NCBI RefSeq assembly: GCF_014279795.1 | Contig: NZ_CP047945.1 | Coordinates: 826,572-890,571, forward strand | Direction of reading: 5' to 3' | Source of the DNA: Synechococcus sp. PROS-7-1 | GTDB taxonomy: Bacteria > Cyanobacteriota > Cyanobacteriia > PCC-6307 > Cyanobiaceae | Length of the DNA: 64,000 nucleotides | Shown here: positions 1 to 64,000 of the stretch, one piece after another | How the letters are laid out: each line of letters starts with the position of its first letter | Numbering within the stretch: position 1 is the stretch's first letter | The notes under the pieces: model-generated | Told to the model about the DNA's origin: nothing | What the model saw: the letters and a program-made list of their open reading frames with translations, nothing else | Databases searched by the model: none | Position numbers and translations under genes: made by a program

Positions 1-2
1 TG

Positions 3-194
3 ATGGATGGGGCTGACCGTGAGGCCATGGCGGCACGGCTGAATGAAGGCCTTCGTGCCATCGAGGCAACACGAGCACTCGTCAATGCCAGTCCGGAGGC
101 AATGGCCGTGTCGATGGAGGCCATGGCACCGTGGCACCAGCTGGTGATGGAAGTCTGGGCTCTGGCGGCTCAGGTGACCAGGGCGTCGCGATGA
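3..194 (+). CDS. Hypothetical protein, possibly the 3' end of a larger gene
   Basis: This reading frame encodes 63 residues from an ATG at 3, but it lies at the window edge, so the true start may be upstream. The peptide is Ala/Met-rich and looks helical (many Glu-Ala-Met repeats), with no transmembrane segment or known motif. Its TGA stop (192-194) overlaps the ATG of the DUF2752 gene in an ATGA arrangement, so the two are probably co-translated. I do not recognise the family. Confidence 0.5.
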   Translation: MDGADREAMAARLNEGLRAIEATRALVNASPEAMAVSMEAMAPWHQLVMEVWALAAQVTRASR

Positions 195-586
195 GGAGCA
201 CTTCAGGCCATCGACGCAGCGGTTGGATCAGTCTGGGTGTGCTGGCTGCTCTCGTTCTGCGCGCTCGAGGCGTGCCCTTGCTGCTGCCAGGGTGCCCGCT
301 GCGAACGCTCACAGGAATCCCTTGTCCCACCTGCTTTTTGACCCGTTCTGCTCTGGCGACGCTGCACGGTGATCTCGGAGAAGCTCTGGAGCTTCATCTC
401 TTCGGTCCGCCCCTGGTGTTAGGCCTGGGTTGGGTCGGATGGCGGCAGGGCGTCCTGGGTAGGGATTGGCCAAAACCGCAGAGCTCTGGCTGGCTCGTGC
501 TCCTGGCTCTTGGGGCAGCACTCGGTTTGTACTGGGCCCTGCGTCTGACGCTCTGGTTCGTTCTGGATGTCTCCCTGCCGGCTTAA
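191..586 (+). CDS. DUF2752 family membrane protein
   Basis: The 131-residue protein has the DUF2752 hallmark GIPCPTCFLTR near residue 45 (family pattern CPxCxxTR), followed by two hydrophobic segments, so it is a small inner-membrane protein of unknown role. The cysteine pair could bind metal or be redox-active; that is inference. I chose the ATG at 191 because it overlaps the upstream stop by 4 bp. A frame-compatible ATG at 131 would add 20 Gly/Ser-rich residues inside the preceding gene and is less likely. Confidence 0.8.
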   Translation: MRSTSGHRRSGWISLGVLAALVLRARGVPLLLPGCPLRTLTGIPCPTCFLTRSALATLHGDLGEALELHLFGPPLVLGLGWVGWRQGVLGRDWPKPQSSGWLVLLALGAALGLYWALRLTLWFVLDVSLPA

Positions 587-592
587 TCGGCG

Positions 593-1354
593 TCAGGTGC
601 CTTGGCGCAACTTGAGCAGGTTGCTTTCGTAAAACGCCAGGAGTTCGGCGTGGGTCTTCACGGGTTGTCCGTAGGCACTGCGCCCGGCATGGGTGGGAAA
701 GGAGGCCCACTCCGGCGCCAGCCGGTTCATGGCGGCCCGGGTCAGGCCATTGCGGTCAACCTCTTGAAGGGCGCCGCGTTTTTTCACCAGGTGCAAAGCC
801 GCCTGGTCCTGATGCTTGGGAGCGAAGCTGGGAAGCTTGAGGCTGCGGGCCGTTTCCTGCCAGGTGCTGGGCAGAAACTGGTAGGCGCCAGCAGCTGCAC
901 TGGTGTAGCGCTTCACGACGACGCGTTCGGGGTGACGGGACAGGTCTTGGAAAAGCCCGCCGCCGTAGAGGGTGCGGTAGCCAAGATCTCGGCCGTCCTT
1001 CCAGGTCCCTTCGGCGTACCGGATGGTGTTGAGCAGGGCCCGGCGTTCGGGCGTGATTGTGTACGGAGTTGCCTGGAGATCGTTGCCGCGATTGCCCTGT
1101 GCATCACCACGAAGAGCTTCGGCCACGGTCTGGGCCTGATCCACTCGCTTCTCTGAGCGTTCAGCCTGAATGCTTGTCCCCAACGTCATCATCAGACCCA
1201 CGCTGAGGGCTCCAAGGCCAAGAAACTTGGCTCCGGGGAACTTGGGAGAGCGGATCAGCGAGGCGGTTCGACGAAGCAAGTGGGCAACACTCCAAACGAT
1301 TCGAAGCGCCACCCTCGTCAATGGGCAGGGGGGCTGACGAGGGGGCCAGCCCAC
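593..1354 (-). CDS. Membrane-anchored lambda-type lysozyme (GH104-like)
   Basis: The 253-residue protein has an N-terminal basic region and one hydrophobic segment (about residues 45-63), then a domain resembling phage lambda endolysin R, a lytic transglycosylase. Visible matches are RYAEGT (catalytic-type Glu), LYGGGLFQDLSRHP, AAAGAYQFLPSTW and the KHQDQAALHLVKKRGAL region. It would cleave peptidoglycan in the periplasm, anchored or exported through the N-terminal segment. No holin, spanin or phage structural gene is nearby, so it looks like a domesticated cell-wall enzyme. The start is a GTG; the exact start is uncertain because the N-terminal 40 residues are Pro/Arg-rich. Confidence 0.8.
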   Translation of the reverse strand: MGWPPRQPPCPLTRVALRIVWSVAHLLRRTASLIRSPKFPGAKFLGLGALSVGLMMTLGTSIQAERSEKRVDQAQTVAEALRGDAQGNRGNDLQATPYTITPERRALLNTIRYAEGTWKDGRDLGYRTLYGGGLFQDLSRHPERVVVKRYTSAAAGAYQFLPSTWQETARSLKLPSFAPKHQDQAALHLVKKRGALQEVDRNGLTRAAMNRLAPEWASFPTHAGRSAYGQPVKTHAELLAFYESNLLKLRQGT

Positions 1355-1531
1355 CTCTTGACGCTGTGATCGGTGTATGCCTAGGCAGAAAGACTCAGCC
1401 TGGAATTGATTCGAGACCCATGAGACCCCCTCTCCTCACTGGTCAGCCCCCGTTCAGCGAGGTCCGTCCCCCTCAAGGGCTCTCAGGAAGCTTTAATCAT
1501 TAGGGAAACTTTTTAATTCCTCTGCCAGTGA

Positions 1532-2545
1532 TTAGCTGCGCGTGAGAAAGCCCAGGGCTTTGCGAACCCTTTGCACGCTGGCATCCGCAACGGCACCGGC
1601 TCGCTCTTGGCCGGTTTCCAAAACCGCGAGGAGCTGACCTCGGTCCTCCATCAGCGCGTGATATCGCTTCTGGATTGGCTCGAGGGCCGCCACGGTGGCC
1701 TCTGCAAGAAGGGGTTTGAATTGCCCCCACCCCATCTCAGCGCACTCCGCGGCTGCTGCCTCACGCCCTTTGCCGCTCAAAAGCGCATAGAGCCCGAGGA
1801 GATTGTCTGTCTCCGGCCGTTCAGGGTTGCCGAACTCGAGGCCCCGTTCCGGATCAGTCTTGGCCCGTTTGACCTTTTTGGTGATCAGTTCCGGAGGGTC
1901 GAGCAAGGTGATGCGGCTTCCCTCGTTTGGGTCGCTCTTGCTCATCTTGTTGCGACCGTCGGTGAGGCTCATCACCCGAGCACCATCCTTGAGGATGAGC
2001 GGTTTGGGTACCTTCAGGATCGGAGCGTCCTCGCTCCCGAACCTGGCATTGATGCGCTGCTGTGCGATGTCACGAGCAAGCTCCAGATGCTGTTTCTGGT
2101 CTTCTCCGACAGGGACAAGATCAGCGTCATAAAGAAGGATGTCAGCAGCCATGAGCACTGGGTAATCCAGGAGTCCCACAGACACGTTGTCCCCCTGTTT
2201 CACAGCCTTTTCCTTGAACTGGATCATGCGTTCCAGCCAGTTGAGGGGTGTGACGCAGTTCAGCAGCCAGCAGAGTTCGCTATGGGCGGGAACCTGGCTC
2301 TGCACAAAGATCGTGCAGAGCTCAGGATCAAGTCCGCAGGCCAGGTAGACCGCTGCGGTGGAGAGGGTGTCCTCCGCCAGGCGTTGCGGGTCGTGGGGCA
2401 CGGTTACGGCATGCAGATCAACCACGCAGAAGTACGTGTCGTGGTCGTGCTGTAGATCCACCCAGTTTCGGATTGCTCCGAGCCAGTTCCCCAGATGGAG
2501 GGCACCGGTTGGCTGGACGCCAGAAAGAACGCGTGGCCGACCCAT
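1532..2545 (-). CDS. trpS: Tryptophan--tRNA ligase
   Basis: Tryptophanyl-tRNA synthetase charges tRNA-Trp with tryptophan in the cytoplasm. The 337-residue length matches the bacterial enzyme (about 330-340). Class I signatures are visible: the HIGH-type motif GALHLGN near residue 14, the tryptophan-pocket region LLDYPVLMAADILLY, the GEDQKQHLELARD segment, and KMSKS near residue 200. The start is the ATG just 3 bp after the stop of the Gly/Arg-rich gene upstream, so both are likely one transcript. Confidence 0.97.
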   Translation of the reverse strand: MGRPRVLSGVQPTGALHLGNWLGAIRNWVDLQHDHDTYFCVVDLHAVTVPHDPQRLAEDTLSTAAVYLACGLDPELCTIFVQSQVPAHSELCWLLNCVTPLNWLERMIQFKEKAVKQGDNVSVGLLDYPVLMAADILLYDADLVPVGEDQKQHLELARDIAQQRINARFGSEDAPILKVPKPLILKDGARVMSLTDGRNKMSKSDPNEGSRITLLDPPELITKKVKRAKTDPERGLEFGNPERPETDNLLGLYALLSGKGREAAAAECAEMGWGQFKPLLAEATVAALEPIQKRYHALMEDRGQLLAVLETGQERAGAVADASVQRVRKALGFLTRS

Positions 2546-2548
2546 GGA

Positions 2549-3094
<546 letters not shown>

Positions 3095-3164
3095 GGCCTG
3101 GGGCCTGGAGTCAGGCGCAAGTGTGACGCATCACCGCAAACCCGCGAGTTTTGTGGGGAGCTTC

Positions 3165-3186
3165 GTCAGCTGTTTCAACAGCTGAC
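3165..3186. terminator. Perfect 10-bp inverted repeat between two minus-strand genes
   Basis: GTCAGCTGTT and its exact complement are separated by 2 nt, directly after the stop codon of the cation transporter gene. The position suits a terminator, but no T-run follows on the minus strand, so an operator for the gene starting at 3094 or an RNA-stabilising hairpin is equally possible. Confidence 0.45.
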
Positions 3187-4092
3187 TTAACCGTGGGTTC
3201 CCCGAAAGGTGATCTGTTGCTCCGCGTAATCCCTCGGCTCCAGGTGGATGGTGCAGCGCACCGGTCCGAAGCGGGTTTCTAGGCGTTCCTCGACCTGCTC
3301 GGTGATGCGATGGGCTGCGGCGAGGTCATCCACATCCACCACCATGTGCATGTCGATAAAAACTCTCTGACCCAGGACCCCTCGGCTGGCGATGTCGTGG
3401 CAGTTCAGAACGCCTGGAACTCCCATGGCTTGCTCGTGGATTGCTTCGGGGGCAATGGCGATGTGATCGACCAGCCAGGGCAGGTTGTCGCGCAGAACTT
3501 GCCAGCACACGCGGATCAGGATCACGGCCAGGGGCATGGCCAGGGCCAGATCCAGCCAGTTCACCTTGAAGATCCAGGCTCCTGTCAGTCCCACCAGCAC
3601 GATCACGGTGGTCCAGATGTCGCTTGTGGTGTGATTGGCATCGGCCAGAAGCAGCTGACTGTTGAGCTTTCGTCCCTGGCGGCGTTCGTAACGGGCCAGG
3701 AACACATTGAGAACGAGGACCAGGAGCAGCAACAGCAGTTCGGGTCCTTCGATCCGCAGCTCGGGTAGGCCCTCAAGAATTCGCTGTCCAGCAGTGATCA
3801 GGATCTCGATCGCGGTAAAGAAAATGAAGCCAGCGATCGCCAGGGCGCCGATGCCTTCGTATTTGTCGTGTCCGTAGGGGTGGTCCCGATCCGGCCTCGG
3901 GTCAGACAGGCTGTTGGTGATCAGGGCCAGAAGGCTCGAAAGCGCGTCCGTGGCGCTGTGCATGGCATCGGCAATCACCGCCAGGGATCCGCTCACCAAC
4001 CCCACCACAAGCTTCAGTGCGGTCATGCTGAGATTGATGGACAAGGCCACCATCAGCACCCGCTTCACCTCATCTCGGCGGTCGCTGGCCAT
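3187..4092 (-). CDS. Cation diffusion facilitator (CDF) family transporter
   Basis: This 301-residue inner-membrane protein matches the CDF family, proton antiporters exporting Zn2+, Fe2+ or Mn2+. The TM2 metal site appears as IADAMHSATDALSS (residue ~43 on, HxxxD type), followed by the loop RPDRDHPYGHDKYEG, more hydrophobic segments and a soluble C-terminal domain (about 210-300) with several His residues. I chose the ATG at 4092; a TTG at 4116 would add eight residues. The metal specificity cannot be read from the sequence. Confidence 0.92.
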   Translation of the reverse strand: MASDRRDEVKRVLMVALSINLSMTALKLVVGLVSGSLAVIADAMHSATDALSSLLALITNSLSDPRPDRDHPYGHDKYEGIGALAIAGFIFFTAIEILITAGQRILEGLPELRIEGPELLLLLLVLVLNVFLARYERRQGRKLNSQLLLADANHTTSDIWTTVIVLVGLTGAWIFKVNWLDLALAMPLAVILIRVCWQVLRDNLPWLVDHIAIAPEAIHEQAMGVPGVLNCHDIASRGVLGQRVFIDMHMVVDVDDLAAAHRITEQVEERLETRFGPVRCTIHLEPRDYAEQQITFRGTHG

Positions 4093-4245
4093 GGGCAGCT
4101 GGTTCTTACCTTTCAACCATATGGAGTGCTGTCCGTCCTGGCTGCAAGGGAGGGTCGGATTGCCTGCTGCACGATTGCAGGCTGGTCACCAAGGTGTGCC
4201 AGAGGCAGCAGAGTGAGCTAGGAAAGCCGGGTCCGTGGACCCGTT

Positions 4246-5604
4246 GTGCAGTTTCCGGTTCAATCGATCCGCAACCTGGCCGGCTCCGGTTGGTCTCTCT
4301 CTCCTCAGCTGGTGAGGCGGCTGGCTGTTTCCGCCGGTGTACTCACTGCTGGGCACTGGCTGCTCACCGATGTGGCGCACATTCCCGGAGGAGGATTTGG
4401 CGTTGTTGCGGCAGGTGCAGGCCTCTGGTGGCTGACCCGGCCGGTGAAGGCTCCTTCCTTTAAGGAGCCTGAATCGCTGAAAGCCTGGGTTCAGCGCTGC
4501 GAACAGGTGCTGGGCCAGTTCGCCGAACTTGAGACGGCCCTTGGACTCACCGAACTGAGGGCTCCCCGAGCAGCCGAGCTGCAACAGAGGCTGGCGTTCG
4601 ACGATCCGCTCAGTCTTGGGGTTGTGGCCACTGACGGCACACCGTTGCCATCAACGGAGCGACTGCAGTCCGCGCTGGCGGGGGTGCGCAACCTTGACCT
4701 TTGCATCGGACGGCCTCTTCCGGTTGTTGGCACATCCTGGAGCTGGCCAGCCGATCTGCAGCAGCTCGATGTTCTTCTGCATGTGTTGTCCTTGCCACTG
4801 CGGGCGGCTGATCTGCTCTGGCTGGAGCAGCTGCCTGTTGATCGCCCTGTTTGGTTGCTTCTCGAGTCAGAGTCCTCCACTGCCGAGCAGATCCAGGCTT
4901 TGATCTGTCAGCTGCCGGAGCGCTGGCATTCGCGGCTTCTCCCTTGGGAGGGAACCGCAGCGACTCTGAGGACGGTGCTTCAACCTGTGCGTCGTCAGCT
5001 CGAGGATCCGCAACGGGTTCGGGAGTGCACACGCCAACGGCTGTTGCGTGACCTGCATCGCCAGTGGCAGGCCGAATTGGAAGGGTTTCGCAGAGAACGG
5101 TTTCGTGCTCTGCTTCAGCGCAGCCAATGGATTGTGGCCGGTGTGGTGGCGGCCTCACCGGTGCCCAGTGTCGATCTGTTGGCCGTCGCGGTCGGCAACG
5201 GTCTGATGGTCAAGGAGATGGCCACGATCTGGAATTGCACTTGGAGTCAGGATGTCTTGCAGGTTGTGGTTCGTCAGCTCGGAGGGGCCGCGCTCGCTCA
5301 GGGCGTTGTGGAGTGGAGCGGGCAGGCTCTGCTTGGTCTTGCCAAGCTCGATGGAGCGAGCTGGCTGGCCGCTGGCGCGGTGCAGGCGTTGAGTGCTGCT
5401 TACCTCACCCGCGTCGTGGGCGCGTCGATGGCCGACTGGATGGCTCTCAATGCGGGTGTTGCGGAGCCTGACCTGGAGGAACTCAAACGTCAGGCTCCGT
5501 TGCTGGTGGCCCGTGCGGCAGAGCGTGAACGGCTTGATCTCCCCGTTTTCGCAAACCAGGCACGCGACTGGATCCGAGCAAGGAGCGACTGGAGCGCCGC
5601 CTAG
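4246..5604 (+). CDS. DUF697 membrane protein with a degenerate GTPase-like domain
   Basis: The 452-residue protein has N-terminal hydrophobic segments (about 25-65), a central GTPase-shaped region (about 120-240) and a C-terminal DUF697 domain (about 285-420) with VAASPVPSVDLLAVAVGNGLM. In related cyanobacterial proteins the central part is an Era-like GTPase. Here the expected P-loop reads VVATDGTPLPSTE, lacking the GK[ST] signature, and no NKxD is evident, so nucleotide binding is probably lost. The start is a GTG. An 11-bp inverted repeat lies just after the stop. Confidence 0.72.
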   Translation: MQFPVQSIRNLAGSGWSLSPQLVRRLAVSAGVLTAGHWLLTDVAHIPGGGFGVVAAGAGLWWLTRPVKAPSFKEPESLKAWVQRCEQVLGQFAELETALGLTELRAPRAAELQQRLAFDDPLSLGVVATDGTPLPSTERLQSALAGVRNLDLCIGRPLPVVGTSWSWPADLQQLDVLLHVLSLPLRAADLLWLEQLPVDRPVWLLLESESSTAEQIQALICQLPERWHSRLLPWEGTAATLRTVLQPVRRQLEDPQRVRECTRQRLLRDLHRQWQAELEGFRRERFRALLQRSQWIVAGVVAASPVPSVDLLAVAVGNGLMVKEMATIWNCTWSQDVLQVVVRQLGGAALAQGVVEWSGQALLGLAKLDGASWLAAGAVQALSAAYLTRVVGASMADWMALNAGVAEPDLEELKRQAPLLVARAAERERLDLPVFANQARDWIRARSDWSAA

Positions 5605-5612
5605 CTTCAAGT

Positions 5613-5637
5613 AGCTTCATGAAGTGTTCATGAAGCT
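5613..5637. terminator. Perfect 11-bp inverted repeat upstream of psbA1
   Basis: AGCTTCATGAA, a GTG loop and TTCATGAAGCT form a perfect dyad 8 bp after the DUF697 stop and 131 bp before the psbA start. It contains two TTCATGAA palindromes 11 bp apart, one helical turn. No T-run follows. It may end the upstream transcript or be a tandem operator for the light-regulated psbA promoter; both are inference. Confidence 0.5.
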
Positions 5638-5768
5638 GTCGTGAATTAATGCTGCGAGATGACTCGAATCATGTGAAGTCGTGATTCTTGATCGACAACT
5701 CCATAGCCTTAATTTCGAATCCAGGCTCTCTTTGAGCGTCCAGATTCGCACCCGTACTCATTTGTTCT

Positions 5769-6845
5769 ATGGCTACCGCAATTCGCAGCGGTCGCACCGG
5801 CAGCTGGGAAAGCTTCTGTCAGTGGGTCACCGACACCAATAACCGCATTTATGTGGGTTGGTTCGGTGTGCTGATGATTCCCTGTCTGCTGGCTGCTACC
5901 ACCTGCTTCATCGTTGCTTTCATCGCAGCGCCCGCCGTCGACATCGACGGCATCCGTGAGCCCGTCGCCGGCTCCCTGATCTACGGAAACAACATCATTT
6001 CTGGTGCTGTTGTTCCTTCCTCGAACGCCATCGGCCTTCACTTCTATCCCATCTGGGAAGCTGCCTCCCTCGACGAGTGGCTGTACAACGGCGGTCCTTA
6101 CCAGCTGGTTGTCTTCCACTTCCTGATCGGCATCTCCGCCTACATGGGGCGCCAGTGGGAGCTCTCCTACCGCCTGGGCATGCGTCCCTGGATCTGCGTT
6201 GCTTACAGCGCTCCCCTGTCGGCTGCCTTCGCTGTGTTCCTGGTGTATCCCTTCGGTCAGGGTTCCTTCTCTGACGGCATGCCCCTGGGCATCTCCGGCA
6301 CCTTCAACTTCATGCTGGTGTTCCAGGCAGAGCACAACATCCTGATGCACCCCTTCCACATGATGGGCGTCGCAGGTGTGTTCGGTGGCTCCCTGTTCTC
6401 CGCCATGCACGGCTCCCTGGTGACCTCCTCACTGGTGCGTGAAACCACCGAGAGCGAGTCCCAGAACTACGGCTACAAGTTCGGCCAAGAGGAAGAGACC
6501 TACAACATCGTGGCTGCCCACGGTTACTTCGGTCGCCTGATCTTCCAATACGCCTCCTTCAATAACAGCCGCAGCCTTCACTTCTTCCTGGCTGCCTGGC
6601 CTGTGGTCGGCATCTGGTTCACCTCCATGGGCATCAGCACCATGGCGTTCAACCTGAACGGCTTCAATTTCAACCAGTCGGTTCTGGATGCTCAGGGCCG
6701 TGTCCTGAACACCTGGGCTGATGTGCTGAACCGCGCCAACCTCGGCATGGAAGTGATGCACGAGCGCAACGCTCACAACTTCCCCCTCGACCTGGCTGCG
6801 ACCGAGTCCACTCCTGTGGCTCTGCAAGCACCCACCATCGGCTGA
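5769..6845 (+). CDS. psbA: Photosystem II D1 protein, D1:1-type (low-light) isoform
   Basis: D1 is the photosystem II reaction-centre subunit that carries the Mn-cluster ligands and the QB plastoquinone site in the thylakoid membrane. The 358-residue sequence matches D1 end to end, including five membrane spans, [20 protein letters not shown], the QB-site region, and [15 protein letters not shown] at the C-terminus, whose tail is processed after Ala344. At the site equivalent to residue 130 it has Gln (YMGRQWE), the mark of the D1:1 form used under moderate light. The neighbouring stretch GISAYMG differs from the GIFCYMG of the second copy. The start is the ATG giving MATAIRSG. Confidence 0.98.
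6249..6562 (+). repeat. psbA homogenised block, copy 1
   Basis: This 314-bp stretch is base-for-base identical to 8679-8992 in the second psbA, including third codon positions, while flanking parts of the genes differ at many sites. This pattern indicates recent gene conversion. Confidence 0.92.
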
Positions 6846-6884
6846 GGCTGAAGTCTCCAAAAGATTCAGCGTCAGTTGAATCGG

Positions 6885-6912
6885 AAAGCCCCCTCTCACG
6901 AGGGGGCTTTTT
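6885..6912. terminator. Rho-independent terminator of psbA1
   Basis: AAAGCCCCCT and AGGGGGCTTT pair around a CTCACG loop and are followed by T residues. Both arms have A/T ends, so it can serve psbA1 on the plus strand and gap1, which ends at 6924, on the minus strand. The same element follows the second psbA. Confidence 0.9.
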
Positions 6913-6923
6913 GTTGTGCTGGT

Positions 6924-8015
<1,092 letters not shown>

Positions 8016-8195
8016 TCAGGGTGAGTGACCTGAATCATTCATCAGCCGGCCTTATCAGGCCCATCACCAATCCTCGTGGTGTATGGGCCCCGCACTTGGT
8101 TGTGGATGCGCAAAGTTCCTTTACATTGCGATGGTCGGTAATCCGACTTTCTTTACCGCTGAAGGGTTTTCCCTGAGGCTTTCTCCCCCGTACTC

Positions 8196-9275
8196 ATGAC
8201 CACCACCATTCAGCAGCGCTCCGGCGCCAATGGCTGGCAGTCCTTCTGCGAGTGGGTCACCTCCACCAACAACCGCCTGTATGTGGGCTGGTTCGGTGTG
8301 CTGATGATCCCCACCCTGCTGGCTGCCACCACCTGCTTCATCGTTGCTTTCATCGCAGCGCCCCCCGTCGACATCGACGGCATCCGTGAGCCCGTCGCCG
8401 GCTCCCTGATCTACGGAAACAACATCATCTCTGGTGCTGTTGTTCCTTCCTCGAACGCCATCGGCCTTCACTTCTATCCCATCTGGGAAGCTGCCTCTCT
8501 CGACGAGTGGCTGTACAACGGCGGTCCTTACCAGCTGGTTGTCTTCCACTTCCTGATCGGCATCTTCTGCTACATGGGCCGCGAGTGGGAACTCTCCTAC
8601 CGCCTCGGCATGCGCCCCTGGATCTGCGTTGCTTACAGCGCACCTGTGGCTGCTGCCTCCGCCGTGTTCCTGGTGTACCCCTTCGGTCAGGGTTCCTTCT
8701 CTGACGGCATGCCCCTGGGCATCTCCGGCACCTTCAACTTCATGCTGGTGTTCCAGGCAGAGCACAACATCCTGATGCACCCCTTCCACATGATGGGCGT
8801 CGCAGGTGTGTTCGGTGGCTCCCTGTTCTCCGCCATGCACGGCTCCCTGGTGACCTCCTCACTGGTGCGTGAAACCACCGAGAGCGAGTCCCAGAACTAC
8901 GGCTACAAGTTCGGCCAAGAGGAAGAGACCTACAACATCGTGGCTGCCCACGGTTACTTCGGTCGCCTGATCTTCCAATACGCCTCCTTCAACAACAGCC
9001 GCAGCCTTCACTTCTTCCTGGCTGCCTGGCCTGTGGTCGGCATCTGGTTCACTGCCCTGGGCGTCAGCACCATGGCTTTCAACCTGAACGGTTTCAACTT
9101 CAACCAGTCCATCCTTGATGGTCAGGGCCGCGTCCTGAACACCTGGGCTGATGTGCTGAACCGCGCCAACCTCGGCATGGAAGTGATGCACGAGCGCAAC
9201 GCTCACAACTTCCCCCTCGACCTGGCAGCTGCTGAGTCCACTCCTGTGGCTCTGCAAGCACCCGCCATCGGCTGA
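8196..9275 (+). CDS. psbA: Photosystem II D1 protein, D1:2-type (high-light) isoform
   Basis: This second D1 has 359 residues and Glu at residue 130 (YMGREWE). That is the form which replaces D1:1 under high light in cyanobacteria, by stronger hydrogen bonding to the D1 pheophytin. All conserved D1 segments and the C-terminal processing region are present. It differs from the first copy mainly at the N-terminus ([10 protein letters not shown]), around 124-150 and at a few C-terminal sites; the middle is identical at DNA level. An 11-nt motif, CCCGTACTCAT (8187-8197), contains this ATG and also occurs at 5751-5761 upstream of the first psbA. Confidence 0.98.
8679..8992 (+). repeat. psbA homogenised block, copy 2
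   Basis: Identical over 314 bp to 6249-6562 in the first psbA (offset 2430 bp). Synonymous differences appear immediately outside the block. Confidence 0.92.
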
Positions 9276-9317
9276 GGCTGAAGTCTCTACCAAAAGATTC
9301 AGCGTCAGTTGAATCGG

Positions 9318-9345
9318 AAAGCCCCCTCTCACGAGGGGGCTTTTT
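9318..9345 (+). terminator. Rho-independent terminator of psbA2
   Basis: The same AAAGCCCCCT / CTCACG / AGGGGGCTTT hairpin and T-run as after the first psbA. The match extends through most of the 3' untranslated region (from the stop to about 9361), apart from a short insertion near 9287. Confidence 0.92.
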
Positions 9346-9416
9346 GTTGTGCTGGTTCAGGCTGAATGCTCTCGTGATTGCTGGTGATGAGACCTGCTGC
9401 TCCTCTCGTTGAACCG

Positions 9417-9881
9417 ATGTGCGGGATTTGTGCGCTGCATCAGAACTCACCTCAGCTCGAACCCATGGAGATCTGGAGAAGTGAGCATTGGTTGCTGCGT
9501 CACCATCCCCATCCCAGTCCCCTCGCAGGTTGGTGTTTGCTGGATGTCCGGCGCCATTGCGGAGGACCCGTTGATTTCTCTGTTGCAGAAGCAGCGGACT
9601 GGGGCTTGATCGTGCAGCGCGCCTCGCGCCTGGTGAAGCACGTCAGCGGTTGTGATCGTGTGTACGCCATTGCCTTCGGGGAGGGAGCACGCCATCTGCA
9701 TCTGCACCTCATCCCTCGTTGCAATGGGATCCCCGAGACGGAGGCCTGGGCCGTTGCAGACCTCTACCGGGATGTGCAGCACAACTGCCGAGCAGCGGCA
9801 GCTGAAATCGAGGTTGAGGCCTGGATTCAAACGGCACGACAAAGGGCCCCTCGCCTGATGGACGAGGGGCCCGAGGGGTAA
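9417..9881 (+). CDS. HIT-like (histidine triad) protein
   Basis: The 154-residue protein carries a histidine-triad-like motif, RHLHLHLIPR, near residue 100. HIT proteins are nucleotide hydrolases or transferases, and the last His of the triad is the usual nucleophile. The N-terminus, MCGICALH, gives a CxxC pair of the sort that binds zinc with downstream His in some HIT proteins. I chose the ATG at 9417 rather than the TTG at 9378 because it places this pair at the N-terminus. Its last codons overlap a strong hairpin. Confidence 0.72.
   Translation: MCGICALHQNSPQLEPMEIWRSEHWLLRHHPHPSPLAGWCLLDVRRHCGGPVDFSVAEAADWGLIVQRASRLVKHVSGCDRVYAIAFGEGARHLHLHLIPRCNGIPETEAWAVADLYRDVQHNCRAAAAEIEVEAWIQTARQRAPRLMDEGPEG
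9844..9872. terminator. GC-rich hairpin inside the end of the HIT gene
   Basis: GGGCCCCTCG and CGAGGGGCCC pair perfectly around a 9-nt loop, in the last coding bases of the HIT gene and facing the end of katG at 9898. There is no clear T-run. It probably blocks read-through between the convergent genes. Confidence 0.55.
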
Positions 9882-9897
9882 GGGCCTGACGACTGCT

Positions 9898-12093
9898 TCA
9901 GCTGCGCAGATCGAAGCGGTCGAGCTCCATCACCTTCACCCAGGCTTTGACGAAGTCGGCCACAAAGCGGCTGCCGCCATCGTTCTGGGCGTACACCTCA
10001 ACAATGGCGCGAAGCTGGCTGTTGGATCCAAACACCAGGTCGGCGCGGCTCGCGCTCCAGCGTTCGGCACCGGTTGCGCTGTCGCGACCGATGTAGGCAT
10101 CCTGTGTCTCGCTGGTTGGCGTCCAGCGGGTTGTCATGTCCAGCAGGTTCACACAGAAATCGTTGCTAAGTACGCCAACGTTCTGGGTGAACACGCCTTG
10201 ACGGTTGCCGGCGGTGTTCGCTCCCAACACGCGCAGACCCGCCAGCAGCACGGTCATTTCAGGGGCGCTGAGCGTGAGCAGCTGGGCTTTGTCGATGAGC
10301 AACTCCTCGGCCCGCAGGGGAAGGCCGCTGCGCCGCCAGTTGCGGAATCCGTCGGCCAAGGGCTTGAGCACATTGAACGACGCGGTATCGGTTTGCTCCG
10401 GGCCCGCATCGCTGCGCCCAGGACGGAAGGGCACCACCACGGTGTGTCCGCCATCAGCGGCAGCCTTCTCCACGGCTGCACACCCTCCCAGCACGATCAA
10501 ATCAGCGATCGAGACCGACTTGCCATCGTTGGAGCTGCTGTTGAACTGAGACTGAATCGTCTCCAGCGCCGTGAGCACACCATTGAGTTGCTCGGGGTCG
10601 TTCACCTCCCAGGTGCGTTGGGGCAGCAGCCGGATGCGTCCGCCATTGGCGCCCCCTCGGCGATCGGATCCGCGGAACGTGGATGCTGAGCCCCAGGCTG
10701 TTGCCACGAGGGCAGAAATGCTTTGGCCACTGGCCAGGATCTGCTGCTTGAGGTTGCTGATTTCAGCCTCATCAATCAAGGGGTGGGTGACGGGCGGAAC
10801 GGGGTCCTGCCAGATCTGCACCTCCTCGGGAACATCCGGTCCGAGGTAAAGGGCGCGGGGGCCGAGATCGCGATGGGTGAGTTTGAACCAGGCCCGGGCA
10901 AACGCATCGGCGAACGCCTCCTGGTCGAGATGGAAGCGCCGGGCCACCGGCTCCATGATCGCGTCGTGCCTGAGGGACAGATCAGCGGTGGTCATGATCG
11001 GAGCGGATGACTTTCCGGCCACATGGGCATCGGGAATCATGTGCTCGGGCTTCACATCCTTGGCCGTCCACTGCCAAGCGCCTGCTGGGCTCTTGGTGAG
11101 CTCCCACTCGTAGGTGAACATCATCTGGAAATAGCCCTGATCCCATCGGGTGGGGTTCGGTTTCCAGGCGCCTTCGATGCCACTGGTGATGGTGTGCTCG
11201 CCTTTGCCCGATTCGTAGGTATTGCGCCATCCAAGGCCCTGCTCATGCAGAGCAGCACCTTCCGGTTCGGCCTCAAGGTTGCTGTCTGGGGCGGCTCCAT
11301 GGCACTTGCCGAAGGTGTGTCCCCCGGCCACAAGAGCCACGGTTTCCTCCACGGTCATGCCCATGCGCGCAAAGGTCTCACGCACGTCGCGTCCAGAGGC
11401 CACGGGATCCGGTTCACCGTGGGGACCTTCGGGATTCACGTAGATGAGCCCCATCTCCACAGCGGCCAGAGGCTGGTCAAGCTCTCCTTTGTCGTTGCGG
11501 CGCTCATCCTTGAGCCAGCCGGTTTCCTTTCCCCAGAACACATCCTCTTCCGGTTGCCAGATGTCCTCTCGGCCGCCGGCGAAGCCGAAGGTGCGGAAGC
11601 CCATGGATTCCAGGGCCACATTGCCCGAAAGGATGATCAGATCAGCCCAGGAGATGGCATTGCCGTACTTGCGCTTGATCGGCCACAGCAGGCGCCTGGC
11701 CTTGTCGAGGTTGGTGTTGTCAGGCCAGCTGTTGAGGGGGGCAAAGCGTTGATTGCCGTGGCCGGCACCGCCACGTCCATCCCCCGTGCGATAGGTGCCG
11801 GCGCTGTGCCAGGCCAGACGGATGAACAGTGCTCCGTAATGGCCCCAGTCGGCGGGCCACCAGTCTTGAGAGTCGGTCATCAGCGCCTGAAGGTCTGCCT
11901 TCAGGGCGCTGTAATCCAGTGCGGCGAAAGCCGACGGGTAATCGAATGCGTCACCGAGGGGATTGGAGGCCGGGTGATGCTGGTGCAGGATCCCGAGGTT
12001 GATCTGATTGGGCCACCAATCGCCGTTGCCTGTATTGCCTGCGGGTGTGACCGCACCGGTGTGGCCACTGAAGGGGCATTTCAGATCAGACAT
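9898..12093 (-). CDS. katG: Catalase-peroxidase
   Basis: KatG is a haem enzyme that removes hydrogen peroxide by catalase and peroxidase chemistry in the cytoplasm. The 731-residue length is typical. Visible features are the distal haem motif [11 protein letters not shown] with Trp and His, [21 protein letters not shown], the Tyr of [11 protein letters not shown] that forms the Met-Tyr-Trp adduct, [11 protein letters not shown] with the proximal His, and a second, haem-free C-terminal repeat from about residue 430. It stands alone between convergent HIT and upstream DUF1993; no OxyR-type regulator is adjacent. Not all picocyanobacteria keep katG, so its presence is ecologically informative. 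Confidence 0.97.
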
Positions 12094-12200
12094 TCGAGGC
12101 GAACAACAGGCTCTTTTGAGACCTTATTCATCGATTCTGTTCTGTGCCAATGATCCACAGCACATGGGAAGGGGCTAAAGCACCTGCAGGGCTGCTGAGC

Positions 12201-12731
12201 TCAGGAGCTGCTTAATTCCATCCCCAGAAAATCACGCTTGCCGATGTTGACGCCGTTGTGGCGAAGAATGGCGTAGGCCGTCGTGGTGTGGAAATACACG
12301 TTGGGCAGAAGGAAGTCGGTGAGGAACTCGAGGGCGTTGAAGGTGAGTTGGCCGCCACCGAAACTCTTGGGGATCGGCATGGTCACGGTGGTTTGTTCTT
12401 TGCCGATGAACGCTTCTGCAGGGAATTCCCCCAGTTGGGACAGGGTGGTGTCGATGCGGGCGATCAGTCCCTCAAAAGTGGGCGCATTGTCGGGAAGGGA
12501 TGACGGCTCTTCGCCAATGAGCCGTGCCGCTCCTCGTCGGGCGATGTCGGTGGCAGCTTGCACCTGTTGCTGAAGGTCGAACATGTCGGGGTACAGCCGG
12601 CTTGCGAGCAGCACGGATTCATCGATTCCCCTTGCTTCAAGATCCGCGGCCGCCAGGCGCAGAATGAGCTGAAGATTGGTGAGGATCCGTCTGAGCTGCC
12701 GGATGGCCAGGGTGTGCAGATCGGTGCTCAT
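12201..12731 (-). CDS. DUF1993 family protein
   Basis: The 176-residue soluble protein matches DUF1993: an N-terminal helix with LHTLAIRQLRRILTNLQLIL, then RLYPDMFDLQQQVQAATDIARRG around residue 45 and the C-terminal LPNVYFHTTTAYAILRHNGV. The family has a DinB-like helical bundle with no assigned function, often found near stress genes. The ATG at 12731 gives MSTDLHTL; longer upstream extensions overlap the kinase gene and look like noncoding sequence. Confidence 0.85.
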   Translation of the reverse strand: MSTDLHTLAIRQLRRILTNLQLILRLAAADLEARGIDESVLLASRLYPDMFDLQQQVQAATDIARRGAARLIGEEPSSLPDNAPTFEGLIARIDTTLSQLGEFPAEAFIGKEQTTVTMPIPKSFGGGQLTFNALEFLTDFLLPNVYFHTTTAYAILRHNGVNIGKRDFLGMELSSS

Positions 12732-12756
12732 GCACGGTGCTGAGGGAATCCCACTC

Positions 12757-13590
12757 CTAGCCATAGGGACCGAAACGGGTGGCGCAGGCAGCACCACAGC
12801 GCGCACCGAGCTGGACTGCATCAGCAACCTCCCATCCCGCGGCCAGGCCAGCAGTGACTCCTGCAGCAAAACTGTCGCCGCAGCCATAGGACTCGACCAT
12901 CGGCCCAGGAAGAGGCTCTGGTGCGAAGCGACCTCCAGGAATGAGGAGGCCACCCTCGGCACCTTCCGTGGCGATGCGCAACATGGGGGCAGGATCAGGG
13001 CTCCCCTCGGGCAGCTGTTCGCTGGGATCGAGGCCACTGCCGATCAAGGCATCCAGTGGAACCGATGCCTCCTGAAGCACCGGCAGACGGAGCCTTGGCG
13101 TGGCTGTCAGCACCCTGGCTTGTCGGGCAAGGCGCAGGCCAGCGGCATCGGTCGCTGACACAAACACGCCATCGCACTGCGCCAAGCGTTCCCAGCCGAG
13201 GGCGTCCTCTGCGCAGGGGGTGAGGCGTTCCCCGATCACGGTGATTGCCCGGTCGCCGCCAGGATCCATCAGGCTGATGCCACGCCGGCTCGGGGTGTCG
13301 CGCCAGGCGATCACAGGTTCTACCCCCAGTTCCCGTAGGCGTTGTTCACTGCGTTGTCCGATGGCGTCAGAGCCGAGAGCGGTAAAAAACAGCACCCTGC
13401 GCCCAGTGAGACGCGCCAGTTGAACAGCGACAACGGCTCCCGCACCGGCCGGTTCCTCGAGGGATCGGCAGGCACGGCTGATGCGGCCTGGCTGGGGCAG
13501 GCCATCCACTTCCAGAAAGGTGACCCATTCCTGATGACCGATCACAGCCAGGTTCAATGCAGACAGGTCTGGCAGGTCGCTCAAAGACAC
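12757..13590 (-). CDS. PfkB-family carbohydrate kinase
   Basis: PfkB kinases phosphorylate sugars, nucleosides or similar alcohols with ATP. The C-terminal signature is present as VESYGCGDSFAAGVTAG near residue 240, with the catalytic Asp in GCGDSF; Thr-Gly-Ala of the canonical DTxGAGD is replaced by Tyr-Gly-Cys. A Gly-rich segment, EPAGAGAVVAVQLARL, near residue 45 fits the substrate lid. I chose the GTG at 13590, 4 bp after the preceding stop; a start at 13641 would overlap that gene by 47 nt. The substrate is unknown. Confidence 0.8.
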   Translation of the reverse strand: MSLSDLPDLSALNLAVIGHQEWVTFLEVDGLPQPGRISRACRSLEEPAGAGAVVAVQLARLTGRRVLFFTALGSDAIGQRSEQRLRELGVEPVIAWRDTPSRRGISLMDPGGDRAITVIGERLTPCAEDALGWERLAQCDGVFVSATDAAGLRLARQARVLTATPRLRLPVLQEASVPLDALIGSGLDPSEQLPEGSPDPAPMLRIATEGAEGGLLIPGGRFAPEPLPGPMVESYGCGDSFAAGVTAGLAAGWEVADAVQLGARCGAACATRFGPYG

Positions 13591-13594
13591 AGGA

Positions 13595-14170
13595 TTAAGG
13601 GGTGGGCAGAAGGGATTGGGCCGCATCACGCAAGCGCACATTGATCTTGCCGCCCACGGAGTTCACTTTGACTCCGCCGATGATGTTGAGCGTCTCCCCG
13701 TCGGGGGTGCTCACCTGCAGTGTTTCGCCATCCACCGCGCGAATCGAGACGGGATTCGAGACCTCTGAGACGACAATGGGGGTGTCCACATTCACATCAC
13801 TGTTCACTTCCAGCGGCGTGCTGGTGTCCACCTGAATCGGCCGGCTTAAGGACACTCCCTCCGGGACTTTGACGCTGCCGCTGACTGGAAGCGCCTTGAT
13901 GGCCTCGACGGACAGCGCACCCTCACTTTTGACGCGCACTGGAACCTTGAACTGCTCCACGCTCACGCCGCCGACGAGCTTCACCGGCAGGGGCTGGCTG
14001 AGAGGCAGACCGATGGGGATTGGCTTTCTCAGAATCTGGACGGCAGCGATGGCAACGGCCCAGGCCGCCAGGACGACGGCCAGGGGCCAGCGACTGGCCA
14101 TGAGCAAGTCGAACCAGCGGGGATCGTTCGCTTGCGTTCGCGTGTCGCCGCGGTCGGTCATGGCTGCCAT
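13595..14170 (-). CDS. Single-pass membrane protein with beta-rich exported domain
   Basis: The 191-residue protein has a basic N-terminus, one hydrophobic span (about 28-46) and a long Val/Pro/Ser-rich, beta-rich tail in which short V-containing strands repeat (VKVPEGV, VEVNSD, VNVDTPIVVSEV). This suggests a periplasmic repetitive fold. No known domain was recognised. It precedes the PfkB kinase by 4 bp and is likely co-transcribed. A second in-frame ATG at 14161 is possible. Confidence 0.65.
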   Translation of the reverse strand: MAAMTDRGDTRTQANDPRWFDLLMASRWPLAVVLAAWAVAIAAVQILRKPIPIGLPLSQPLPVKLVGGVSVEQFKVPVRVKSEGALSVEAIKALPVSGSVKVPEGVSLSRPIQVDTSTPLEVNSDVNVDTPIVVSEVSNPVSIRAVDGETLQVSTPDGETLNIIGGVKVNSVGGKINVRLRDAAQSLLPTP

Positions 14171-14240
14171 TTAACGAAATCAACCCGGTTGTACCGGGTT
14201 CTGGGAGCGGCAGCATGACTTTGAACGCCTGTTCAGGCAA

Positions 14241-14510
14241 TCAGAGTTCGTATTCTTCCTCGAATTGGCTCAGCAACCCCTTGTAGAGGGCAAGGGTTCC
14301 TTCACTTTCTTCGGTCACTCCCTCGGTTTCGTAGAGCTGGGCCAGATGGGCGCTGGCCACGTGCACGCGGGAAAACGCTTCCGCGTACTCGTTCTGGATG
14401 TCTTCTTCCCGGATATCCCGAATCATCGCGGAGATGAACTCCACCTTTTTCTGGGCGGCTTTGATGTCAGCCTCCATCTCCTTGCTGAGCTTGCGGCGCT
14501 TGCGAGGCAT
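14241..14510 (-). CDS. Small conserved-type hypothetical protein
   Basis: The protein has 89 residues, beginning MPRKRRKL, and is highly charged and helical throughout, with a basic N-terminus and an acidic C-terminus ending EEEYEL. There is no membrane segment. A longer version from 14546 would add 12 residues; the ATG at 14510 puts the basic cluster at the start. The helix-rich pattern suggests a small bundle or coiled coil; the family is not recognised. Confidence 0.6.
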   Translation of the reverse strand: MPRKRRKLSKEMEADIKAAQKKVEFISAMIRDIREEDIQNEYAEAFSRVHVASAHLAQLYETEGVTEESEGTLALYKGLLSQFEEEYEL

Positions 14511-14564
14511 GCCTCTGATCTGACAGCCCTCAACCCTAGAGCTCAAGGTGGAAGGTGGTGTGTA

Positions 14565-14801
14565 TCAGAAGCAGAAGGGCAAGTATTGGGCGCTGCAAGC
14601 GGCGTAGCCATCAACCAGGGGCCCCAGGCCGATCTGATGCAGGATCCCTTGTCCGGTCAACCCTTCGGTGATCACGCCAATCACAAAGCCGAGCATGGCG
14701 GCGCGACCGTTGAAGCGCTCGACGCGTGCCAGCTGCTCTTCATGGATGGCTCTGGCTGCAGAACCTTGGAACCAGCTGTCTTGTGCGGAATTACGTGCCA
14801 T
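14565..14801 (-). CDS. hli: High-light-inducible protein (HLIP)
   Basis: This 78-residue one-helix protein carries the chlorophyll-binding helix ARVERFNGRAAMLGFVIGVI, with the ExxNxR signature of the LHC/ELIP superfamily. HLIPs sit in the thylakoid membrane, bind chlorophyll and carotenoid, quench energy and protect photosystem II or pigment synthesis under high light. The rest, GLTGQGILHQIGLG, is typical. It is expected to be stress-induced, though no promoter element was identified. Confidence 0.95.
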   Translation of the reverse strand: MARNSAQDSWFQGSAARAIHEEQLARVERFNGRAAMLGFVIGVITEGLTGQGILHQIGLGPLVDGYAACSAQYLPFCF

Positions 14802-14858
14802 GACCTGCTCTCGCTGTAATACAACAAATAGTAACAGTGGTTTGACGATTGCCTTCAG

Positions 14859-15512
14859 TTAAGGTTTCTTCCACTCCACTGGCTTTTTGCGTTGGGGGTA
14901 AAGCTCACGGCAGAGCGGACACACCGTGCCGTCGCAGCCTCGAGCGGTGCAATGGTCCCGCCCGTAAAAAATGATCTGCAGATGCAGTTTGTTCCAGGAG
15001 TCTCTGGGAAACAGACTCTTGAGATCCTTTTCGGTTGTCGCGACCGACTCTCCGCTGCTGAGCCCCCAGCGCTGGGCCAGGCGATGGATGTGGGTGTCGA
15101 CCGGGAATGCCGGAACACCGAATGCCTGAGCCATCACCACACTGGCGGTTTTGTGACCCACGCCCGGCAGCGCTTCAAGCTCCTCGAAGCTGGCCGGAAC
15201 CTGGCCTGCATGCACATTCACAAGGATGTGGGCCAGTTTGTGCACATTCCTGGACTTGGTTTTGGCCAGGCCAAGCTGGCGGATATGGGAAAGGATCTCT
15301 TTTTCATCGAGGGCTGCCATCGCCTCTGGGGTGGGGCCTGCGGCAAACAGTGCGGGTGTGACCTCGTTGACCTTTTTATCGGTGCACTGGGCGCTGAGCA
15401 GAACCGCGATCAGCAGGGTGAAGGGATCGCTGTGATCGAGGGGGATCGGAGGTTCGGGATAGCGCGCGTTCAATCGCTCCAGAACCACGGCCGCCCGCTC
15501 GCGCTTCTTCAT
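14859..15512 (-). CDS. nth: Endonuclease III
   Basis: Endonuclease III removes oxidised pyrimidines and nicks the abasic site in base-excision repair. The 217-residue protein has the helix-hairpin-helix LPGVGHKTASVV with the catalytic Lys, and the catalytic Asp in FPVDTHIHRL. The C-terminal iron-sulfur region is unusual: CTARGCDGTVCPLC has spacing C-x4-C-x4-C-x2-C instead of the classical C-x6-C-x2-C-x5-C. The protein starts at ATG 15512. Confidence 0.95.
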   Translation of the reverse strand: MKKRERAAVVLERLNARYPEPPIPLDHSDPFTLLIAVLLSAQCTDKKVNEVTPALFAAGPTPEAMAALDEKEILSHIRQLGLAKTKSRNVHKLAHILVNVHAGQVPASFEELEALPGVGHKTASVVMAQAFGVPAFPVDTHIHRLAQRWGLSSGESVATTEKDLKSLFPRDSWNKLHLQIIFYGRDHCTARGCDGTVCPLCRELYPQRKKPVEWKKP

Positions 15513-15589
15513 GACGCTGCAACGAAAGCGTCATCGTTGCAGCGCTTTCTTCCGGATGCGAGCATCAACGACTGCTGACGGCACAGTTG

Positions 15590-15763
15590 ATGAGCTCCCA
15601 GGAGTCCAGACCCGAATCCGACACGCTGAACGCCTACGAACGGGTGGTGCAGAAAGAAGAGGAAGCGGCGGCGAAGCGGGCGAAGGCTGCAGATGCAAAA
15701 GAGGATGATCCCAGCGATCTCTACCGACAGCACAGCCATCAGCAGTCGATGGAGGGGGGTTGA
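15590..15763 (+). CDS. Small charged protein, 57 aa
   Basis: The frame encodes MSSQESRPES followed by a helical, Glu/Ala/Lys-rich middle (QKEEEAAAKRAKAADAKEDD) and the end SMEGG. Composition looks protein-like, and the frame spans the whole gap between nth and the next minus-strand gene. The ribosome-binding site is weak. No family recognised. Confidence 0.55.
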   Translation: MSSQESRPESDTLNAYERVVQKEEEAAAKRAKAADAKEDDPSDLYRQHSHQQSMEGG

Positions 15764-15770
15764 GGCTGAA

Positions 15771-16013
15771 TCAGGACCCCGGTTGAATTGCTTTCTTCAC
15801 AGACTCAACACCCTTTTGGATTGCTTCGGCGGGAGCCTTGATCATCTGCTGTTTGGTGTTTGACCAGATGTTGATGGCGTACACGATGGATCCGCCGATG
15901 ATCAGCGCGGCCACCACCAAGCCGATGCCGTTGCCTCCCTGCTTGATCACCACGGGTTGTTGCTGATCCTGTTCGTTCATGGCCGAGGACATTCCTTGAG
16001 TGGTTGTAGCCAT
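15771..16013 (-). CDS. Small single-span membrane protein
   Basis: Eighty residues: a Gln-rich N-terminal part, a hydrophobic span about residues 28-46 (GIGLVVAALIIGGSIVYAI), and an amphipathic C-terminal helix with Lys and Gln. The form suggests a small membrane-associated protein. It runs convergent with the 57-residue frame at 15590. No family recognised. Confidence 0.6.
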   Translation of the reverse strand: MATTTQGMSSAMNEQDQQQPVVIKQGGNGIGLVVAALIIGGSIVYAINIWSNTKQQMIKAPAEAIQKGVESVKKAIQPGS

Positions 16014-16078
16014 CGGATCGTTTTCTGGCTGCTGAGTGGATTTGATCTACGGTCAAATCTGATGTCGCCTTCCCCTCC

Positions 16079-16306
16079 TTGAACAGCACAACCCGGGGAG
16101 TGATCTATGTGTCGGTGTGGGTGGTGATCTGGGGCACCGCTTCGTCGCTTGTTGACTGGCTTCTGTTGAATGCCGATCTTTATGAGACCGGCAGTTTTGG
16201 TCAGGTGGCCACCTTCGTTGGCTACGGAGCGGCCGCTGCTGTTCTGGCCGTTAAGACGTCAGGACGTTTCCTCATCAGTGGTCGTCAGGATGACCCTGAA
16301 GCCTGA
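16079..16306 (+). CDS. Small membrane protein, two predicted spans
   Basis: Seventy-five residues with hydrophobic stretches around 8-28 and 43-60, separated by LLNADLYETGSFGQ. It starts with TTG at 16079 or possibly GTG at 16100, as no ATG fits. The 3' end overlaps the end of the rhomboid gene by 22 nt tail to tail. The family is not recognised. Confidence 0.6.
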   Translation: MNSTTRGVIYVSVWVVIWGTASSLVDWLLLNADLYETGSFGQVATFVGYGAAAAVLAVKTSGRFLISGRQDDPEA

Positions 16307-16824
16307 GGCTCTTTTTGAACGACTTTCGCTGCGATCAGTCCGGCGATGAATCCTGTGGCATGGCCGATCCAGCTCACACCAGCCGGTGACGCCCAGGGCA
16401 GAAGTCCTGGCAAGGCACTGCCGAACAGCAAGAGCGTGATCAGGCTTAAGAGGATGGCCAGAGGCCGCCGTTCGAGAAAGCCGATCAACAGCAGGTAGCC
16501 GAGGAGTCCGTACACCACGCCCGAGAGGCCATGGGCTCCGACGGGCCAGAAGAGCCACACCGGGATCTCCATCAAGATGACCGCGATCCAAACGGCGAGA
16601 TAAGCCCTGGCGCTGCGTGCGAGCACCAGGTAGCTGAGGGGAAGAAACACGAGGGTGTTGGCGAGCAGATGCCCGAAGCCCCCATGGCTGAAGGGGGCTG
16701 TGACCAGTGACCACCAGGGTGTCCCCGGGCCCATGGCCAGATTCCAGCCACCAGCGAAAACCAGTTGATCGATCAGCTCCTGGAGCCAGGCGATGCCGAG
16801 GAGGATCAGCGGTAACGCGGTCAC
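16285..16824 (-). CDS. Rhomboid-family intramembrane serine protease
   Basis: Rhomboids cleave membrane helices inside the bilayer. The 179-residue protein has about six hydrophobic segments, the HGGFGHLLANTLVF motif (HxxxHxxxN type) after the first span, catalytic Ser in GLSGVVYGLLGY (about residue 101) and catalytic His in GHATGF near residue 157. The GTG start overlaps the stop of the SIMPL gene by 4 bp, so both are co-translated. Confidence 0.9.
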   Translation of the reverse strand: MTALPLILLGIAWLQELIDQLVFAGGWNLAMGPGTPWWSLVTAPFSHGGFGHLLANTLVFLPLSYLVLARSARAYLAVWIAVILMEIPVWLFWPVGAHGLSGVVYGLLGYLLLIGFLERRPLAILLSLITLLLFGSALPGLLPWASPAGVSWIGHATGFIAGLIAAKVVQKEPQASGSS

Positions 16825-17597
16825 TGAACGCGGAACGTCACACCCATCACGGCAGTGATGTCTTTCTCGATTGTGCGGGTGTCGTACGAGCCATAGCGGC
16901 CCATGTCCGTTGAATTCGGGACTGTGATCTGAAATGTGCCCGTATCGGCTTTGGTGATGGCCCCAATTCCGGATCCTGCCTGCCCTGCAATGGCCACGGC
17001 GCGTTTGCGCGCGTCGGCCGTGGCTTTGGCGAGCATGTCGACGCGTTTGTCGGCGAGTTTCGTGTAAGTGTAAGAAGGCGGCTGAATCGTGAGCGAGACG
17101 CCATCACCGACCAGTGAACCGATGGATCGGGACACCTTGCTGATCAGATTCACATCGGGGGTGCTGATGCGGATCGGCTGCCGGGCCGACCACTCGGTTT
17201 TGATCAAGGCCCCGTTCACGCGGTTGCGGATGTCGTTGCTCGACGACTCGAGAACCGCGAGCTGAACCGAGCCATCGGGAACGCCCTGCGTCCGCAGAAA
17301 CGCCAGTGTTTGCTGAAGATCAGGCTGCACGGCCTGATACGCGGCTTGCTGGCTTGCCCCGCTGCCTTGAACCACCACGGTCCAGTCGGCGTAGTCACTG
17401 CGGATTCGTTCTGTGCTGGCTCCCGTCACGGTGATGGTGTCCGCGGCTGTGCGGATCCCTTTCACGGCCACAGCACCGGCCACCACCAGTCCTGCGCTGA
17501 GCACGACCATGGGCAGCACCAGCGGAGGCGTCCGGCGGATCCATCCCATGAAGCCGCTCGCCGGCACGTGTTGGGATTGGGTTTCGATTCCGTCCAC
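16821..17597 (-). CDS. SIMPL-domain (DUF541) exported protein
   Basis: The 258-residue protein has an N-terminal membrane anchor (about 28-50) and a SIMPL/DUF541 domain. Matches include ITVTGASTERIRSDYADWTV near residue 55 and the AKATADARKRAVAIAGQAG helix near residue 190. Bacterial relatives are periplasmic, often assembling into oligomers, with roles in oxidative-stress tolerance. The start is a GTG; a second start giving MGWIRRTPP (17549) is possible. It is the first gene of the pair with the rhomboid protease. Confidence 0.85.
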   Translation of the reverse strand: MDGIETQSQHVPASGFMGWIRRTPPLVLPMVVLSAGLVVAGAVAVKGIRTAADTITVTGASTERIRSDYADWTVVVQGSGASQQAAYQAVQPDLQQTLAFLRTQGVPDGSVQLAVLESSSNDIRNRVNGALIKTEWSARQPIRISTPDVNLISKVSRSIGSLVGDGVSLTIQPPSYTYTKLADKRVDMLAKATADARKRAVAIAGQAGSGIGAITKADTGTFQITVPNSTDMGRYGSYDTRTIEKDITAVMGVTFRVQ

Positions 17598-17680
17598 TGG
17601 ATAACGTTTGTTCGTATCAAAACCCTAGGGACTGCGTTGTCGCTCGGCATGGCCGCAACGGAGCGGAGCTGTGACCGGCT

Positions 17681-19249
17681 ATGAATCGTTCACTGCCCCC
17701 TGTGCACCTCTCCATGACCACCAAAACCGAGGTGATCGTGATTGGCAGCGGTATCGGTGGTTTGTGTTGTGCAGCCCTCTGTGCCCGTGCTGGCCATGAG
17801 GTGCTCGTGCTCGAGGCCCATGGGGCACCCGGTGGTGCTGCCCACGGCTTTCAGCGCCAGGGCTATCACTTCGAATCCGGTCCATCGCTGTGGAGTGGAC
17901 TGGGCCGGTGGCCCAGCAACAATCCTCTCGCTCAGATTCTTCGGGCTCTCGATGAACCAATCGAGGTGATGTCCTACCGGGACTGGGACGTTCTCTTCCC
18001 GGAAGGCCATCTCCGGATCGGCGTCGGCGCCGACGGCTTTGAGCAGGTGGTGCAACAACTTCGCGGTGATGCGGCCTTGGAGGAATGGCGGCGTTTCGCC
18101 AGAACGCTGCAGCCAATCGCAGCAGCGGCTGATGCCCTTCCCCTTCTGGCGCTTCCAGCGGGAGGGATCGATGGACTCGGGCCCCTTTTCAGACGCAGTG
18201 GCCGTTTGTTGCCGCACCTTCCGGCTCTTCGGCATCTCAGCGGTGCCTTTGGACCGCTTGTGGACCGTCATCTGACGGACCCCTTCTTGCGGCATTGGGT
18301 TGATCTTCTCTGCTTTCTGATCAGCGGGATGCCGATGGCGGACACCAACGCTGCGGCCATGGCCACCCTGTTCGGGGAGTGGTTTGATCCCGAGGCCTGT
18401 CTTGACTTTCCCAAGGGTGGAAGTGCCGGTGTTGTGAACGCTCTTGTGCGGGGCCTGCAAAAGCATGGGGGGACGTTGCGACTGGGTGCCCGGGTGAAGC
18501 AGATCAGGCTTGATGGCGATCGGGTGATCGGCGTGGAGCTCACCAACGGCGAGCAACTGGATGCGGATCACGTGGTGAGCAATGCCGACGCCTGGAGCAC
18601 GGCGGCGTTGCTGCCTGAAAATGGGGCGTTGCGATGGCGGCAGGATCGTTTGAGCACGCCCGCTTGCGGTTCATTCCTGCATCTTCATCTCGGGTTTGAT
18701 GCTGCCGGGTTGGACGATCTGCCGATCCACACCGTCTGGGTCGGGGACTGGGAGCGTGGCATCACCGCGGAGCGCAACGCGGTGGTGGTGTCAGTTCCGT
18801 CGGTGCTGGATCCCGGCATGGCCCCTGCCGGTCAGCACGTGTTGCATGCCTACACACCAGCGAATGAACCCTGGGAGCACTGGAGCGGGTTGAATCGATC
18901 CACGCCTGACTACGACCGCCAGCGTACTGATCGCTGTGGGGTGTTCTGGCATGTGCTGGAGCAGCGCATTCCGGATCTCCGCAGCCGGTGCCAGGTGGTG
19001 ATGGAGGGTACGCCGCTGACGCACCGCCATTATCTGTCGGTGCACAACGGCAGCTACGGCCCGGCCCTTTCCGCTGCTCAGGGCCTATTCCCTGGAGTGC
19101 AGACCCCGGTGAAGGGGCTTCTGCAGTGCGGTGCCAGCACCTTTCCTGGTATTGGCATTCCTCCGGTGGCCGCCAGCGGTGCGATGGCGGCCCATGCCAT
19201 TACCGGAAAGAAGGCCCAGTCCGAGCTGCTCGAGAGCCTGGCTCTTTGA
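17681..19249 (+). CDS. Phytoene-desaturase/carotenoid-isomerase-like FAD oxidoreductase
   Basis: The 522-residue protein has the dinucleotide-binding motif VIGSGIGGLCCAALCARAGHE (about 20-40), the Glu/Gly-rich continuation LEAHGAPGGAAHGF, and a C-terminal FAD segment, GASTFPGIGIPPVAASGAMAA. This is the layout of CrtI/CrtH/CrtO-type enzymes that desaturate, isomerise or oxygenate carotenoids. Which carotenoid step it serves cannot be decided. MTTKTEV at 17714 is an alternative start that removes 11 residues. It is divergent from the SIMPL gene. Confidence 0.85.
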   Translation: MNRSLPPVHLSMTTKTEVIVIGSGIGGLCCAALCARAGHEVLVLEAHGAPGGAAHGFQRQGYHFESGPSLWSGLGRWPSNNPLAQILRALDEPIEVMSYRDWDVLFPEGHLRIGVGADGFEQVVQQLRGDAALEEWRRFARTLQPIAAAADALPLLALPAGGIDGLGPLFRRSGRLLPHLPALRHLSGAFGPLVDRHLTDPFLRHWVDLLCFLISGMPMADTNAAAMATLFGEWFDPEACLDFPKGGSAGVVNALVRGLQKHGGTLRLGARVKQIRLDGDRVIGVELTNGEQLDADHVVSNADAWSTAALLPENGALRWRQDRLSTPACGSFLHLHLGFDAAGLDDLPIHTVWVGDWERGITAERNAVVVSVPSVLDPGMAPAGQHVLHAYTPANEPWEHWSGLNRSTPDYDRQRTDRCGVFWHVLEQRIPDLRSRCQVVMEGTPLTHRHYLSVHNGSYGPALSAAQGLFPGVQTPVKGLLQCGASTFPGIGIPPVAASGAMAAHAITGKKAQSELLESLAL

Positions 19250-19264
19250 CGCTCTAGGTCGATC

Positions 19265-19564
19265 TCAGTGGGAGCGACGGCCTCCAGCCAGCACCGCCAG
19301 CACGGTCAGGCCTCCCAGAAGAACCCCTCCGGCCGCTGCAATCGCGACGGCGATCAGGGGCTTCTCCTTGACGGGTTGCTCGAGACGGGGGCGCAGGGCC
19401 TCATCAAGCTGGTGCAGCTTGGCATCGAGCTGCTTCTGGAGTGGATCAATCGCCTGCACGACCTGCTCGCGCACGGTGCGCAGCCCCGTGCCTTGATCCG
19501 TTTGCGGCTCGGCCACGGCGGACTGGCCGTTGCTGGAGACCTCATGCTCAAAAGGAGGAACCAT
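19265..19564 (-). CDS. DUF883/ElaB-like membrane-tail protein
   Basis: Ninety-nine residues from ATG 19564 (MVPPFEHEV): a soluble, Gln/Leu-rich helical part (about 30-65) followed by VKEKPLIAVAIAAAGGVLLGGL and a short basic end. The arrangement of helix, EKP turn and C-terminal glycine-rich membrane helix resembles the ElaB/YqjD (DUF883) inner-membrane proteins, some of which bind ribosomes. Assignment is by pattern only. Confidence 0.65.
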   Translation of the reverse strand: MVPPFEHEVSSNGQSAVAEPQTDQGTGLRTVREQVVQAIDPLQKQLDAKLHQLDEALRPRLEQPVKEKPLIAVAIAAAGGVLLGGLTVLAVLAGGRRSH

Positions 19565-19655
19565 GGAGAAATGCTGCAAGGGTTCTCCCGTGCACTAGCG
19601 CCGGATTGCCCTGGTGTGACGCACTTTCCCGTTTCTTTCTTTAGGTTCCGCCCCG

Positions 19656-20342
19656 ATGACAACGGGCAGTTCAGTGGTCGTTCAGGTTCTCAGTGCCAAC
19701 GAGCGCTACAAGCTGGATGGCAGCGATGATGCTCTCTTCTACAGCGAACCTCGGTTCGTTCAGCATCTTGATGGCGGTTTCAGAGGGCGACTGACCCAGC
19801 TCTATCGCGAACGCATCCCCACCTGTGCCGTGGTGCTGGATCTAATGAGCAGCTGGGTGAGCCATCTCCCCGAGGATCAGCATTACGAGCAGGTGATCGG
19901 CCATGGCCTCAACCCCCAGGAGTTGCAGGCCAATCCCCGTCTCGATCGTCATTGGGTTCAGAACCTCAACCAGTCGCAGGAGTTGCCCCTCGACGACAGC
20001 AGCGTGGATTGCACCTTGATCGTGGCGGGATGGCAATACCTGCAGCAGCCGGAAGCCATTGCCGAGGAGCTTCTGCGGATCACCCGCCCCAACGGCCAGG
20101 TGATTGTTGCGTTCAGCAATCGCATGTTCTTTACCAAAGCTCCCCAGATCTGGACCGATGGTGCCGATGGCGATCACCTTCGCTACGTCGCTGAGGTGCT
20201 GATGGCTCAGGGCTGGCCGAAGCCGGAACTGATTGCGGAGGAAACTTCCAAGCCTGGTCCCATGGGATGGGTTGGCGGCAAGGGCGACCCCTTCTTTGCG
20301 GTGATTGCCACCAAACCCGTTCCGTCAGCTGTCTCCTTCTGA
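19656..20342 (+). CDS. SAM-dependent methyltransferase-like protein
   Basis: The 228-residue protein looks like a class I methyltransferase fold: VVLDLMSSWVSHLP is a degenerate motif I (Gly-rich loop replaced), followed by VIGHGLNPQELQANP, the acidic strand SVDCTLIVAGWQYLQQPEAI and the post-motif LLRITRPNGQVIVAFSNRMF. The weak motif I makes SAM binding uncertain. Homologues are usually annotated as hypothetical or methyltransferase type 11. The substrate is unknown. Its 3' end overlaps the next, opposite gene by 18 nt. Confidence 0.7.
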   Translation: MTTGSSVVVQVLSANERYKLDGSDDALFYSEPRFVQHLDGGFRGRLTQLYRERIPTCAVVLDLMSSWVSHLPEDQHYEQVIGHGLNPQELQANPRLDRHWVQNLNQSQELPLDDSSVDCTLIVAGWQYLQQPEAIAEELLRITRPNGQVIVAFSNRMFFTKAPQIWTDGADGDHLRYVAEVLMAQGWPKPELIAEETSKPGPMGWVGGKGDPFFAVIATKPVPSAVSF

Positions 20343-20555
20343 GGCGTCAGGGGGAATCGGTTGCCAGCCACTGTCCCAGCGCGATCGGTCGCGGAGCTCG
20401 CTCCAGCTGAGGCGAAGCCGAACCTCAGGGTTGAGAACGGAGCACAGTTCCACCCAGCGCTCGGCTCCCCGCCCTCCCTGGAGCACCAAGCGGAAGTGGC
20501 GGCGACCCTCCCGGGGGGTGCGGCTTGTCCAGGCCTGGGCTGCTTTCCAACTCAC
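20325..20555 (-). CDS. TIGR02450-type Trp-rich small protein
   Basis: Seventy-six residues with Trp in W-K-A, WTSRT, RWVELC, SWSELR, SRWDSGW and conserved REGRRHFRLV. This matches the picocyanobacterial Trp-rich TIGR02450 family pattern (WTS...R.HF). Function unknown. It starts with GTG at 20555. Confidence 0.7.
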   Translation of the reverse strand: MSWKAAQAWTSRTPREGRRHFRLVLQGGRGAERWVELCSVLNPEVRLRLSWSELRDRSRWDSGWQPIPPDASEGDS

Positions 20556-20665
20556 CTAGCGTTCGTTGATTGCTGGAACGTCATGATGCCGCTGCTTCGG
20601 GGGCGCCTGTTGCCCGTGGTTAGCAGCCCGGCGTTCCCAACCGTTTTGATCAAGGAGACCCTGCC

Positions 20666-21370
20666 ATGAGCCAGCGCACGATCGCCATCAGTGGAGCGTC
20701 TGGCAAGACGGGGTTCCGAATCGCCGAAGAGGCGCTGGCTGCCGGAGATCAACCGCGGCTGCTGTTGCGCTCCGATTCGCAGATCCCAAAGTCTCTCGAG
20801 GGTTGTGAGCAGCACCGTTTGAGCTTGCAGGACTCTCCCGCCCTGGATCAGGCGCTCCGTGGCGCCGATGCGCTGGTGATCGCCACCGGAGCGCGGCCGT
20901 CTGTGGATCTCACCGGTCCGATGCGCGTGGATGCCTGGGGTGTGCAGCGGCAGCTGGAGAGTTGCCAACGGGTGGGGCTGCGCCGTGTGGTGCTCGTGAG
21001 CTCCCTCTGCAGCGGACGCTGGCGGCATCCACTCAACTTGTTTGGGCTGATTCTGGTGTGGAAGCGCGTGGGGGAACGCAGTCTTGAACGCAGCGGCTTG
21101 GACTGGACCGTGATCCGCCCCGGTGGTCTGTCGGAACGGGAGGAGGCGCTCGAGACTGAGGGCGTTTTTTGGACAGGGCCGGATCAACAGGAGAGTCAAT
21201 CCATCCCCCGGCGCCTGGTGGCGCGTTGCTGCCTTGAGGCCTTGGATACGCCGGGATCGATCGGCCGGATCCTCGAGGTCACCAGCAACGCCGAGCAACC
21301 TGCGCAACCGTTGTCGGAAGCGCTGTTGAGTATCGATGCCTACGGCGCTGCGGCGTCGACCGCGCGATAA
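20666..21370 (+). CDS. NAD(P)-binding atypical SDR-family protein
   Basis: The 234-residue protein begins with the glycine-rich motif ISGASGKTGFRIAEEAL, typical of atypical SDR/NmrA-like proteins related to chloroplast Tic62 and Ycf39. It continues with VIATGARPSVD, VVLVSSLCSG and the DWTVIRPGGLSE segment. The classical YxxxK active site is absent, as in this subgroup. It could be a redox sensor or chaperone acting on photosynthetic complexes; that is family-based inference. A clear terminator follows. Confidence 0.85.
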   Translation: MSQRTIAISGASGKTGFRIAEEALAAGDQPRLLLRSDSQIPKSLEGCEQHRLSLQDSPALDQALRGADALVIATGARPSVDLTGPMRVDAWGVQRQLESCQRVGLRRVVLVSSLCSGRWRHPLNLFGLILVWKRVGERSLERSGLDWTVIRPGGLSEREEALETEGVFWTGPDQQESQSIPRRLVARCCLEALDTPGSIGRILEVTSNAEQPAQPLSEALLSIDAYGAAASTAR

Positions 21371-21417
21371 AGGGCGCGTCAGAGGGCATTGCTCTGGGAC
21401 GCCAATCGGGAGATCCA

Positions 21418-21443
21418 AGACGGGCCGCCACCCGTCTTTTTTT
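21418..21443 (+). terminator. Rho-independent terminator after the SDR gene
   Basis: AGACGGG and CCCGTCT pair around a CCGCCA loop and lead into a run of seven T. It lies 48 bp after the SDR stop and ahead of the next plus-strand gene. Confidence 0.92.
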
Positions 21444-21476
21444 GTGTTCAGACTCTCGGCAGAGAGCGATGTGCTC

Positions 21477-22607
21477 ATGGCTGATGTGGATCTGGCGGTG
21501 ATCGGTGCGGGGCTTTCGGCCTGTGCTCTGGCATCGGCTCTACGCCGCAAGCAAACAGTCAATTCCCTGGTGATCCTCGAGGCCGGACGCGGGCCGGGAG
21601 GTCGTTGTGCGACGCGGCGCCGGCGGGATGATGCTCTCTGGCGGCTGGACCATGGCGCACCGACCCTCAGCTTCAGTGACCCACCGCAGGGACGCTTGGG
21701 CGCGCTTGTTGGCGATCTCTGTGATCGCGGGGTGTTGGCACCGGATGTGGCTCCTGTGGTCGGTCTCGATGGCGATGGCGCGCTGTGTGAGCCTCCCGCT
21801 CATCCGTTGCTTTGCGGCCCACGCTGGCGCGGGCAGCCCACCATGGCTGCCGTGGCCGAAACACTGTTGGCAGATGGCGGAGGCGCCGTTTTCACTGGCT
21901 TCGGGGAGCGAATCAGCAAGCTCAGCTGGGAGGACGGACGCTGGTTGCTGCCTGGTGGTTGGCGAGCTCACACGCTGGTGCTGAGTGGAACATTGCTAGC
22001 CCATCCGCGCTCGCTGGCGATGCTGGGCTGGCCCGATGTGCCCTTGCGCAGCGCTGTGGCTGTGGGGGTTGACCCCAGTCTTGATGCAGCCCTGGCCTCG
22101 ATTGCCGTGATGACGGCCAGCGTGCGCTGGAACCTGATGCTGGAGTTGCCTCCAGTGAGCGCTGACCTAGGCACTGGAGATCCGCTCCCTCGACAGATTT
22201 GGCTGACGCCGGAGGCCCGGGATCACTGCGGTGTGGAACGGCTGGTCTTACATCTACAGAGCGATGGTCGCCTCGGCTTGGTGGTGCATGGCCTCGATGA
22301 TGGTGCTGCGATCAGGCCAGACACCCAGCCAGATCTGCTCGTGCATCACGAGAAGCGGTTGCTGGCGGTCTTGCCTCCGCTGCTTGGGCCCTGGCCTGCC
22401 CTGCAGGCGGCTCTCCCTGAGGCGCGAAGCCTCGGGGTGATGCGCTGGGGTGCGGCGCAACCCCTGGATCATGCGTTGCCCCGGCATCTGCAGTGGTGTC
22501 CGCAGGCACGGGTGGGATTCTGTGGTGACTGGATCGACGGTCCAGGTTTCGGGATGGCGGAAGGTGCTTTGCAGAGTGCGTTGGATTTGGCAGACATGCT
22601 GCAGTGA
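21477..22607 (+). CDS. FAD/NAD(P)-dependent oxidoreductase, renalase-like
   Basis: The 376-residue protein begins MADVDLAVIGAGLSACALA, an FAD-binding Rossmann motif, followed by LEAGRGPGGRCATRR, where GGRxxTRR is typical of renalase/amine-oxidase-like proteins. The C-terminus, FCGDWIDGPGFGMAEGALQSA, completes the FAD site. The substrate is not evident. I chose the ATG at 21477, after the terminator; a start at 21336 would overlap the SDR gene. Confidence 0.85.
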   Translation: MADVDLAVIGAGLSACALASALRRKQTVNSLVILEAGRGPGGRCATRRRRDDALWRLDHGAPTLSFSDPPQGRLGALVGDLCDRGVLAPDVAPVVGLDGDGALCEPPAHPLLCGPRWRGQPTMAAVAETLLADGGGAVFTGFGERISKLSWEDGRWLLPGGWRAHTLVLSGTLLAHPRSLAMLGWPDVPLRSAVAVGVDPSLDAALASIAVMTASVRWNLMLELPPVSADLGTGDPLPRQIWLTPEARDHCGVERLVLHLQSDGRLGLVVHGLDDGAAIRPDTQPDLLVHHEKRLLAVLPPLLGPWPALQAALPEARSLGVMRWGAAQPLDHALPRHLQWCPQARVGFCGDWIDGPGFGMAEGALQSALDLADMLQ

Positions 22608-22729
22608 TGTGTTCGCTTGACGAAGCAACTCTCTGATTTGTTTCATCAGCTAAAAAAAATCCCGAGATTGCTCACTGAAGCTGGCTGTGTTGTGGATTGC
22701 GCGTCAGAACTGAAGAAAGGCTTCTTTCG

Positions 22730-22891
22730 ATGCGATCACACTTTCAGCCGGTTCGGCTCCATTCCAGCGTCCACGACGACGACCCCTGCCAGTGCGCTGC
22801 CTGCGTGGCTTTGCGAGGACGCCTGCAGGCCATGGTTGTGTCGGCACCGGGGAGATCGACATCGAGGCGTCCCAGCGCGGAACAACGCTGA
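22730..22891 (+). CDS. Possible small CxCxxC protein, 53 aa
   Basis: A short frame with MRSHFQPVRL at the N-terminus and DPCQCAACVALRG in the middle. The CxCxxC could bind a metal. An AAAGG element precedes the ATG at suitable spacing. It fills a 293-bp gap between two larger genes. The C-terminal part is Arg/Ser-rich and could be noncoding. Confidence 0.35.
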   Translation: MRSHFQPVRLHSSVHDDDPCQCAACVALRGRLQAMVVSAPGRSTSRRPSAEQR

Positions 22892-22900
22892 GCGTTGGCC

Positions 22901-23320
22901 TCAAGGTTGGTTGAAGCCTTGATTCTCCAACGCCTGGGCCAGGGTCTGCAGCCGCTGACCATTCACTCCAAGGTCGGAGTCACCCAAGCGTGAAACAGAT
23001 CGGGCTTCGAGCAGTTCGGGGGCGGCTGCATTGAGCTCTAGATCATCGACAAAGCCGAAGATGCGGCTGCTGAAGGTGGCATGGAGGTAGCCATCTTTCT
23101 GATCGATCACTTCCGCCTGCGGTGTTGATTCGATCAGTGTGGTGAGGCTGTCCAATGCTGCGCCGGAATCCGAAACAGCCCAGTCAACCCGTGCGCAGTG
23201 AGCGGGCCCGGGGCAGGGGCTGAGGTGACCGCCATGCACTCCCAGATCCTCGGGGACAGGGCCAACGAGATGAAACAGGGCGAGAACCAGGGGGAGGGCG
23301 AAGAGAGCGAACGAGGGCAT
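22901..23320 (-). CDS. DUF1499 family exported protein
   Basis: The 139-residue protein has an N-terminal signal-like segment (about 1-20) and the DUF1499 core: HLSPCPGPAHCARVDWA near residue 33, VIDQKDGYLHATFSSRIFGFVDDLELN, and the end LEARSVSRLGDSDLGVNGQRL. The family is widespread in cyanobacteria and plant plastids with no settled function. Confidence 0.88.
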   Translation of the reverse strand: MPSFALFALPLVLALFHLVGPVPEDLGVHGGHLSPCPGPAHCARVDWAVSDSGAALDSLTTLIESTPQAEVIDQKDGYLHATFSSRIFGFVDDLELNAAAPELLEARSVSRLGDSDLGVNGQRLQTLAQALENQGFNQP

Positions 23321-23346
23321 GACGTCAGGGGGAGCGAGTGGGTGGC

Positions 23347-24279
23347 TCAGGTCCAGCGCACTGGATCCTTGGAGTTCAGATGCTGCACATGGTCAGTGTC
23401 ACCATCGAGAAGATCGCGGCTGATCGTGAGGCAGATGCTGTCGAGCGGGAGAGAGAAGCTGCTGCCGTCAGCGTCGAAGGGACCCTCGACGTAGGCGCCG
23501 ATGCGTTCCGCCATCAGAAACAGCAGCACGATCAACACTCCACTGATCGGGATTCGCGACTCGGGCCCGAGGTCGTGAAAGTACAGGAGCAGAAGCAGTC
23601 CGAACAGCCAGGTGAGCAAGCGCACGAAGACGTCGTAAGACGCGGGCAGCGGCGTGTTGCGGATCCGTTCCAATCCGCCGATGGCATCGGTGCAGGCATT
23701 GGCCACTTGCATCAGCTGCAAGCGTCCGAAACTGTCGATCTGCCCCTGGCGATGCAGGTCGCGGATCCACTCGGCCCGCTGCAGACCGAGCTGGCGCAGG
23801 CTGCTGCTGCGGGGCAGCTTGAGGCCGTCGAGAAGTTGCCCTTGCAGCTCCCTGAGCTCCCGGTGCCAGAAGTTACGCAGCTGGAAATTCAGCTGCCATA
23901 CCAGAGCCACCTGCAACTGCAGAAGCTGACGCTCCTGTTTGCGGTTGATGCGTTCGCTGCTCAGGTGTGCACGGAGGGTGTCGGCCCAGCTCCGGCTCAC
24001 ATTCACGATTGATCCCCACAGTTTCCTCGCCTCCCACCAGCGCCCGATGGCCTGGGTGTTGCGAAAGCCAATGAAGATCGAGGCTGCGATTCCGAGAATT
24101 CTCACGACATCGCCATCGGCTGTCCAGCCTCCGGGAATCACGTTGCTTTCGATCAGCACCGAAATTGTGAGCAGCAGCAGCAACTCCAGCCGCATGCGTT
24201 TCATCAGCTGCAGCAGCACCAGGGAATAGTCCCGACGCCGCGTGCTGGGCGGATGGCCGTAGTCCCCGAGATCAATCAT
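23347..24279 (-). CDS. Bestrophin-family (UPF0187) ion channel protein
   Basis: The 310-residue membrane protein matches bacterial bestrophins: RRDYSLVLLQLMKRM at the N-terminus, the pore/neck-region helix, FRNTQAIGRWWEARKLWGSIVN near residue 72, RIRNTPLPASYDVFVRLLTWLF and the C-terminal RIGAYVEGPFD. Chloroplast bestrophin relatives conduct anions across the thylakoid and tune proton motive force; cyanobacterial ones have been linked to bicarbonate or chloride movement. The ion carried here is unknown. Confidence 0.9.
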   Translation of the reverse strand: MIDLGDYGHPPSTRRRDYSLVLLQLMKRMRLELLLLLTISVLIESNVIPGGWTADGDVVRILGIAASIFIGFRNTQAIGRWWEARKLWGSIVNVSRSWADTLRAHLSSERINRKQERQLLQLQVALVWQLNFQLRNFWHRELRELQGQLLDGLKLPRSSSLRQLGLQRAEWIRDLHRQGQIDSFGRLQLMQVANACTDAIGGLERIRNTPLPASYDVFVRLLTWLFGLLLLLYFHDLGPESRIPISGVLIVLLFLMAERIGAYVEGPFDADGSSFSLPLDSICLTISRDLLDGDTDHVQHLNSKDPVRWT

Positions 24280-24317
24280 TGCTTTGAAGTCACAGACGCT
24301 GCTACGAGACAGCGATC

Positions 24318-25664
24318 ATGGCGGCACTCGTGCACGGACCCATGCATGCCAGCTGGACGGAGCAGTGGTGGCCGGTTGCCTATCTGCGCGATCTCGATTC
24401 TGGACGACCGCAGCGTTTCACGCTCCTCGAGCGGGATCTCGTTCTGTGGTGGGATGCCGCGTCCAGCGACTGGTGTGCCTTTGATGACGTCTGTCCCCAT
24501 CGGTTGGTGCCTCTAAGTGAGGGGCGCATCAATGCGTCCGGGGAGCTGGAGTGTCCTTATCACGGCTGGAGTTTCAATGGAGAAGGCCGTTGCACGCGCA
24601 TCCCTCAGATGGGCGAGGGTGGAAGCCCATCGGGGCGTCGGTCCAGCTGCACCAGCCTCCCCACATGTTCAGCACAGGGACTGCTGTTCGTGTGGACTGG
24701 CGATCCGGCGACTGCTGGGGCCAACGATCCGCCGCTTGTCCCTTTGCTCCAGGAAGAGGGAGATGGATGGGCTGACGGGTGGATCGTGCAGGACACGTTC
24801 CGAGACCTGCCCATGGATGCGCTCACCCTGCTCGAGAATGTGCTGGATGTGAGTCATGTGCCGTTCACACATCACAAAACTGTCGGCAACCGTGAGAACG
24901 CTGCACCTGTGTTGGCGGTGATTCAGTCGGAGGGCGATTCGGGATTTGAAGCTCTGTGGGAAGAGGGTCCCCGCAGGGGGCGGCTGGGCTCCCAGTTCAC
25001 CCATTTCCGCGCTCCTCAGTTGATGTGGCATGACCTGGATGCCAAGGGGTTCGCGCGGATTCTCACCGTGGTCTATGCCGTGCCGATTCGCCGCGGTGAG
25101 TGTCGACTTTTCGCCCGGTTCCCATTTCAGTTCAAGTCCGCGTTGCCCAGGGTGTTTGTGGGTCTGCGACCCCGATGGCTGCAACACATCGGCAACCACA
25201 AAGTTCTGGAAGACGACCAGGTGTTTCTGCATTGGCAGGAGCGGGTGCTGGAGGCTGCCGGTGGTAGCGCTGCCGCCGAGAGTGCTTTTTTCCTGCCAAC
25301 GGAGGCGGATGTGTACGTGGCTGCGTTGCATCGCTGGATCAACAGCCACGGCGGAGAGCCCTTCGCAGGCCAGTCGCTACCGCCAAGACAGGGGATGGCC
25401 TCGCTCATGGACCGCTACAACAGCCATACGGTGCATTGCCGCAGTTGTTCGACCGCTCTGCGCTGGATTCGTCGGGGGCAGCCCTGGTGTTGGGTTGTCC
25501 TTTGGACTGCGGCGGTGTTGATCGGTGTTGGCCAGTTGGGCTGGTTGAGCGCTTGTGGAGCGCTGCTGGCCGTTCTCGCTGTTGTTCTGCTTCAGCGTCT
25601 GCGGCGTTGGGAACGGGGGTTGACGGTCGGCGACGGACTGGCGCCGCGTAATTATGGGAATTGA
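24318..25664 (+). CDS. Rieske oxygenase, pheophorbide a oxygenase-like
   Basis: The 448-residue protein has a Rieske 2Fe-2S centre, DVCPHRLVPL and CPYHGWSF (about 57-80), and a mononuclear iron site of the DxxHxxxxH type in ENVLDVSHVPFTHH near 175-188. The C-terminal region has CRSC plus two hydrophobic spans (about 390-430), the layout of plant PaO/Tic55-type membrane oxygenases. These act on chlorophyll breakdown products or related pigments. The substrate in picocyanobacteria is not known. It is divergent from the bestrophin gene with 38 bp between. Confidence 0.9.
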   Translation: MAALVHGPMHASWTEQWWPVAYLRDLDSGRPQRFTLLERDLVLWWDAASSDWCAFDDVCPHRLVPLSEGRINASGELECPYHGWSFNGEGRCTRIPQMGEGGSPSGRRSSCTSLPTCSAQGLLFVWTGDPATAGANDPPLVPLLQEEGDGWADGWIVQDTFRDLPMDALTLLENVLDVSHVPFTHHKTVGNRENAAPVLAVIQSEGDSGFEALWEEGPRRGRLGSQFTHFRAPQLMWHDLDAKGFARILTVVYAVPIRRGECRLFARFPFQFKSALPRVFVGLRPRWLQHIGNHKVLEDDQVFLHWQERVLEAAGGSAAAESAFFLPTEADVYVAALHRWINSHGGEPFAGQSLPPRQGMASLMDRYNSHTVHCRSCSTALRWIRRGQPWCWVVLWTAAVLIGVGQLGWLSACGALLAVLAVVLLQRLRRWERGLTVGDGLAPRNYGN

Positions 25665-25687
25665 TTGATGGCATCATCTGCTCGGAG

Positions 25688-25957
25688 ATGATTCGTGTGA
25701 CCTCCCCATGCCCTGACAGCGTGATCGTGGCGCTGGGGGCCCGTGAATGGCCTATCTGGGCCTGTGAAGTGAGTGAATTCCCCTGGAGCTACGACCAGAG
25801 GGAGACCTGTTTGTTGCTGGAAGGTGACGTGACAGTGACGCCTGAATCCGGTTCGCCGGTGCACATCAAGGGCGGTGATCTGGTGGAATTCCCGGCCGGG
25901 CTGAGGTGTACCTGGAGCGTGCATCAACCCGTTCGTAAGCATTACCAGTTCGGTTGA
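25688..25957 (+). CDS. Small cupin (DUF861/cupin_3-like) protein
   Basis: Eighty-nine residues from ATG 25688, forming a single cupin barrel: EFPWSYDQRETCLLLEGDVTVTP carries the Glu/Tyr cupin motif 1, and GGDLVEFPAGLRCTWSV motif 2. This is the WxY...C-L-L-E-G pattern of the cupin_3 family of unknown enzymes. The metal-binding His residues are mostly replaced, as is usual in this subgroup. Confidence 0.82.
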   Translation: MIRVTSPCPDSVIVALGAREWPIWACEVSEFPWSYDQRETCLLLEGDVTVTPESGSPVHIKGGDLVEFPAGLRCTWSVHQPVRKHYQFG

Positions 25958-25989
25958 CCCTGGAAGTTCTTGCTGAAGCGCTTCACTGT

Positions 25990-26238
25990 TCAGACATCCA
26001 CATCGGCTCCCCATTGCGGCCTGCAGGGTTGCCAGCCCACGCGCAAAAGCTCCCTCCAAAGCTGCTCCGCGGTCTCGCGCCGCAGGTGCACCCGGGTGGT
26101 CAGCAGAGGAGGCTGGTTTGGAAAAGGTCTCCCTGAATCCACGAACACGCGCGGGTCGCGGTTCCAGTTTTTTTCGTCGGGGTGGAAGCGTTTCGTGTCC
26201 TGGGTGCTTGGGTCCTGGATCCAGCCGTGACGGGGCAT
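25990..26238 (-). CDS. DUF1651 family protein
   Basis: Eighty-two residues from ATG 26238 (MPRHGWIQ). The family pattern of picocyanobacteria is visible: KRFHPDEKNWNRDPRVFVDSGRP, then LLTTRVHLRRETAEQLWRELLRVGW. No function is known for DUF1651. A longer start at 26334 would add unrelated residues. Confidence 0.85.
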   Translation of the reverse strand: MPRHGWIQDPSTQDTKRFHPDEKNWNRDPRVFVDSGRPFPNQPPLLTTRVHLRRETAEQLWRELLRVGWQPCRPQWGADVDV

Positions 26239-26428
26239 CGCTTTCGGGGGGTGATCAGGGAAGCGCGCATCCACTCCTCCGCCTTGAACGGTGCGTAGGG
26301 CGAACTCGGAGCCATGGAGACGCTGCTGGTACACCTGTTCTAATGGGGTAGTACAGATGTGTCAATGCGCTGTGGCGTTGTCCGTGTGGCATGACTAAAG
26401 ACAGGGGAGCACCGTTGCGGCTTCCGCT

Positions 26429-27421
26429 TTGATCTCCGTCTGGCAAGCACCATCTGCAGGGGCCCCTCTTGAGCGCGGCCAGCGGCCTGCGCTTGACCCT
26501 GCTCCCGATGAGCTGGTGCTGGAGGTGATGCACTGCGGCCTCTGCCACAGCGACCTCTCGATGATCGGCAATCACTGGGGCGTCAGCCGCTATCCCCTGG
26601 TGCCAGGCCATGAAGTGATCGGCAAGGTCACGGCTGTGGGCGAGGGAGTGGATCCCGACTTGATCGGCGAGGTTCGCGGTTTGGGCTGGATCAGTGGAAG
26701 TTGCAACCACTGCAGCCTTTGCCTCGGCGGTGATCAAAACCTTTGCAACTCCCTGGAGGCCACGATCGTGGGACGGCAGGGGGGCTTCGCCAGTCATGTG
26801 GTGGCTCGGCAGGACTGGGCAATTCCGCTGCCGCCAGGGCTGGATCCTGCTGATGCAGGTCCCTTGTTTTGCGGTGGCGTCACCGTGTTTGCGCCGCTGG
26901 TGGACGAAGCCGTGTCGCCCACAGCCCATGTGGCCGTGGTCGGCATCGGTGGGCTGGGCCATATCGCCCTGCAATTCGCGCGGGCTTGGGGGTGTGAAGT
27001 CACCGCCATCACCACCAATCTCGCCAAGGCCGAACAGGCGCGAGGTTTTGGAGCCCATCACGTGGAGGAATTGGAGGCGCTTCCCGATCTTCAGAATCGC
27101 TTTGATCTTGTGATCAATACGGTCAATCACCCCCTCGACTGGAGTGCGGTGATGGCTTCGCTCAGACCCCTGGGACGCCTGCATCAGCTCGGGGCCGTGT
27201 TGGAACCGATTCAGGTCGGTGCCTTCGATCTGATCCCCGGGCGGCGGTCGATCACCGGCAGCCCCACGTCCTCACCGGCCAGTCTCCTGAAGATGGTGGA
27301 TTTCTGTGTCCGCCATAACATCCGCCCCCTGGTGGAACATCTGCCGATGGATCAGGTGAATGTGGCCATCCAAAGGCTTGCGCAGGGTGATGTGCGCTAT
27401 CGCTTTGTACTGGATGCTTAA
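26429..27421 (+). CDS. Zinc-type alcohol dehydrogenase, NADP(H)-dependent CAD/YahK-like
   Basis: The 330-residue protein is a medium-chain zinc dehydrogenase that reduces aldehydes. The catalytic zinc site is visible in CGLCHSDL (Cys and, nearby, His of GHEVIGKV). The structural-zinc cysteines lie in SGSCNHCSLCLGGDQNLC, and the cofactor motif GIGGLGHIALQFA near residue 170. The sequence resembles the YahK/cinnamyl-alcohol dehydrogenase subgroup. The only reasonable start is a TTG. The gene is followed by a possible thioredoxin-fold partner 24 bp downstream. Confidence 0.92.
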   Translation: MISVWQAPSAGAPLERGQRPALDPAPDELVLEVMHCGLCHSDLSMIGNHWGVSRYPLVPGHEVIGKVTAVGEGVDPDLIGEVRGLGWISGSCNHCSLCLGGDQNLCNSLEATIVGRQGGFASHVVARQDWAIPLPPGLDPADAGPLFCGGVTVFAPLVDEAVSPTAHVAVVGIGGLGHIALQFARAWGCEVTAITTNLAKAEQARGFGAHHVEELEALPDLQNRFDLVINTVNHPLDWSAVMASLRPLGRLHQLGAVLEPIQVGAFDLIPGRRSITGSPTSSPASLLKMVDFCVRHNIRPLVEHLPMDQVNVAIQRLAQGDVRYRFVLDA

Positions 27422-27445
27422 AGCGGTGTGCGTTTGGAACAAAGC

Positions 27446-28180
27446 ATGAAAGCCCCCGAGTCTTTGCTGGAGCGCATCGCTGATGTTCCTGGCATGGGGC
27501 GAGGCTGCCGGCGTTTGGTGGTGCTGCTCACGCAGCTTGGTGATTTCGACTCCATGGAGTACGCCCAGGCCCTGGTGCCTGCGCTGCCTCAGCTGGACCA
27601 GGCCGGGATCCAGCTATTGGCGATCGCGATCGGAAGCCAGGAGGGTGCCGATCGTTTCTGCGGGTTTTCCGGCTTTCCTGCCGAGCGCTTGCAGGTGGAG
27701 CCCAATGCCAACCTGCACCAGGCCCTGGGGTTGTCGCCAGGGCTGAAGGCTCCAGGCGGCGCGTGGCCCTCCTTGCTGCTGATGTGTGCAGGCATCGGCT
27801 CTCCCGGCACCCTGGCGGAAGTGTTGCGTGGATACACCGGCGATCGCACAGCGCCCCAGCGCTTCAGCGACGATGAGGTGATCAGCACCGGTGTGCTGCC
27901 GGAGATCCGTGCGGGGATGTTTCGCCGGGCCGGCGGGGGCGGGTTTCAGCGGCCGTTTGAACTGGCCACGGTGCGTTTGCGCAACATGAATGAAGTGCTG
28001 CGCCACTGGGGCACATACGTCCCCGATGATCGCTACATCACCCAGCGGGGAGGCACGTTCCTGCTGGAGGAGGACGACTCCCTGCTGTACGTCCATCGGG
28101 ACCGCGGCATTCTCGGGTTTTCCGAAACGATGAACCGTCCGCTGGCCTTCCTCGATCCCTGGATGCCAGATGCCGGTTGA
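27446..28180 (+). CDS. Thioredoxin-fold AhpC/TSA-like protein without a clear catalytic cysteine
   Basis: The 244-residue protein resembles the AhpC/TSA-2 (AAED1-like) group: VVLLTQLGDFDSMEYAQALVPALPQLDQAGI is the fold's first strand and helix, with LGDFDSMEY occupying the CxxC/TxxC active-site loop. The peroxidatic Cys is therefore missing there. Later FRRAGGGGFQRPFEL and GTFLLEEDDSLLYVHRD are typical of the family. It probably shares an operon with the dehydrogenase upstream and the flavin protein downstream, which overlaps it by 11 nt. Confidence 0.75.
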   Translation: MKAPESLLERIADVPGMGRGCRRLVVLLTQLGDFDSMEYAQALVPALPQLDQAGIQLLAIAIGSQEGADRFCGFSGFPAERLQVEPNANLHQALGLSPGLKAPGGAWPSLLLMCAGIGSPGTLAEVLRGYTGDRTAPQRFSDDEVISTGVLPEIRAGMFRRAGGGGFQRPFELATVRLRNMNEVLRHWGTYVPDDRYITQRGGTFLLEEDDSLLYVHRDRGILGFSETMNRPLAFLDPWMPDAG

Positions 28181-28754
28181 TCCGAGCCGTCCGTATCCGT
28201 TGCCGCCCTGGCGGCCTTTGCTGCGGGCAGCCCGCCAGCGGGAAGGACGGGCTCCCGGGGCCAGCTGGCTCCAGCTTGCCAGCGTGGCGGCTGATGGCAC
28301 GCCGCGGGTGCGCACCCTTGTATTTCGAGGCTGGAGTGATGAGGGCGCCCTCGAACTGCTCACCGATGCCCGCAGCGAGAAACCAGTCGAACTCAGTGGG
28401 CAGGGGCAGGTGGAGCTGTGTTGGTTGTTCCGCAAGGCCAGAGAACAGTTCCGACTACGTGGAGCCGCTCAGTTGCTCAGTGATGGCGACGCTCCTGAGG
28501 CTCTGAACGCTCACTGGCAGCGGTTGACGCCCGGGGGGCGCTCGGTCTGGGCCTGGCCGCACCCTGGTCAGCCCTTCGATACGGCTGGCCCCTGGCCAGA
28601 GGTTGTCGCCGATGGGGAACCTCAGCCCCCTCACCTGGTGCTGATCCGCATCCAGATTCAGCGGGTGGAGCAGCTCGATCTCAAACCCCATCCCCACCGG
28701 CGTCTCTGCTGGGACCGTGGGGACGACTGGGTCGAGCGACGGCTCAATCCCTGA
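28170..28754 (+). CDS. Alr4036-type pyridoxamine-phosphate-oxidase-like FMN protein
   Basis: The 194-residue protein matches the Alr4036 FMN-binding family: WLQLASVAADGTPRVRTLVFRGW near residue 33, LLTDARSEKPVEL, CWLFRKAREQFRLRG and HLVLIRIQIQRVEQLDL. These split-barrel proteins bind FMN and may be oxidases or flavin carriers. It is not the vitamin B6 enzyme PdxH, which is longer and has a different C-terminus. The ATG overlaps the previous gene by 11 nt. Confidence 0.82.
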   Translation: MPVDPSRPYPLPPWRPLLRAARQREGRAPGASWLQLASVAADGTPRVRTLVFRGWSDEGALELLTDARSEKPVELSGQGQVELCWLFRKAREQFRLRGAAQLLSDGDAPEALNAHWQRLTPGGRSVWAWPHPGQPFDTAGPWPEVVADGEPQPPHLVLIRIQIQRVEQLDLKPHPHRRLCWDRGDDWVERRLNP

Positions 28755-29229
28755 GCGTCCAGAGGGCGAGCCCACCGCCCCGGCCCCGTGCGGCCAGCCA
28801 GCCGCCTGCATCCCTGTGGATCAAAGCGAAGAACGGCTTGCGCTTGGCGGCTGGAGCCGGCAGCGACCGTTGCAGCAGGGTGATGGTGCCAAGCGTCAGC
28901 TTGACCTGCTCGAAGTGGAAGCTCAGCAGGGGTCTGCCTCCAGCCAGCTCCCCAGGTCCACTGAACTGCAGGGTCAGGGCACCGAGGTTCACGGCGTTGC
29001 GCAAGCGCAGTTGTTTGGCGTCGTCCAGGCTGATCTCCAGGCAGGCGCCAAGGCTGCGCAGCAGCCATCCACTCAGGGCGTTGGCGTCGCTTTGTCCCTT
29101 GGGCCAAATGGTTTGCAGCTGCCAGCAACCGATCAGGTTGTCGGCGTTGATGCCACTTCCCTGATGGCGAACCCGCCGCTCGCGCGTCAACAGCTCGTTC
29201 CCTGTCACGGTGGTGCTCGGAATGGACAA
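28744..29229 (-). CDS. Hypothetical protein, fibrillin/lipocalin-like pattern
   Basis: The 161-residue protein begins after a TTG start with a conserved-looking region LIGCWQLQTIWPKG near residue 33, followed by beta-rich segments (NAVNLGALTLQFSGPGEL, LLSFHFEQVKLTLG) and ends GRGGGLALWTLRD. The L-x-G-x-W opening and strand content suggest a PAP/fibrillin or lipocalin-type barrel, but I cannot confirm it. The end overlaps the FMN-protein gene by 11 nt, tail to tail. Confidence 0.6.
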   Translation of the reverse strand: MSIPSTTVTGNELLTRERRVRHQGSGINADNLIGCWQLQTIWPKGQSDANALSGWLLRSLGACLEISLDDAKQLRLRNAVNLGALTLQFSGPGELAGGRPLLSFHFEQVKLTLGTITLLQRSLPAPAAKRKPFFALIHRDAGGWLAARGRGGGLALWTLRD

Positions 29230-29309
29230 GGAATCCTCGACGCTGTCGCCAACATGCTGTCGGATCGTGCGTAGGCGTGCTAAGCGGGAGCGCCTTCCTT
29301 AGCGATTCC

Positions 29310-29582
29310 ATGTTGTTCCTCATGCACTGGCACTTCAAGACCGGCTTTCACGAGAAGGCGGCGCGCAAGTTCCTGGAGACCGGTGCTCCTTTGCCGGCTT
29401 GCAAGTCGTGGAAGCGCTATCACGCACCCGGATCGGTTCAGGGCTGGATCCTGGTGGAAACCGATGATGCCGGCGTCTGCTACGAGCACGCCGCTGAGTG
29501 GGCTGAATGCCTCGACTGGACCGTGACACCCGTGTTCACCGATGAACAGGCCGGTCCCCTGATGGGCAAGGTCTACAGCTGA
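29310..29582 (+). CDS. DUF3303-type small protein
   Basis: Ninety residues from ATG 29310 (MLFLMHWHFK), then RYHAPGSVQGWILVETDDAG and WTVTPVFTDEQAGPLM. The ferredoxin-like DUF3303 fold is dimeric and widespread in cyanobacteria, with unknown function. A second related gene lies at 34786. Confidence 0.8.
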   Translation: MLFLMHWHFKTGFHEKAARKFLETGAPLPACKSWKRYHAPGSVQGWILVETDDAGVCYEHAAEWAECLDWTVTPVFTDEQAGPLMGKVYS

Positions 29583-29648
29583 TCGCACGGCTTGAGCCGT
29601 CGTTCGTCCCCGTCTTGCCGCCAAACTGCGGCAAGACCTGGGGGCGTG

Positions 29649-30899
29649 ATGACAGTGGAGTCGGTGAAAGCGGAGGCGCTCTCCTGGGCTGCCCTCGAGG
29701 CTCTTGCTCCGGCTGCAGCCGAGCGGGTGGAAGGCCCCACCAACGCCCAGGCCAGCTTGCGGCTGTTCGGGCACTCCGAGGCGGACGTGCAGGTGACGTT
29801 GTTTCGGGACCACCACGCCTGGTGCCCGTACTGCCAGAAAGTGTGGCTTTGGCTTGAGCTGCGCCGGGTGCCGTACCGGATCCGCAAGGTCACCATGCGC
29901 TGTTATGGCCCAAAGGAGCCCTGGTTCACGGCGCTCGTTCCCTCCGGAATGCTGCCGGCCCTGGAACTCGATGGTCGGCTGATTACCGAGAGCGATCGCA
30001 TCCTTGAGGCCCTCGAACGTGCCTTCGGGCCGGTGGGAGCCGGCATGAATGACCGGCGGGTGAGGCGGTTGCGCGAGCTGGAACGGCTGCTGTTCCGCGC
30101 CTGGTGTGTGTGGCTCTGCACTCCAGGCCTGCGTGAGGAGCAGGAACGACGTGCCCGGGACCAGTTCCAGCGGGTGGCCGCCCAGATGGAGGAGGCGATC
30201 GCCGTTGGTGGCGGGCCTTGGCTGGATCCCGACCATCCGAGCGGGGCAACACCTGGCACAGCGGACCTGGTGTTCATTCCCTATGTGGAGCGGATGAATG
30301 CATCTCTGGCCTATTTCAAGGGGTTTGCTCTGCGTGAGGCCCATGGAGGCATCGACCGTTGGCTCACGGCCCTTGAGCAGCTCGAGACGTATCGCGGCAC
30401 CCAGAGTGATGTGCACACCCATGCGCACGATCTGCCTCCGCAGATGGGCGGATGCTGGTCGGATGGCAGTGCCCAGCAACAACGGATGGCCGCGGCGGTG
30501 GATCAAGGGGAGGGACTGGGTGCCCTCGAATGCCATTGGACACCCTCCGAAGCAGAGGTGACTCCCCAGGCCAGAGCCCTGGAGCGGGTGCTGCGCCATC
30601 GCAGCACGCTGCTGGAACGCAGTCCTCTCGGGCAGGCCTTTGATCAGCCCTTGCGCGCGGCACTCACCACCCTGATAGGTGCTGGACCGGTGTTACCGGC
30701 TGCAGGCTCAGCGGCAGCTCTGCGTTACCTGCGCGACCGGATTTCGGTGCCTCGCGACATGCCTCTGCACAGCGCCCGGCTGCTGCGGCAAGCCCTTGAG
30801 AGCACAGCAGTTCTGGCAGGTCACGACCAGCCGACTCCACTTCCCTTTGAGCATCGCTTCGATCAGGATCCCAGGCCATTTGTCGGCTCGGGCACCTGA
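29649..30899 (+). CDS. Glutathione S-transferase-like protein with long C-terminal extension
   Basis: The 416-residue protein starts MTVESVKAE. A thioredoxin-fold GST N-domain contains the CPYC motif WCPYCQKVWLWLELRR near residue 58, then VPSGMLPALELDGRLITESDRIL. A helical C-domain follows (about 150-260), with FIPYVERMNASLAYF. A further 150 residues after the GST unit, ending GHDQPTPLPFEHRF, are not part of standard GSTs. CPYC points to a glutaredoxin/omega-like thiol transferase or dehydroascorbate-type activity. Confidence 0.85.
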   Translation: MTVESVKAEALSWAALEALAPAAAERVEGPTNAQASLRLFGHSEADVQVTLFRDHHAWCPYCQKVWLWLELRRVPYRIRKVTMRCYGPKEPWFTALVPSGMLPALELDGRLITESDRILEALERAFGPVGAGMNDRRVRRLRELERLLFRAWCVWLCTPGLREEQERRARDQFQRVAAQMEEAIAVGGGPWLDPDHPSGATPGTADLVFIPYVERMNASLAYFKGFALREAHGGIDRWLTALEQLETYRGTQSDVHTHAHDLPPQMGGCWSDGSAQQQRMAAAVDQGEGLGALECHWTPSEAEVTPQARALERVLRHRSTLLERSPLGQAFDQPLRAALTTLIGAGPVLPAAGSAAALRYLRDRISVPRDMPLHSARLLRQALESTAVLAGHDQPTPLPFEHRFDQDPRPFVGSGT

Positions 30900-30933
30900 T
30901 CAGTGATCGGCGATCGAGCAAGGTGGGAAGCCA

Positions 30934-31272
30934 ATGTCCCATGAGTCGATGGCTGGAGATGGATTCGGAGCGAAAGGCTCCTCTGCCGCTGCCGGGAAGC
31001 GCAGCAGCTCCAAACGCAAGCCTCGGCAGGCCAATCATCAGCGGGAACGCTGCCCCCTCGGCCGCGATCCCGGCTTCGAAGCGATCTGTGCGCGCCAGAC
31101 TCTGGGCCTGGCCTTGTCGGGCCGCCTGACTGAGCAGGCGGTGAAGCGGGCTCACAAAGCCTTGGCGGTTCAGCATCACCCCGACAAAGGCGGAGATCCC
31201 GAGACGATGACCAAGCTCAACAACGCTCGCGATTTACTCCTGGAACCAGAAATGGAGACGATTCCAGCCTGA
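30934..31272 (+). CDS. Small DnaJ-domain protein
   Basis: The 112-residue protein has a Ser/Lys/Arg-rich N-terminus and a C-terminal J-like segment RAHKALAVQHHPDKGGDP, containing the HPD tripeptide that stimulates Hsp70 ATPase, followed by the helix NNARDLLL. The first J-domain helices are only partly recognisable. Its TGA overlaps the next ATG by 1 nt (TGATG), so the two are coupled. Confidence 0.75.
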   Translation: MSHESMAGDGFGAKGSSAAAGKRSSSKRKPRQANHQRERCPLGRDPGFEAICARQTLGLALSGRLTEQAVKRAHKALAVQHHPDKGGDPETMTKLNNARDLLLEPEMETIPA

Positions 31273-32138
31273 TGACCAAGGTTGCTCTTCTTGGGACCGG
31301 CCTCCTTGGATCTGCCATCGGCCACCGCCTGTTGACGGTTGGCTGTTCGCTGCGGGTTTGGAATCGGGATCCAGCCCGCTGTGAACCGCTCGTTTCCGCC
31401 GGTGCCCAGCGCTTGGATGATCCTGCCCAGGCCATCGAGGGAGCCTGCACGGTGATCACGGTGCTGCGGGATGGTCCGATCACCTCTGAGGTGGTGGCGT
31501 CGTTGGGTGGATTGAATCAGTGTTGTGTAATGCCCATGGGCACCATGGGCATCAGCGAAAGCGTGGCCCTGGAGACCCAGGTGCAGGATCAGGGCGGTGT
31601 TTATCTCGAAGCCCCCGTGCTGGGCAGCCGTCCTGAAGCGTTGGCAGGACGGTTGCTAGTGATGGCGGGTGGGGATCAGGCGGTGTTTGATCAGCAGTGC
31701 GCTCTGCTGAAGCACCTCGCTTTGGAGCCGAAGCGGATGGGCATCGTGGGAACTGGCGCCGCATCAAAGTTGGCTCTCAACCAGTTGATTGCCAGCCTTA
31801 CCCACGGCTACTCGCTGGCCCTGAGGCTGATTCAGGCCTCAGGTCTGGATGAGGAGCGTTTCATGGAGGTGCTACGACCGTCGGCGCTTTATGCGCCCAC
31901 GGCGGATAAGAAGCTCAAGCGGATGCTGACGCATGACTACAGCGATCCCAACTTCACCACCAGCCTTCTGCGCAAGGACCTGAACCTCTTTCTTCGGGAG
32001 GCCGGTCTGGCTGGGTTGGATGCCGGAGGTCTGGAAGGGCTGGCCCGTTTGCTGATGCGCGCGGAGGGGACGGATTTGGACGCTGGTGACTACAGCGCCC
32101 TGCACGAACTCACGGCCGCCGACACCACGTTCAACTGA
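31272..32138 (+). CDS. Beta-hydroxyacid dehydrogenase family protein (GLYR1/HIBADH-like)
   Basis: The 288-residue protein has the NAD(P)-binding motif VALLGTGLLGSAIGHRLL at the N-terminus with WNRDPARCE after it. The substrate strand VYLEAPVLGSRPEA and catalytic Lys in GTGAASKLALNQLIASL (about 170) fit 3-hydroxyisobutyrate or glyoxylate/succinic-semialdehyde reductases. WNR after the second strand suggests NADP. The substrate is undecided. Its end overlaps the hli gene tail to tail by 8 nt. Confidence 0.9.
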   Translation: MTKVALLGTGLLGSAIGHRLLTVGCSLRVWNRDPARCEPLVSAGAQRLDDPAQAIEGACTVITVLRDGPITSEVVASLGGLNQCCVMPMGTMGISESVALETQVQDQGGVYLEAPVLGSRPEALAGRLLVMAGGDQAVFDQQCALLKHLALEPKRMGIVGTGAASKLALNQLIASLTHGYSLALRLIQASGLDEERFMEVLRPSALYAPTADKKLKRMLTHDYSDPNFTTSLLRKDLNLFLREAGLAGLDAGGLEGLARLLMRAEGTDLDAGDYSALHELTAADTTFN

Positions 32139-32346
32139 GATACCAGCGGATGAGCGCCATCACCTGACCGGCAGGGCCATACCCCGTGAGCCATTCGCCG
32201 ATCACGGCAGCGGCGAAACCCACCATGGCGGTGCGACCGTTCAGCCTCTCCACTCCGGCGAGAGCGCTGGTGTTCCAGGGGCGGTTGGTGGTGAGGCCTT
32301 CGCCGAACTTTTCAACGGGCTCGTAGCGGAAGCTCGGTTCGGACAT
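32131..32346 (-). CDS. hli: High-light-inducible protein (HLIP)
   Basis: Seventy-one residues: an N-terminal part RYEPVEKFGEGLTTNRPWN and the chlorophyll-binding helix AGVERLNGRTAMVGFAAAVIG (ExxNxR), then GEWLTGYGPAG. This second HLIP has a longer N-terminal arm than that at 14565, as in HLIPs partnered with photosystem assembly. It is photoprotective in the thylakoid membrane by family knowledge. Confidence 0.95.
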   Translation of the reverse strand: MSEPSFRYEPVEKFGEGLTTNRPWNTSALAGVERLNGRTAMVGFAAAVIGEWLTGYGPAGQVMALIRWYLS

Positions 32347-32429
32347 GGCGTTGGCTCAGGGTGTGCTGGAGCCTATGCAGAGACTGCTGATTTACGCATA
32401 GGGTTCAACCGGTTATTGCGACGTCATCC

Positions 32430-32849
32430 GTGGACGCAGAGCGCCTCCGATCCCTGTTCACCAAGCCTTACGGCATGCCAGCACCCACCGAAGCGCAATG
32501 GCGGGAGCTGTACGACGACAACGTGCACTTTCAGGATCCAACCCAGGAGCGCAGCGGCATCAAGGCTTACATCGAGGCGCAGGAGGGCTTGATGCGTCGC
32601 TGCGATGACGTTTACCTCACCGCCAGCGCCATCGCTGTCGATGGGGACATGGCCTTTATTGAATGGGAGATGGGCCTCAAAATCAAAGGCATCGAATTCA
32701 TCTACCCAGGAACAAGTCGCTTGCGCTTTAACAGCGACGGGAAGGTGTGCGATCACCGCGACTATTTCGACTTTGTTGGTCCAACCTTTGAGCCCGTGCC
32801 CGTGGTGGGTGGGTTCGTGCGCTGGCTTTACAAGCGATTTGTTGACTGA
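32430..32849 (+). CDS. NTF2/SnoaL-like protein
   Basis: The 139-residue protein has the alpha+beta barrel pattern of the SnoaL/NTF2 fold: RELYDDNVHFQDPTQERSGIKAYIE near residue 25, then DDVYLTASAIAVDGDMAFIEW and the C-terminal VCDHRDYFDFVGPTFE. The HRDYFD motif is shared by many DUF1348/SnoaL enzymes such as ketosteroid-isomerase-like proteins. The start is GTG 32430. Substrate unknown. Confidence 0.82.
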   Translation: MDAERLRSLFTKPYGMPAPTEAQWRELYDDNVHFQDPTQERSGIKAYIEAQEGLMRRCDDVYLTASAIAVDGDMAFIEWEMGLKIKGIEFIYPGTSRLRFNSDGKVCDHRDYFDFVGPTFEPVPVVGGFVRWLYKRFVD

Positions 32850-32932
32850 TAGCGGCTCAGCTTCCAGAAGGCCAGGCTGGTCAAGGCTGCGCCGAAACCA
32901 AGAAAGAGGGTGAGAAGGGCTTCGCTGCTCAT
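32828..32932 (-). CDS. Possible 34-aa single-span membrane peptide
   Basis: The frame encodes MSSEALLTLFLGFGAALTSL, a hydrophobic helix, then FWKLSRYQSTNRL with a basic end. The size and form resemble small photosynthetic subunits, though it matches none that I recognise. Its 3' end overlaps the NTF2-like gene tail to tail by 22 nt. Confidence 0.4.
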   Translation of the reverse strand: MSSEALLTLFLGFGAALTSLAFWKLSRYQSTNRL

Positions 32933-33098
32933 GTCAAGTGCGCTTTATCTTTCTAAATATTGTGGCGGGTTTGAAGGGGGAGCGTGGGCCGAGATGGGCC
33001 AGTCCTGAGTATTTCTGCTCAAAGTCGAGTGGATTGGCTGCTCGGCTCGCGAGCCTGCGAGTCATGTCGTTACATTTTCGAAACATACGGGTCTTGAC

Positions 33099-33596
33099 GT
33101 GCTCAGAACGATTCTTTCGAAGCCATTGCTCGCCGACGTGGGCATGCTCGTTCTTCGAGTCTTCACAGGGACCCTCCTGATTCATCACGGTTACGAGAAG
33201 CTCGCCAATATTGAGAATTTTGCTGATGCCTTCGTGCGTCCGCTGCATCTCCCATTCCCGATCGCGCTTTCGTACATCGCAGCTTTCTCTGAAATTGGTG
33301 GCAGCTGGCTCTTAATCACCGGATTGCTCACCCGCTTCGGTGCCCTGGCAATTCTGGGAACGATCACGGTGGCGATCTACCACGCAGTGATCACCGCAGG
33401 TTTCAATATTTACCTGCTCGAGCTCCTCGGCCTTTATTTCGCGGCAGCCGCGGCCGTGCTCACCGTTGGTCCTGGTCGCTTGGCCATCGATGAATTGATC
33501 GTTCGCCGTTTCAATCCTGAAATGCCTTCGCAGCCCAAAGTTGCAGACGATGCTTTTGCTCCCGCTGACACTCTCGCCCAGGGTGCAGAAGCCTGA
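33099..33596 (+). CDS. DoxX family membrane protein
   Basis: The 165-residue protein has four hydrophobic segments and the DoxX signature GMLVLRVFTGTLLIHHGYEKLANIE near residue 15, then AAFSEIGGSWLLITGLLTRFGAL. DoxX-type proteins form respiratory or redox-linked membrane complexes, and many remain uncharacterised. The GTG start follows a 166-bp AT-rich gap. A second DoxX protein lies at 53613. Confidence 0.88.
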   Translation: MLRTILSKPLLADVGMLVLRVFTGTLLIHHGYEKLANIENFADAFVRPLHLPFPIALSYIAAFSEIGGSWLLITGLLTRFGALAILGTITVAIYHAVITAGFNIYLLELLGLYFAAAAAVLTVGPGRLAIDELIVRRFNPEMPSQPKVADDAFAPADTLAQGAEA

Positions 33597-33673
33597 AGTC
33601 ACCTCCGGCTTCGTGAGCTAATCGTTGGTTGGACTGAAGCGCATGCTTTGGTCCATTTTTTTTGATCGGAATC

Positions 33674-33853
33674 ATGGACTCGATGAATGCGCCCACAATC
33701 AGCTTGCTGATTTTTGGTGCCCTCTTCGCTGCACTGCAGATCTGGTGGATCGGTTCGCTGATGGTGAGAAACCGGCGACGTTCGGGCGAGCGCCCACTCA
33801 CGACATCACAATTCCGCCGAGATCTTGAACGCATCTTCAAGAACAAAGCCTGA
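33674..33853 (+). CDS. Small membrane protein, 59 aa
   Basis: The frame from ATG 33674 begins MDSMNAPTISLLIFGALFAA, one hydrophobic span of about 20 residues, and ends in a basic tail (RNRRRSGERP, RRDLERIFKNKA). MNAPT at 33683 is an alternative start. No family recognised. Confidence 0.6.
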   Translation: MDSMNAPTISLLIFGALFAALQIWWIGSLMVRNRRRSGERPLTTSQFRRDLERIFKNKA

Positions 33854-33865
33854 AGAGGCTTCCTG

Positions 33866-34021
33866 TCAGTAGCTCGACTGAGGAAGGGTGAACCCTGATT
33901 GCATGTGTTGCACATCAAGCATCACCCAGGTGAGCCAAACCAAAATGGCCACAACGCCTGATCCAGCGGCGAAACGTCCCAGATTGCGGATCAGAAGTTC
34001 GAAGACGCTGACTTCCTTCAT
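33866..34021 (-). CDS. Small membrane protein, 51 aa
   Basis: The frame begins MKEVSVFELLIRNLGRFAAG and continues SGVVAILVWLTWVMLDVQHM, a hydrophobic span with a basic edge, ending in TLPQSSY. It is divergent from the SRAP gene at 34064. The position and composition support a real gene; family not recognised. Confidence 0.6.
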   Translation of the reverse strand: MKEVSVFELLIRNLGRFAAGSGVVAILVWLTWVMLDVQHMQSGFTLPQSSY

Positions 34022-34063
34022 TGAATCTGGTCGTGTGACCACATCTTGCTCGATCGTGGTCTG

Positions 34064-34717
34064 ATGTGCGGTCGCTTCGCTCTCTCGATTCCGCTGTCGG
34101 ACTTGCCGTCGCCGTTGCTCCAGCGTCTGGATCCAGCCCACCAGAAACGGTATGCGCCTCGCGATCTGATTGGTCCTGGAGAACCTCTTCTGGTTTTGCG
34201 CCGGGATGAAAGGGACGTCTCTCCTGCGCTGATGCTTTGGGGCTTGATTCCAAGCTGGACCAAGGATCCTCTGAGCGGACCGAGACCGTTCAATGCCCGA
34301 GTGGAAACCCTGGATGACAAAGCCATGTTTCGGGGGGCCTGGCGTCATCGACGTTGTTTGATTCCAGCCAGTTGTTTCTTTGAAAAAGGCTGGCGGATTC
34401 GGAGAGGCGACCATCAACCGTTCTGGCTTGCAGGCCTCTGGGAACGCTGGCTTGGTGCTGATGGCAGCGAAATCGAGAGTGTCACGATTCTCACCACGGC
34501 TCCCAATGCGCTGATTCGACCTCTGCACCCGCGCATGCCCGTGGTGATCCCTGCTGGGCTGGAGGATGAATGGATGGCGGATGTTGATGGAGCGGGCTTG
34601 AGAACGTTGCAGCCTTTACTGGGTCGTTGGGATCCCACGGGTTGGATCAAGGATCGGCCTGGAGACAGCGACCAGCCTGGAGGCAGCGACCAGCTCTCTC
34701 TCTTTGAGATGCCTTAG
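34064..34717 (+). CDS. SRAP-domain protein (YedK/HMCES-like)
   Basis: SRAP proteins protect abasic sites in single-stranded DNA by forming a covalent link through Cys2. The 217-residue sequence starts MCGRFAL with Cys2 exposed after Met removal. It also has FNARVET (Asn), RCLIPASCFFEKG (Glu) and LHPRMPVVI (His), all at the conserved active-site positions. The ATG at 34064 is required to place Cys2 at the N-terminus. Nearby nth gives the region two DNA-repair genes in different operons. Confidence 0.95.
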   Translation: MCGRFALSIPLSDLPSPLLQRLDPAHQKRYAPRDLIGPGEPLLVLRRDERDVSPALMLWGLIPSWTKDPLSGPRPFNARVETLDDKAMFRGAWRHRRCLIPASCFFEKGWRIRRGDHQPFWLAGLWERWLGADGSEIESVTILTTAPNALIRPLHPRMPVVIPAGLEDEWMADVDGAGLRTLQPLLGRWDPTGWIKDRPGDSDQPGGSDQLSLFEMP

Positions 34718-34785
34718 TCGTGTCGCAAGACACCGTTGCGAACGTTGGCTGCTCTTAGGTTTCATCGGCAGAGATTTGAAGAACC

Positions 34786-35100
34786 ATGCAGCTCTATTTC
34801 GTGATCGGCACGATTCCCGATATCGACAGTCAGCTTGATGTGTACAGGGAATTCATCAACTATTTCGAAGGAGGTTGTCAGAACGACTGTTTTGAAGGCT
34901 TTGAATTGATTCAGCGGGCTCACCTTCCTGGCCAAGGCCAGGTGGTGGCTCTGATGAAAGCCCGGGGTACAGAGGAACTCTTTCGCCACCTCGCCCCTTG
35001 GCGGGCCCAATTCGGCGTTGAGATGGAGATCACTCCAGCGATCAGTGATGCCGAGGTGGTCGCCAGTCACAAAGTGCTGTTCGCTTCGATGGAAGACTGA
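34786..35100 (+). CDS. DUF3303-type small protein
   Basis: The 104-residue protein reads MQLYFVIGTIPDIDSQ, then FEGGCQNDCFEGFELIQRAHLPGQGQVVALMKA and VEMEITPAISDAEVVA. It has the ferredoxin-like dimeric DUF3303 pattern, in a longer cyanobacterial variant. It precedes the convergent WbuC-like gene by 1 bp. Confidence 0.7.
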   Translation: MQLYFVIGTIPDIDSQLDVYREFINYFEGGCQNDCFEGFELIQRAHLPGQGQVVALMKARGTEELFRHLAPWRAQFGVEMEITPAISDAEVVASHKVLFASMED

Positions 35101-35101
35101 A

Positions 35102-35626
35102 TCAGTCTTCGCCTGGATGGGCCCGTGGGGCCGGAGATTCAAGGAATCGATCGCGCCAGCTGCGCTCCTGGAGTTCGGCTTCAGGAGTGCGTTCTTGGGG
35201 AAAGCTTCGAAGGAAGTCCTTGTCTTGGCATGGAACATAGGGTCCTTGCTTCAGTTCGAAAATCACGGAGTCGCGCTCTAGAGCCACGAGCGTGTGGAAT
35301 TGACCTTCGGCCACCTCCACTCCGCGGACAGGCCCGGATGCTGAAAGCGTCTCCGTCTGAAGAATCTCTCCCTCAGGGCTGAAGATCAGCAGGCCGATGA
35401 CTCCCTGCAGAACAAGAAAGCACTCGAAACCTGCCCCCTCCTGATCGCGGAGATGACGATGGGGACGGACATAGGTGCCGGGTTGCAGCACGTTGAGAAA
35501 GCGCTGCACCGGTTCGGCTTCCTTGTGGAAGTTGTGGTTGCAACGTTGCCGTGGTCGCTGGGAGGCTTCCCCGGCCAGAGCGTTGAACAGGGTCTGATCG
35601 ATGCGCTGGATCGGAGATCGGCTCAT
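35102..35626 (-). CDS. WbuC-family cupin metalloprotein
   Basis: The 174-residue protein resembles WbuC: RQRCNHNFHKEAEPVQRFLN near residue 25, then the cupin motif TYVRPHRHLRDQEGAGFECFLVLQGVIGLL with the metal-binding His-x-His and Glu. A second motif has QFHTLVAL. WbuC cupins occur in lipopolysaccharide loci. The ATG at 35626 overlaps the stop of the preceding mini-gene by 4 bp, so this is the third gene of a coupled operon. Confidence 0.85.
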   Translation of the reverse strand: MSRSPIQRIDQTLFNALAGEASQRPRQRCNHNFHKEAEPVQRFLNVLQPGTYVRPHRHLRDQEGAGFECFLVLQGVIGLLIFSPEGEILQTETLSASGPVRGVEVAEGQFHTLVALERDSVIFELKQGPYVPCQDKDFLRSFPQERTPEAELQERSWRDRFLESPAPRAHPGED

Positions 35627-35793
35627 CGGCGTTGCTCCCGCAAGCGGCGCATCGAATTTCTCGGCATCCTTCTGTTCTCCCGAAGGGAGGGCATGACATC
35701 GTCCGGATGGCGTGCGCGGGGGTGGATGCTGATCAGGGCGATGCCGATCAGCATCAACAGAATGACTGCGCCGGCCCGAAACACCTGAAACAT
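35623..35793 (-). CDS. Mini membrane protein bridging two genes
   Basis: The 56-residue frame starts MFQVFRAGAVILLMLIGIAL, a hydrophobic span, and ends in a strongly basic tail (RENRRMPRNSMRRLREQRR). Its ATG overlaps the phosphatase stop by 1 nt (TGATG) and its stop overlaps the WbuC ATG by 4 nt (ATGA). This double coupling strongly supports a real gene. Confidence 0.75.
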   Translation of the reverse strand: MFQVFRAGAVILLMLIGIALISIHPRARHPDDVMPSLRENRRMPRNSMRRLREQRR

Positions 35794-36245
35794 CAATGAC
35801 CGGTGATGAACGCGTTGATGAGGTGATCGATCTGGTGTTGCAGAAGCGCGATCGGATCATCGCCGGCGACGACCTCGTCGAGATCCTTCACGCTCCAGAA
35901 GCGGATCTTCGCTTCCAGGTCAGGGAACAGCTTCTGCACCATCGGCCTGTGGGCATCGGCATCCACGGCCACCACCACATCGGCTTGTTCCACGTCGCCT
36001 CGGGTCACCTGACGGGGCATCGCCAGTTGGGTTGGATCAACGGCAACACCACGCTGCTGCAATGCAATCTGAGCCTCGATGGCCATTGCTCCGATGTTGC
36101 CGCTATCAGATGTCACTCTCAGACCGGCTGATACGGCGCGAATGTCATCGCCATGGCCCTGGAGGGCGATCTGATGGTTGAACCAGAGTTCAGAGAAGCG
36201 GCTGCGGAAATAATTGCCGGTGCAGAGGAAGAGAACGGTTTGCAT
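35793..36245 (-). CDS. Low-molecular-weight protein-tyrosine-phosphatase-like protein
   Basis: The 150-residue protein opens with VLFLCTGNYFRSRFSE, the Cx5R phosphatase loop of LMW-PTPs and arsenate reductases. The C-terminus has SVKDLDEVVAGDDP, in the place of the Asp-Pro general-acid loop. Whether the substrate is phosphotyrosine, arsenate or a sugar phosphate is unclear. It leads the coupled operon with the mini membrane protein and WbuC. Confidence 0.85.
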   Translation of the reverse strand: MQTVLFLCTGNYFRSRFSELWFNHQIALQGHGDDIRAVSAGLRVTSDSGNIGAMAIEAQIALQQRGVAVDPTQLAMPRQVTRGDVEQADVVVAVDADAHRPMVQKLFPDLEAKIRFWSVKDLDEVVAGDDPIALLQHQIDHLINAFITGH

Positions 36246-36253
36246 CGCCGCGT

Positions 36254-36763
36254 TCAGGAGAGAGGATCGGCAGGAGAAGTGCGCACCACGCCCTGTTCCA
36301 AGGGAAGCAGGTCATCGTCATCGGTGGCCCGACTGCGAACCGGTGCGCTGAATCCCCTGGCGCGGGGGTTCTTGACCTCAAACGGCCCCGGAGTGCCGGT
36401 GGGGACGGCCAGTCGCAGCGCAAAAGGGTGTTCCCCAGGTTGCACATCACCGATGGATCCCACCCGGGTGCGATTCTGCAGAACGGGCTCGCCGCTGCGG
36501 TCGAGGATCCGGGCATACACGTCGGTATCAACGACCGCACGCCGTCCGGTGTTGTTCACCATGCCGCTGAGCACGTAGCAGCTCGCCCCTTCCGGGCTGG
36601 TGATGGTGGGCCTGCTGGCCGCTGAGGGACTGGGCTGGGCCCCTGGATCCGCGGCATCACAGGGAGCCAGCGAAACGTCCGTGAGGGGAAGGTCTGCGGC
36701 AAGGGCCGGTTGAGCCACAAGCATCAGCAGCGCAAGCACTCCGGCAGCAAGAACTTTGACCAT
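36254..36763 (-). CDS. Secreted protein of unknown function
   Basis: The 169-residue protein has a typical signal peptide (MVKVLAAGVLALLMLVAQPALAA, cleaved near 23). The mature part has Cys at about 35 and 62, and a beta-rich middle with SCYVLSGMVNNTGRRAVVDTDVYARI. This resembles FxLYD/DUF-type extracytoplasmic Ig-like domains. It follows the small secreted gene by 3 bp, so both may be exported together. Confidence 0.75.
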   Translation of the reverse strand: MVKVLAAGVLALLMLVAQPALAADLPLTDVSLAPCDAADPGAQPSPSAASRPTITSPEGASCYVLSGMVNNTGRRAVVDTDVYARILDRSGEPVLQNRTRVGSIGDVQPGEHPFALRLAVPTGTPGPFEVKNPRARGFSAPVRSRATDDDDLLPLEQGVVRTSPADPLS

Positions 36764-36766
36764 GGC

Positions 36767-37009
36767 TCAGTGCTGCAGGCCGGCCACGGTGTCGGTGAGT
36801 TGGGCTACATCGGAGAGACCGTTCACGTCGAACCAGGGGGCCGTGGCCCAGTCGAATCCCTCCCCGAAGGTGTTGTCCGGAGCTGTGATGTACCAATGGC
36901 AGTCCACATCAGGGACATCAACGGCGCACTGGGACCAATCGTTCTGCCATTGGGGGACCTGCACCCACATCACGGCGGCAAAGAGCAGGGAGAGAAGGCT
37001 TCTCAGCAC
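36767..37009 (-). CDS. Small secreted protein, 80 aa
   Basis: A GTG start at 37009 gives MLRSLLSLLFAAVMWVQVPQ, a signal-peptide-like segment, followed by a short mature region with paired Cys (SQCAVDVPDVDCHWY) that could form a disulfide. The stop lies 3 bp before the next ATG. ATG at 36973 is an alternative start inside the hydrophobic part. Confidence 0.6.
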   Translation of the reverse strand: MLRSLLSLLFAAVMWVQVPQWQNDWSQCAVDVPDVDCHWYITAPDNTFGEGFDWATAPWFDVNGLSDVAQLTDTVAGLQH

Positions 37010-37121
37010 GGGACCCAGACAGGATGGCTGGACGCTACCAGGGTTCTGCTGGGCCCGCGAGCACTGCGGCGATCCTCTCGCTAGGACGTGTGAAGTGATT
37101 CGTCTCTGACGCCACCCCTGC

Positions 37122-37928
37122 ATGCAAAGTCCATCGCCGATGCGTTCTGTCAACTCCGGAGGTCCGGAGGGGGGCTTGGTGGCCATCGTGGCCCTTGTGC
37201 TGGCTGGGCTGCTGCTGCTGGCGCAGTCTTTGTTTGTGGTTCCCGCTGGCGAAGTGGCGGTGATCACCACCCTGGGCAAGGTGAGCGGGACTCCGCGGCA
37301 ACCGGGGCTCAACGTCAAAGCGCCCCTGGTTCAGCAGGTGTGGCCATTCAGCGTTCGTACTCAGGTGCGGCCGGAAAATTTCGCCACCCTCACGAAGGAT
37401 CTTCAGGTCATCCAGGCCACAGCCACCATCAAGTACGCCATGCGTCCGGATGAGGCGGGTCGGGTTTACAGCACGATTGCCAGCAGCGACCGGGATGTGT
37501 ATCCGCGGATTATCCAGCCTTCCCTTCTGAAAGCGCTCAAGTCCGTGTTCTCGCAATACGAGCTGGTCACGATCGCTTCAGAGTGGAACGACATCTCTGC
37601 GCTGGTGGCCAGCACCGTGGCCGAGGAGCTGGATCAGTTTGATTACGTGAAAGTGGTGGGACTTGATCTCACCGGTCTTGAGATCGCCGAGGAATACCGG
37701 GCGGCGATTGAGCAGAAGCAGATCGCTGAACAGCAGCTTCTGCGGGCGCAGACCGAGGTGAAAATCGCTGAACAGGAGGCCCTTCGTTACGACACGTTGA
37801 ACCAAAGCCTTGATGACCAGGTGTTGTACAAGCTCTTCCTCGACAAGTGGGACGGTCAGACTCAAGTGGTTCCCGGGCTGCCGGGCGTTGCCGGAGGAAC
37901 GCCGCCGGTGATCGTTGGCCGGCGATGA
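37122..37928 (+). CDS. SPFH/Band 7 (prohibitin-like) membrane protein
   Basis: The 268-residue protein has an N-terminal hydrophobic span (about 18-40), then the SPFH domain: VVPAGEVAVITTLGKVSG, PGLNVKAPLVQQVWPFSVRTQV and YELVTIASEWNDISALV. The C-terminal helix EQKQIAEQQLLRAQTEVKIAEQ is the coiled coil typical of prohibitins and stomatins. These form large membrane rings that organise proteases and lipids. Its stop overlaps the next gene by 4 bp. Confidence 0.92.
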   Translation: MQSPSPMRSVNSGGPEGGLVAIVALVLAGLLLLAQSLFVVPAGEVAVITTLGKVSGTPRQPGLNVKAPLVQQVWPFSVRTQVRPENFATLTKDLQVIQATATIKYAMRPDEAGRVYSTIASSDRDVYPRIIQPSLLKALKSVFSQYELVTIASEWNDISALVASTVAEELDQFDYVKVVGLDLTGLEIAEEYRAAIEQKQIAEQQLLRAQTEVKIAEQEALRYDTLNQSLDDQVLYKLFLDKWDGQTQVVPGLPGVAGGTPPVIVGRR

Positions 37929-38416
37929 ATCGTTTGCCGCGCTTGCCTCGTCTTGACCCCGGGCTGATTCTTCCGCCTGTCGTCACCAACGTGTTTCCAG
38001 GGCGTCGTCTCGCGCTCTGGTTGTTTGTTCCGCTGATGCTGGTGACGCTCTGGCGCAGCCAACATCACTTGCTGGCTGCCGATGGCGGAGCGCAGTCGAT
38101 TGCCCACATTCCCCTCAACGCTTACCCAGAGCCTGCGGCGGCCACGATCGTGGGGTTGTTCGCCCTCTGGGGGCTGAGTCAGCTGATTCTGGCGTTTCTG
38201 CAACTGCTGGTTCTGCTGCGCTACCGGAGCATGATTCCCCTGTTTTATCTGCTCTCGTTGATCGAATACAGCGTGAGAGCCTCTTACATTCCGGCGTTTC
38301 GCCCGATCCCGACCACGGCCACAGCTCCGGGCGCCGTGATCAATGTTCCCATTGCCGCCGTTTCTCTTGCGCTGTTGCTTCTCAGCATCTGGCCCAGGCG
38401 AGAGGTCTCTGTATGA
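37925..38416 (+). CDS. Membrane protein in the SPFH operon
   Basis: The 163-residue protein begins MNRLPRLPRLDPGLILPP and has three or four hydrophobic spans (about 30-50, 75-100, 105-120, 140-158). The ATG overlaps the SPFH stop by 4 bp and its own stop overlaps the next small gene by 4 bp. No family recognised; the coupling suggests it works with the SPFH protein in the membrane. Confidence 0.75.
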   Translation: MNRLPRLPRLDPGLILPPVVTNVFPGRRLALWLFVPLMLVTLWRSQHHLLAADGGAQSIAHIPLNAYPEPAAATIVGLFALWGLSQLILAFLQLLVLLRYRSMIPLFYLLSLIEYSVRASYIPAFRPIPTTATAPGAVINVPIAAVSLALLLLSIWPRREVSV

Positions 38417-38589
38417 CGCAACGCACAGCCACCGGTCTTGTTCTGGTGCTCCTGGTGGGCCTGATCACCCACTGTGCATCCAGGGTGCAGACACGCGTGC
38501 GCTATCGCGTGCTGCCTCAGCAGGGTCCAGGCAGGCTTCTTCCGGTTCCGGTGCGTCATCCATCGTCCAAGCCCGGTTTGCTCCTTTGA
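38413..38589 (+). CDS. Small exported-type protein, 58 aa
   Basis: The frame from ATG 38413 (MTQRTATGLVLVLLVGLITH) has a signal-like hydrophobic start followed by CAS, and a basic tail rich in Arg and Pro. The start overlaps the previous stop in ATGA form, the third coupled gene in the SPFH operon. The lipobox LITHC is atypical, so a lipoprotein fate is uncertain. Confidence 0.6.
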   Translation: MTQRTATGLVLVLLVGLITHCASRVQTRVRYRVLPQQGPGRLLPVPVRHPSSKPGLLL

Positions 38590-38684
38590 GGGGGGCCCTT
38601 GAGTACGGGAAGAAATTCCAACGTATCGCCCGATACAGGGCTGGTGCTCCTACTGATGAAGAACCCCTTCTGGAGGTTCAGACC

Positions 38685-38858
38685 ATGTCGATGAAACAGC
38701 TGGAGACGTTCTTGGCCAAGGCCAGTGGCAATGACGACATCCGACGCGAGTTGGACCAGTGCGACGGCGACACGATCTGCGTCGCCAAAGTGGGTCTGCG
38801 CCATGGCCACAAGTTTTCTGCCGCCAACTACAGCCGGTGGCAGAGAGAGCACGGCTGA
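38685..38858 (+). CDS. Nif11-like small protein
   Basis: Fifty-seven residues: MSMKQLETFLAKASGNDDIR, then ICVAKVGLRHGHKFSAANYS and the end RWQREHG. The pattern matches Nif11-type proteins, which act as leader peptides for lanthipeptides and other modified peptides in marine Synechococcus. Here there is no Gly-Gly cleavage site or core peptide, so it is a stand-alone Nif11 protein. GGAGG sits 8 nt before the ATG, a strong ribosome site that fixes the start. Confidence 0.85.
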   Translation: MSMKQLETFLAKASGNDDIRRELDQCDGDTICVAKVGLRHGHKFSAANYSRWQREHG

Positions 38859-38944
38859 ACGCCATCTGTGACGGCACGTTGACACAATCCACGGCGACCG
38901 GAAGAGCTCACTTACAACTAATGAGTCCCTGATTGAGACCCCAC

Positions 38945-39103
38945 ATGGAGACCAGCTTCGGCAGGGACCTTGCCCGTTCGCTTGCGTTGATGCTTCTGGA
39001 ATTGCAGGCTGAACTTGAGGAGTTCGCTCACCAAGTTGACCTTCAACCAGATGTTGTGCCGTCCTCTGTTGAGCGGAGCCTGAGTTCTCAGGCTCCGCGG
39101 TAA
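38945..39103 (+). CDS. Small protein, 52 aa, hairpin in its 3' end
   Basis: The frame begins METSFGRDLARSLALMLLEL and is Leu/Glu-rich and helical, ending in SSQAPR. The last codons contain an 11-bp hairpin and overlap the DCC-family gene tail to tail by 16 nt. No family recognised. Confidence 0.5.
   Translation: METSFGRDLARSLALMLLELQAELEEFAHQVDLQPDVVPSSVERSLSSQAPR
39074..39097. terminator. Perfect 11-bp hairpin within overlapping convergent gene ends
   Basis: CGGAGCCTGAG and CTCAGGCTCCG are separated by only TT. The element lies inside the coding ends of both convergent genes. It could stop transcription in both directions, though it has no T-run on either side. Confidence 0.55.
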
Positions 39104-39471
39104 TCGGGGTCGAGGGGAAGTCCCTTCAGGCCCAAAGCGATTTGCCGAGCTGCGAGGAGCCCTGGATAGAGAAGGTTGGCTCGCCTCGTATCGCTGAACA
39201 CGCCATGAAGCACCCGCAGGAGAGGGTCGCTCGGCGTGAGGTTCCTGCAGAGCATGGTGATGGCTTCGCTGCCATGCCAGATCTGCTCACCGTCCATCAG
39301 CACAGCGCCGTTGCTGATGTTGTATCCGCGCTTCCTGAGCATGGCTCTGAGTTCATGATCGCTGCGGCCGTCGCGGATCATGAGGTCGGGAACACCTCCG
39401 AGCAGCTCGCTGCGTAGGGCAAAATGCCGACAGAACGGACATCCGCCGTCGTAAACGAGGGTGTAAGCCAT
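39088..39471 (-). CDS. DCC-family thiol-disulfide oxidoreductase-like protein (DUF393)
   Basis: The 127-residue protein opens MAYTLVYDGGCPFCRHF, with the DxxCxxC (DCC) motif of the DUF393 thioredoxin-like family, which exchanges disulfides. The mid-part has GAVLMDGEQIWHGSEAI and the end is basic. Two closely spaced ATGs (39480 and 39471) are possible; I used the second, which starts at the first strand. Confidence 0.9.
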   Translation of the reverse strand: MAYTLVYDGGCPFCRHFALRSELLGGVPDLMIRDGRSDHELRAMLRKRGYNISNGAVLMDGEQIWHGSEAITMLCRNLTPSDPLLRVLHGVFSDTRRANLLYPGLLAARQIALGLKGLPLDPDYRGA

Positions 39472-39602
39472 ACCAATCATTCTGACGTGCTTCGTGAGCT
39501 TTCAGCCGCTGCTCATCAAATTTTCAGTGCCGTTTTTTCAAGGTGGATCGAGGCTCAAGCCATGGGGGACGATCACTCCCCTGCATTCTTCGGGAGCTTC
39601 CC

Positions 39603-39767
39603 ATGACTGACTACGAAGTTCACCTACGCCGCTACGGCGGAACCATGCACGGCCCGATGATCATCAGGCTGGAAGCGGAGGACCCCATGCAGGCCCAGCG
39701 CGCAGCCCGCGATCTCTGCCCCGGTGCGGTGGTCACTCGTGTTGAGCCGACCTTTTCAATCCGCTGA
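39603..39767 (+). CDS. Small conserved-type hypothetical protein, 54 aa
   Basis: The frame from ATG 39603 gives MTDYEVHLRRYGGTMHGPMI, then RLEAEDPMQAQRAARDLCPG and VVTRVEPTFSIR. The regular beta-alpha-beta pattern with a central helix looks like a real small fold. No family recognised. Confidence 0.6.
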   Translation: MTDYEVHLRRYGGTMHGPMIIRLEAEDPMQAQRAARDLCPGAVVTRVEPTFSIR

Positions 39768-39832
39768 ACGGCCTATTTCACCCTGAACGGTAGGTTGAGC
39801 TGATTACAACGATCGGATCGCTCGTCCCTGGA

Positions 39833-40150
39833 ATGGCAGACAAGGAACTCCTCAGAGAAGTGGCGCTTGAGCTCTGGAGCTCGGTGAAAAAGCTGCGCCC
39901 GGGTCTGCCACGGGAATCACGACTGGAGCTCACCCTCAAAGCTCTGATGGTGATTGGAGATCTGAGCGATCAGATTCAGGCCGCGGTGGTGGTGGGGCTG
40001 ATTGCCGAGCAGGAGCCCCCTGATAGTGAGCCCGAGGGACAGGATGTCACCCTTAGTGAAGAGGGCTCCGCCAGCAATGCGGGTTCTGAAGTTGAGCAGA
40101 CCCCTGACGGGCGCAGGGTTGTGCGACGTCGATCGAGGTCTGGGAGCTGA
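39833..40150 (+). CDS. Hypothetical protein with acidic then basic tail
   Basis: The 105-residue protein has a helical N-terminal domain (ELLREVALELWSSVKKLRPG, SRLELTLKALMVIGDLSDQI) followed by a Glu/Asp/Ser-rich tail and a final basic stretch RRVVRRRSRSGS. It has the look of a compact regulatory or nucleic-acid-associated protein. No family recognised. Confidence 0.6.
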   Translation: MADKELLREVALELWSSVKKLRPGLPRESRLELTLKALMVIGDLSDQIQAAVVVGLIAEQEPPDSEPEGQDVTLSEEGSASNAGSEVEQTPDGRRVVRRRSRSGS

Positions 40151-40163
40151 GCCCTTCAGATCG

Positions 40164-41615
40164 TTAGGGCATCGAAGCCAGTACGGCTTCGCCCCGACGG
40201 TTGATCTCTTGGGCGAATTCGGTCCATAGGCCCTGACCCCAGTAGCGGAAGCAACTGGTTTCCAGCAGCAACACATGCAATAGGGCCTGTTGATAGGCAG
40301 CGCTGGCGGTCGCCGATGGATCGGCTGCAACAGTCGCGTCGAAACGCTGATGAAAGCGTGCGCTCAAGGCCTGCATCGGGTCCAGCACATTGCTGTAGCC
40401 ATCCACCCAGCTGAGGTTGCTGGTCCAGGACGCTCCTTCCATCGAAAACCCGTCCTCAAGGGATGTGAGCTTGGCAATCGCTGAGGTGATTGCTTCAGGG
40501 TGAACGGCATCACCTACCTCCTGCCACAGCCTGTGCTGATGCAGGGCCTGAATTCGCGGAAAGTGCTTGTCTTCGACGCCGATGGCATCGAGATGCGCCA
40601 AATACTCCGATCCATTGAGCGCTGTGACGTTGCCTTCCCCATCTCGGACCCGGCGGCTGGCCTGACGGAACGCTTCAGGAAACTCATTCATCATCACGCC
40701 GCCGTTCTCCCCATCGGCGATCTGGCTCACCAGTGATGGCACTGTCTTGCCATTGAGATGCTGCGATCCCATCCCCATGGCTTCGTAACACGGCTGCATC
40801 TGACCTACCAACTTGGTGTCGGATCCCTGGGTCTTGATCAGCACTGTGATGCTGAGCTCCTCGCCTCGGGAGTTTCTGGCAATGAGCTGATTGGGCAGGT
40901 AGCGCTGGGCATGATCGAGGGGGGCGCCGTTGCACTGCTCCACGCTGTGCTCCTGCACCAACATCCAGCGATAACCGGATTCCTTCAGAGCCTTCACCAG
41001 AGCAAACAGGGTGTCGGGGTGATTGGGTAGGTGCATTTCCGGAAGGGAGAACCCCTGCACCCGCTGTAAAGCCTCGTCGCCAAAGAGATTGGCGAATTGG
41101 TGGTGCCAGGCGCTGATCTGCAAGGCCAGATCCGGAATCGGGGTGGAGGGTGCAACGGCATGGCTCCAGAACGTGCCGAGCCACTCCACATGCCCCTGCA
41201 TCTGTTGATCACAGGCGAGATGGCGCAGGGCCTCCGTGATGTCATCACGGCCCATCTGCTCCACCCCCCAGAGCAGATTGCCGGAATAATCGAGCATGAT
41301 TTTGGGATTGCAGCCCTCGTTGATCAGTTCGGGGATCAGCTCTGCCATGCGCCGGTAGCACTGCGCAAACGGCTCGGCGTTGTGGTTGTCCCCCTCTCCT
41401 GGTCGATCGAACATGTATTGAAGGTGGGAGATCAGAGCGCCATCCATGCCTGCCGGCACTGTGGGTTGATGCATGTGCAGAGCGCAGGCGAAGGCTGCTT
41501 GTTGGCCTTCGAGAGTGCTGTTGCTCTTTGAAATCCATGGATTGGAGCGATTCAGCCTGAGGGACTGGATGGTCTGCTCCCGCCCGGCGATTGGTGGCAA
41601 CTGGTCAGAGTTCAT
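40164..41615 (-). CDS. Glycoside hydrolase family 57 protein
   Basis: The 483-residue protein matches GH57 (alpha-amylase/branching enzyme type): the N-terminal FACALHMHQPTVPAG carries the HxHQP motif, followed by CYRRMAELIPELI and PKIMLDYSGNLLWGVEQM. A later ENGGVMMNEFPEAF region contributes. It likely cuts or remodels alpha-glucans such as glycogen in the cytoplasm. The gene upstream on the same strand is 101 bp away. Confidence 0.88.
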   Translation of the reverse strand: MNSDQLPPIAGREQTIQSLRLNRSNPWISKSNSTLEGQQAAFACALHMHQPTVPAGMDGALISHLQYMFDRPGEGDNHNAEPFAQCYRRMAELIPELINEGCNPKIMLDYSGNLLWGVEQMGRDDITEALRHLACDQQMQGHVEWLGTFWSHAVAPSTPIPDLALQISAWHHQFANLFGDEALQRVQGFSLPEMHLPNHPDTLFALVKALKESGYRWMLVQEHSVEQCNGAPLDHAQRYLPNQLIARNSRGEELSITVLIKTQGSDTKLVGQMQPCYEAMGMGSQHLNGKTVPSLVSQIADGENGGVMMNEFPEAFRQASRRVRDGEGNVTALNGSEYLAHLDAIGVEDKHFPRIQALHQHRLWQEVGDAVHPEAITSAIAKLTSLEDGFSMEGASWTSNLSWVDGYSNVLDPMQALSARFHQRFDATVAADPSATASAAYQQALLHVLLLETSCFRYWGQGLWTEFAQEINRRGEAVLASMP

Positions 41616-41716
41616 GGCGCTTGGCTGCAGGGTGCTGATCTGGGCTGGTCAGGCTGCGGTTGGACTCACCCTTGATGATGGCCAAGAAGAATCACCCAAG
41701 CCCGCTGGTTGCGCCC

Positions 41717-42013
41717 TCATGCCACTTCTGGTGCCCAGCCGACTTGACGATGCCAGCTGGGAGCCCACTGCAGGCAGTGGTGGGTGAGGTGCGCGCCCTG
41801 AGGCAGTTGTCGATGCTGCCGTTCGCAGGCCAGCAGCGTGCGTCCCTGCATGTCACAGCCGAAGCGGAAGTGCTGGCAAGTGATGCAAACGCTTGATCCG
41901 CGGCTGGGTCGCAGATCGTCGACACTGAGGACACTCCAGAACTCCATCACCCGTTTGCGCAGTACACCTGTACTAGCCGCGGGATTGGTTTTGGTCAAGA
42001 CATCGCCAGCCAT
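41717..42013 (-). CDS. Cysteine-containing small protein, possible metal site
   Basis: The 98-residue protein starts MAGDVLTKTNPA. A C-terminal Cys/His-rich part reads SSVCITCQHFRFGCD, LLACERQ, and HLTHHCLQW. The spacing of CxxC, later Cys and a final HxxHHC is consistent with a zinc-binding or 4-Cys domain. No family recognised. It lies next to the metallothionein gene on the same strand. Confidence 0.6.
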   Translation of the reverse strand: MAGDVLTKTNPAASTGVLRKRVMEFWSVLSVDDLRPSRGSSVCITCQHFRFGCDMQGRTLLACERQHRQLPQGAHLTHHCLQWAPSWHRQVGWAPEVA

Positions 42014-42099
42014 GGTCCTCTCCCCTGGAAAGGGCCCGATGCTCGTCCCATGGGATGACTCCACAGCCCGCTTGGGTTTGGACTCTGAAGTGGTGTGAA

Positions 42100-42273
42100 T
42101 CAGGCGTTGCAGGTGCACCCGCAGGACCCATTGCCGTGGCAGGGCTCCTGATTTTGATGTCCGCTGGCGCAGGCTTCTGAGCAGAAAGCGATGCCGTCAC
42201 GGAGGACGGCTTTGCTTTCGGGCACGGTGCAGACGCAATCAGGACATGCGCAGGAGCTTGTTAAAGGTGTCAT
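42100..42273 (-). CDS. smtA: SmtA-type metallothionein
   Basis: The 57-residue protein reads MTPLTSSCACPDCVC, then AFCSEACASGHQ, and ends SCGCTCNA, with ten cysteines. The layout of paired N-terminal CxC/CxxC, central CSEACA(S/D)GH and C-terminal CxCxC is that of Synechococcus SmtA, which sequesters zinc and cadmium in the cytoplasm. AGGAG lies 7 nt before the ATG, a strong ribosome site. No SmtB-like regulator or clear operator was seen beside it. Confidence 0.93.
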   Translation of the reverse strand: MTPLTSSCACPDCVCTVPESKAVLRDGIAFCSEACASGHQNQEPCHGNGSCGCTCNA

Positions 42274-42362
42274 CGCGTGACTCCTGAAGAATTGGATAGG
42301 TCTGTCTTACGCCTGCTGGACTGGGGGTGCAAGGGGAGATCCGAACTCCAGGATTGGCTTCT

Positions 42363-42836
42363 TCAGCGGCGGCTGGAGGTGAGAAAGCCTCTGATGTAGT
42401 CGAGGCCCCAGTCGAGGGTGTGCACAGGCAGCTCGTAGCAATCGTTGAACAAGCGGCGTTTGGCCTGCTCCAGCCGGGGCATGCCAATGGCTTGAAGGTT
42501 GGCGCTTGAAGCGAGAAAGAATTCTTCCCGTGCCACAGGGTCGTTGCGTTTCATGCCATTGACATACAGCGTGCGGATCTCCTGGAAGAGGTCGGCCGTT
42601 TCACCTTCGAAGCGAATGATCTCGTCGCCGAGGGGGATTTCCATGGATTTGATGCAGCGCATCGAAAAGGACATCGCTGCCCGGGTTTCCTCGGGGGAGA
42701 GGGCGTCCTCGTGGCCGTCGCGAAATTGATGCTGAATCACGCCGTTGCTGCATTCGAGCAAGCGGAGCAGTGCGAGCTTGTCGAGCTCGGCGTCGGGTAG
42801 CTGGCTGAAGAGGCTGAACCAGTTGCGTCGTTTCAT
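42363..42836 (-). CDS. Hypothetical helical protein in an operon with an NblA-like small protein
   Basis: The 157-residue soluble protein is mainly alpha-helical: LDKLALLRLLECSNGVIQ, ETRAAMSFSMRCIKSMEIPL, DLFQEIRTLYVNGM and EQAKRRLFNDCYELPVHTLDW. There is no catalytic motif that I recognise. The ATG overlaps the stop of the upstream 52-residue gene by 4 bp, so they are co-translated. Confidence 0.65.
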   Translation of the reverse strand: MKRRNWFSLFSQLPDAELDKLALLRLLECSNGVIQHQFRDGHEDALSPEETRAAMSFSMRCIKSMEIPLGDEIIRFEGETADLFQEIRTLYVNGMKRNDPVAREEFFLASSANLQAIGMPRLEQAKRRLFNDCYELPVHTLDWGLDYIRGFLTSSRR

Positions 42837-42991
42837 TGTTCTGCGATCACCCAGGCGGTGGCTGCTCGTTGGCGCATGTACAGGTCGGCAAGCTCGCGAG
42901 CGAGGGAGCGCAACTCCTGAACATTGTCGGTGGCGTCGATCAAGCGTTTGAGCGACTCCACCTCGAATTTTTGGCTGAGGGACAGCTGCAT
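42833..42991 (-). CDS. Small helical protein, NblA-like pattern
   Basis: Fifty-two residues from ATG 42991: MQLSLSQKFEVESLKRLIDA, a turn, then RSLARELADLYMRQRAATAWV. The two amphipathic helices with an LADLYMRQR stretch recall NblA and related phycobilisome-degradation proteins (L-x-x-LYxQMMxRE), but this is weak. It is coupled to the next gene by a 4-bp overlap. The ATG at 42991 is favoured over one at 43015. Confidence 0.6.
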   Translation of the reverse strand: MQLSLSQKFEVESLKRLIDATDNVQELRSLARELADLYMRQRAATAWVIAEQ

Positions 42992-43100
42992 GGAACAGCG
43001 CTTGATTGCAGTCACCTTAAAAAAAGTTCATGATCATCGGTTGTCGTGTCCGCTGCCAAAAAGAGAGGCCGTTCACGCGGTGCGCCACAGCGCCTGCCAA

Positions 43101-43122
43101 GATGTAACAAATTCGTTACATC
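43101..43122. promoter_or_regulatory. Perfect 8-bp dyad, candidate operator
   Basis: GATGTAAC and GTTACATC flank an AAATTC spacer. The dyad lies between two divergent genes (42991 and 43129), ending 6 bp before the plus-strand ATG. A bound regulator could control either side. The spacing GTA-N10-TAC is not the NtcA pattern (N8). Confidence 0.55.
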
Positions 43123-43128
43123 GGGCTG

Positions 43129-43380
43129 ATGACCGTTGGTGAACTTTTCCTCGAATCCCTGTCCACGGGGGTGATCACGGAAGATGAGATGCAGTGGCTC
43201 ACTTCGCATCAGCACGGATTTTCCCGTACTGAAGAAGCCGCTGCGGTACGTCTCGGTCGGCTGGTGGACGAGGGCATCGTGAATCTGGGCTGCAGGGTTT
43301 CAGGCCTCCAGCTGAAGCACCGAGCGATTCGCGACCAATGGATCGAGCCTCTGGGCCGTCGTCGCGGGCAGCAACACTGA
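43129..43380 (+). CDS. Hypothetical small protein downstream of a dyad operator
   Basis: The 83-residue protein begins MTVGELFLESLSTGVITEDEM and continues with FSRTEEAAAVRLGRLVDEGI; the end is basic (HRAIRDQWIEPLGRRRG). The first 60 residues are helical and may form a small bundle. The ATG sits just after a perfect dyad at 43101-43122, suggesting regulated expression. Family not recognised. Confidence 0.65.
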   Translation: MTVGELFLESLSTGVITEDEMQWLTSHQHGFSRTEEAAAVRLGRLVDEGIVNLGCRVSGLQLKHRAIRDQWIEPLGRRRGQQH

Positions 43381-43409
43381 AAGAGTGAGTGTGAACTCTT
43401 TCAAAACCC

Positions 43410-43709
43410 ATGGCGGACTTTCTCAATTGTGTTCGCGTCGTGGTGAAGCAGGGGTTTGAACAGCGCTACCTCGATGCTGTGGAGGCCTGGGTGTCTCCCA
43501 AGGGAATGCGTGAGCGCTATCTGGCGCGAACCGGTGAGCGCGCGTTCTGCTTCGTGGCTCTCTGGGACAGCGAGGATTCCCTAGTCGAGGCTCGCCCGCA
43601 GATGATTGAACATCTGAATTCAGTGAGGGATCTGCTCGAGGAGCTGTCCCCGGAACTGGGCGTCACCGATCCGGTTTCCGGCCCAGTGATTCACTGCTCG
43701 AATGGCTGA
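43410..43709 (+). CDS. ABM-like dimeric alpha-beta barrel protein
   Basis: The 99-residue protein reads LNCVRVVVKQGFEQRYLDAVEAWV, then ERAFCFVALWDSEDSLVEA and HLNSVRDLLEELSPEL. The pattern of a strand with VxVKxGxExxY, a central AxWDSxxxLxxA and a final helix fits the ferredoxin-like ABM/stress-responsive barrel. Small proteins of this type are monooxygenases or ligand-binding dimers. Function unknown. Confidence 0.6.
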   Translation: MADFLNCVRVVVKQGFEQRYLDAVEAWVSPKGMRERYLARTGERAFCFVALWDSEDSLVEARPQMIEHLNSVRDLLEELSPELGVTDPVSGPVIHCSNG

Positions 43710-43715
43710 AGCGCA

Positions 43716-43955
43716 TCACGTCTCCGGCCCATCCTCGCGTTCGCGAATCCGCTGTTCAAACTGCCTCACGTGACGGCGTCGCCTGGCGATGGGCACACCC
43801 ACCGCCAGCGCCAGCACGCCAACAATGAGGAGCGTGGCGAGCAGCTGCGCCAGTGTGGCCTGGGGAAATACGCTGGACGACAGGCGATCCACGGCTTCTT
43901 CCACCGCGCTGCCGTTTTCGGTGATCAGGACCGGTGCGATCGAGACAAGCCTCAC
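43716..43955 (-). CDS. Small single-span membrane protein
   Basis: The 79-residue protein has a weak N-terminal segment, then one hydrophobic span (about 33-56: ATLAQLLATLLIVGVLALAV) and a strongly basic C-terminal tail (ARRRRHVRQFEQRIRERE). No family recognised. Confidence 0.6.
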   Translation of the reverse strand: MRLVSIAPVLITENGSAVEEAVDRLSSSVFPQATLAQLLATLLIVGVLALAVGVPIARRRRHVRQFEQRIREREDGPET

Positions 43956-44023
43956 AGGTGGTCGTCAATCATCAGAGCTGGTCACAGTCTGGCGTGAGCT
44001 GAGCTGAAGAACCTCGGCCTGCA

Positions 44024-44458
44024 TCACGCGGAAAGCCATTGCAGCGACACGGTGCGCTGACGCGGGCCATCCAGCTCCACCAGGATCACGTCCTGGTAGC
44101 GCCCCAGTTGCAGCGCTCCGTTGTTCACCGACACCGTCGTTTGATGGCCGAGCAGCAACGCCTGCAGATGGGCATGGGCATTCCGCGGTTCATCGTCGGG
44201 GATGCCGGGGCGCAGCTCCAGGTCGTTGTGTTTCCAAGCTGTGGTGGGGGGTGCCAGCTGCCGAAGCCACTGCTGCAGATCCAACAGGAGCCTCTCCTCC
44301 AGTTCGTTCACGATCACTGCGGTGGTCGTGTGTTGCGTTGACACCACAACGGCTCCATCGCGTTCGCCATGCACTTGAACAAACCGCTGCAGTTCGGCGG
44401 TGAGTGACAGGCACTGGAAGGGGGCGTCGGTGCTGAGGTGGAGGAGATGGGAGGTCAT
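44024..44458 (-). CDS. YjbQ/UPF0047 family protein
   Basis: The 144-residue protein is a clear YjbQ-family member: VVVSTQHTTTAVIVNELEE, then RPGIPDDEPRNAHAHLQALLLG and ALQLGRYQDVILVELDGPRQRTV. In E. coli YjbQ has weak thiamine-phosphate-synthase activity, but its true role is unclear. It is divergent from the small membrane gene at 44535. Confidence 0.92.
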   Translation of the reverse strand: MTSHLLHLSTDAPFQCLSLTAELQRFVQVHGERDGAVVVSTQHTTTAVIVNELEERLLLDLQQWLRQLAPPTTAWKHNDLELRPGIPDDEPRNAHAHLQALLLGHQTTVSVNNGALQLGRYQDVILVELDGPRQRTVSLQWLSA

Positions 44459-44534
44459 GGGCTCATGTTGCCGATCAATCCATGCATCGTCTTCGTCTCA
44501 AAGGAGCTAAACATGCAATCGACGCCCTGGATCC

Positions 44535-44711
44535 ATGGCCCTTCTTCCCCGCTGGCAGTACATGACCGATGAGAGCAAAGCTCTTGTGAAGCGTGCAGCC
44601 GTGAGTGTGTTGGTGCTGTTCGTAGCGGCGATCCTGCTGCGAGCGCTTTTGCCCTGGGTGTTGCTGGCCTTGATTGTCTGGTTTGTCTGGAGCTGGATGA
44701 GCCGACGCTGA
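44535..44711 (+). CDS. Small Trp-containing membrane protein, 58 aa
   Basis: The frame has MALLPRWQYMTDESKALVKR at the N-terminus and a hydrophobic span rich in Val, Leu and Trp (VLVLFVAAILLRALLPWVLL), ending in SWMSRR. No strong ribosome site precedes ATG 44535. AAGGAG at 44501 instead favours an 18-residue upstream frame starting at 44513. MTDESK at 44562 is an alternative start. Confidence 0.55.
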   Translation: MALLPRWQYMTDESKALVKRAAVSVLVLFVAAILLRALLPWVLLALIVWFVWSWMSRR

Positions 44712-44770
44712 AGGGTTGTCGACAAACGATGCAACCGCGATCAGAGTTGTTGCGGTTTCCCCTTGGTTTC

Positions 44771-45250
44771 ATGGCTACTGATCAGGACCGCACACTGATG
44801 AAGGAGGCCATCCGCCTCATGCGCGAAGCCGGAGTGGTGAACAAATCAGGTGGTCCGTTCGGTGCCGTGATTGCGAAAGATGGAAAGGTGGTATCCGCCA
44901 GCGGCAACAGTGTGGTGCGCGACCTCGATCCCAGTGCTCACGCTGAGGTGAATGCCATTCGTGCGGCTTGTAAAGCTCTGGGGACTTGGGATCTCACCGG
45001 CTGCGTGATGTATACCAGCTGCGAATGCTGCCCGATGTGTTACGCAACCGCCTACTGGGCTGGGATCCGGAAAGTGTTCTATGCCGCGGCATGGTCGGAT
45101 TATTCCGATCTCTTCTCGGATCAGGAAATCAATGAAGATATGCAGAAATCCAGGGATGAAAGGGAGATCCAGCTCACGCAGATTCTTCAGGACGAAGCTT
45201 GTTCCGTTTGGAAAGAGTTTCGCTTGCTGCCCGATGGTGCCCGGTACTGA
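44771..45250 (+). CDS. Guanine deaminase-like nucleoside/base deaminase
   Basis: The 159-residue protein matches the GuaD/TadA-type zinc deaminases: GGPFGAVIAKDGKVVSAS, then the zinc motif HAEVNAIRAAC and CECCPMCYATAYWAGI, with catalytic Glu in HAEV. The C-terminal extension SDYSDLFSDQEINEDM is typical of guanine deaminases. It probably deaminates guanine or another base. I chose the ATG at 44771, giving MATDQDRT. Confidence 0.88.
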   Translation: MATDQDRTLMKEAIRLMREAGVVNKSGGPFGAVIAKDGKVVSASGNSVVRDLDPSAHAEVNAIRAACKALGTWDLTGCVMYTSCECCPMCYATAYWAGIRKVFYAAAWSDYSDLFSDQEINEDMQKSRDEREIQLTQILQDEACSVWKEFRLLPDGARY

Positions 45251-45291
45251 GATGTTCAGCGCTAAAGCAACGGGACGGGCCCCTGAAGCTC

Positions 45292-45942
45292 ATGGATGAG
45301 CATCATCAGAGTGATGAACAATTCGTTTACACCTTCCATAACGAGTTGCTGCCCTCACAGGTGGAAGCCTTCAGCAGACTGCAAGCCGACTTGGATATCG
45401 CTGCCAAGGCTTTCGAAGGCTATCTCGGACAAGAATTGTCCTATCAGGTCATTGAGAGCGATGGTCTGATTCAATGCACTGCCCGGATTCGTTTCACAAG
45501 CCTTGAGCTTTGCCTGAGCTGGTTGGATAGTTCTGTGCGCCGGCATCTGCTCTCCGAGGCTGAAGGGGCCATCGGCTATCGCTATCGCGCCAGTGTTGAA
45601 CCGCAATCCTTTGATCAGTGGATCGCCGTGCGCAGTGGCCAGCGTTCTCCAACCTGGAAAGTGAATCTTCTGGTTTGGTTGGCGTTGTATCCCTCTGTGA
45701 TGGTTTTGATTCTGATCGGTCAGACCACGTTGGGACGTTTGCCATTGCCTCTCAACATGCTGATCAGCAATGCCATCACTGTTGCTGTCACGGGTTGGTG
45801 GCTGGTCCCCTGGTTGAGTCGGGTGTATGGCGGCTGGCTGTCGAATCGGTCTCAGCGCTGGAACTGGATTCACAGTCTTACGATTGTTGGTTTTCTATTT
45901 CTTTTTCTTGTTCTGTTCAGCGCTCTGAATTCGTTGCTCTGA
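45292..45942 (+). CDS. Membrane protein with N-terminal ABM-like domain (COG3224-like)
   Basis: The 216-residue protein has an N-terminal ABM-type ferredoxin-like domain (LLPSQVEAFSRLQADLDIAAKAFEGYLG, DGLIQCTARIRFTSLELCLSWL) and a C-terminal three-span membrane part (about 125-215) with LYPSVMVLILIGQTTLGRLPLP. This matches the COG3224 arrangement of unknown function. The ATG is 42 bp after the deaminase stop. Confidence 0.8.
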   Translation: MDEHHQSDEQFVYTFHNELLPSQVEAFSRLQADLDIAAKAFEGYLGQELSYQVIESDGLIQCTARIRFTSLELCLSWLDSSVRRHLLSEAEGAIGYRYRASVEPQSFDQWIAVRSGQRSPTWKVNLLVWLALYPSVMVLILIGQTTLGRLPLPLNMLISNAITVAVTGWWLVPWLSRVYGGWLSNRSQRWNWIHSLTIVGFLFLFLVLFSALNSLL

Positions 45943-46015
45943 TGTTTTTTGCAACAGGTTTGTCGTGGTCAGATCGGATCAACACGGTTTAATTGGGCAG
46001 TTTTGAAGCCAGAGG

Positions 46016-47359
46016 ATGAGATTCATTCGTGTTCTAAATCTCAATCCGGGTTTCCTCCTTCTGAAAAATCTTCTGGGGCTGGTTCTTGCATTGGCAGCGC
46101 CAGTGATGGCCCAGAGTCCTCCCCCTTCCGGTAACCCGGCAGCGTCCCAGAGCGCTCCTGGGACTGGAGAACTCGGGCGTTTGCTAGGGCTCCCTGAAGA
46201 TGGGGCTCTCCGACTCAGTGGTGTTTGGGTGGGGAACGCTACGGAGCAGTGGTCTGGAGGATTTTCCAGGTCCACCGATGAAGCGCAGGAACTGCTTGTG
46301 GAGGCAAGCCTGGATCTGGGCAAAGCGATTGGTCTGGAGAACACCTGGATCTGGGTTCAGGGACTGCAGGTGAATGCCACGTCCAACGCCGGAACGGCCA
46401 GTGGCAGTGTTCAGGGCAGCAATAGCCTTGCGGCGGCGCCACCCCTGGACCGCACCGAGCTGTTCGAGTACGCCATCCGCAAGGACTTTTTTCAAGGGCG
46501 CCTGCGGGTTGTTGCCGGCAAGCAGTCGGCCAGCACTGTGTTCGCCAATATCAATCGGCCCGACGCCACCGACGATCCGCGCTACGAAGTCTCCAGCCTC
46601 ACCAGTCTGGCCTTCACGCCGGTGTATTCCATGCCGACGCTTCTGGGTCGACTGCCCGGCTACACCAATTCAGCGCTTGGCCTGAGGTTCACCCTTCAGC
46701 CGGGATGGTTTGACGACCGCTCGTACTTGAGTGCGGGTGTGTTTGATGGACGGGGAGGGCTTGGCGCTGCCTCTGTGCAGACGGGATTGACGTCACCGTC
46801 GCTCAGCGGCCCACTGTTCAACATCATGGAAGTGGGAAGCGGTTGGCTCGTCGGCGATGCCCGTAAACCCGGCTCCTTTGGTGTGGGTGTGTGGTCTCAG
46901 GGGGGCGAGTCCTTGCTGTGCGATCACAACAACCCTCAGCAGTGCATCAGCGACCTGGGTGCCTGGGGGATGTACGTGCTGTTGGATCAGCGCCTCTCCA
47001 GTTTTCGATCGGATCAAGACAGCAGCGGCGTTAATGCATTCGTCAGCGCTGGTTGGTCGCCATCGATCACCAATCAGATGAATGCGTCGATCACCGGAGG
47101 ATTCACGTTGCAGGGGCCTCTTGAGGCGCGTCCGAACGACAGCCTTGGCGTGGGTCTTTCATGGGCTCGCCTCAACACCCGCGGCTTTCTCTCCGAGACT
47201 TACAACTCCCATGAATTGATGCTGCAGGGATATGCCCAGATCGCTCTGGCGGAGGCCCTCTTCCTTCAGCCCACCATCACGCTGCTGCCCCGTGTTGGCT
47301 ACAAAGATGCAGGCAATGATTCTTTGAGCGGACTGCTGCAGCTCACCATGTTGTTTTGA
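46016..47359 (+). CDS. OprB-type carbohydrate-selective outer-membrane porin
   Basis: The 447-residue protein has a signal peptide-like N-terminus (about 1-32, cleaved near VMAQ) and an OprB-type beta barrel: SGVWVGNATEQWSGGF, RLRVVAGKQSASTVFANI, TLQPGWFDDRSYLSAGVFDGRG, SGWLVGDARKPGSFGVGVWS and the C-terminal LLQLTMLF ending in Phe. Such porins pass sugars or other small solutes across the outer membrane. It differs from SLH-domain cyanobacterial porins, because no SLH region is visible. Confidence 0.85.
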   Translation: MRFIRVLNLNPGFLLLKNLLGLVLALAAPVMAQSPPPSGNPAASQSAPGTGELGRLLGLPEDGALRLSGVWVGNATEQWSGGFSRSTDEAQELLVEASLDLGKAIGLENTWIWVQGLQVNATSNAGTASGSVQGSNSLAAAPPLDRTELFEYAIRKDFFQGRLRVVAGKQSASTVFANINRPDATDDPRYEVSSLTSLAFTPVYSMPTLLGRLPGYTNSALGLRFTLQPGWFDDRSYLSAGVFDGRGGLGAASVQTGLTSPSLSGPLFNIMEVGSGWLVGDARKPGSFGVGVWSQGGESLLCDHNNPQQCISDLGAWGMYVLLDQRLSSFRSDQDSSGVNAFVSAGWSPSITNQMNASITGGFTLQGPLEARPNDSLGVGLSWARLNTRGFLSETYNSHELMLQGYAQIALAEALFLQPTITLLPRVGYKDAGNDSLSGLLQLTMLF

Positions 47360-47415
47360 CGGCAACCGTGGTTGTTTTGCTATCGAGAGGTCGGCGGTAC
47401 TGACGGCAGCGCTCG

Positions 47416-48747
47416 ATGGAGCTTCACCAAGGCGAAACGGCCTATGAGACCGCGCTGGCGGTACTGTTCAACGGCGATGCCGCTGCAGCCCATCCGGCCT
47501 CCATCGCCCAGCCTCGCGATGAGCAGGAGGTTGCGGCCTTCGTTCGACAAGCCTGCGCACAGAAGCGACCTCTGCGGGTGCGCAGCGGCGGCCACAGTCG
47601 CTTCTGCAGTGGTGACGGTGCCCTGATGCTGGATCTGGCGGCTCATCTGAGGAACGTCACGGTCAGTGGAGATTTGGTGACGGTGCAGGGGGGCTCCGGT
47701 GTTGGGGCCGTTCTCCAGGCTTTAGCTCCCCACAATCAGATGGTGCCCGTGGGGACGCATGCAACGCCGGGCTTCGGGTTGTTGACCATGGGTGGCATCG
47801 GTCACCTCAGCCGCAGTTTCGGCCTCACCCTCGATTGTGTGGTGGCGATGCGTGGAGTGCGTGCCAATGGAGAGCTGTTCGAAATTCGAGCCGAAGAGGC
47901 TGATGGATCGGAGGTTTGGCGACTGTTGCGCGGCGCGGCGCCTTTTCTGGCGGTGATCACGGAGGCGACCTTGCGCGCCTATCCCCGTCGCCCCCTGCAT
48001 GTGATCCGACAGCTCAACGCCCTCCCATCCCTTGTGGATGCCCTTAACTGCGCCGAGAGCTTGCCGCGGCAGATTGCCTGCTCGTTCGTGCTTGGTGTCC
48101 CCCCCGACCAGGAGCAAGCGCAGCTGATGCGTTACGTGGTGCTCCAGGAGGGCGATGAGTCGTTGCTGCCGGCCTTTCTGAATGAGGGCCAGGAGTGCTG
48201 GCATGACCATGTGGCGGGCCAGGAGTGGCTGCCCGATTTCAATCTCCCTGATCGAAACGGTGTGCTGCCGCCTGAACCACCGGTGGAGCCTGATCGCTTT
48301 CGCCGCCTGCGCTCCTGGATCTACACCGTGAGTGTGCCGTCAGGCCTGAGTCACGAGCTGGCACCTCGCCTTGAGGATGCGATGCGGAAGGCGCCGAATC
48401 GGCTCTGCCGCATTGATCTCCAGCACATCGGAGGAGCCGTCGCCGACCGGCCGATGGCCAGCAGCCTATACCGGGGCCGTCATGCGCAGTGGTCGATTGT
48501 GATCTCCGGCTTCTGGTCGGCGGGCGATGCTCTGAATCAGCAGGCCGCCTGCCGTTGGGCGGATGCGGTGTTCGATGCATTGGAGTCGTTGGCTTGCCAC
48601 GTCTACCTGGTGGAGCGGCATCCGGGCACGATCCGCTACCAGCGGGAGTTGGAGCTCGCCTACGGCTCTGATCTACCCCGGCTGCGGCAGATGAAGAAAC
48701 AGTGGGATCCCGACGGGCTGCTGCCATCTCTCGATCCCCCTTCTTAA
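47416..48747 (+). CDS. FAD-linked oxidase (PCMH/BBE type)
   Basis: The 443-residue protein has the FAD-binding PCMH domain: IAQPRDEQEVAAFVRQACAQ, RVRSGGHSRFC with the flavin-linking type His, TVQGGSGVGAVLQAL, and GFGLLTMGGIGHLSRSFGLT. The second half is a substrate domain ending QMKKQWDPDGLLP, where BBE-type enzymes place the C-terminal FAD-contact motif. The second flavin-linking Cys of berberine bridge enzymes was not seen. The substrate may be a sugar or hydroxylated compound. Confidence 0.88.
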   Translation: MELHQGETAYETALAVLFNGDAAAAHPASIAQPRDEQEVAAFVRQACAQKRPLRVRSGGHSRFCSGDGALMLDLAAHLRNVTVSGDLVTVQGGSGVGAVLQALAPHNQMVPVGTHATPGFGLLTMGGIGHLSRSFGLTLDCVVAMRGVRANGELFEIRAEEADGSEVWRLLRGAAPFLAVITEATLRAYPRRPLHVIRQLNALPSLVDALNCAESLPRQIACSFVLGVPPDQEQAQLMRYVVLQEGDESLLPAFLNEGQECWHDHVAGQEWLPDFNLPDRNGVLPPEPPVEPDRFRRLRSWIYTVSVPSGLSHELAPRLEDAMRKAPNRLCRIDLQHIGGAVADRPMASSLYRGRHAQWSIVISGFWSAGDALNQQAACRWADAVFDALESLACHVYLVERHPGTIRYQRELELAYGSDLPRLRQMKKQWDPDGLLPSLDPPS

Positions 48748-48777
48748 TCGCCGTTCGCTGGGTGGTATTGCTGGTGA

Positions 48778-49560
48778 TCACACCTGGATGGTGCCGCTCA
48801 GGTAAGGAATCACCCGCCCACTGATCAGCACCCGCTCTCCCTGAAGCGTGCAGCGCAGCGAGCCACCTCGGGCGGAGAGCTGTTGGGCGTTGAGCACGGT
48901 CTTGCCGAGTGTTTCGCACCAGTAGGGGGTGAGGCTGCAGTGGGCGGACCCGGTCACGGGGTCTTCAGGAATGCCGCACCCCGGAGCGAAGAAACGGCTC
49001 ACGATGTCAACGTGTTTGCCTGGAGCGGTGGCGATCAAGCCTCGCCCCGGGAGGGCGGCCACGCGCTCCGGATCTGGCTGCAGTGTTCGAATCGTGTCTT
49101 CATCAGCGAACACGGCGATCAGATCCACCCCCTGCAGGCAGCTCTGGGGTGTGGCGCCGATGGCCTCGTGCAGGCCTGCTGGCGGCAGGCATGGTTGAGC
49201 CCGCTGCACTGGAAAGTCGAGGGTGATTCGATCCCCATCGCGGTGCACGCTGAGGGGACCACTGCGCGATTGAAACAGCAGGATGTCCCGTTGCGGTTCC
49301 CGGCGGAACACCACAGCGGCCGCCGCCAGGGTGGCGTGGCCACAGAGATCCACCTCACAGCTCGGGGTAAACCAGCGCAGTTGATAGCGTCCCCCAGCGC
49401 CAACAAGGAACGCCGTTTCCGACAGGTTGTTTTCCGTGGCGATCGCCTGCATCAGTTGATCCGGAAGCCAGGCGTCCAGGCAACACACGGCGGCGGGATT
49501 TCCCTGAAACGGTGCCTCCGCGAAGGCGGCCAGCTGCTCAATCGCAATCCGAGTGCTCAT
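48778..49560 (-). CDS. PhzF-family isomerase-like protein
   Basis: The 260-residue protein matches PhzF, with the diaminopimelate-epimerase fold: AFAEAPFQGNPAAVC, ENNLSETAFLV with the catalytic Glu, VDLCGHATLAAA, and GCGIPEDPVTGSAHCSLTPYW. No phenazine genes are nearby, so the substrate is not phenazine-related. The C-terminus ends VIPYLSGTIQV. The start overlaps the small upstream gene by 4 bp. Confidence 0.93.
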   Translation of the reverse strand: MSTRIAIEQLAAFAEAPFQGNPAAVCCLDAWLPDQLMQAIATENNLSETAFLVGAGGRYQLRWFTPSCEVDLCGHATLAAAAVVFRREPQRDILLFQSRSGPLSVHRDGDRITLDFPVQRAQPCLPPAGLHEAIGATPQSCLQGVDLIAVFADEDTIRTLQPDPERVAALPGRGLIATAPGKHVDIVSRFFAPGCGIPEDPVTGSAHCSLTPYWCETLGKTVLNAQQLSARGGSLRCTLQGERVLISGRVIPYLSGTIQV

Positions 49561-49760
49561 GGCTCGCTCGGCTCCTCTGTGTCGCTTGCAGCCCGGGATC
49601 GTTCCACCTGGATGAAGGCCAACCAGGCCAGAGCCGCCAGGCCTGCCCCCAGCCAGTCATTGCGGAGCGCTTCCACAAGAGCTGCGGTGCTGGCGGCAAT
49701 GCGCAGTGCCCGCAGCAGCAGCTTGATCAGCGGAGGTCGGGCAGGTGGTTCAACGGTCAT
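49557..49760 (-). CDS. Small membrane-associated protein
   Basis: The 67-residue protein from ATG 49760 has a basic, moderately hydrophobic helix (about 10-30) and a second hydrophobic helix (about 37-50), ending in an acidic tail. It precedes PhzF with a 4-bp overlap. No family recognised. Confidence 0.6.
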   Translation of the reverse strand: MTVEPPARPPLIKLLLRALRIAASTAALVEALRNDWLGAGLAALAWLAFIQVERSRAASDTEEPSEP

Positions 49761-49847
49761 CAATCCAGGCCTGGATCGCGCTATTCAAAGCCTCTCCTAG
49801 CGATGGAGCCGCTGCATGGGCAGGATGTGGGGGGTTGCTTCGCGTTG

Positions 49848-50513
49848 ATGGCGTCGGTTCTCGTCACAGGATCCAATCGCGGCATTGGCCTGGAGTACTG
49901 CCGTCAGTTGCGGGAGCGTGGCTTCGATGTGATTGCCGTGTGCCGGGAGCCTTCGCCGGAGCTGCAGGCTCTTGATGTGCGCGTTGAGGCCGGTTTGGAT
50001 CAGTCGGACCCAGGGATGCCCGCGGACTTAACCCGCCGTCTCGATGGCCTGTCTCTGCACTGGGTGATTCTCAATGCCGGCATGCTGGAGTCGATCGGGT
50101 TCGACCAGCTGGACGAGGCCTCCATCCGCCGTCAGTTCGAGGTGAATGCTCTCGCCCCGCTGCGGCTCGTGAGGGCGCTGGTGGGACAGATGCCCAGTGG
50201 CGGCAAGCTGGCGTTGATGAGCAGCCGCATGGCCTCCATCGACGACAACACCTCCGGTGGCTCCTACGGCTACCGCATGTCGAAAGCGGCGCTTAACAGC
50301 GCTGGCAAGTCGTTGGCGCATGACCTGCGATCGCGGGGCATCGCCGTGGCCATCCTGCATCCAGGGCTGGTGAGCACCCGCATGATCGGTTTCAATCCCA
50401 GGAGCATCAGCCCTGAGCAAGCCGTGAGCGGTTTGCTGGCGCGCATTGATGCGCTCAATCTCGACACCAGCGGCACGTTCTGGCACGCCAATGGTGAGGT
50501 GCTTCCTTGGTGA
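49848..50513 (+). CDS. Short-chain dehydrogenase/reductase (SDR)
   Basis: The 221-residue protein starts MASVLVTGSNRGIGLEYCRQL, the TGxxxGxG cofactor motif, then LHWVILNAGML (NAG), and the active site GGSYGYRMSKAALNSAGKSL with YxxxK. The fold is classical SDR; the acidic residues that choose NAD are not obvious. Substrate unknown. A start at ATG 49848 is used; earlier in-frame ATGs lie in a poorly coding region. Confidence 0.9.
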   Translation: MASVLVTGSNRGIGLEYCRQLRERGFDVIAVCREPSPELQALDVRVEAGLDQSDPGMPADLTRRLDGLSLHWVILNAGMLESIGFDQLDEASIRRQFEVNALAPLRLVRALVGQMPSGGKLALMSSRMASIDDNTSGGSYGYRMSKAALNSAGKSLAHDLRSRGIAVAILHPGLVSTRMIGFNPRSISPEQAVSGLLARIDALNLDTSGTFWHANGEVLPW

Positions 50514-50529
50514 GCTGGGAGCGCAAGTG

Positions 50530-51318
50530 ATGGGGTTCGATCCGCGCCACTGGTCGCCCCAACGTGAGACGACATCCTGGGAGAGCTCAGCGTCTCGTCA
50601 GCGGGTGACGAGCAATGTGGAGGCACTTCTCCGCGAGAACGATGCCCTTCGAAGGGAAGTTGAGCGTTTGCAGCAGGAGCTCGAGCGCGCGCGTCGTTCC
50701 CAGTGGCAGCAGCCCACAGCCCAGGCTCCTGCACGGATTCGTGCAGCGCAGGTCCAGGCGTGGGGTGTGGCCTTGGCCAGTCAGCCGGGATGGAGCCAGC
50801 TCCGCCAAGGTGCTCTTGAACTGCTGATCGACCAGCTCAACCGCAACAGCTTCCCGTCTCGCTTGAGCCTGCAGCAGCGGCTGGATCGTCTGGTGAGCGG
50901 CTTGGGGACCGATCTGCTCGCTGCAGTCGGACCTAGAACAACCAAGAAAACAGCTGCGGTACTGGCCGCTTTCGCGCTCTATGGCGTGCGCGCCAGCGAA
51001 TGGCTTGATGAGGATCCGGCGCGGGTTGTGAGCGAGCTTCATCAGCGCCAGACCCAGGCCAGTCGTCGCCAGACCCGGCGCACCCGCAGTGACCGGCGCA
51101 CCCGCAGTGATCGGCGCACAACAGATCGCGAGCCTGCAGCCGCTTCAGGGAACGGGGAGGAAGAGGCGCTGGCGGTGCTGGGCTTGAGGCTGGGAGCAAC
51201 CCAGGAGCAGATCAAGCAGGCCTTCCGCCGCCTGGTGAAGCGTCATCATCCGGATGTGGGTGGATCGGCAAGTGCTTTCCGCCGTGTGAACGAGGCCTAT
51301 CAGCAGTTGGTGGCCTGA
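50530..51318 (+). CDS. DnaJ-tailed protein with N-terminal coiled coil
   Basis: The 262-residue protein has an N-terminal coiled coil (ALLRENDALRREVERLQQELE, about 31-50), a middle helical domain (about 80-190) and an Arg/Ser/Thr-rich linker containing tandem RTRSDR units (51079-51114). It ends in a J-domain, LGLRLGATQEQIKQAFRRLVKRHHPD, with HPD followed by VGGSASAFRRVNEAYQ. Such J-proteins target Hsp70 to specific sites. Its end overlaps the hydrolase gene tail to tail by 19 nt. Confidence 0.85.
   Translation: MGFDPRHWSPQRETTSWESSASRQRVTSNVEALLRENDALRREVERLQQELERARRSQWQQPTAQAPARIRAAQVQAWGVALASQPGWSQLRQGALELLIDQLNRNSFPSRLSLQQRLDRLVSGLGTDLLAAVGPRTTKKTAAVLAAFALYGVRASEWLDEDPARVVSELHQRQTQASRRQTRRTRSDRRTRSDRRTTDREPAAASGNGEEEALAVLGLRLGATQEQIKQAFRRLVKRHHPDVGGSASAFRRVNEAYQQLVA
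51079..51114 (+). repeat. 18-bp tandem repeat encoding RTRSDR units
   Basis: Two 18-bp copies, CGCACCCGCAGTGACCGG and the same with one C-to-T change, sit in the basic linker of the DnaJ-tailed protein. Copy-number variation would change linker length in frame. Confidence 0.85.
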
Positions 51319-52103
51319 AGCCAGCCCTGCACGCAGGCCACGCAGGCAGCACTGGATTCGTAAGGCAGCACGTTGCGGCCATCGAGCGTGGCGATGGCTG
51401 CGTCTGGAAGCTTGCGGCGGTAGGTGTCCAGGCGTTCTGAAACATCATCCCAGCTGCGGGAGCGGCCGATGCCAGTGGCCGACTGGCCGAACACCACTTG
51501 CACCGGAACCGTGAGGCCTGTGAACTGGGGTTCCCAGTTGCTTCGCCAGAAGCCTGCCAGAAAGGAGAACACGGCCCAACGGCTCTCCATGGCTCGCGAG
51601 CCTGCCTGCAACGTCTCCAACCATTCGTCGTCGACAGCGCTCGGCTCAGCGAAGAGGTTGTTGCGCGAGAAGGATGCGAGGAAACCGCGGCGGCGGGCAT
51701 AGCGATAGAACAAACTGCCCAGCGGACCACTGAATAGCAGCGTCCACAGCTGTTGGGCTCGCTTCTGCGGGAACGGTTCCGATAGCACGCGCCAGCCCGG
51801 TGGGCTGATAGCCACCAGCGCCACCACCAGTTCAGGCGCTTGCGCCTGCAGGGCCAGGGCAATCGGCAGGGACGCTCCCTGGGAGATGAGCACGACGGGC
51901 TCGGCTCCCCGTTCCTTCAGGTTGGAAATTAAAGGCTTGGCCCAGTCGTCAGGAGTGAGTGGCTGTGGCGGGCAGGGAGCATGGCCGCAACCGAGGAGAT
52001 CGGGTGCCAGCAGCATGCGTTCTGGCTCCAGGGTTCTCCAGTGCTGGATGAACCGGTCCCAGAAGCGGCTGGAGAGACCAACGCCAATTGGGTGGATCAG
52101 CAA
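51300..52103 (-). CDS. Alpha/beta-hydrolase-fold protein with degenerate nucleophile elbow
   Basis: The 267-residue protein has alpha/beta-hydrolase landmarks: MLIHPIGVGLSSRFWDRFI at the start (oxyanion-hole strand), LLAPDLLGCG, and PVVLISQGASLPIALAL, where the usual GxSxG elbow should be. Aligned to GHSMGG it reads SQGASL, placing Gly at the nucleophile position. The catalytic Ser is therefore missing. The only start is a TTG directly at the first strand, because upstream codons in this frame lack ATG or GTG. The protein may be non-enzymatic or use another mechanism. Confidence 0.65.
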   Translation of the reverse strand: MLIHPIGVGLSSRFWDRFIQHWRTLEPERMLLAPDLLGCGHAPCPPQPLTPDDWAKPLISNLKERGAEPVVLISQGASLPIALALQAQAPELVVALVAISPPGWRVLSEPFPQKRAQQLWTLLFSGPLGSLFYRYARRRGFLASFSRNNLFAEPSAVDDEWLETLQAGSRAMESRWAVFSFLAGFWRSNWEPQFTGLTVPVQVVFGQSATGIGRSRSWDDVSERLDTYRRKLPDAAIATLDGRNVLPYESSAACVACVQGWLQATNC

Positions 52104-52116
52104 CAGCGGGGTGTTG

Positions 52117-52281
52117 CTACCCAGGGCGCTGCTCCTGCTGGCGCAGGGTTTCGTAGGCCTGCCAGAGACCGTTCACTTCTGCGCAATGGGAGTCGCGATC
52201 GCAGACGCGGTAACGACCATTGCCGACGGCATCGATGGTGGATCCGCGGGAGGTGGCGCAGATGCGGCTGACAAACGCCAT
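52117..52281 (-). CDS. Small protein, 54 aa, upstream of the hydrolase
   Basis: The frame starts MAFVSRICATSRGSTIDAVG, then CDRDSHCAEVNGLWQAYETL, and ends QRPG. Three Cys could pair or bind metal. The stop lies 13 bp before the hydrolase TTG, so the two are probably one operon. No family recognised. Confidence 0.55.
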   Translation of the reverse strand: MAFVSRICATSRGSTIDAVGNGRYRVCDRDSHCAEVNGLWQAYETLRQQEQRPG

Positions 52282-52414
52282 GGGCTTGAAGCGAATGGAA
52301 CCGGTTTACGCGTTGGCCTGCTCCTTTCTCCAAGGAAATTTCATTTCGACATCACTCCTGGAAAAGAAAAATCTCCAGGGTGGGGTTGATCGGCCGCTGG
52401 CGACGCGGTTCACA

Positions 52415-52705
52415 ATGAACCCAACGCTTCTGCTCGAGATGTCCAACGCCCGCGACATGATCAACGCCCATCTGTTCCCGGTGCTGGGACTGATCGCCAC
52501 AGCCAGTTCGGTGTCGATCGCACTGTCGTTGCGGCCGATTGCCGAACAATCCTCGCGTTGGAACACCTGCTACAGCGACAGCCTGGCCTGGTACCAGGCC
52601 AACAAGCCTGATTGGACGATTCAAGACAAGGAGGTGTTCGCCTCCAATTTCTGCAACGGCGGCGTGCCAGTGAAGCCAGGAGCTGGATTTCAGTTGGCGC
52701 GTTGA
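52415..52705 (+). CDS. Small exported-type protein
   Basis: The 96-residue protein from ATG 52415 (MNPTLLLEMSNARDMINAHL) contains a hydrophobic segment FPVLGLIATASSVSIALSLR, followed by a mature part with two Cys (WNTCYSDSLAWYQ, SNFCNGGVPV) that may form a disulfide. ATG 52439 is an alternative start that leaves a shorter signal. A longer frame from 52220 overlaps the opposite small gene. Confidence 0.6.
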   Translation: MNPTLLLEMSNARDMINAHLFPVLGLIATASSVSIALSLRPIAEQSSRWNTCYSDSLAWYQANKPDWTIQDKEVFASNFCNGGVPVKPGAGFQLAR

Positions 52706-52711
52706 TGTCCG

Positions 52712-53101
52712 CTACACCCGGCTGTACCCCAGTTGGGTTTCAAAAATCTTCAGGGGAAGACCGAAGGACTGCATCAAGGTGCGGCATTCGTCTCCCACCG
52801 TTCCGTACACCTCCACCCTGAAGTCGTCGCCCAGTTCGGCGTGCTTCTGCAGGTACTCCTGAACCGGAGGATTCGACACGTGCGCGGCAAAGGCGGCGTC
52901 GTTGGCATACAGCTCTGACCACACAAAGGCCTGTGGGTCATCGGGATCCTGATCGAAGGTGTGATGGAGCATTCCCGGTTCGCTGGCCTGCACTGCAGCG
53001 TCAGTGGCTCGCGCCAGCTCGAGATAGGCCTCCACACAGTTGGGCTTCACGTGAATGCGTGCCAGCAGCATGAATGGCGTGTTCTTGTCGAAGCTGGCCA
53101 T
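52712..53101 (-). CDS. Antibiotic-biosynthesis-monooxygenase (ABM) family protein
   Basis: The 129-residue protein has the ABM barrel: MLLARIHVKPNCVEAYLEL, SEPGMLHHTFDQDPDDPQAFV and SELYANDAAFAAHVSNPPVQEYL. The pattern HTFDQDPxxPxxFVWSExYxNDxAFxxH matches quinol monooxygenase/YgiN-type dimers. A C-terminal extension after residue 100 is not part of the core. Role unknown. Confidence 0.85.
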   Translation of the reverse strand: MASFDKNTPFMLLARIHVKPNCVEAYLELARATDAAVQASEPGMLHHTFDQDPDDPQAFVWSELYANDAAFAAHVSNPPVQEYLQKHAELGDDFRVEVYGTVGDECRTLMQSFGLPLKIFETQLGYSRV

Positions 53102-53123
53102 GGCTTGAGATTCAGTTCAACGA

Positions 53124-53489
53124 TCATCGCCGGCGGCCGAGCACCGTGCGCTTCACCACGCCGTCCTCCTTCTGGTAGAGCACCAGATCGTCTTTCTCGA
53201 GGGTGTAGTAACGCCGAACTCCATCGGTGCGGTATTCGCGGTTGAAGGGCACCACCCAGGAGGTGCCCTTCGCCAACACATAGGTGAGTTCCGACTGATC
53301 GGCGCTGAGGCAGAACCGCACCTTTTGGTCCTTGTAAAGCCCCACATCACTCACAAAGGGCGCCTGGAAGTAGTCGCAGGAGTGGGCCCGTTGGTATTCC
53401 TGCTTGATGTTCGCCAGAGCCTGTTCAGGCACGACTGCACCGAGCAGCAGGGTCCCGAGCAGGAAGGGGAGGAACGGTGATCGCCCCAT
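53124..53489 (-). CDS. Secreted small protein of unknown function
   Basis: The 121-residue protein has a signal peptide (about 1-26, ending ALANIKQE). The mature part has Cys at about residues 38 and 60 and a beta-rich tail: KDQKVRFCLSADQSELTYVL, then YTLEKDDLVLYQKEDGVVKR. A disulfide is plausible. No family recognised. Confidence 0.7.
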   Translation of the reverse strand: MGRSPFLPFLLGTLLLGAVVPEQALANIKQEYQRAHSCDYFQAPFVSDVGLYKDQKVRFCLSADQSELTYVLAKGTSWVVPFNREYRTDGVRRYYTLEKDDLVLYQKEDGVVKRTVLGRRR

Positions 53490-53612
53490 GGCATTGACAG
53501 TGCAAGGGATTTGAGCCTTTGTAGCGGCTTCTGCTGCTGCCTGCAGTGAGGCAGGGCCGGGTTCTAGGGTTCGATCCGCTACAGAACCGGTTGGTCCGTT
53601 TCTCTGATCGAG

Positions 53613-54038
53613 ATGTTCAATTCCCTGGCTCCCTCCAAGGCGCTCGACTTCTTGGGCCGGCTGTGTCTGGCAGCGGTGTTCGTGAATGCCCTCCCGGGCA
53701 AGGTCAGTGGCTTTGCGGCCACAGCTGCCTTGATCGCCTCGAAGGGGATTGCCGAACCCCTGGCCGGAGTGCTGCTGGTGGCTGCGATCGTGATCCTGAT
53801 CGCTGGCTCGTTGCTGCTGGTGTTCGGAACGAACACCCGTCTGGGTGCCTCATTGCTGCTGGTGTTTCTCGTCCCCACCACCCTGATTTTTCACACCTTT
53901 CCGGTGGATGCCAGCTTCTTCATGAACCTGGCCCTGATCGGCGCTTTGGTTCTGGCGATCACCCGCTCCACCGGCGCAGCCGTTCCTAATTTCCGCGATG
54001 TTCGGGTCCGGGATGGCATGAAGGCCCTGCGTCGCTGA
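53613..54038 (+). CDS. DoxX family membrane protein
   Basis: The 141-residue protein has four hydrophobic spans and the DoxX-like start LDFLGRLCLAAVFVNALPGKV. The middle has IAEPLAGVLLVAAIVILIAGSLLLVFG and the end VRDGMKALRR. It is shorter than the other DoxX protein (33099) and belongs to a different subgroup. A small TAG-interrupted frame follows 8 bp downstream. Confidence 0.8.
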   Translation: MFNSLAPSKALDFLGRLCLAAVFVNALPGKVSGFAATAALIASKGIAEPLAGVLLVAAIVILIAGSLLLVFGTNTRLGASLLLVFLVPTTLIFHTFPVDASFFMNLALIGALVLAITRSTGAAVPNFRDVRVRDGMKALRR

Positions 54039-54046
54039 CCTGGCTG

Positions 54047-54211
54047 ATGACCATTCCGTTTGGCGAGCCCGAACCCAGCGATGGCCTGCTCAGCAAGTCG
54101 GTGGCATCAACGCGCTTGCGTGACTGGTAGCAGGCCCGGTTGCGGCAGTTGGCGGCTGCTCAGCGCATCCAGGATGCGAGGGCTCTGCGCAGTGAATTCC
54201 TGATCGAGTGA
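54047..54211 (+). pseudogene. Small gene broken by an in-frame TAG
   Basis: From ATG 54047 the frame encodes MTIPFGEPEPSDGLLSKSVA, then STRLRDW, and meets TAG at 54128-54130. The same frame continues without further stops for 26 codons (QARLRQLAAAQRIQDARALR, SEFLIE) and ends in TGA at 54209. Both halves look like coherent, charged, helical protein, 53 residues in total without the TAG. Either the gene is newly broken by one base change (for example CAG or TGG to TAG), or TAG is read through. A sequencing error is also possible. Confidence 0.55.
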
Positions 54212-54223
54212 GCCCCCGGCGCC

Positions 54224-56017
54224 TCAGGGCAGGGCCAGGGCTGTTCCTTCCCGCCGAGGGTCGGCGGCTCCATGCCAGCGATCGCCAATGCGTTGCAGCA
54301 GGCCAATGCCGCTGCCCAGGGTCTGGGAGCGCAACTTGCGGCCCGGTAAATCAAGTTGATTGGGATCGATGGGCCAGGGGAGCGGCGGTTCCTTCTCGAT
54401 CACAAGACTGTCTCCCTGGGGAGATAGCAAAGGCAGGCCGACCGATCGCTTTGGAGGTTCCGCCCATTGCAGTGCGGCCAGCAGCACCCGGCTGATGGTG
54501 TGCGGGATCCGCTTTCCCCCCGGGCTGCCCAGGGCCAGGACCGGTTGGTGGTCGTTGAAGACGATCGTTGGCGCCATCGACGACACCGGCCTGCGCCCTG
54601 GCCGGCGTCGGTTGGCCACGGGGAGGCCCCCGACGACGGGTCGCCAGTCGAAGTCGGTGAGTTGGTTGTTCATCACCATGCCCTCCACCAGATTGCGGCT
54701 GCCGAAGACGGTTTCCACTGTTGTGGTGTAGCTGGCGATGTTGCCTTCACCGTCCACGATCGTGACCTGGGAGGTGCCCAGTTCGGTGCCGGGCCCGGAG
54801 CGACCGAAGGGGAACTGCTTCATCCCTGGGGGCAGACCAGGCTGCGGCAAGCGTTCGGGTGAGGCCTGCATGGCCTGGGTACGGGCCTGGACGTAACTCG
54901 GATCCAGCAGTCCCTGGATGGGAACGGTTCCATCAATCGGATCGTGCACCCAATAGAGGCGATCGGCATCGGCCCAGGATTCCGCCAGGGCCAGATGGCG
55001 CCAGCTTTGTGGGAGGGATGGATCGTTGAAGCCGCCGGTCGCCTCGAGCAGGGCCAGGGTCTGCAGCACCGCCAGCCCGCCGCTGCTCGGCGGGGGCACC
55101 GTGCAGACGCGGTGCTTCATCAGCATCCGGCAAAGGGGGGCTCGGCGCTCTACGGCATAGGAGGCAAGATCCGTGGCACTCCAGCCTTTGAAGTTGGGGG
55201 ACTGAACCTTCAGGGCGTTCACCCCGTGCTGAATCCGTTGGGCCAGCGGGCCTTCGTAAAAGGCGCGCCCCCCCTCCTGGGCCAGGGTCTCCAGGGTGTG
55301 GGCCAGAGCCTGGTTGCGGAACAGACGGCCGGCTGGCAACGGTGTTCCGCCAGGCAGATACAGCTGTTGGAAGGCCGGGTTGTGGGTTGCGCCGAGGCGC
55401 TGGGCCAGGGCTACGGAGCGGCGCAGCCGCGGGCTGGGAAGGAAGCCTTCCCGGGCCAGACGGATGGCGGGCTCAAGGGTGCTGGACCAGGGGCGTTGCC
55501 CCAACTGTTGATGGGCTTCCCAGAGCAGGGCCACGGTGCCAGGCACGCCGATCGCATCCGGATTGCGGGTGGCTGCCCGATAGGAGAGCGGTTCTCCTGA
55601 CGGCTGAAGCAGGTCGTCGCTGCGGCTGCGTTCCGGTGCGGTTTCACGGCCATCGAACACCTCCAGCGCCTGACGACGGGAATCCCAGTGCAGCAGGAAA
55701 CCTCCACCTCCGAGCCCGGAACTCTGCGGTTCTGCAACGGCCAGCACCGCCTGCGCTGCAACCAGGGCATCCACGGCATGGCCACCGCTGGCAAGAACGC
55801 CCAGAGCGGCTTTGCTGGCCAGGGGGTTGGCGGTGACGACCACGGCCGAGCCGGCAGCCGTGGAGATGCTTTTTTTGCGTGTGTCCGCCTGCTCGGGATC
55901 ATCGCGACTCACCGGAGCTGCGCTCACGGGGCTGAGCGAGAGCAACAGCAGCAGGGCGCCAATCATCAAGGTGGGGCGGGGATCGGGACAAGCTCTGGCG
56001 GAGTCTGGCGCCTGCAC
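54224..56017 (-). CDS. ggt: Gamma-glutamyltransferase
   Basis: GGT hydrolyses or transfers the gamma-glutamyl group of glutathione, usually in the periplasm. The 597-residue precursor has an N-terminal signal region (LMIGALLLLLSLSPVSAAP) and signature parts VVVTANPLASKAALGVLASGG, SSGLGGGGFLLHWD, DGRETAP, PGTVALLWEAHQQLG and VPPPSSGGLAVL. It is cleaved into two subunits at a Thr. Here that site is likely in LGTSQVTIVDGEGN (usual form H-T-T/S-H), and GSPGGKRIPHTI completes the active site. The start is GTG 56017 or ATG 55966. Confidence 0.94.
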   Translation of the reverse strand: MQAPDSARACPDPRPTLMIGALLLLLSLSPVSAAPVSRDDPEQADTRKKSISTAAGSAVVVTANPLASKAALGVLASGGHAVDALVAAQAVLAVAEPQSSGLGGGGFLLHWDSRRQALEVFDGRETAPERSRSDDLLQPSGEPLSYRAATRNPDAIGVPGTVALLWEAHQQLGQRPWSSTLEPAIRLAREGFLPSPRLRRSVALAQRLGATHNPAFQQLYLPGGTPLPAGRLFRNQALAHTLETLAQEGGRAFYEGPLAQRIQHGVNALKVQSPNFKGWSATDLASYAVERRAPLCRMLMKHRVCTVPPPSSGGLAVLQTLALLEATGGFNDPSLPQSWRHLALAESWADADRLYWVHDPIDGTVPIQGLLDPSYVQARTQAMQASPERLPQPGLPPGMKQFPFGRSGPGTELGTSQVTIVDGEGNIASYTTTVETVFGSRNLVEGMVMNNQLTDFDWRPVVGGLPVANRRRPGRRPVSSMAPTIVFNDHQPVLALGSPGGKRIPHTISRVLLAALQWAEPPKRSVGLPLLSPQGDSLVIEKEPPLPWPIDPNQLDLPGRKLRSQTLGSGIGLLQRIGDRWHGAADPRREGTALALP

Positions 56018-56057
56018 TGCCTAGCCTGGGGATTGGGATCGGCTGCAGGAGCGGACC

Positions 56058-57689
56058 ATGACAGATGCAGGCCCATCGACTCCCAACCCGTCGCATGTGG
56101 TGGTGATCGGCGCGGGGTGGGCCGGCTGGGGTGCCACCAAGGCTCTCTGTGAAGCCGGGGTGCGGGTGACGCTGCTGGATGGGATGGCGGATCCCACGGG
56201 CAGCACACCCCTCACCACCACCAGAGGCAAACCTTTTGAAGCCGGCACTCGCGGGTTCTGGAAGGACTACCCCAACATCAATGCCCTCACCGCTGAGCTG
56301 GGGCTCAGCAATGTGTTCACGGAGTTCACCACCAGCGCCTTCTGGTCACCCGATGGACTGGAGGCCACAGCTCCGGTGTTCGGCGATGCGCTGCGTTGGC
56401 CCAGTCCCATCGGGCAGGTGCTGGCCACCACGACCAATTTCAAACGCCTTCCCGTGGCTGATCGCCTCAGCATTGCCGGGCTCCTCTACGCGATGCTCGA
56501 TCTCAACCGCAGCGACGCGGTGTTCGAGCGCTACGACAACCTCGATGCGCTGACGCTGTTCCGAAGCCTCGGAATCAGTGAGCGGATGATCAACGATTTC
56601 CTCCGTCCCACGCTTCTGGTGGGCTTGTTCAAGCCGCCGGAGGACTTGTCGGCGGCGGTGACGATGGAGCTTCTTTACTACTACTCCTTTGCCCATCAGG
56701 ATTCCTTCGATGTGCGCTGGATCCGCTCCAGCACCATTGCCGAACAGCTGATTGCCCCCTTGGCGCAGCAGCTGATCGATCGCCATGGTCTGCAGGTGCT
56801 CGGCGGCACGCTGGCCACAGGTTTGAACCTCCATCCAGATACCAAGGCCGTTGCGTCGGTGCAAACCCGTGCTGTGGCGACGGGTGAAAACGCCATGATC
56901 GACGGAGTGGATGCGGTGGTGCTCACGGTGGGTGCCAAGGGGATGGGCGCACTGATGGCACAGTCGCCAGCCTGTGCCGCTGCAGCCCCTGAACTGGTGG
57001 ATGCCGGCAGTCTCGGGGCCATTGACGTGGTGTCGGTGCGGTTGTGGCTGGACGCCTACGTGGAGGTTGCGGATCCCGCCAATGTGTTCTCCCGATTCGA
57101 GGCCTTGCAGGGGGCTGGTGGCACCTTCTTCATGCTCGATCAGCTGCAGCAGCAGACGGAAGCTGCGCTGTGGGGGGGAGAGCCACCGCGGGGATCAGTG
57201 ATCGCCAGTGACTTCTACAACGCCACAGCGATTGCGGCTCTGAGCGATGAAGCGATCGTGGCGTTGTTGATGCGTGAGCTCCTGCCGGTGGCCAATCCCG
57301 CCTTTCACACCGCCAATGTGCTGGAGGCTGAGGTGCGCCGCTACCCGGGGTCGGTGGCTTGGTTCTCTCCAGGGAGCTTCCGGAAGCGGCCGCCGTTGGA
57401 GACGGCGATTCCTTCACTGGTCTGCGCCGGCGACTGGGTACGAATGGGGGCGCGGGAATTTGGTGCCAAAGGGCTTTGCCAGGAGCGGGCCTATGTGTGT
57501 GGGCTGGAAGCTGCCAATTCCTTGCTGCGACGGGGGGTGGTGCGAAGCGCCGATCCTGGCGGCAGGGCTCAGCACCGGGTGATTGCGATCCGGCCCGATG
57601 AACCCCAGGTGCTGCTGGGGCGCTCACTCAATGCCCAGGTGATGAACACGGCGGACGCCTTGGGCTTGCGTTGGCCCTGGTTGGCATAA
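56058..57689 (+). CDS. Carotenoid-type FAD-dependent oxidoreductase
   Basis: The 543-residue protein opens HVVVIGAGWAGWGATKALCE, an FAD Rossmann motif, with KPFEAGTRGFWKDYPNINAL soon after. This resembles plant and cyanobacterial phytoene-desaturase-like or carotenoid-isomerase-like proteins. The C-terminal part has LVCAGDWVRMGAREFGAKGLCQE and a helix. It is divergent from ggt with 40 bp between, and is the first gene of the same-strand run with the tyrosinase, 65 bp upstream. The substrate is unknown. Confidence 0.85.
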   Translation: MTDAGPSTPNPSHVVVIGAGWAGWGATKALCEAGVRVTLLDGMADPTGSTPLTTTRGKPFEAGTRGFWKDYPNINALTAELGLSNVFTEFTTSAFWSPDGLEATAPVFGDALRWPSPIGQVLATTTNFKRLPVADRLSIAGLLYAMLDLNRSDAVFERYDNLDALTLFRSLGISERMINDFLRPTLLVGLFKPPEDLSAAVTMELLYYYSFAHQDSFDVRWIRSSTIAEQLIAPLAQQLIDRHGLQVLGGTLATGLNLHPDTKAVASVQTRAVATGENAMIDGVDAVVLTVGAKGMGALMAQSPACAAAAPELVDAGSLGAIDVVSVRLWLDAYVEVADPANVFSRFEALQGAGGTFFMLDQLQQQTEAALWGGEPPRGSVIASDFYNATAIAALSDEAIVALLMRELLPVANPAFHTANVLEAEVRRYPGSVAWFSPGSFRKRPPLETAIPSLVCAGDWVRMGAREFGAKGLCQERAYVCGLEAANSLLRRGVVRSADPGGRAQHRVIAIRPDEPQVLLGRSLNAQVMNTADALGLRWPWLA

Positions 57690-57754
57690 CGAGGCTTGAA
57701 GCCATGGCTGAGCCAACAAGCGATGGCTAGTTTTTAGAAAGTTTCAGTTGAGCT

Positions 57755-60265
57755 GTGAATTTCGCGCAACTTCTGTCCAGGTTTGCAGAGCCTGAAAGCC
57801 GCAGTCTTGAAACTTCGAATTCAGAACGGGTGCGTCACAATGTTGAGACGCCAGATGGAGCAAAGGCGCTTGCTCTGTTTGAGAAAGCTGTCGGGTTGAT
57901 GAAGGAGAAGTCGGCTCTGAATCCAGGTGACCCACTGGGGTGGACCTACCAGGCTGGGATTCATGGTCTCTGGAATCTGGATGTTGAACAACCAGAGGCA
58001 TTTAATGTTCAACAAAGCGAGAGATTTGTCGATTTTGCTGTAGAGAATGGATTTGATACCCGCGAAAATATGTTGAATGGAGATACGGTTCTTAATAACT
58101 GCACTCACTTCGCTGGTTTTTGGAATGGCTCTCGGAATTCGATTGTGCAAAGAACGACAGTCAGTGACGGAGCTCCTGCTAATTTCATGGCCTGGCATCG
58201 CTTGTATCTTCAGTATTTTGAGGAAATCGCCAGGGAAAATCTGCGGCTGAGCGGTGATCCTGATGCGGAAACATGGGCTCTTCCCTACTGGGCTTACTTA
58301 AACGAAGAGCAGACAGTGATGCCCAAGCTTCTTCGTGATCCAGAGTCGTCGTTGTATACCCCATACCGCAATCCCGGCTTCAATGCAGGGACGTCAATCA
58401 ATGATCTTGGCGTTGGAGACATACAACCTGCATCCTGGTCTAGCACGGCTTTAAAGGGTTTGGGTGCAACTGGTTACTTGTCAATGGGAACACGGATTGA
58501 ATATACCCCACACAATCAATTTCATCGGTTGTCTGGGTTGGATGGAGGCCTTTTCCCTGATGGAGATGGTCTGATGTTGCCCCCAGGGTCAGCCGCTTTC
58601 GATCCTGTTTTCTGGATCCATCATTCATTTATTGACAAAATCTGGAGCGCCTATAATAAGAAAGACAATGCTTTTTATGCATTTGAGTATGAATTTGACC
58701 AAACACCCTGGAACTATGCTTTTCTGACGCCTTCGCGAGATGGCAGTCTTCAAAAGGACGTGGTGTCGTCTTGGGGTGATGACTCGCCGAATGTCATCAG
58801 TAAAATCTACAATCCCGATTATTCGTACGACTATTTCGGAGCGCTTTCTAATCCTGTTGATGAAGCGGGTCCCAACAAAGTTCTGTCCATCCTTCAGTCT
58901 CCAGCGTTCCGGCCGATCGTCTCTGATATTGATTGGGGTATCGACGCCGAGGCGCGGTCAGCTGTTGTTCAAGACGGTCGTGAGCTGAGTTATTTTCAGT
59001 CGGTTATTCCCCTGACGATTGACGGACGCCAGCTGACCTACGAAGCCTATAGAGGTTTCGCTGGGGAAGATGCACCCTTTAATCTTGTCGCCAATATCAA
59101 TTTCAAGTTGCCCTCTCCGCCAGCCTTTGCAAGATTTGTGTTGACGACTAAAGATATTGTGGAGGATGTGTCGTTCGAGGAGATTACATTCTTCGATATC
59201 ATTAGACGAAACCGTGGTCTGTTCGTTCAGGATATGCCGATGGGCTCCATGTCGATGCCAATGGCTAAAACTGCAACGATGGATTTTGGATATAGTGATT
59301 ATTCTTTCTTTGGTAATCCTAATATCGACACTGATGATCTCGTTGCTCCTGGTGATGAGATGGTCCTGCTGATGCTTTCCGATTCTGCTGACACTTCTGT
59401 GCAGTCTTTGTCGTTGGGGTTAACGGAAAATCTCAACAAAGCCTCAACCCGGGATTCGGATTTTGATTCTGCAGCCTATTTCTCTCAGTTCCCCGAGTTG
59501 CTGTTGAACCGTGAGGCAACCGAAGATCCAGAAGGGTATTACAACGCGAATGACAAGCCTCGCGGTGTGGTGGCTCCCGAAGTTAATTTCCGCGCCGCCG
59601 CTCTTGGCATGGCTTATCTCGCGGAAAATCCCGATTTGATCGAGCAATTGGAGAGTTCTTCTCCCTATGTGGCCGTTGCTGATTATCTCGATCAAGGCCT
59701 TAAGCAAGGGCGCTCACTCGGTGATGGGGCTTTGCGTTCTTCTCGGAACTATTTTCGCCGCGATCGTGAGTCGGATGCCGTGATTCTTGATCTCACATTG
59801 TTGCCTTTGGATGGTGAAGCAGTGGTGGATGTGGTGACAGGGCGTGAAGCTGATTTCGACTCGACGCTTGGTTTTTATCGCGTTGTTGATGATCTTGGCA
59901 CGGTCGTGGTTGATGGAGTTCGTTATCAACCGGGTCACGCGGACTATGCGCGCATGGCAACCAGTAACGGCAATCGATTCGATCCGCTCACTGGTTTCAG
60001 TGCCAGTCAAGAGCGTGCAGAGCGCAGCACGGGGATTGGGTTGACTGCGGATACAGGCCGACTCGCCCCCTTTGCTGTTGTGAACGATCAAACATTGTTC
60101 ACTTTCGCGGAGGCCAATGCAGACGGGCTTAACCATTTTCGTGTTCTCGCGCCCAATACACTCGGCTTTGAAGATTTCTTTGCTGGCGGTGATACCGACT
60201 TTGATGATGCGTTGGCATCCTTCCGTTTCACATTGCCAGGCGCTGATGAATTGCTGTTGGCATGA
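57755..60265 (+). CDS. Tyrosinase/polyphenol-oxidase-like copper protein fused to DUF4114
   Basis: The 836-residue protein has a type-3 copper domain (about 55-330). CuA ligands: His70 (YQAGIH), His118 in NCTHFAGF, His148 in MAWHRLY. CuB: His253 and His257 in TPHNQFHR, and His289/290 in FWIHHSFIDKIW. Cys116-Thr-His118 is the Cys-x-His thioether pair of fungal tyrosinases. After a Met-rich segment (MPMGSMSMPM, 494-503) and a variable region, a DUF4114 domain follows (about 675-830), with GFEDFFAGGDTDFDDA. No signal peptide is seen. The gene is AT-richer than its neighbours; bases 58621-58680 have only 19 G/C of 60. Start is GTG. Confidence 0.85.
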   Translation: MNFAQLLSRFAEPESRSLETSNSERVRHNVETPDGAKALALFEKAVGLMKEKSALNPGDPLGWTYQAGIHGLWNLDVEQPEAFNVQQSERFVDFAVENGFDTRENMLNGDTVLNNCTHFAGFWNGSRNSIVQRTTVSDGAPANFMAWHRLYLQYFEEIARENLRLSGDPDAETWALPYWAYLNEEQTVMPKLLRDPESSLYTPYRNPGFNAGTSINDLGVGDIQPASWSSTALKGLGATGYLSMGTRIEYTPHNQFHRLSGLDGGLFPDGDGLMLPPGSAAFDPVFWIHHSFIDKIWSAYNKKDNAFYAFEYEFDQTPWNYAFLTPSRDGSLQKDVVSSWGDDSPNVISKIYNPDYSYDYFGALSNPVDEAGPNKVLSILQSPAFRPIVSDIDWGIDAEARSAVVQDGRELSYFQSVIPLTIDGRQLTYEAYRGFAGEDAPFNLVANINFKLPSPPAFARFVLTTKDIVEDVSFEEITFFDIIRRNRGLFVQDMPMGSMSMPMAKTATMDFGYSDYSFFGNPNIDTDDLVAPGDEMVLLMLSDSADTSVQSLSLGLTENLNKASTRDSDFDSAAYFSQFPELLLNREATEDPEGYYNANDKPRGVVAPEVNFRAAALGMAYLAENPDLIEQLESSSPYVAVADYLDQGLKQGRSLGDGALRSSRNYFRRDRESDAVILDLTLLPLDGEAVVDVVTGREADFDSTLGFYRVVDDLGTVVVDGVRYQPGHADYARMATSNGNRFDPLTGFSASQERAERSTGIGLTADTGRLAPFAVVNDQTLFTFAEANADGLNHFRVLAPNTLGFEDFFAGGDTDFDDALASFRFTLPGADELLLA

Positions 60266-61236
60266 AGCGGATCCTGATCACCGGGGCTAGTTCCGGCATT
60301 GGCTTGGACGCCGCCCGCCGGTTGGTCTCCAGTGGTCATCAACTCACGCTCCTCTGCCGCAGCTCTGAGCGCGGCCAGCAGACGCACGCGCAATTGGTCG
60401 CAGCCGGTGCAACGCCCGGTCAGGTGACCTGCCTCGTTGCCGATCTGGCCGACCTGCGCAGTGTGCAGAGTGCCTGCGATCAGCTGCTGGATCGGGGTGA
60501 AGCCTTCGACGCTCTGGTGCTGAATGCCGGGCAGCAACGGGCGGGGGTCTCAGCGCCGGTGTGGTCGTCTCAGGGCATCGAAATCACCTTTGCTGTGAAT
60601 CAGCTGGCCCACCAGCTGATCGCCACGGACTTGCTGCCGTTGTTGCGGGCTGGATCGCAGCCGCGGGTGGTGATCACCGCCTCTGATGTGCACAACCCTG
60701 CCACTGGCGGCGGGCGCGTGGGACAACCGGCGGATCTGGGTGACTTGGCAGGACTGCGGGCCGGTGCCGGTTTTGTGATGCTGGATGGCAACGCCCGTTT
60801 TGATGGCGACAAGGCTTACAAAGACAGCAAACTCTGCAATGTGTTGCTGGGGCTTGAACTCAACCGCCAGCTCGCGGGCGCCCTGCCTGTGCTCACCTGG
60901 AGCCCGGGGTTGGTGATCCAGCGCAGCCGTGAGGGTTTCTTCCGCTACAACCGCCAGAGCAATCCTGTGGGGATGGCGTTGTTCGCGTTGGTGGCGCGCG
61001 ATCTGCTGCGGGTGACGGAATCGGTTGCAACGGCTGGCGGTTTGCTGGCGGATCTGATCACAGACTCTGCCTACGCTTCCCCTGGATTCAGCTACTGGAG
61101 CAACCGGTTGGTGCGCCCCGGCATGCATCGTTTTTCTGCCGTTCAGACCAGTGCTGCGGCAGCCGATCTGGCCAAGGCTGGTGAGCTGTGGCGTCTCTCG
61201 GAGGCGTTGATCCGCACGGCGTTGGCGCCACACTGA
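60262..61236 (+). CDS. SDR related to light-dependent protochlorophyllide reductase
   Basis: The 324-residue SDR has the motif RILITGASSGIGLDAARRLV, LVLNAGQQRAG, and the active site FDGDKAYKDSKLCNVLLGLEL. YKDSKLCN is the hallmark of the POR/retinol-dehydrogenase branch, and SPGLVIQRSREGFF follows. It lacks the Cys-rich features that would prove POR, so the substrate could be a different pigment or phenolic. ATG 60262 overlaps the tyrosinase stop by 4 bp, so the two proteins are co-translated. Confidence 0.88.
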   Translation: MKRILITGASSGIGLDAARRLVSSGHQLTLLCRSSERGQQTHAQLVAAGATPGQVTCLVADLADLRSVQSACDQLLDRGEAFDALVLNAGQQRAGVSAPVWSSQGIEITFAVNQLAHQLIATDLLPLLRAGSQPRVVITASDVHNPATGGGRVGQPADLGDLAGLRAGAGFVMLDGNARFDGDKAYKDSKLCNVLLGLELNRQLAGALPVLTWSPGLVIQRSREGFFRYNRQSNPVGMALFALVARDLLRVTESVATAGGLLADLITDSAYASPGFSYWSNRLVRPGMHRFSAVQTSAAAADLAKAGELWRLSEALIRTALAPH

Positions 61237-61257
61237 AGCAAACATGTCATTGCGCTG

Positions 61258-62946
61258 ATGCCTCCTTCGGTTGTCACTTACGTGTTGGATCGGCTTGCGG
61301 ATCTCGGCATTGGTCATGTGTTCGGTGTGCCTGGGGACTATTCCTTCCCTTTGAATGACGCTGTGGAAGTGCATCCGCGGCTGCAGTGGGTGCCATCAGC
61401 CAATGAATTGAATGCGGCCTACGCCGCCGATGGTTACGCCCGTCGCCGTGGTGCCGCAATCGTCTGCACCACCTACGGCGTGGGTGAACTCAGTGCCCTC
61501 AATGGCGTGATGGGCTCCATGGCTGAGCGACTGCCCGTGTTTCACCTGGTGGGAACCCCGAGTGTGCGCATCGTGCGTCAGGGACTGATCTGTCATCACA
61601 CCCTTGGTGACACGCGCTACGACCGCTTCGAGGCGATCTCGGCTGCAGCCGGTTGTGTGAGTGCGCGGCTAACTCCGGAGAACGTGGTGGTGGAGTTGGA
61701 GCGGGTGATCGACAAAGCCCTGGAGGACTCCAGGCCGGCCTATCTCACCGTGCCCATGGACCTGGCTCTGATGCCGATCACCGGTACGCCGATTCAGGGC
61801 ACACCCATCGGCAGCATCGATCAACACGCCAGCGTGGCGGTGGAGCTGGACGCCGTGCTCGATCTGGTGATGGAGCGTCTCGCTGAGGCCACCCGTCCGC
61901 TGGTGATGCCCACGGTCACCCTCAAGCGTTTCGGACTGGTGGAGACGTTTGCAACGTTCCTCGAGGTTTCGGGCTTGGCCTATGCCACCACGCCGATGGA
62001 CAAGGCCCTGCTCAGTGAAGGGCATCCCGCTTTTCTGGGGATGTACAACGGTGCGCGTTCCACCCCTGCCGCTCTGCAGGGTGTGGTGGAAGGGGCTGAT
62101 GTCCTTCTTGATGTGGGCGGCCTGGTGATGGAGGACCTCAACACCGGTCTCTGGAGTGGGCATCTGGACAGCCGCCGGGTGATCTCTCTGCATGCCGACT
62201 GGGTGCAGGCCGGGGATCAGGTGTTCACCAGCGTGAGCCTCAGCGAAGTGCTGGCTGGGCTGATCAAGCGCTTTAAGGCCTCGGATGCCAAACCGAGTCA
62301 GTGGGGGGAGCAGCGGCCGGTGCAGCCCGAGCCCCTGATGCCTCTCGCCGGTGAGGGGGATCAACCCACGGCATCGGCCAATGTTTATCCGCGCCTGCAG
62401 CGGTTCCTGCGGCCCACGGATCTGTTGATGTCAGACACCGGCACCTCTCTGCTCAAGCTCAATGCCATGCGTCTGCCGGATGGGGTGGCCATCGAAACGC
62501 AGACTCTCTGGGGATCGATCGGCTGGGCAACGCCTGCCGCCCTGGGGTGTGCCCTGGCCGATGCCGAGCGTCGGGTGGTGCTGGTCACCGGTGATGGGGC
62601 GCACCAACTCACGGTGCAGGAGATCGGGGTGATGGGCTTCACCGGGGTGAAGCCGGTGGTGATCGTGCTCAACAACGGTCTCTATGGGGTGGAGGCTCTG
62701 CTCAGCGAAACCGGACATGCCTACAACGATCTGCCTCCCTGGCGTTATGCCCAGCTTCCCGAGGCCTTCGGTTGCCAGGGATGGTGGTGCGGGCAGGCCT
62801 CAACCGTGGCGGAGCTGGAGCAGGCGTTGGCGGCGATCAATGCTCACGACGGTGCGGCTTATCTCGAGGTGAGCATTCCAGCGGAAGAAAGCCAGCCTCT
62901 TCCGGAGGCGATGATCGAAACCCTGCACCAAACAGCGACGCCCTAG
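61258..62946 (+). CDS. ThDP-dependent 2-oxoacid decarboxylase
   Basis: The 562-residue protein is of the pyruvate/indolepyruvate decarboxylase type. The N-terminal PYR domain has GHVFGVPGDYSFPLN and the catalytic Glu in ANELNAAYAADGYAR near residue 52. A central domain follows, then the PP domain with the ThDP/Mg site GDGAHQLTVQEIGVMGF and NNGLYGVEALL. His113-His114 (ICHHTLGD) matches the active-site His pair of PDC. It converts a 2-oxoacid to an aldehyde. It starts 21 bp after the SDR gene. Confidence 0.93.
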   Translation: MPPSVVTYVLDRLADLGIGHVFGVPGDYSFPLNDAVEVHPRLQWVPSANELNAAYAADGYARRRGAAIVCTTYGVGELSALNGVMGSMAERLPVFHLVGTPSVRIVRQGLICHHTLGDTRYDRFEAISAAAGCVSARLTPENVVVELERVIDKALEDSRPAYLTVPMDLALMPITGTPIQGTPIGSIDQHASVAVELDAVLDLVMERLAEATRPLVMPTVTLKRFGLVETFATFLEVSGLAYATTPMDKALLSEGHPAFLGMYNGARSTPAALQGVVEGADVLLDVGGLVMEDLNTGLWSGHLDSRRVISLHADWVQAGDQVFTSVSLSEVLAGLIKRFKASDAKPSQWGEQRPVQPEPLMPLAGEGDQPTASANVYPRLQRFLRPTDLLMSDTGTSLLKLNAMRLPDGVAIETQTLWGSIGWATPAALGCALADAERRVVLVTGDGAHQLTVQEIGVMGFTGVKPVVIVLNNGLYGVEALLSETGHAYNDLPPWRYAQLPEAFGCQGWWCGQASTVAELEQALAAINAHDGAAYLEVSIPAEESQPLPEAMIETLHQTATP

Positions 62947-62947
62947 G

Positions 62948-64000
62948 TCAAAGATCAATCGACGTGACCGTGAAGATGCCGTCGTTGCGATCGTGGTCAT
63001 CCCCGCCGCCGATCTGATCCTCAAAGCCGAAGCTGCTCTTGCTGATCAGATTGAAATGGCGGTAGTCACGGGCATTGGCGTTGTCGTAAGCCGTGAACAT
63101 CTGTGCATTGCCGGTCATCACGATCGGGGCATAGAGCTGGCCAGCCGTCAGCTCGATGGTTCCCTCACGGGTGGCATCTCTGTCGGCCACGATCGGCGTA
63201 TCCGCCTCAAGCCGCTGGCTCCAGGCTTCCTTGAGGTAACCGCGATCACCTGGTGAAAGTCCGTTGATGGTGCCAGTGATGTCGTCGATGGCATAGAAGA
63301 AGAGTTGATTGTCGTAGTCAGCGTTACGGGAGTAGCTGTAGTTCACCGTTGCTACTTCGCCATCGAGAGCGTCGGGCAGGATGGTGAGATCGATCAGGGC
63401 TCCCACCACTTCGCTGCTGTAGGGCGACGGTGTGTCCAGAGGACTTGTGGAACCGAAACTGGGGTCGCTGCTCTTGACCTGAGCTTCCGCTGCGCTGCTG
63501 AGTAGATCCCAGGTGTGGATGCGGTTCAGGCCCTGACGCTCGACGGCTGGCGGTGCGTAGACATCGGAGGACTTTGGGTTGGCCAGGATCGATTTAGCAC
63601 CATCGGAGATGTCGCTGGTGGGCCAATAAAACCGGGCCATGACCTGGAAGGCGCTGGCTGCTTCTAAATCGGAGGATCCTGATCCGGTCACCAGCGGAGT
63701 GGGTAGCCAGTTCTGGAGATTGCTTTGCGGGGCCAGGTTGGACAAGCTCAGATTGATCGAACCATCGCTTTCGGTTTGCAGCGTGATCTCATCACTGCTG
63801 ATGCCTTTCTGCTGGTTGGATCCGAGCTGAGCGACGGGGTTGATCCAACCGAAGGAGAGTGTGCTCCCTCTCGGGCCTGAAAGTTGAATCGCCTCACCCG
63901 GTGACCCCTGGCCGCCGATGGCGATGCCGTTGCTCCCGTAATCGGGTTGGTACTCGGAGGCCAGGGTGAGCAGGAGTTCGTCATCTTCATCAGTTTCGGT
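62948..64000 (-). CDS. DUF4114-domain protein, C-terminal part only
   Basis: The frame stays open from 62948 to the window edge, encoding the last 350 residues of a larger protein; its start is outside. The upstream part is Asp/Glu and Gly/Ser-rich (TETDEDDELLL, GGQGSPGEAIQLSG), typical of secreted repetitive proteins. The C-terminus is a DUF4114 domain: LIDLTILPDALDGEVATVNY, DNQLFFYAIDD, and FGFEDQIGGGDDHDRNDG. This resembles the tail of the tyrosinase. A TTG at 63745 could falsely suggest a 265-residue protein. It is convergent with the decarboxylase, 1 bp apart. Confidence 0.85.
   Translation of the reverse strand, partial: TETDEDDELLLTLASEYQPDYGSNGIAIGGQGSPGEAIQLSGPRGSTLSFGWINPVAQLGSNQQKGISSDEITLQTESDGSINLSLSNLAPQSNLQNWLPTPLVTGSGSSDLEAASAFQVMARFYWPTSDISDGAKSILANPKSSDVYAPPAVERQGLNRIHTWDLLSSAAEAQVKSSDPSFGSTSPLDTPSPYSSEVVGALIDLTILPDALDGEVATVNYSYSRNADYDNQLFFYAIDDITGTINGLSPGDRGYLKEAWSQRLEADTPIVADRDATREGTIELTAGQLYAPIVMTGNAQMFTAYDNANARDYRHFNLISKSSFGFEDQIGGGDDHDRNDGIFTVTSIDL

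Follow-up and report, generated by a model that had tools for sequence, protein, structure and literature searches.

Does a compact run of four genes in Synechococcus sp. PROS-7-1 encode a single pathway, or have genes with separate tasks come to lie side by side? The window, by which we mean the whole 64,000-nucleotide stretch analyzed here, comes from a closed genome of 2.57 Mb that belongs to the Synechococcus group, and a first-pass annotation had seen in it a cluster whose products could oxidize a phenol, decarboxylate an aromatic 2-oxoacid, and reduce the aldehyde or ring. The four open reading frames are indeed present, all on the forward strand: an FAD oxidase gene (56058-57689; 543 aa; PF01593), which opens the conserved unit; a tyrosinase gene (57755-60265; 836 aa, GTG start; PF00264); a POR-like SDR gene (60262-61236; 324 aa; adh_short, LPOR-like); and a 2-oxoacid decarboxylase gene (61258-62946; 562 aa; a TPP enzyme). 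The tight packing of the last three is also real, with a 4-bp overlap (ATGA) between tyrosinase and SDR followed by a 21-bp gap to the decarboxylase; 65 bp separate the FAD oxidase from the tyrosinase. The shared strand and the overlap would allow translational coupling of tyrosinase and SDR. Because all of the proteins score under the equivalog cut-offs (Pfam, NCBIfam), the specific enzyme names used here denote family resemblances.

The interval 56058-62946 gives the gene positions correctly but not the limits of the unit, which reaches further on both sides. On the left is a gamma-glutamyltransferase gene (54224-56017, reverse strand), divergent from the FAD gene and a recurrent neighbor of it. 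On the right, convergent with the decarboxylase gene, is the 3' part of a gene for a DUF1254/DUF1214 protein that ends in a DUF4114-like module (62948-64000, reverse strand, running past the window). The 65-bp gap between FAD oxidase and tyrosinase contained no sigma-70-like promoter for the tyrosinase, counts being at chance level; its weak terminator-like hairpin (57711-57728) gave a signal not above chance, and an Rfam scan of the window returned zero matches.

The relatives of this genome show how the four genes came together. We searched 399 genomes of the order for FAD oxidase and decarboxylase orthologues, and the three nearest (G095, G065, and G083) share 90-96% protein identity with the former and 91-97% with the latter. 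In all three, tblastn finds FAD oxidase, SDR, and decarboxylase contiguous and in order, with the gamma-glutamyltransferase gene present and the tyrosinase missing: the distance from FAD oxidase to decarboxylase is 1,013 bp, just the size of the SDR, and only ~10 bp lie between FAD stop and SDR start. No tyrosinase was found anywhere in these three genomes. Alignments of the window to its relatives by blastn break cleanly at 57683-57694 and 60246-60256, and junction alignments with the three empty sites show that a flanking near-repeat bounds the extra DNA: TTGGCATAA on the left (57681-57689, forward strand, holding the FAD stop codon) and TTGGCATGA on the right (60257-60265, forward strand, holding the SDR start as well as the tyrosinase stop). 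The empty sites themselves carry two near-copies of TGGTTGGCATGA. These breaks define the tyrosinase as an insertion of ~2.56 kb net in the FAD/SDR junction, with a leader that occupies 57690-57754 on the forward strand. A second segment, covering the convergent DUF1254/DUF1214 gene (~62943-65808 by blastn blocks, of which 62943-64000 lies in the window), is missing from G065 and G083, and at this position G095 encodes another DUF1254/DUF1214 protein.

Base composition also sets the tyrosinase apart, with a GC content of 49.3% (GC3 48%) against 63-64% (GC3 73-75%) for the three flanking genes. From the low GC, transfer of this gene had been proposed at the outset, and that proposal gains from the lack of the insertion in the three closest genomes and from the scattered relatives of the gene at unrelated sites; horizontal acquisition is thus supported. 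Foreign in base composition, the gene most likely is a mobile one that interrupts an old operon.

Those scattered relatives are few. Searches of the 399 genomes of the order and of 367 genomes of the phylum gave four full-length homologues: one in G123 (38% identity), two copies in G045, a genome of another genus (37% and 34%), and one in the Synechococcus genome AG-679-A04 (71%), which shares with G402 an identical contig carrying the gene. Low GC marks the gene in all of its hosts (49%, 48%, 50%, and 44%). The G123 copy sits at an orphan site adjoining a probable IleRS gene (N terminus, by our own reading), and the AG-679-A04 copy is at an unrelated site where none of the four window neighbors is present. 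The check proposed for the pathway, conserved co-occurrence of the four families, was run and went against it: none of the four homologues has an SDR or a decarboxylase beside it, of the three other genomes with full-length homologues, two lack the decarboxylase, and the nearest relatives keep the other three genes without a tyrosinase. Viral or phage carriage of the tyrosinase was sought and not found, plasmids gave only distant tyrosinase domains (<30% identity among the matches listed), and a literature search for tyrosinase in marine Synechococcus or picocyanobacteria returned no relevant report.

Two tyrosinase loci deserve further mention. In G045 (L101), one tyrosinase gene (9487-11694) lies 205 bp upstream of a same-strand gene for a tyrosine-decarboxylase-like PLP enzyme with EF-hands (11900-14266); both have a GC content of 47-50% against ~65% for most neighbors, and they may form a dopamine/tyramine-type unit. 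G127 (L110, 9492-11021) encodes a tyrosinase-domain protein of a different type, 509 aa long with a DUF7868 domain, which does not belong to the large type.

What, then, is the operon that was interrupted? By sequence, its first product falls in the phytoene desaturase / HpnE (amine oxidase) superfamily of FAD-dependent oxidases (PF01593, 52 bits). It shares the FAD-binding N terminus and the overall family with these enzymes but falls far below every equivalog cut-off (HpnE, 82 bits; phytoene desaturase, 58 bits) and forms a family of its own, present in many Synechococcus genomes, with orthologues in 76 of the 399 genomes of the order. The SDR resembles light-dependent protochlorophyllide reductase (LPOR), which is its closest relative among solved structures (6l1h, E 3.6e-34), and it keeps the Tyr and Lys of the AYKDSK motif. 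It differs from LPOR in scoring 144.7 bits against a cut-off of 331.35 (TIGR01289) and in having Leu for the active-site cysteine of the YPGC motif, and a true LPOR (443 bits) is encoded elsewhere in the same genome. The FAD oxidase and SDR genes are adjacent, in either order, at 14 of 30 FAD loci of other genomes (13 of 29, plus AG-679-A04), mostly without a decarboxylase, and in a sister group the SDR start directly overlaps the FAD stop. An intact FAD oxidase gene adjoins a tyrosinase at none of these 30 loci.

The decarboxylase has the three ThDP-enzyme domains (PF02776, PF00205, and PF02775) with their catalytic residues, and it aligns over its full length with 8zk6 (E 8e-100). The HH, Glu, and GDG...NN motifs of indolepyruvate, phenylpyruvate, and pyruvate decarboxylases are all kept, which places it, as a prediction, among the ThDP 2-oxoacid decarboxylases of the indolepyruvate/pyruvate decarboxylase type, whereas its score against the indolepyruvate decarboxylase model (TIGR03393) is 421.5 bits for a cut-off of 946. 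Of 269 good genomes, 28 have it, the majority away from this locus. An Ehrlich-type pairing with an Fe-alcohol dehydrogenase, whose gene adjoins that of the decarboxylase in G065 and G083 and lies no more than ~7 kb away in G095 and G042, was considered and rejected, as no other decarboxylase locus seen has this gene nearby.

Gamma-glutamyltransferase is a frequent neighbor in the FAD/SDR region, where DoxX, cupin, ABM-domain, and DUF4114-tailed proteins also recur. The DUF1254/DUF1214 protein with its DUF4114-like tail is a recurrent partner of the FAD-SDR/decarboxylase region, adjoining the decarboxylase in the window and the FAD-SDR pair in G123 and G126 (L113, 2-2296). G120 has a second, truncated FAD oxidase of 258 residues near an SDR and a decarboxylase (L104, 6241-7002) as well as an intact FAD-SDR pair elsewhere; the truncated locus is a partial duplicate.

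The tyrosinase itself belongs to the type-3 copper tyrosinase / polyphenol oxidase family (PF00264, 68.5 bits against a cut-off of 22.6). All six copper histidines (His 70, 118, 148, 253, 257, and 290) are kept in the CuA/CuB motifs WHRLYL, PHNxxH, and FWxHH and are invariant among the four homologues. The gene is under purifying selection (dN/dS ~0.13 against AG-679-A04, with dS near saturation), and this together with the conserved ligands makes a working type-3 copper protein likely. It departs from the family in its length of 836 aa and, by our own reading of the alignment, in a long stretch inserted between CuA histidines two and three. The N-terminal copper domain is followed by a middle region, a repeat-like part (~570-660), and a DUF4114-like module (~672-826), in place of which plant-type DWL/KFDV domains have been reported for the tyrosinases of Gloeocapsa and other bacteria (PMC4707469); the window protein has none. 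An AlphaFold2 model from four sequences was unusable (mean pLDDT 33). The C-terminal ~155 residues match proteins in 66 of the 399 genomes, in most of them giant open reading frames of up to 8311 codons whose products are probably exported, and the module is also common to the tyrosinase and the neighbor protein at 62948. No Sec signal is evident to the eye at the N terminus. With module sharing as our only guide, we suggest that the tyrosinase is probably exported by a C-terminal route, perhaps of type I. If so, and if the FAD oxidase, SDR, and decarboxylase are cytoplasmic, as we presume, the enzymes would have no common compartment, which argues against one pathway.

We therefore favor, as the probable explanation, an exported phenol oxidase with an accessory role that sits within a resident FAD-SDR(-decarboxylase) operon, the two working on separate substrates. 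The resident operon would consist of FAD oxidase, POR-like SDR, and 2-oxoacid decarboxylase, the last perhaps a later or optional addition, and a single-gene cassette with the large tyrosinase would have entered the FAD/SDR junction. Exported through its C-terminal module, the tyrosinase would most likely oxidize phenols, at the cell surface or beyond it, to o-quinones. The FAD oxidase and the SDR, for which no export signal is seen, would be paired in the cytoplasm on a separate substrate, perhaps an isoprenoid or pigment-like one.

The history of the junction admits a second reading, compatible with this explanation of function, to which we give somewhat less than an even chance: the tyrosinase could be an old operon member, present in the stem of the clade and lost in the three relatives, whose duplicated TGGTTGGCATGA could be the footprint of that loss. 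Part of the case for it comes from AG-679-A04. Upstream of the tyrosinase there, a decayed stretch aligns with the leader and with ~90 bp at the 3' end of the FAD gene; the part inside the FAD gene has a local score of 41, whereas dinucleotide shuffling, repeated 2000 times, never gave more than 31. This part resembles FAD tails from the window's clade (36-46) more closely than it does the intact FAD gene found in AG-679-A04 itself (23). The FAD-tyrosinase junction is thus older than one strain and not a one-strain accident. Divergence from AG-679-A04 is also alike for the two genes (71% for the tyrosinase, 74% for FAD orthologues), the near-copies persist at the empty sites, and the direct FAD/SDR overlap in that sister group fits as well. 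On the other hand, several losses would be needed against one gain, the motifs are short, and GC is still deviant in both carriers. We read the relic as a trace of an FAD-tail and tyrosinase block that may have been transferred from a genome in which the tyrosinase already followed the FAD gene, and since this neighborhood has existed in two lineages or more, there might be a reason for its retention. Some 1.4 kb upstream of the AG-679-A04 tyrosinase, a fragment of ~96 bp (L114, 8541-8650) matches the 3' end of psbA-like genes, including two such open reading frames in the window (matched at 6712-6807 and 9142-9237; the psbA identity is our own reading); given this fragment, the site is a mosaic insertion site.

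A bolder proposal, that large, exported tyrosinases of a rare picocyanobacterial family travel between genomic sites as a cassette with an FAD tail and make extracellular quinone or melanin-like material, we consider unlikely; if it were true, dopamine-type polymers would be possible in G045, where the tyrosine-decarboxylase-like gene lies downstream of one copy. Quite improbable, too, is an exported copper-binding or oxygen-carrying (hemocyanin-like) protein that is no longer a phenol oxidase or is decaying. Mollusc hemocyanins are the best matches among solved structures, and the insertion in CuA sets the protein apart from ordinary tyrosinases, but hemocyanin and tyrosinase have this domain in common, so that the ranking of matches cannot decide function, and decay is excluded by the intact frame and the low dN/dS. 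We regard as very doubtful the original idea of one pathway, in which an aromatic 2-oxoacid is decarboxylated, a phenol oxidized by the tyrosinase, and the product reduced or oxidized by the SDR and FAD enzymes: close same-strand packing, a decarboxylase nearest to indole/phenylpyruvate decarboxylases, and the FAD 3' relic beside another tyrosinase speak for it, but the other three genes stand on their own in the nearest genomes, two of three other genomes with this type of tyrosinase lack the decarboxylase, and the exoprotein-type module probably puts the tyrosinase in another compartment.

What looks, from its compactness, like a pathway operon has turned out to hold a single-gene insertion, made visible by the empty sites in close relatives. 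The analysis also brings to attention a conserved pair of FAD oxidase and POR-like SDR in Synechococcus, and a family of large picocyanobacterial tyrosinases that is apparently undescribed, since we found no report of such enzymes in this group. It is in this rare exported-type tyrosinase family and in the FAD-SDR pair that the remaining interest of the locus lies.

Follow-up and report, generated by a model that had tools for sequence, protein, structure and literature searches.

Near the end of the 64,000-nucleotide stretch of Synechococcus sp. PROS-7-1 DNA analysed here (the window), a single open reading frame with a GTG start encodes a protein of 836 amino acids. Its N-terminal part matches the Pfam Tyrosinase profile (PF00264; E = 1.4e-18, 68.5 bits against a cut-off of 22.6), and it is the only tyrosinase ORF found in the 2.57-Mb single-contig genome. 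A previous sequence-only reading of this DNA had proposed a fusion of a tyrosinase to a DUF4114 tail and had called the arrangement unusual. The domain search bears this out, with PF00264 and, at residues 778-824, DUF4114 (PF13448) found in one and the same ORF. The feature is confirmed as real, and a chance origin is far out of reach. PF00264 was found in 29 of 368 cyanobacterial genomes, and a literature search of limited scope found no published cyanobacterial or DUF4114-fused tyrosinase.

Table 1. Features of the tyrosinase locus (positions in the window)
Feature	Position	Strand	Basis or remark
FAD oxidoreductase gene (Amino_oxidase), left flank	56058..57689	+	kept in relatives without the insert
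GTTGGCAT, left insertion junction	57680..57687	+	
Whole ORF, 836 aa	57755..60265	+	tyrosinase core, Met-rich middle region, helical segment and DUF4114-like tail
Tyrosinase-like core, about residues 1-360	57755..58834	+	PF00264; kept in four clade members
CuA ligand 1, His70	57962..57964	+	alignments
Cys116-Thr117-His118: putative thioether Cys and CuA ligand 2	58100..58108	+	alignments
Enlarged loop joining CuA ligands 2 and 3, residues 119-147 (29 residues)	58109..58195	+	alignments; canonical spacing 8
CuA ligand 3, His148 (WHR motif)	58196..58198	+	alignments
CuB ligands His253 and His257 (HxxxH), Asn254 at HisB1+1, putative water keeper Glu249 upstream	58511..58525	+	alignment; roles as described in PMC11608171 (excerpt)
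His289-His290: third CuB ligand and conserved 'seventh' histidine	58619..58624	+	alignments
Middle domain, residues 373-565, candidate active-site lid	58871..59449	+	kept in five of five clade members
Met-rich loop, residues 494-509, 6 Met, DMPMGSMSMPMAKTATMD	59234..59281	+	shuffle test
Repeat-like segment, residues 570-657	59462..59725	+	alignments; two G064 homologues terminate with it
DUF4114-like C-terminal module, residues 672-826	59768..60232	+	Pfam, genome comparison; stop 10 residues later
GTTGGCAT, right insertion junction	60256..60263	+	overlaps SDR start codon
Short-chain dehydrogenase (SDR) gene, right flank	60262..61236	+	start overlaps tyrosinase stop (ATGA)
DUF1254-DUF1214 protein, 925 aa, with a similar DUF4114 tail	62948..64000	-	Pfam, genome search; continues beyond the window end

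The insertion is precise and lies between two conserved genes. Three related genomes (G246, G204 and G231) have the same series of genes, GGT, FAD oxidoreductase, SDR, TPP enzyme, with protein identities of 88-92% for GGT and 80-97% for the other three products. These relatives lack the tyrosinase, and the distance from their final FAD oxidoreductase codon to the start of SDR is only 13 bp with the stop codon counted; in the window the tyrosinase gene occupies this gap. The gene has a GC3 of 0.476, whereas the values of its four flanking genes range from 0.734 to 0.753. Within the genus, 3 of 31 genomes have a tyrosinase homologue, and the named close relative that has one is Synechococcus sp. 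AG-679-A04. Both this strain and genome G265 carry the gene elsewhere: the flanking genes are not near it within 12 and 9 kb, respectively, and their SDR homologues lie at other sites than their tyrosinase. No long repeats were found around the tyrosinase gene, and the insertion pattern alone is silent on mechanism. A phage origin was considered and dropped, with no relative in viral_contigs for either the tail or a profile of the clade described below, and no PHROG.

Less than 3 kb further on, the DUF1254/DUF1214/DUF4114 gene lies between those for the TPP enzyme and an Fe-ADH, a site that is empty in G204 and G231 and that in G246 holds another protein of the same type in the opposite direction. 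Of the five DUF4114 matches in the genome, three fall within 8.05 kb, a clustering that uniform placing yields in 0.025% of trials.

The residues expected of a type-3 copper site could all be placed by alignment. His70, His118 and His148 (CuA), His253, His257 and the His289-His290 pair (CuB), together with Cys116, are common to nine of nine cyanobacterial homologues, the window protein counted. When 30 tyrosinases were aligned, 29 rows had His in all six ligand columns, the exception (G780s) having Arg at the second CuA histidine column. With the Pfam match, this upholds the earlier claim that both histidine sets are complete. Glu249 lies four residues ahead of the first CuB histidine (HisB1, His253) and Asn254 directly after it; an Asn at HisB1+1 and a water-keeper Glu are tied to tyrosinase activity, though not strictly, in the relevant part of PMC11608171. 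The placing of Glu249 as the putative water keeper is our own, and the pair is tyrosinase-like as far as sequence goes. In the alignment of the nine homologues, G265 carries Asn in place of the water-keeper Glu, and a Gly follows its HisB1, so catalysis may vary within the clade. The copper site drawn here is an alignment-based prediction throughout. AlphaFold models reached a mean pLDDT of 28.0 with a 2-row and 31.7 with an 8-row alignment, poor values that reflect too few relatives, and Foldseek with the latter model gave no match at E<=0.001, an outcome to be expected of a bad model.

The sporadic occurrence of the gene (the 3 of 31 genomes above) and its low GC might suggest a decaying or non-functional island gene. 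We regard this as very improbable, since the 836-residue frame is intact and the ligands are kept not only in the nine homologues but also relative to a 73%-identical homologue from another species and another locus.

Cys116 stands two residues ahead of the second CuA histidine (HisA2), and the Cys-Thr-His motif noticed previously is indeed aligned in all nine cyanobacterial homologues. Its description as 'fungal-type', however, places the emphasis wrongly. Cys-X-His occurs in 24 of the 30 bacterial rows, the six rows without it being the short cyanobacterial class, and the clade that contains the window protein lies among bacterial rows. According to the section of PMC11608171 concerned, every characterised bacterial tyrosinase that has a C-terminal domain contains a thioether, PvdP excepted; vsTyr, from Verrucomicrobium spinosum, is a solved example of a bacterial thioether tyrosinase with a C-terminal extension (PMC10526336, in part). 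Since the alignment, the review and vsTyr agree, we take Cys-X-His to be a mark of long tyrosinases generally. The motif by itself is no proof of a bond, because Hahella HcTyr1 (8B74) has the corresponding Cys76 and His78 and its crystal, in the excerpted account of PMC11609597, lacks the thioether.

An IQ-TREE phylogeny of the 30 bacterial rows joined the window protein, L039, G265 and two G064 copies in one clade (99/99), which falls among cyanobacterial and proteobacterial Cys-X-His rows. The neighbour of the clade, G624 (91/92), sits on a long branch and its placing is unsure. The rows were hand-picked and exclusively bacterial, with no eukaryotic row, and drew on 10 of 24 plasmid records. 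Of the comparison with bacterial and fungal members that had been suggested, the tree covers the bacterial side. By its sequence, the window protein is a long tyrosinase of bacterial type; a remote eukaryotic link is possible, the tree rows being all bacterial.

Among solved structures, the top summed PDB scores belong to molluscan haemocyanins (8TRZ, 3J32 and 6R83), which have type-3 copper like the window protein but are animal oxygen carriers, and whose scores are sums over repeated units, each of those listed having less than 25 bits. The best-scoring single-domain solved match to the core is HcTyr1, at 91.3 bits. PDB entries 8BBQ and 8BBR ('Core tyrosinase') we take to be vsTyr. This enzyme is bacterial, contains Cys-X-His (Cys84 and His86, joined by the thioether) and has a C-terminal extension that acts as a lid, with no caddie protein; it differs from the window protein in its Tat leader, its length of about 500 residues and its lack of a DUF4114 tail, and the excerpted text mentions no Met-rich loop (PMC10526336). 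HcTyr1 likewise combines Cys-X-His with a C-terminal domain, but has 466 residues, X8 spacing in CuA by alignment, a crystal structure without thioether (PMC11609597, in part) and no DUF4114 tail. A different arrangement is found in three other cyanobacterial genomes, G746, G853 and G765, where four proteins (L141-L144) contain a short-class tyrosinase inside a large SWM-repeat protein, with FG-GAP repeats in three and DUF4347 in two; two are cut at the start by a contig end. They resemble the window protein in that a large exoprotein-like architecture carries the tyrosinase, but their core lacks Cys-X-His and has the motif NPxHxxxxFxxWHR, and there is no DUF4114. Since these fusions also exist, tyrosinase as exoprotein-like cargo seems to have arisen repeatedly.

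The CuA site of the clade is peculiar. The canonical motif is H-Xn-H-X8-H (excerpt of PMC11608171), and X8 is the spacing between HisA2 and HisA3 in 22 of the 30 rows. In all five clade members it is larger (X29, X29, X30, X32 and X31), the window protein having H118-X29-H148. The loop, which directly follows the putative thioether histidine, exceeds the rule by 21-24 residues across the clade. The remaining non-X8 rows are G624 (X24), Bradyrhizobium (X15) and Sinorhizobium (X12). Because such other exceptions occur, we count the window protein as a variant that is still a family member, its enlarged loop departing from the motif rule by which the family is described.

A loop of this size raises the alternative that the protein is an exported type-3 copper oxidase with another activity, for example that of a catechol oxidase or an o-aminophenol oxidase, or with a substrate range that the CuA loop has narrowed. 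Inserted loops near the active site, at another place, are thought to alter substrate choice in actinobacterial o-aminophenol oxidases (PMC12982950, in part), Arg258 at HisB2+1 is a positive residue of the kind tied to catechol oxidases in PMC11608171, and the Gly of G265 at HisB1+1 also fits. We nevertheless consider this rather unlikely, since Asn254 and Glu249 form the pair that the same review, in excerpt, ties to monophenolase activity, and L039, the nearest relative, has Leu at HisB2+1.

The conserved region that follows the core comprises about 190 residues, about the right size for the C-terminal jelly-roll domain that covers the active site in lid-bearing tyrosinases such as vsTyr and the latent PPOs of plants and fungi. 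This middle domain has no Pfam match, and its comparison by hhalign with the C-terminal parts of other long tyrosinases was not significant (E = 0.088, probability 0.6%), leaving homology to the DUF7868/PPO lid unsupported. The Met-rich loop within it is the densest Met stretch in five of five clade members. Among 1000 shuffles, equally Met-dense ones numbered 0 for the window protein, 2 for L039, 4 and 10 for the two G064 copies and 264 for G265, whose Met density is therefore unexceptional. We infer that the middle domain may serve as a lid and the Met-rich loop as a copper loader. As for the repeat-like segment, the idea that residues 565-659 represent a widespread exoprotein repeat was abandoned, only the PROS-7-1 genome itself being positive (1 of 61 genomes searched).

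The DUF4114 match scored 26.0 bits with hmmscan (E = 1.8e-5), just below the 27-bit cut-off, and 29.9 bits in a genome-wide search, above it; the tail proposed previously is a borderline match to the profile. The G265 homologue scored 28.2 bits, and both G064 homologues lack the tail. Within the family, 54 of 300 genomes match the window protein, nearly all of them through residues 672-826 alone. When one best locus was taken from each of the 27 matching genomes with a fetched tail match, the match ended 2-11 residues before the stop codon in 27 of 27 loci. The cargoes are diverse, and include subtilase, DUF1254/DUF1214, beta-helix, DUF4347 with LVIVD, LRR, FG-GAP with cadherin, and RTX repeats; in eight tail-bearing proteins scanned, RTX calcium-binding repeats were present in two and DUF4347 in one. 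Leaderless picocyanobacterial proteins such as the subtilase L037, DUF1254 L038, LRR L057 and DUF4347/LVIVD L054 share with the window protein the same module ending at the stop, but their cargo is unrelated to tyrosinase. The tail had no match at E<=1 when compared by sequence with solved structures.

The sequence-only reading had also noted that a signal peptide is absent, and this proved correct. The codons preceding the start read AGT-TGA-GCT-GTG, and the in-frame TGA two codons ahead of GTG makes an upstream leader impossible. Residues 1-45 are not hydrophobic, with a maximal 14-residue Kyte-Doolittle mean of 0.21 compared with 1.61-2.47 in five leader-bearing controls. Of 18 tail-bearing ORFs (those among 25 loci that passed a motif filter, the window locus, L003, being among those filtered out), 16 have an N-terminus less hydrophobic than the leader controls; the exceptions, L058 (1.90) and L067 (1.87), are possibly due to a wrong start. 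The protein has no cysteine besides Cys116, and three of its four clade mates have a single Cys at the same position, the fourth having three. Tail-bearing proteins in general contain 0.23% Cys (37 of 16351 residues in 17 ORFs, taken from 15 of 20 loci plus L037 and the DUF1254 ORF of L038), versus 0.89% (18 of 2026) in the products of the four flanking genes, a small control.

Lack of a leader would also suit a cytoplasmic enzyme whose tail is regulatory or neutral, and certain phenol oxidases are cytoplasmic. This seems improbable to us, however, since cytoplasmic copper is kept low, the subtilase, beta-helix, LRR, FG-GAP/cadherin and RTX proteins that bear the tail are cell-exterior types, and the Cys poverty of tail-bearing proteins speaks against it. 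Export of the tyrosinase without a leader is, from these sequence features, most likely.

A type I-like route of export, as suggested previously, is a candidate; the C-terminal tail, the absent leaders and the low Cys content agree with it. RTX repeats are usual but not obligatory in type I substrates, and Pfam finds none in the window protein; nor are there T1SS genes among the flanking genes scanned. HlyD (TIGR01843) exceeds its cut-off in 36 of the 300 genomes, 8 of which also have the tail, compared with 6.5 expected (P = 0.31). There is thus no association, and T1SS dependence is unsupported by co-occurrence. G265, which has the same fusion, and G064 have no HlyD over the cut-off, and the PROS-7-1 genome has one over the curated cut-off at C1:1617656-1618828, with what by eye are two adjoining ABC-transporter-like ORFs. 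Leaderless exoproteins (chitinases) have been detected by proteomics in marine Synechococcus (PMC4949707, in part).

The independence of HlyD from the tail would be accounted for if the tail were an adhesion or surface-anchoring domain and export proceeded through another, unrecognised signal. Its length, about 155 residues, is indeed great for a bare secretion signal, and in an excerpted literature listing DUF4114 is co-mentioned with PilY1 pilus-tip proteins and Acanthamoeba. In contrast, a C-terminal signal would be expected to lie strictly at the end, as the tail does at every locus counted, 2-11 residues before the stop. We regard the anchoring role as a serious contender at somewhat under even odds.

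The results presented above suggest that the window protein is an exported, probably latent phenol oxidase of the tyrosinase type, acquired horizontally as a single-gene cassette, a reading to which we give a probability of about 0.55. Since the gene looks foreign and its tail is that of many probably exported proteins, a secreted oxidase on a mobile cassette is likely. This is supported by the copper-site motifs, the invariably terminal tail, the scarcity of Cys, the RTX and DUF4347 co-cargoes, the insertion and the GC3; it is weakened by the HlyD distribution, the lack of RTX repeats and of a flanking T1SS, the tail-less G064 homologues, the deviant G265 residues, the middle domain's lack of detectable homology to other tyrosinase lids and the missing thioether of 8B74. 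In such a model, the protein would leave the cell without a leader, the DUF4114-like tail acting as a C-terminal export or surface-retention module, and the core would take up two coppers extracellularly or at the cell surface. The Met-rich loop might aid Cu(I) delivery, Cys116 would form its thioether to His118 upon first O2 activation, and the middle domain would cover the active site until removed or displaced. The active form could then turn phenols (peptidyl tyrosine, tyramine or dissolved phenolics) into quinones, which would cross-link or darken nearby material.

A wider, and at present doubtful, proposal is that the DUF4114-like module is a lineage-wide picocyanobacterial C-terminal export or surface tag, swapped among unrelated catalytic or adhesive single-gene cassettes at fixed sites. 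Tyrosinase would then be one cargo among others, self-loading copper outside via a Met-rich lid that does within one molecule what the caddie protein does in Streptomyces, and the enlarged CuA loop would define a new tyrosinase subgroup. The export routes of leaderless marine Synechococcus proteins are unsettled, and the module is a concrete candidate signal. If the protein is an extracellular phenol oxidase, it would bear on the building or hardening of the surface layer, or on the oxidation of dissolved phenolics, in an abundant ocean phototroph. Finally, we noted that one of the G064 copies has a tyrosine-decarboxylase-like protein with EF-hands about 0.2 kb downstream on the same strand, a single case of a neighbour that would supply tyramine.

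The site that we refer to as the TPP/Fe-ADH site is occupied in two relatives by DUF1254/DUF1214/DUF4114 proteins in opposite orientations. In G246, a relative that shares the flanking gene order and lacks the tyrosinase, the apparent initial codons of the opposite-orientation gene look to have been retained there, judging from the sequence. The top DUF4114 match in the window's own genome (42.4 bits) lies inside a 1773-aa open frame.

Features and their coordinates
Feature	Location	Strand	Setting
DUF1254/DUF1214 protein, DUF4114 tail	window:62948-64000	-	TPP/Fe-ADH site
DUF1254/DUF1214 protein, DUF4114 tail	L103:7443-10493	+	TPP/Fe-ADH site
Top DUF4114 match	G000:C1:953663-953860		window's own genome
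788-aa protein	L033:6901-9267	+	G064
Tyrosinase-like ORF, then multicopper-oxidase-like gene	L146:3008-6716		G742

One window-tyrosinase homologue in G064 is followed immediately 3' by a gene whose 788-aa product combines a pyridoxal decarboxylase domain, the C-terminal domain of tyrosine decarboxylases and EF-hands; the homologue and this protein form a possible tyrosine-tyramine-dopamine pair.

On plasmids, a tyrosinase-DUF2182 pair recurs, directly adjacent and in that order, on four replicons from three proteobacterial orders (L149, L150, L151, L156). On rhizobial plasmids (L148, L152, L154), tyrosinase adjoins, lies near or is fused to a subtilase-type peptidase, the L154 fusion (975 aa) being annotated as an S8 peptidase; these peptidases could activate latent tyrosinase. 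The G742 tyrosinase-like ORF carries a Cys-Glu-His motif, and the gene following it reads like a multicopper oxidase.

In other cyanobacteria, large SWM_repeat proteins contain a short-class tyrosinase domain (L141, 2768 aa; L142, 1595 aa; L143, 1676 aa; L144, 796 aa; open frames), most with FG-GAP or DUF4347. Tyrosinase-like genes also occur on ten distinct contigs of the IMG/VR viral collection (L157-L167), which may be viral or host DNA; all six proteins read from these contigs have a twin-arginine-like N-terminus.
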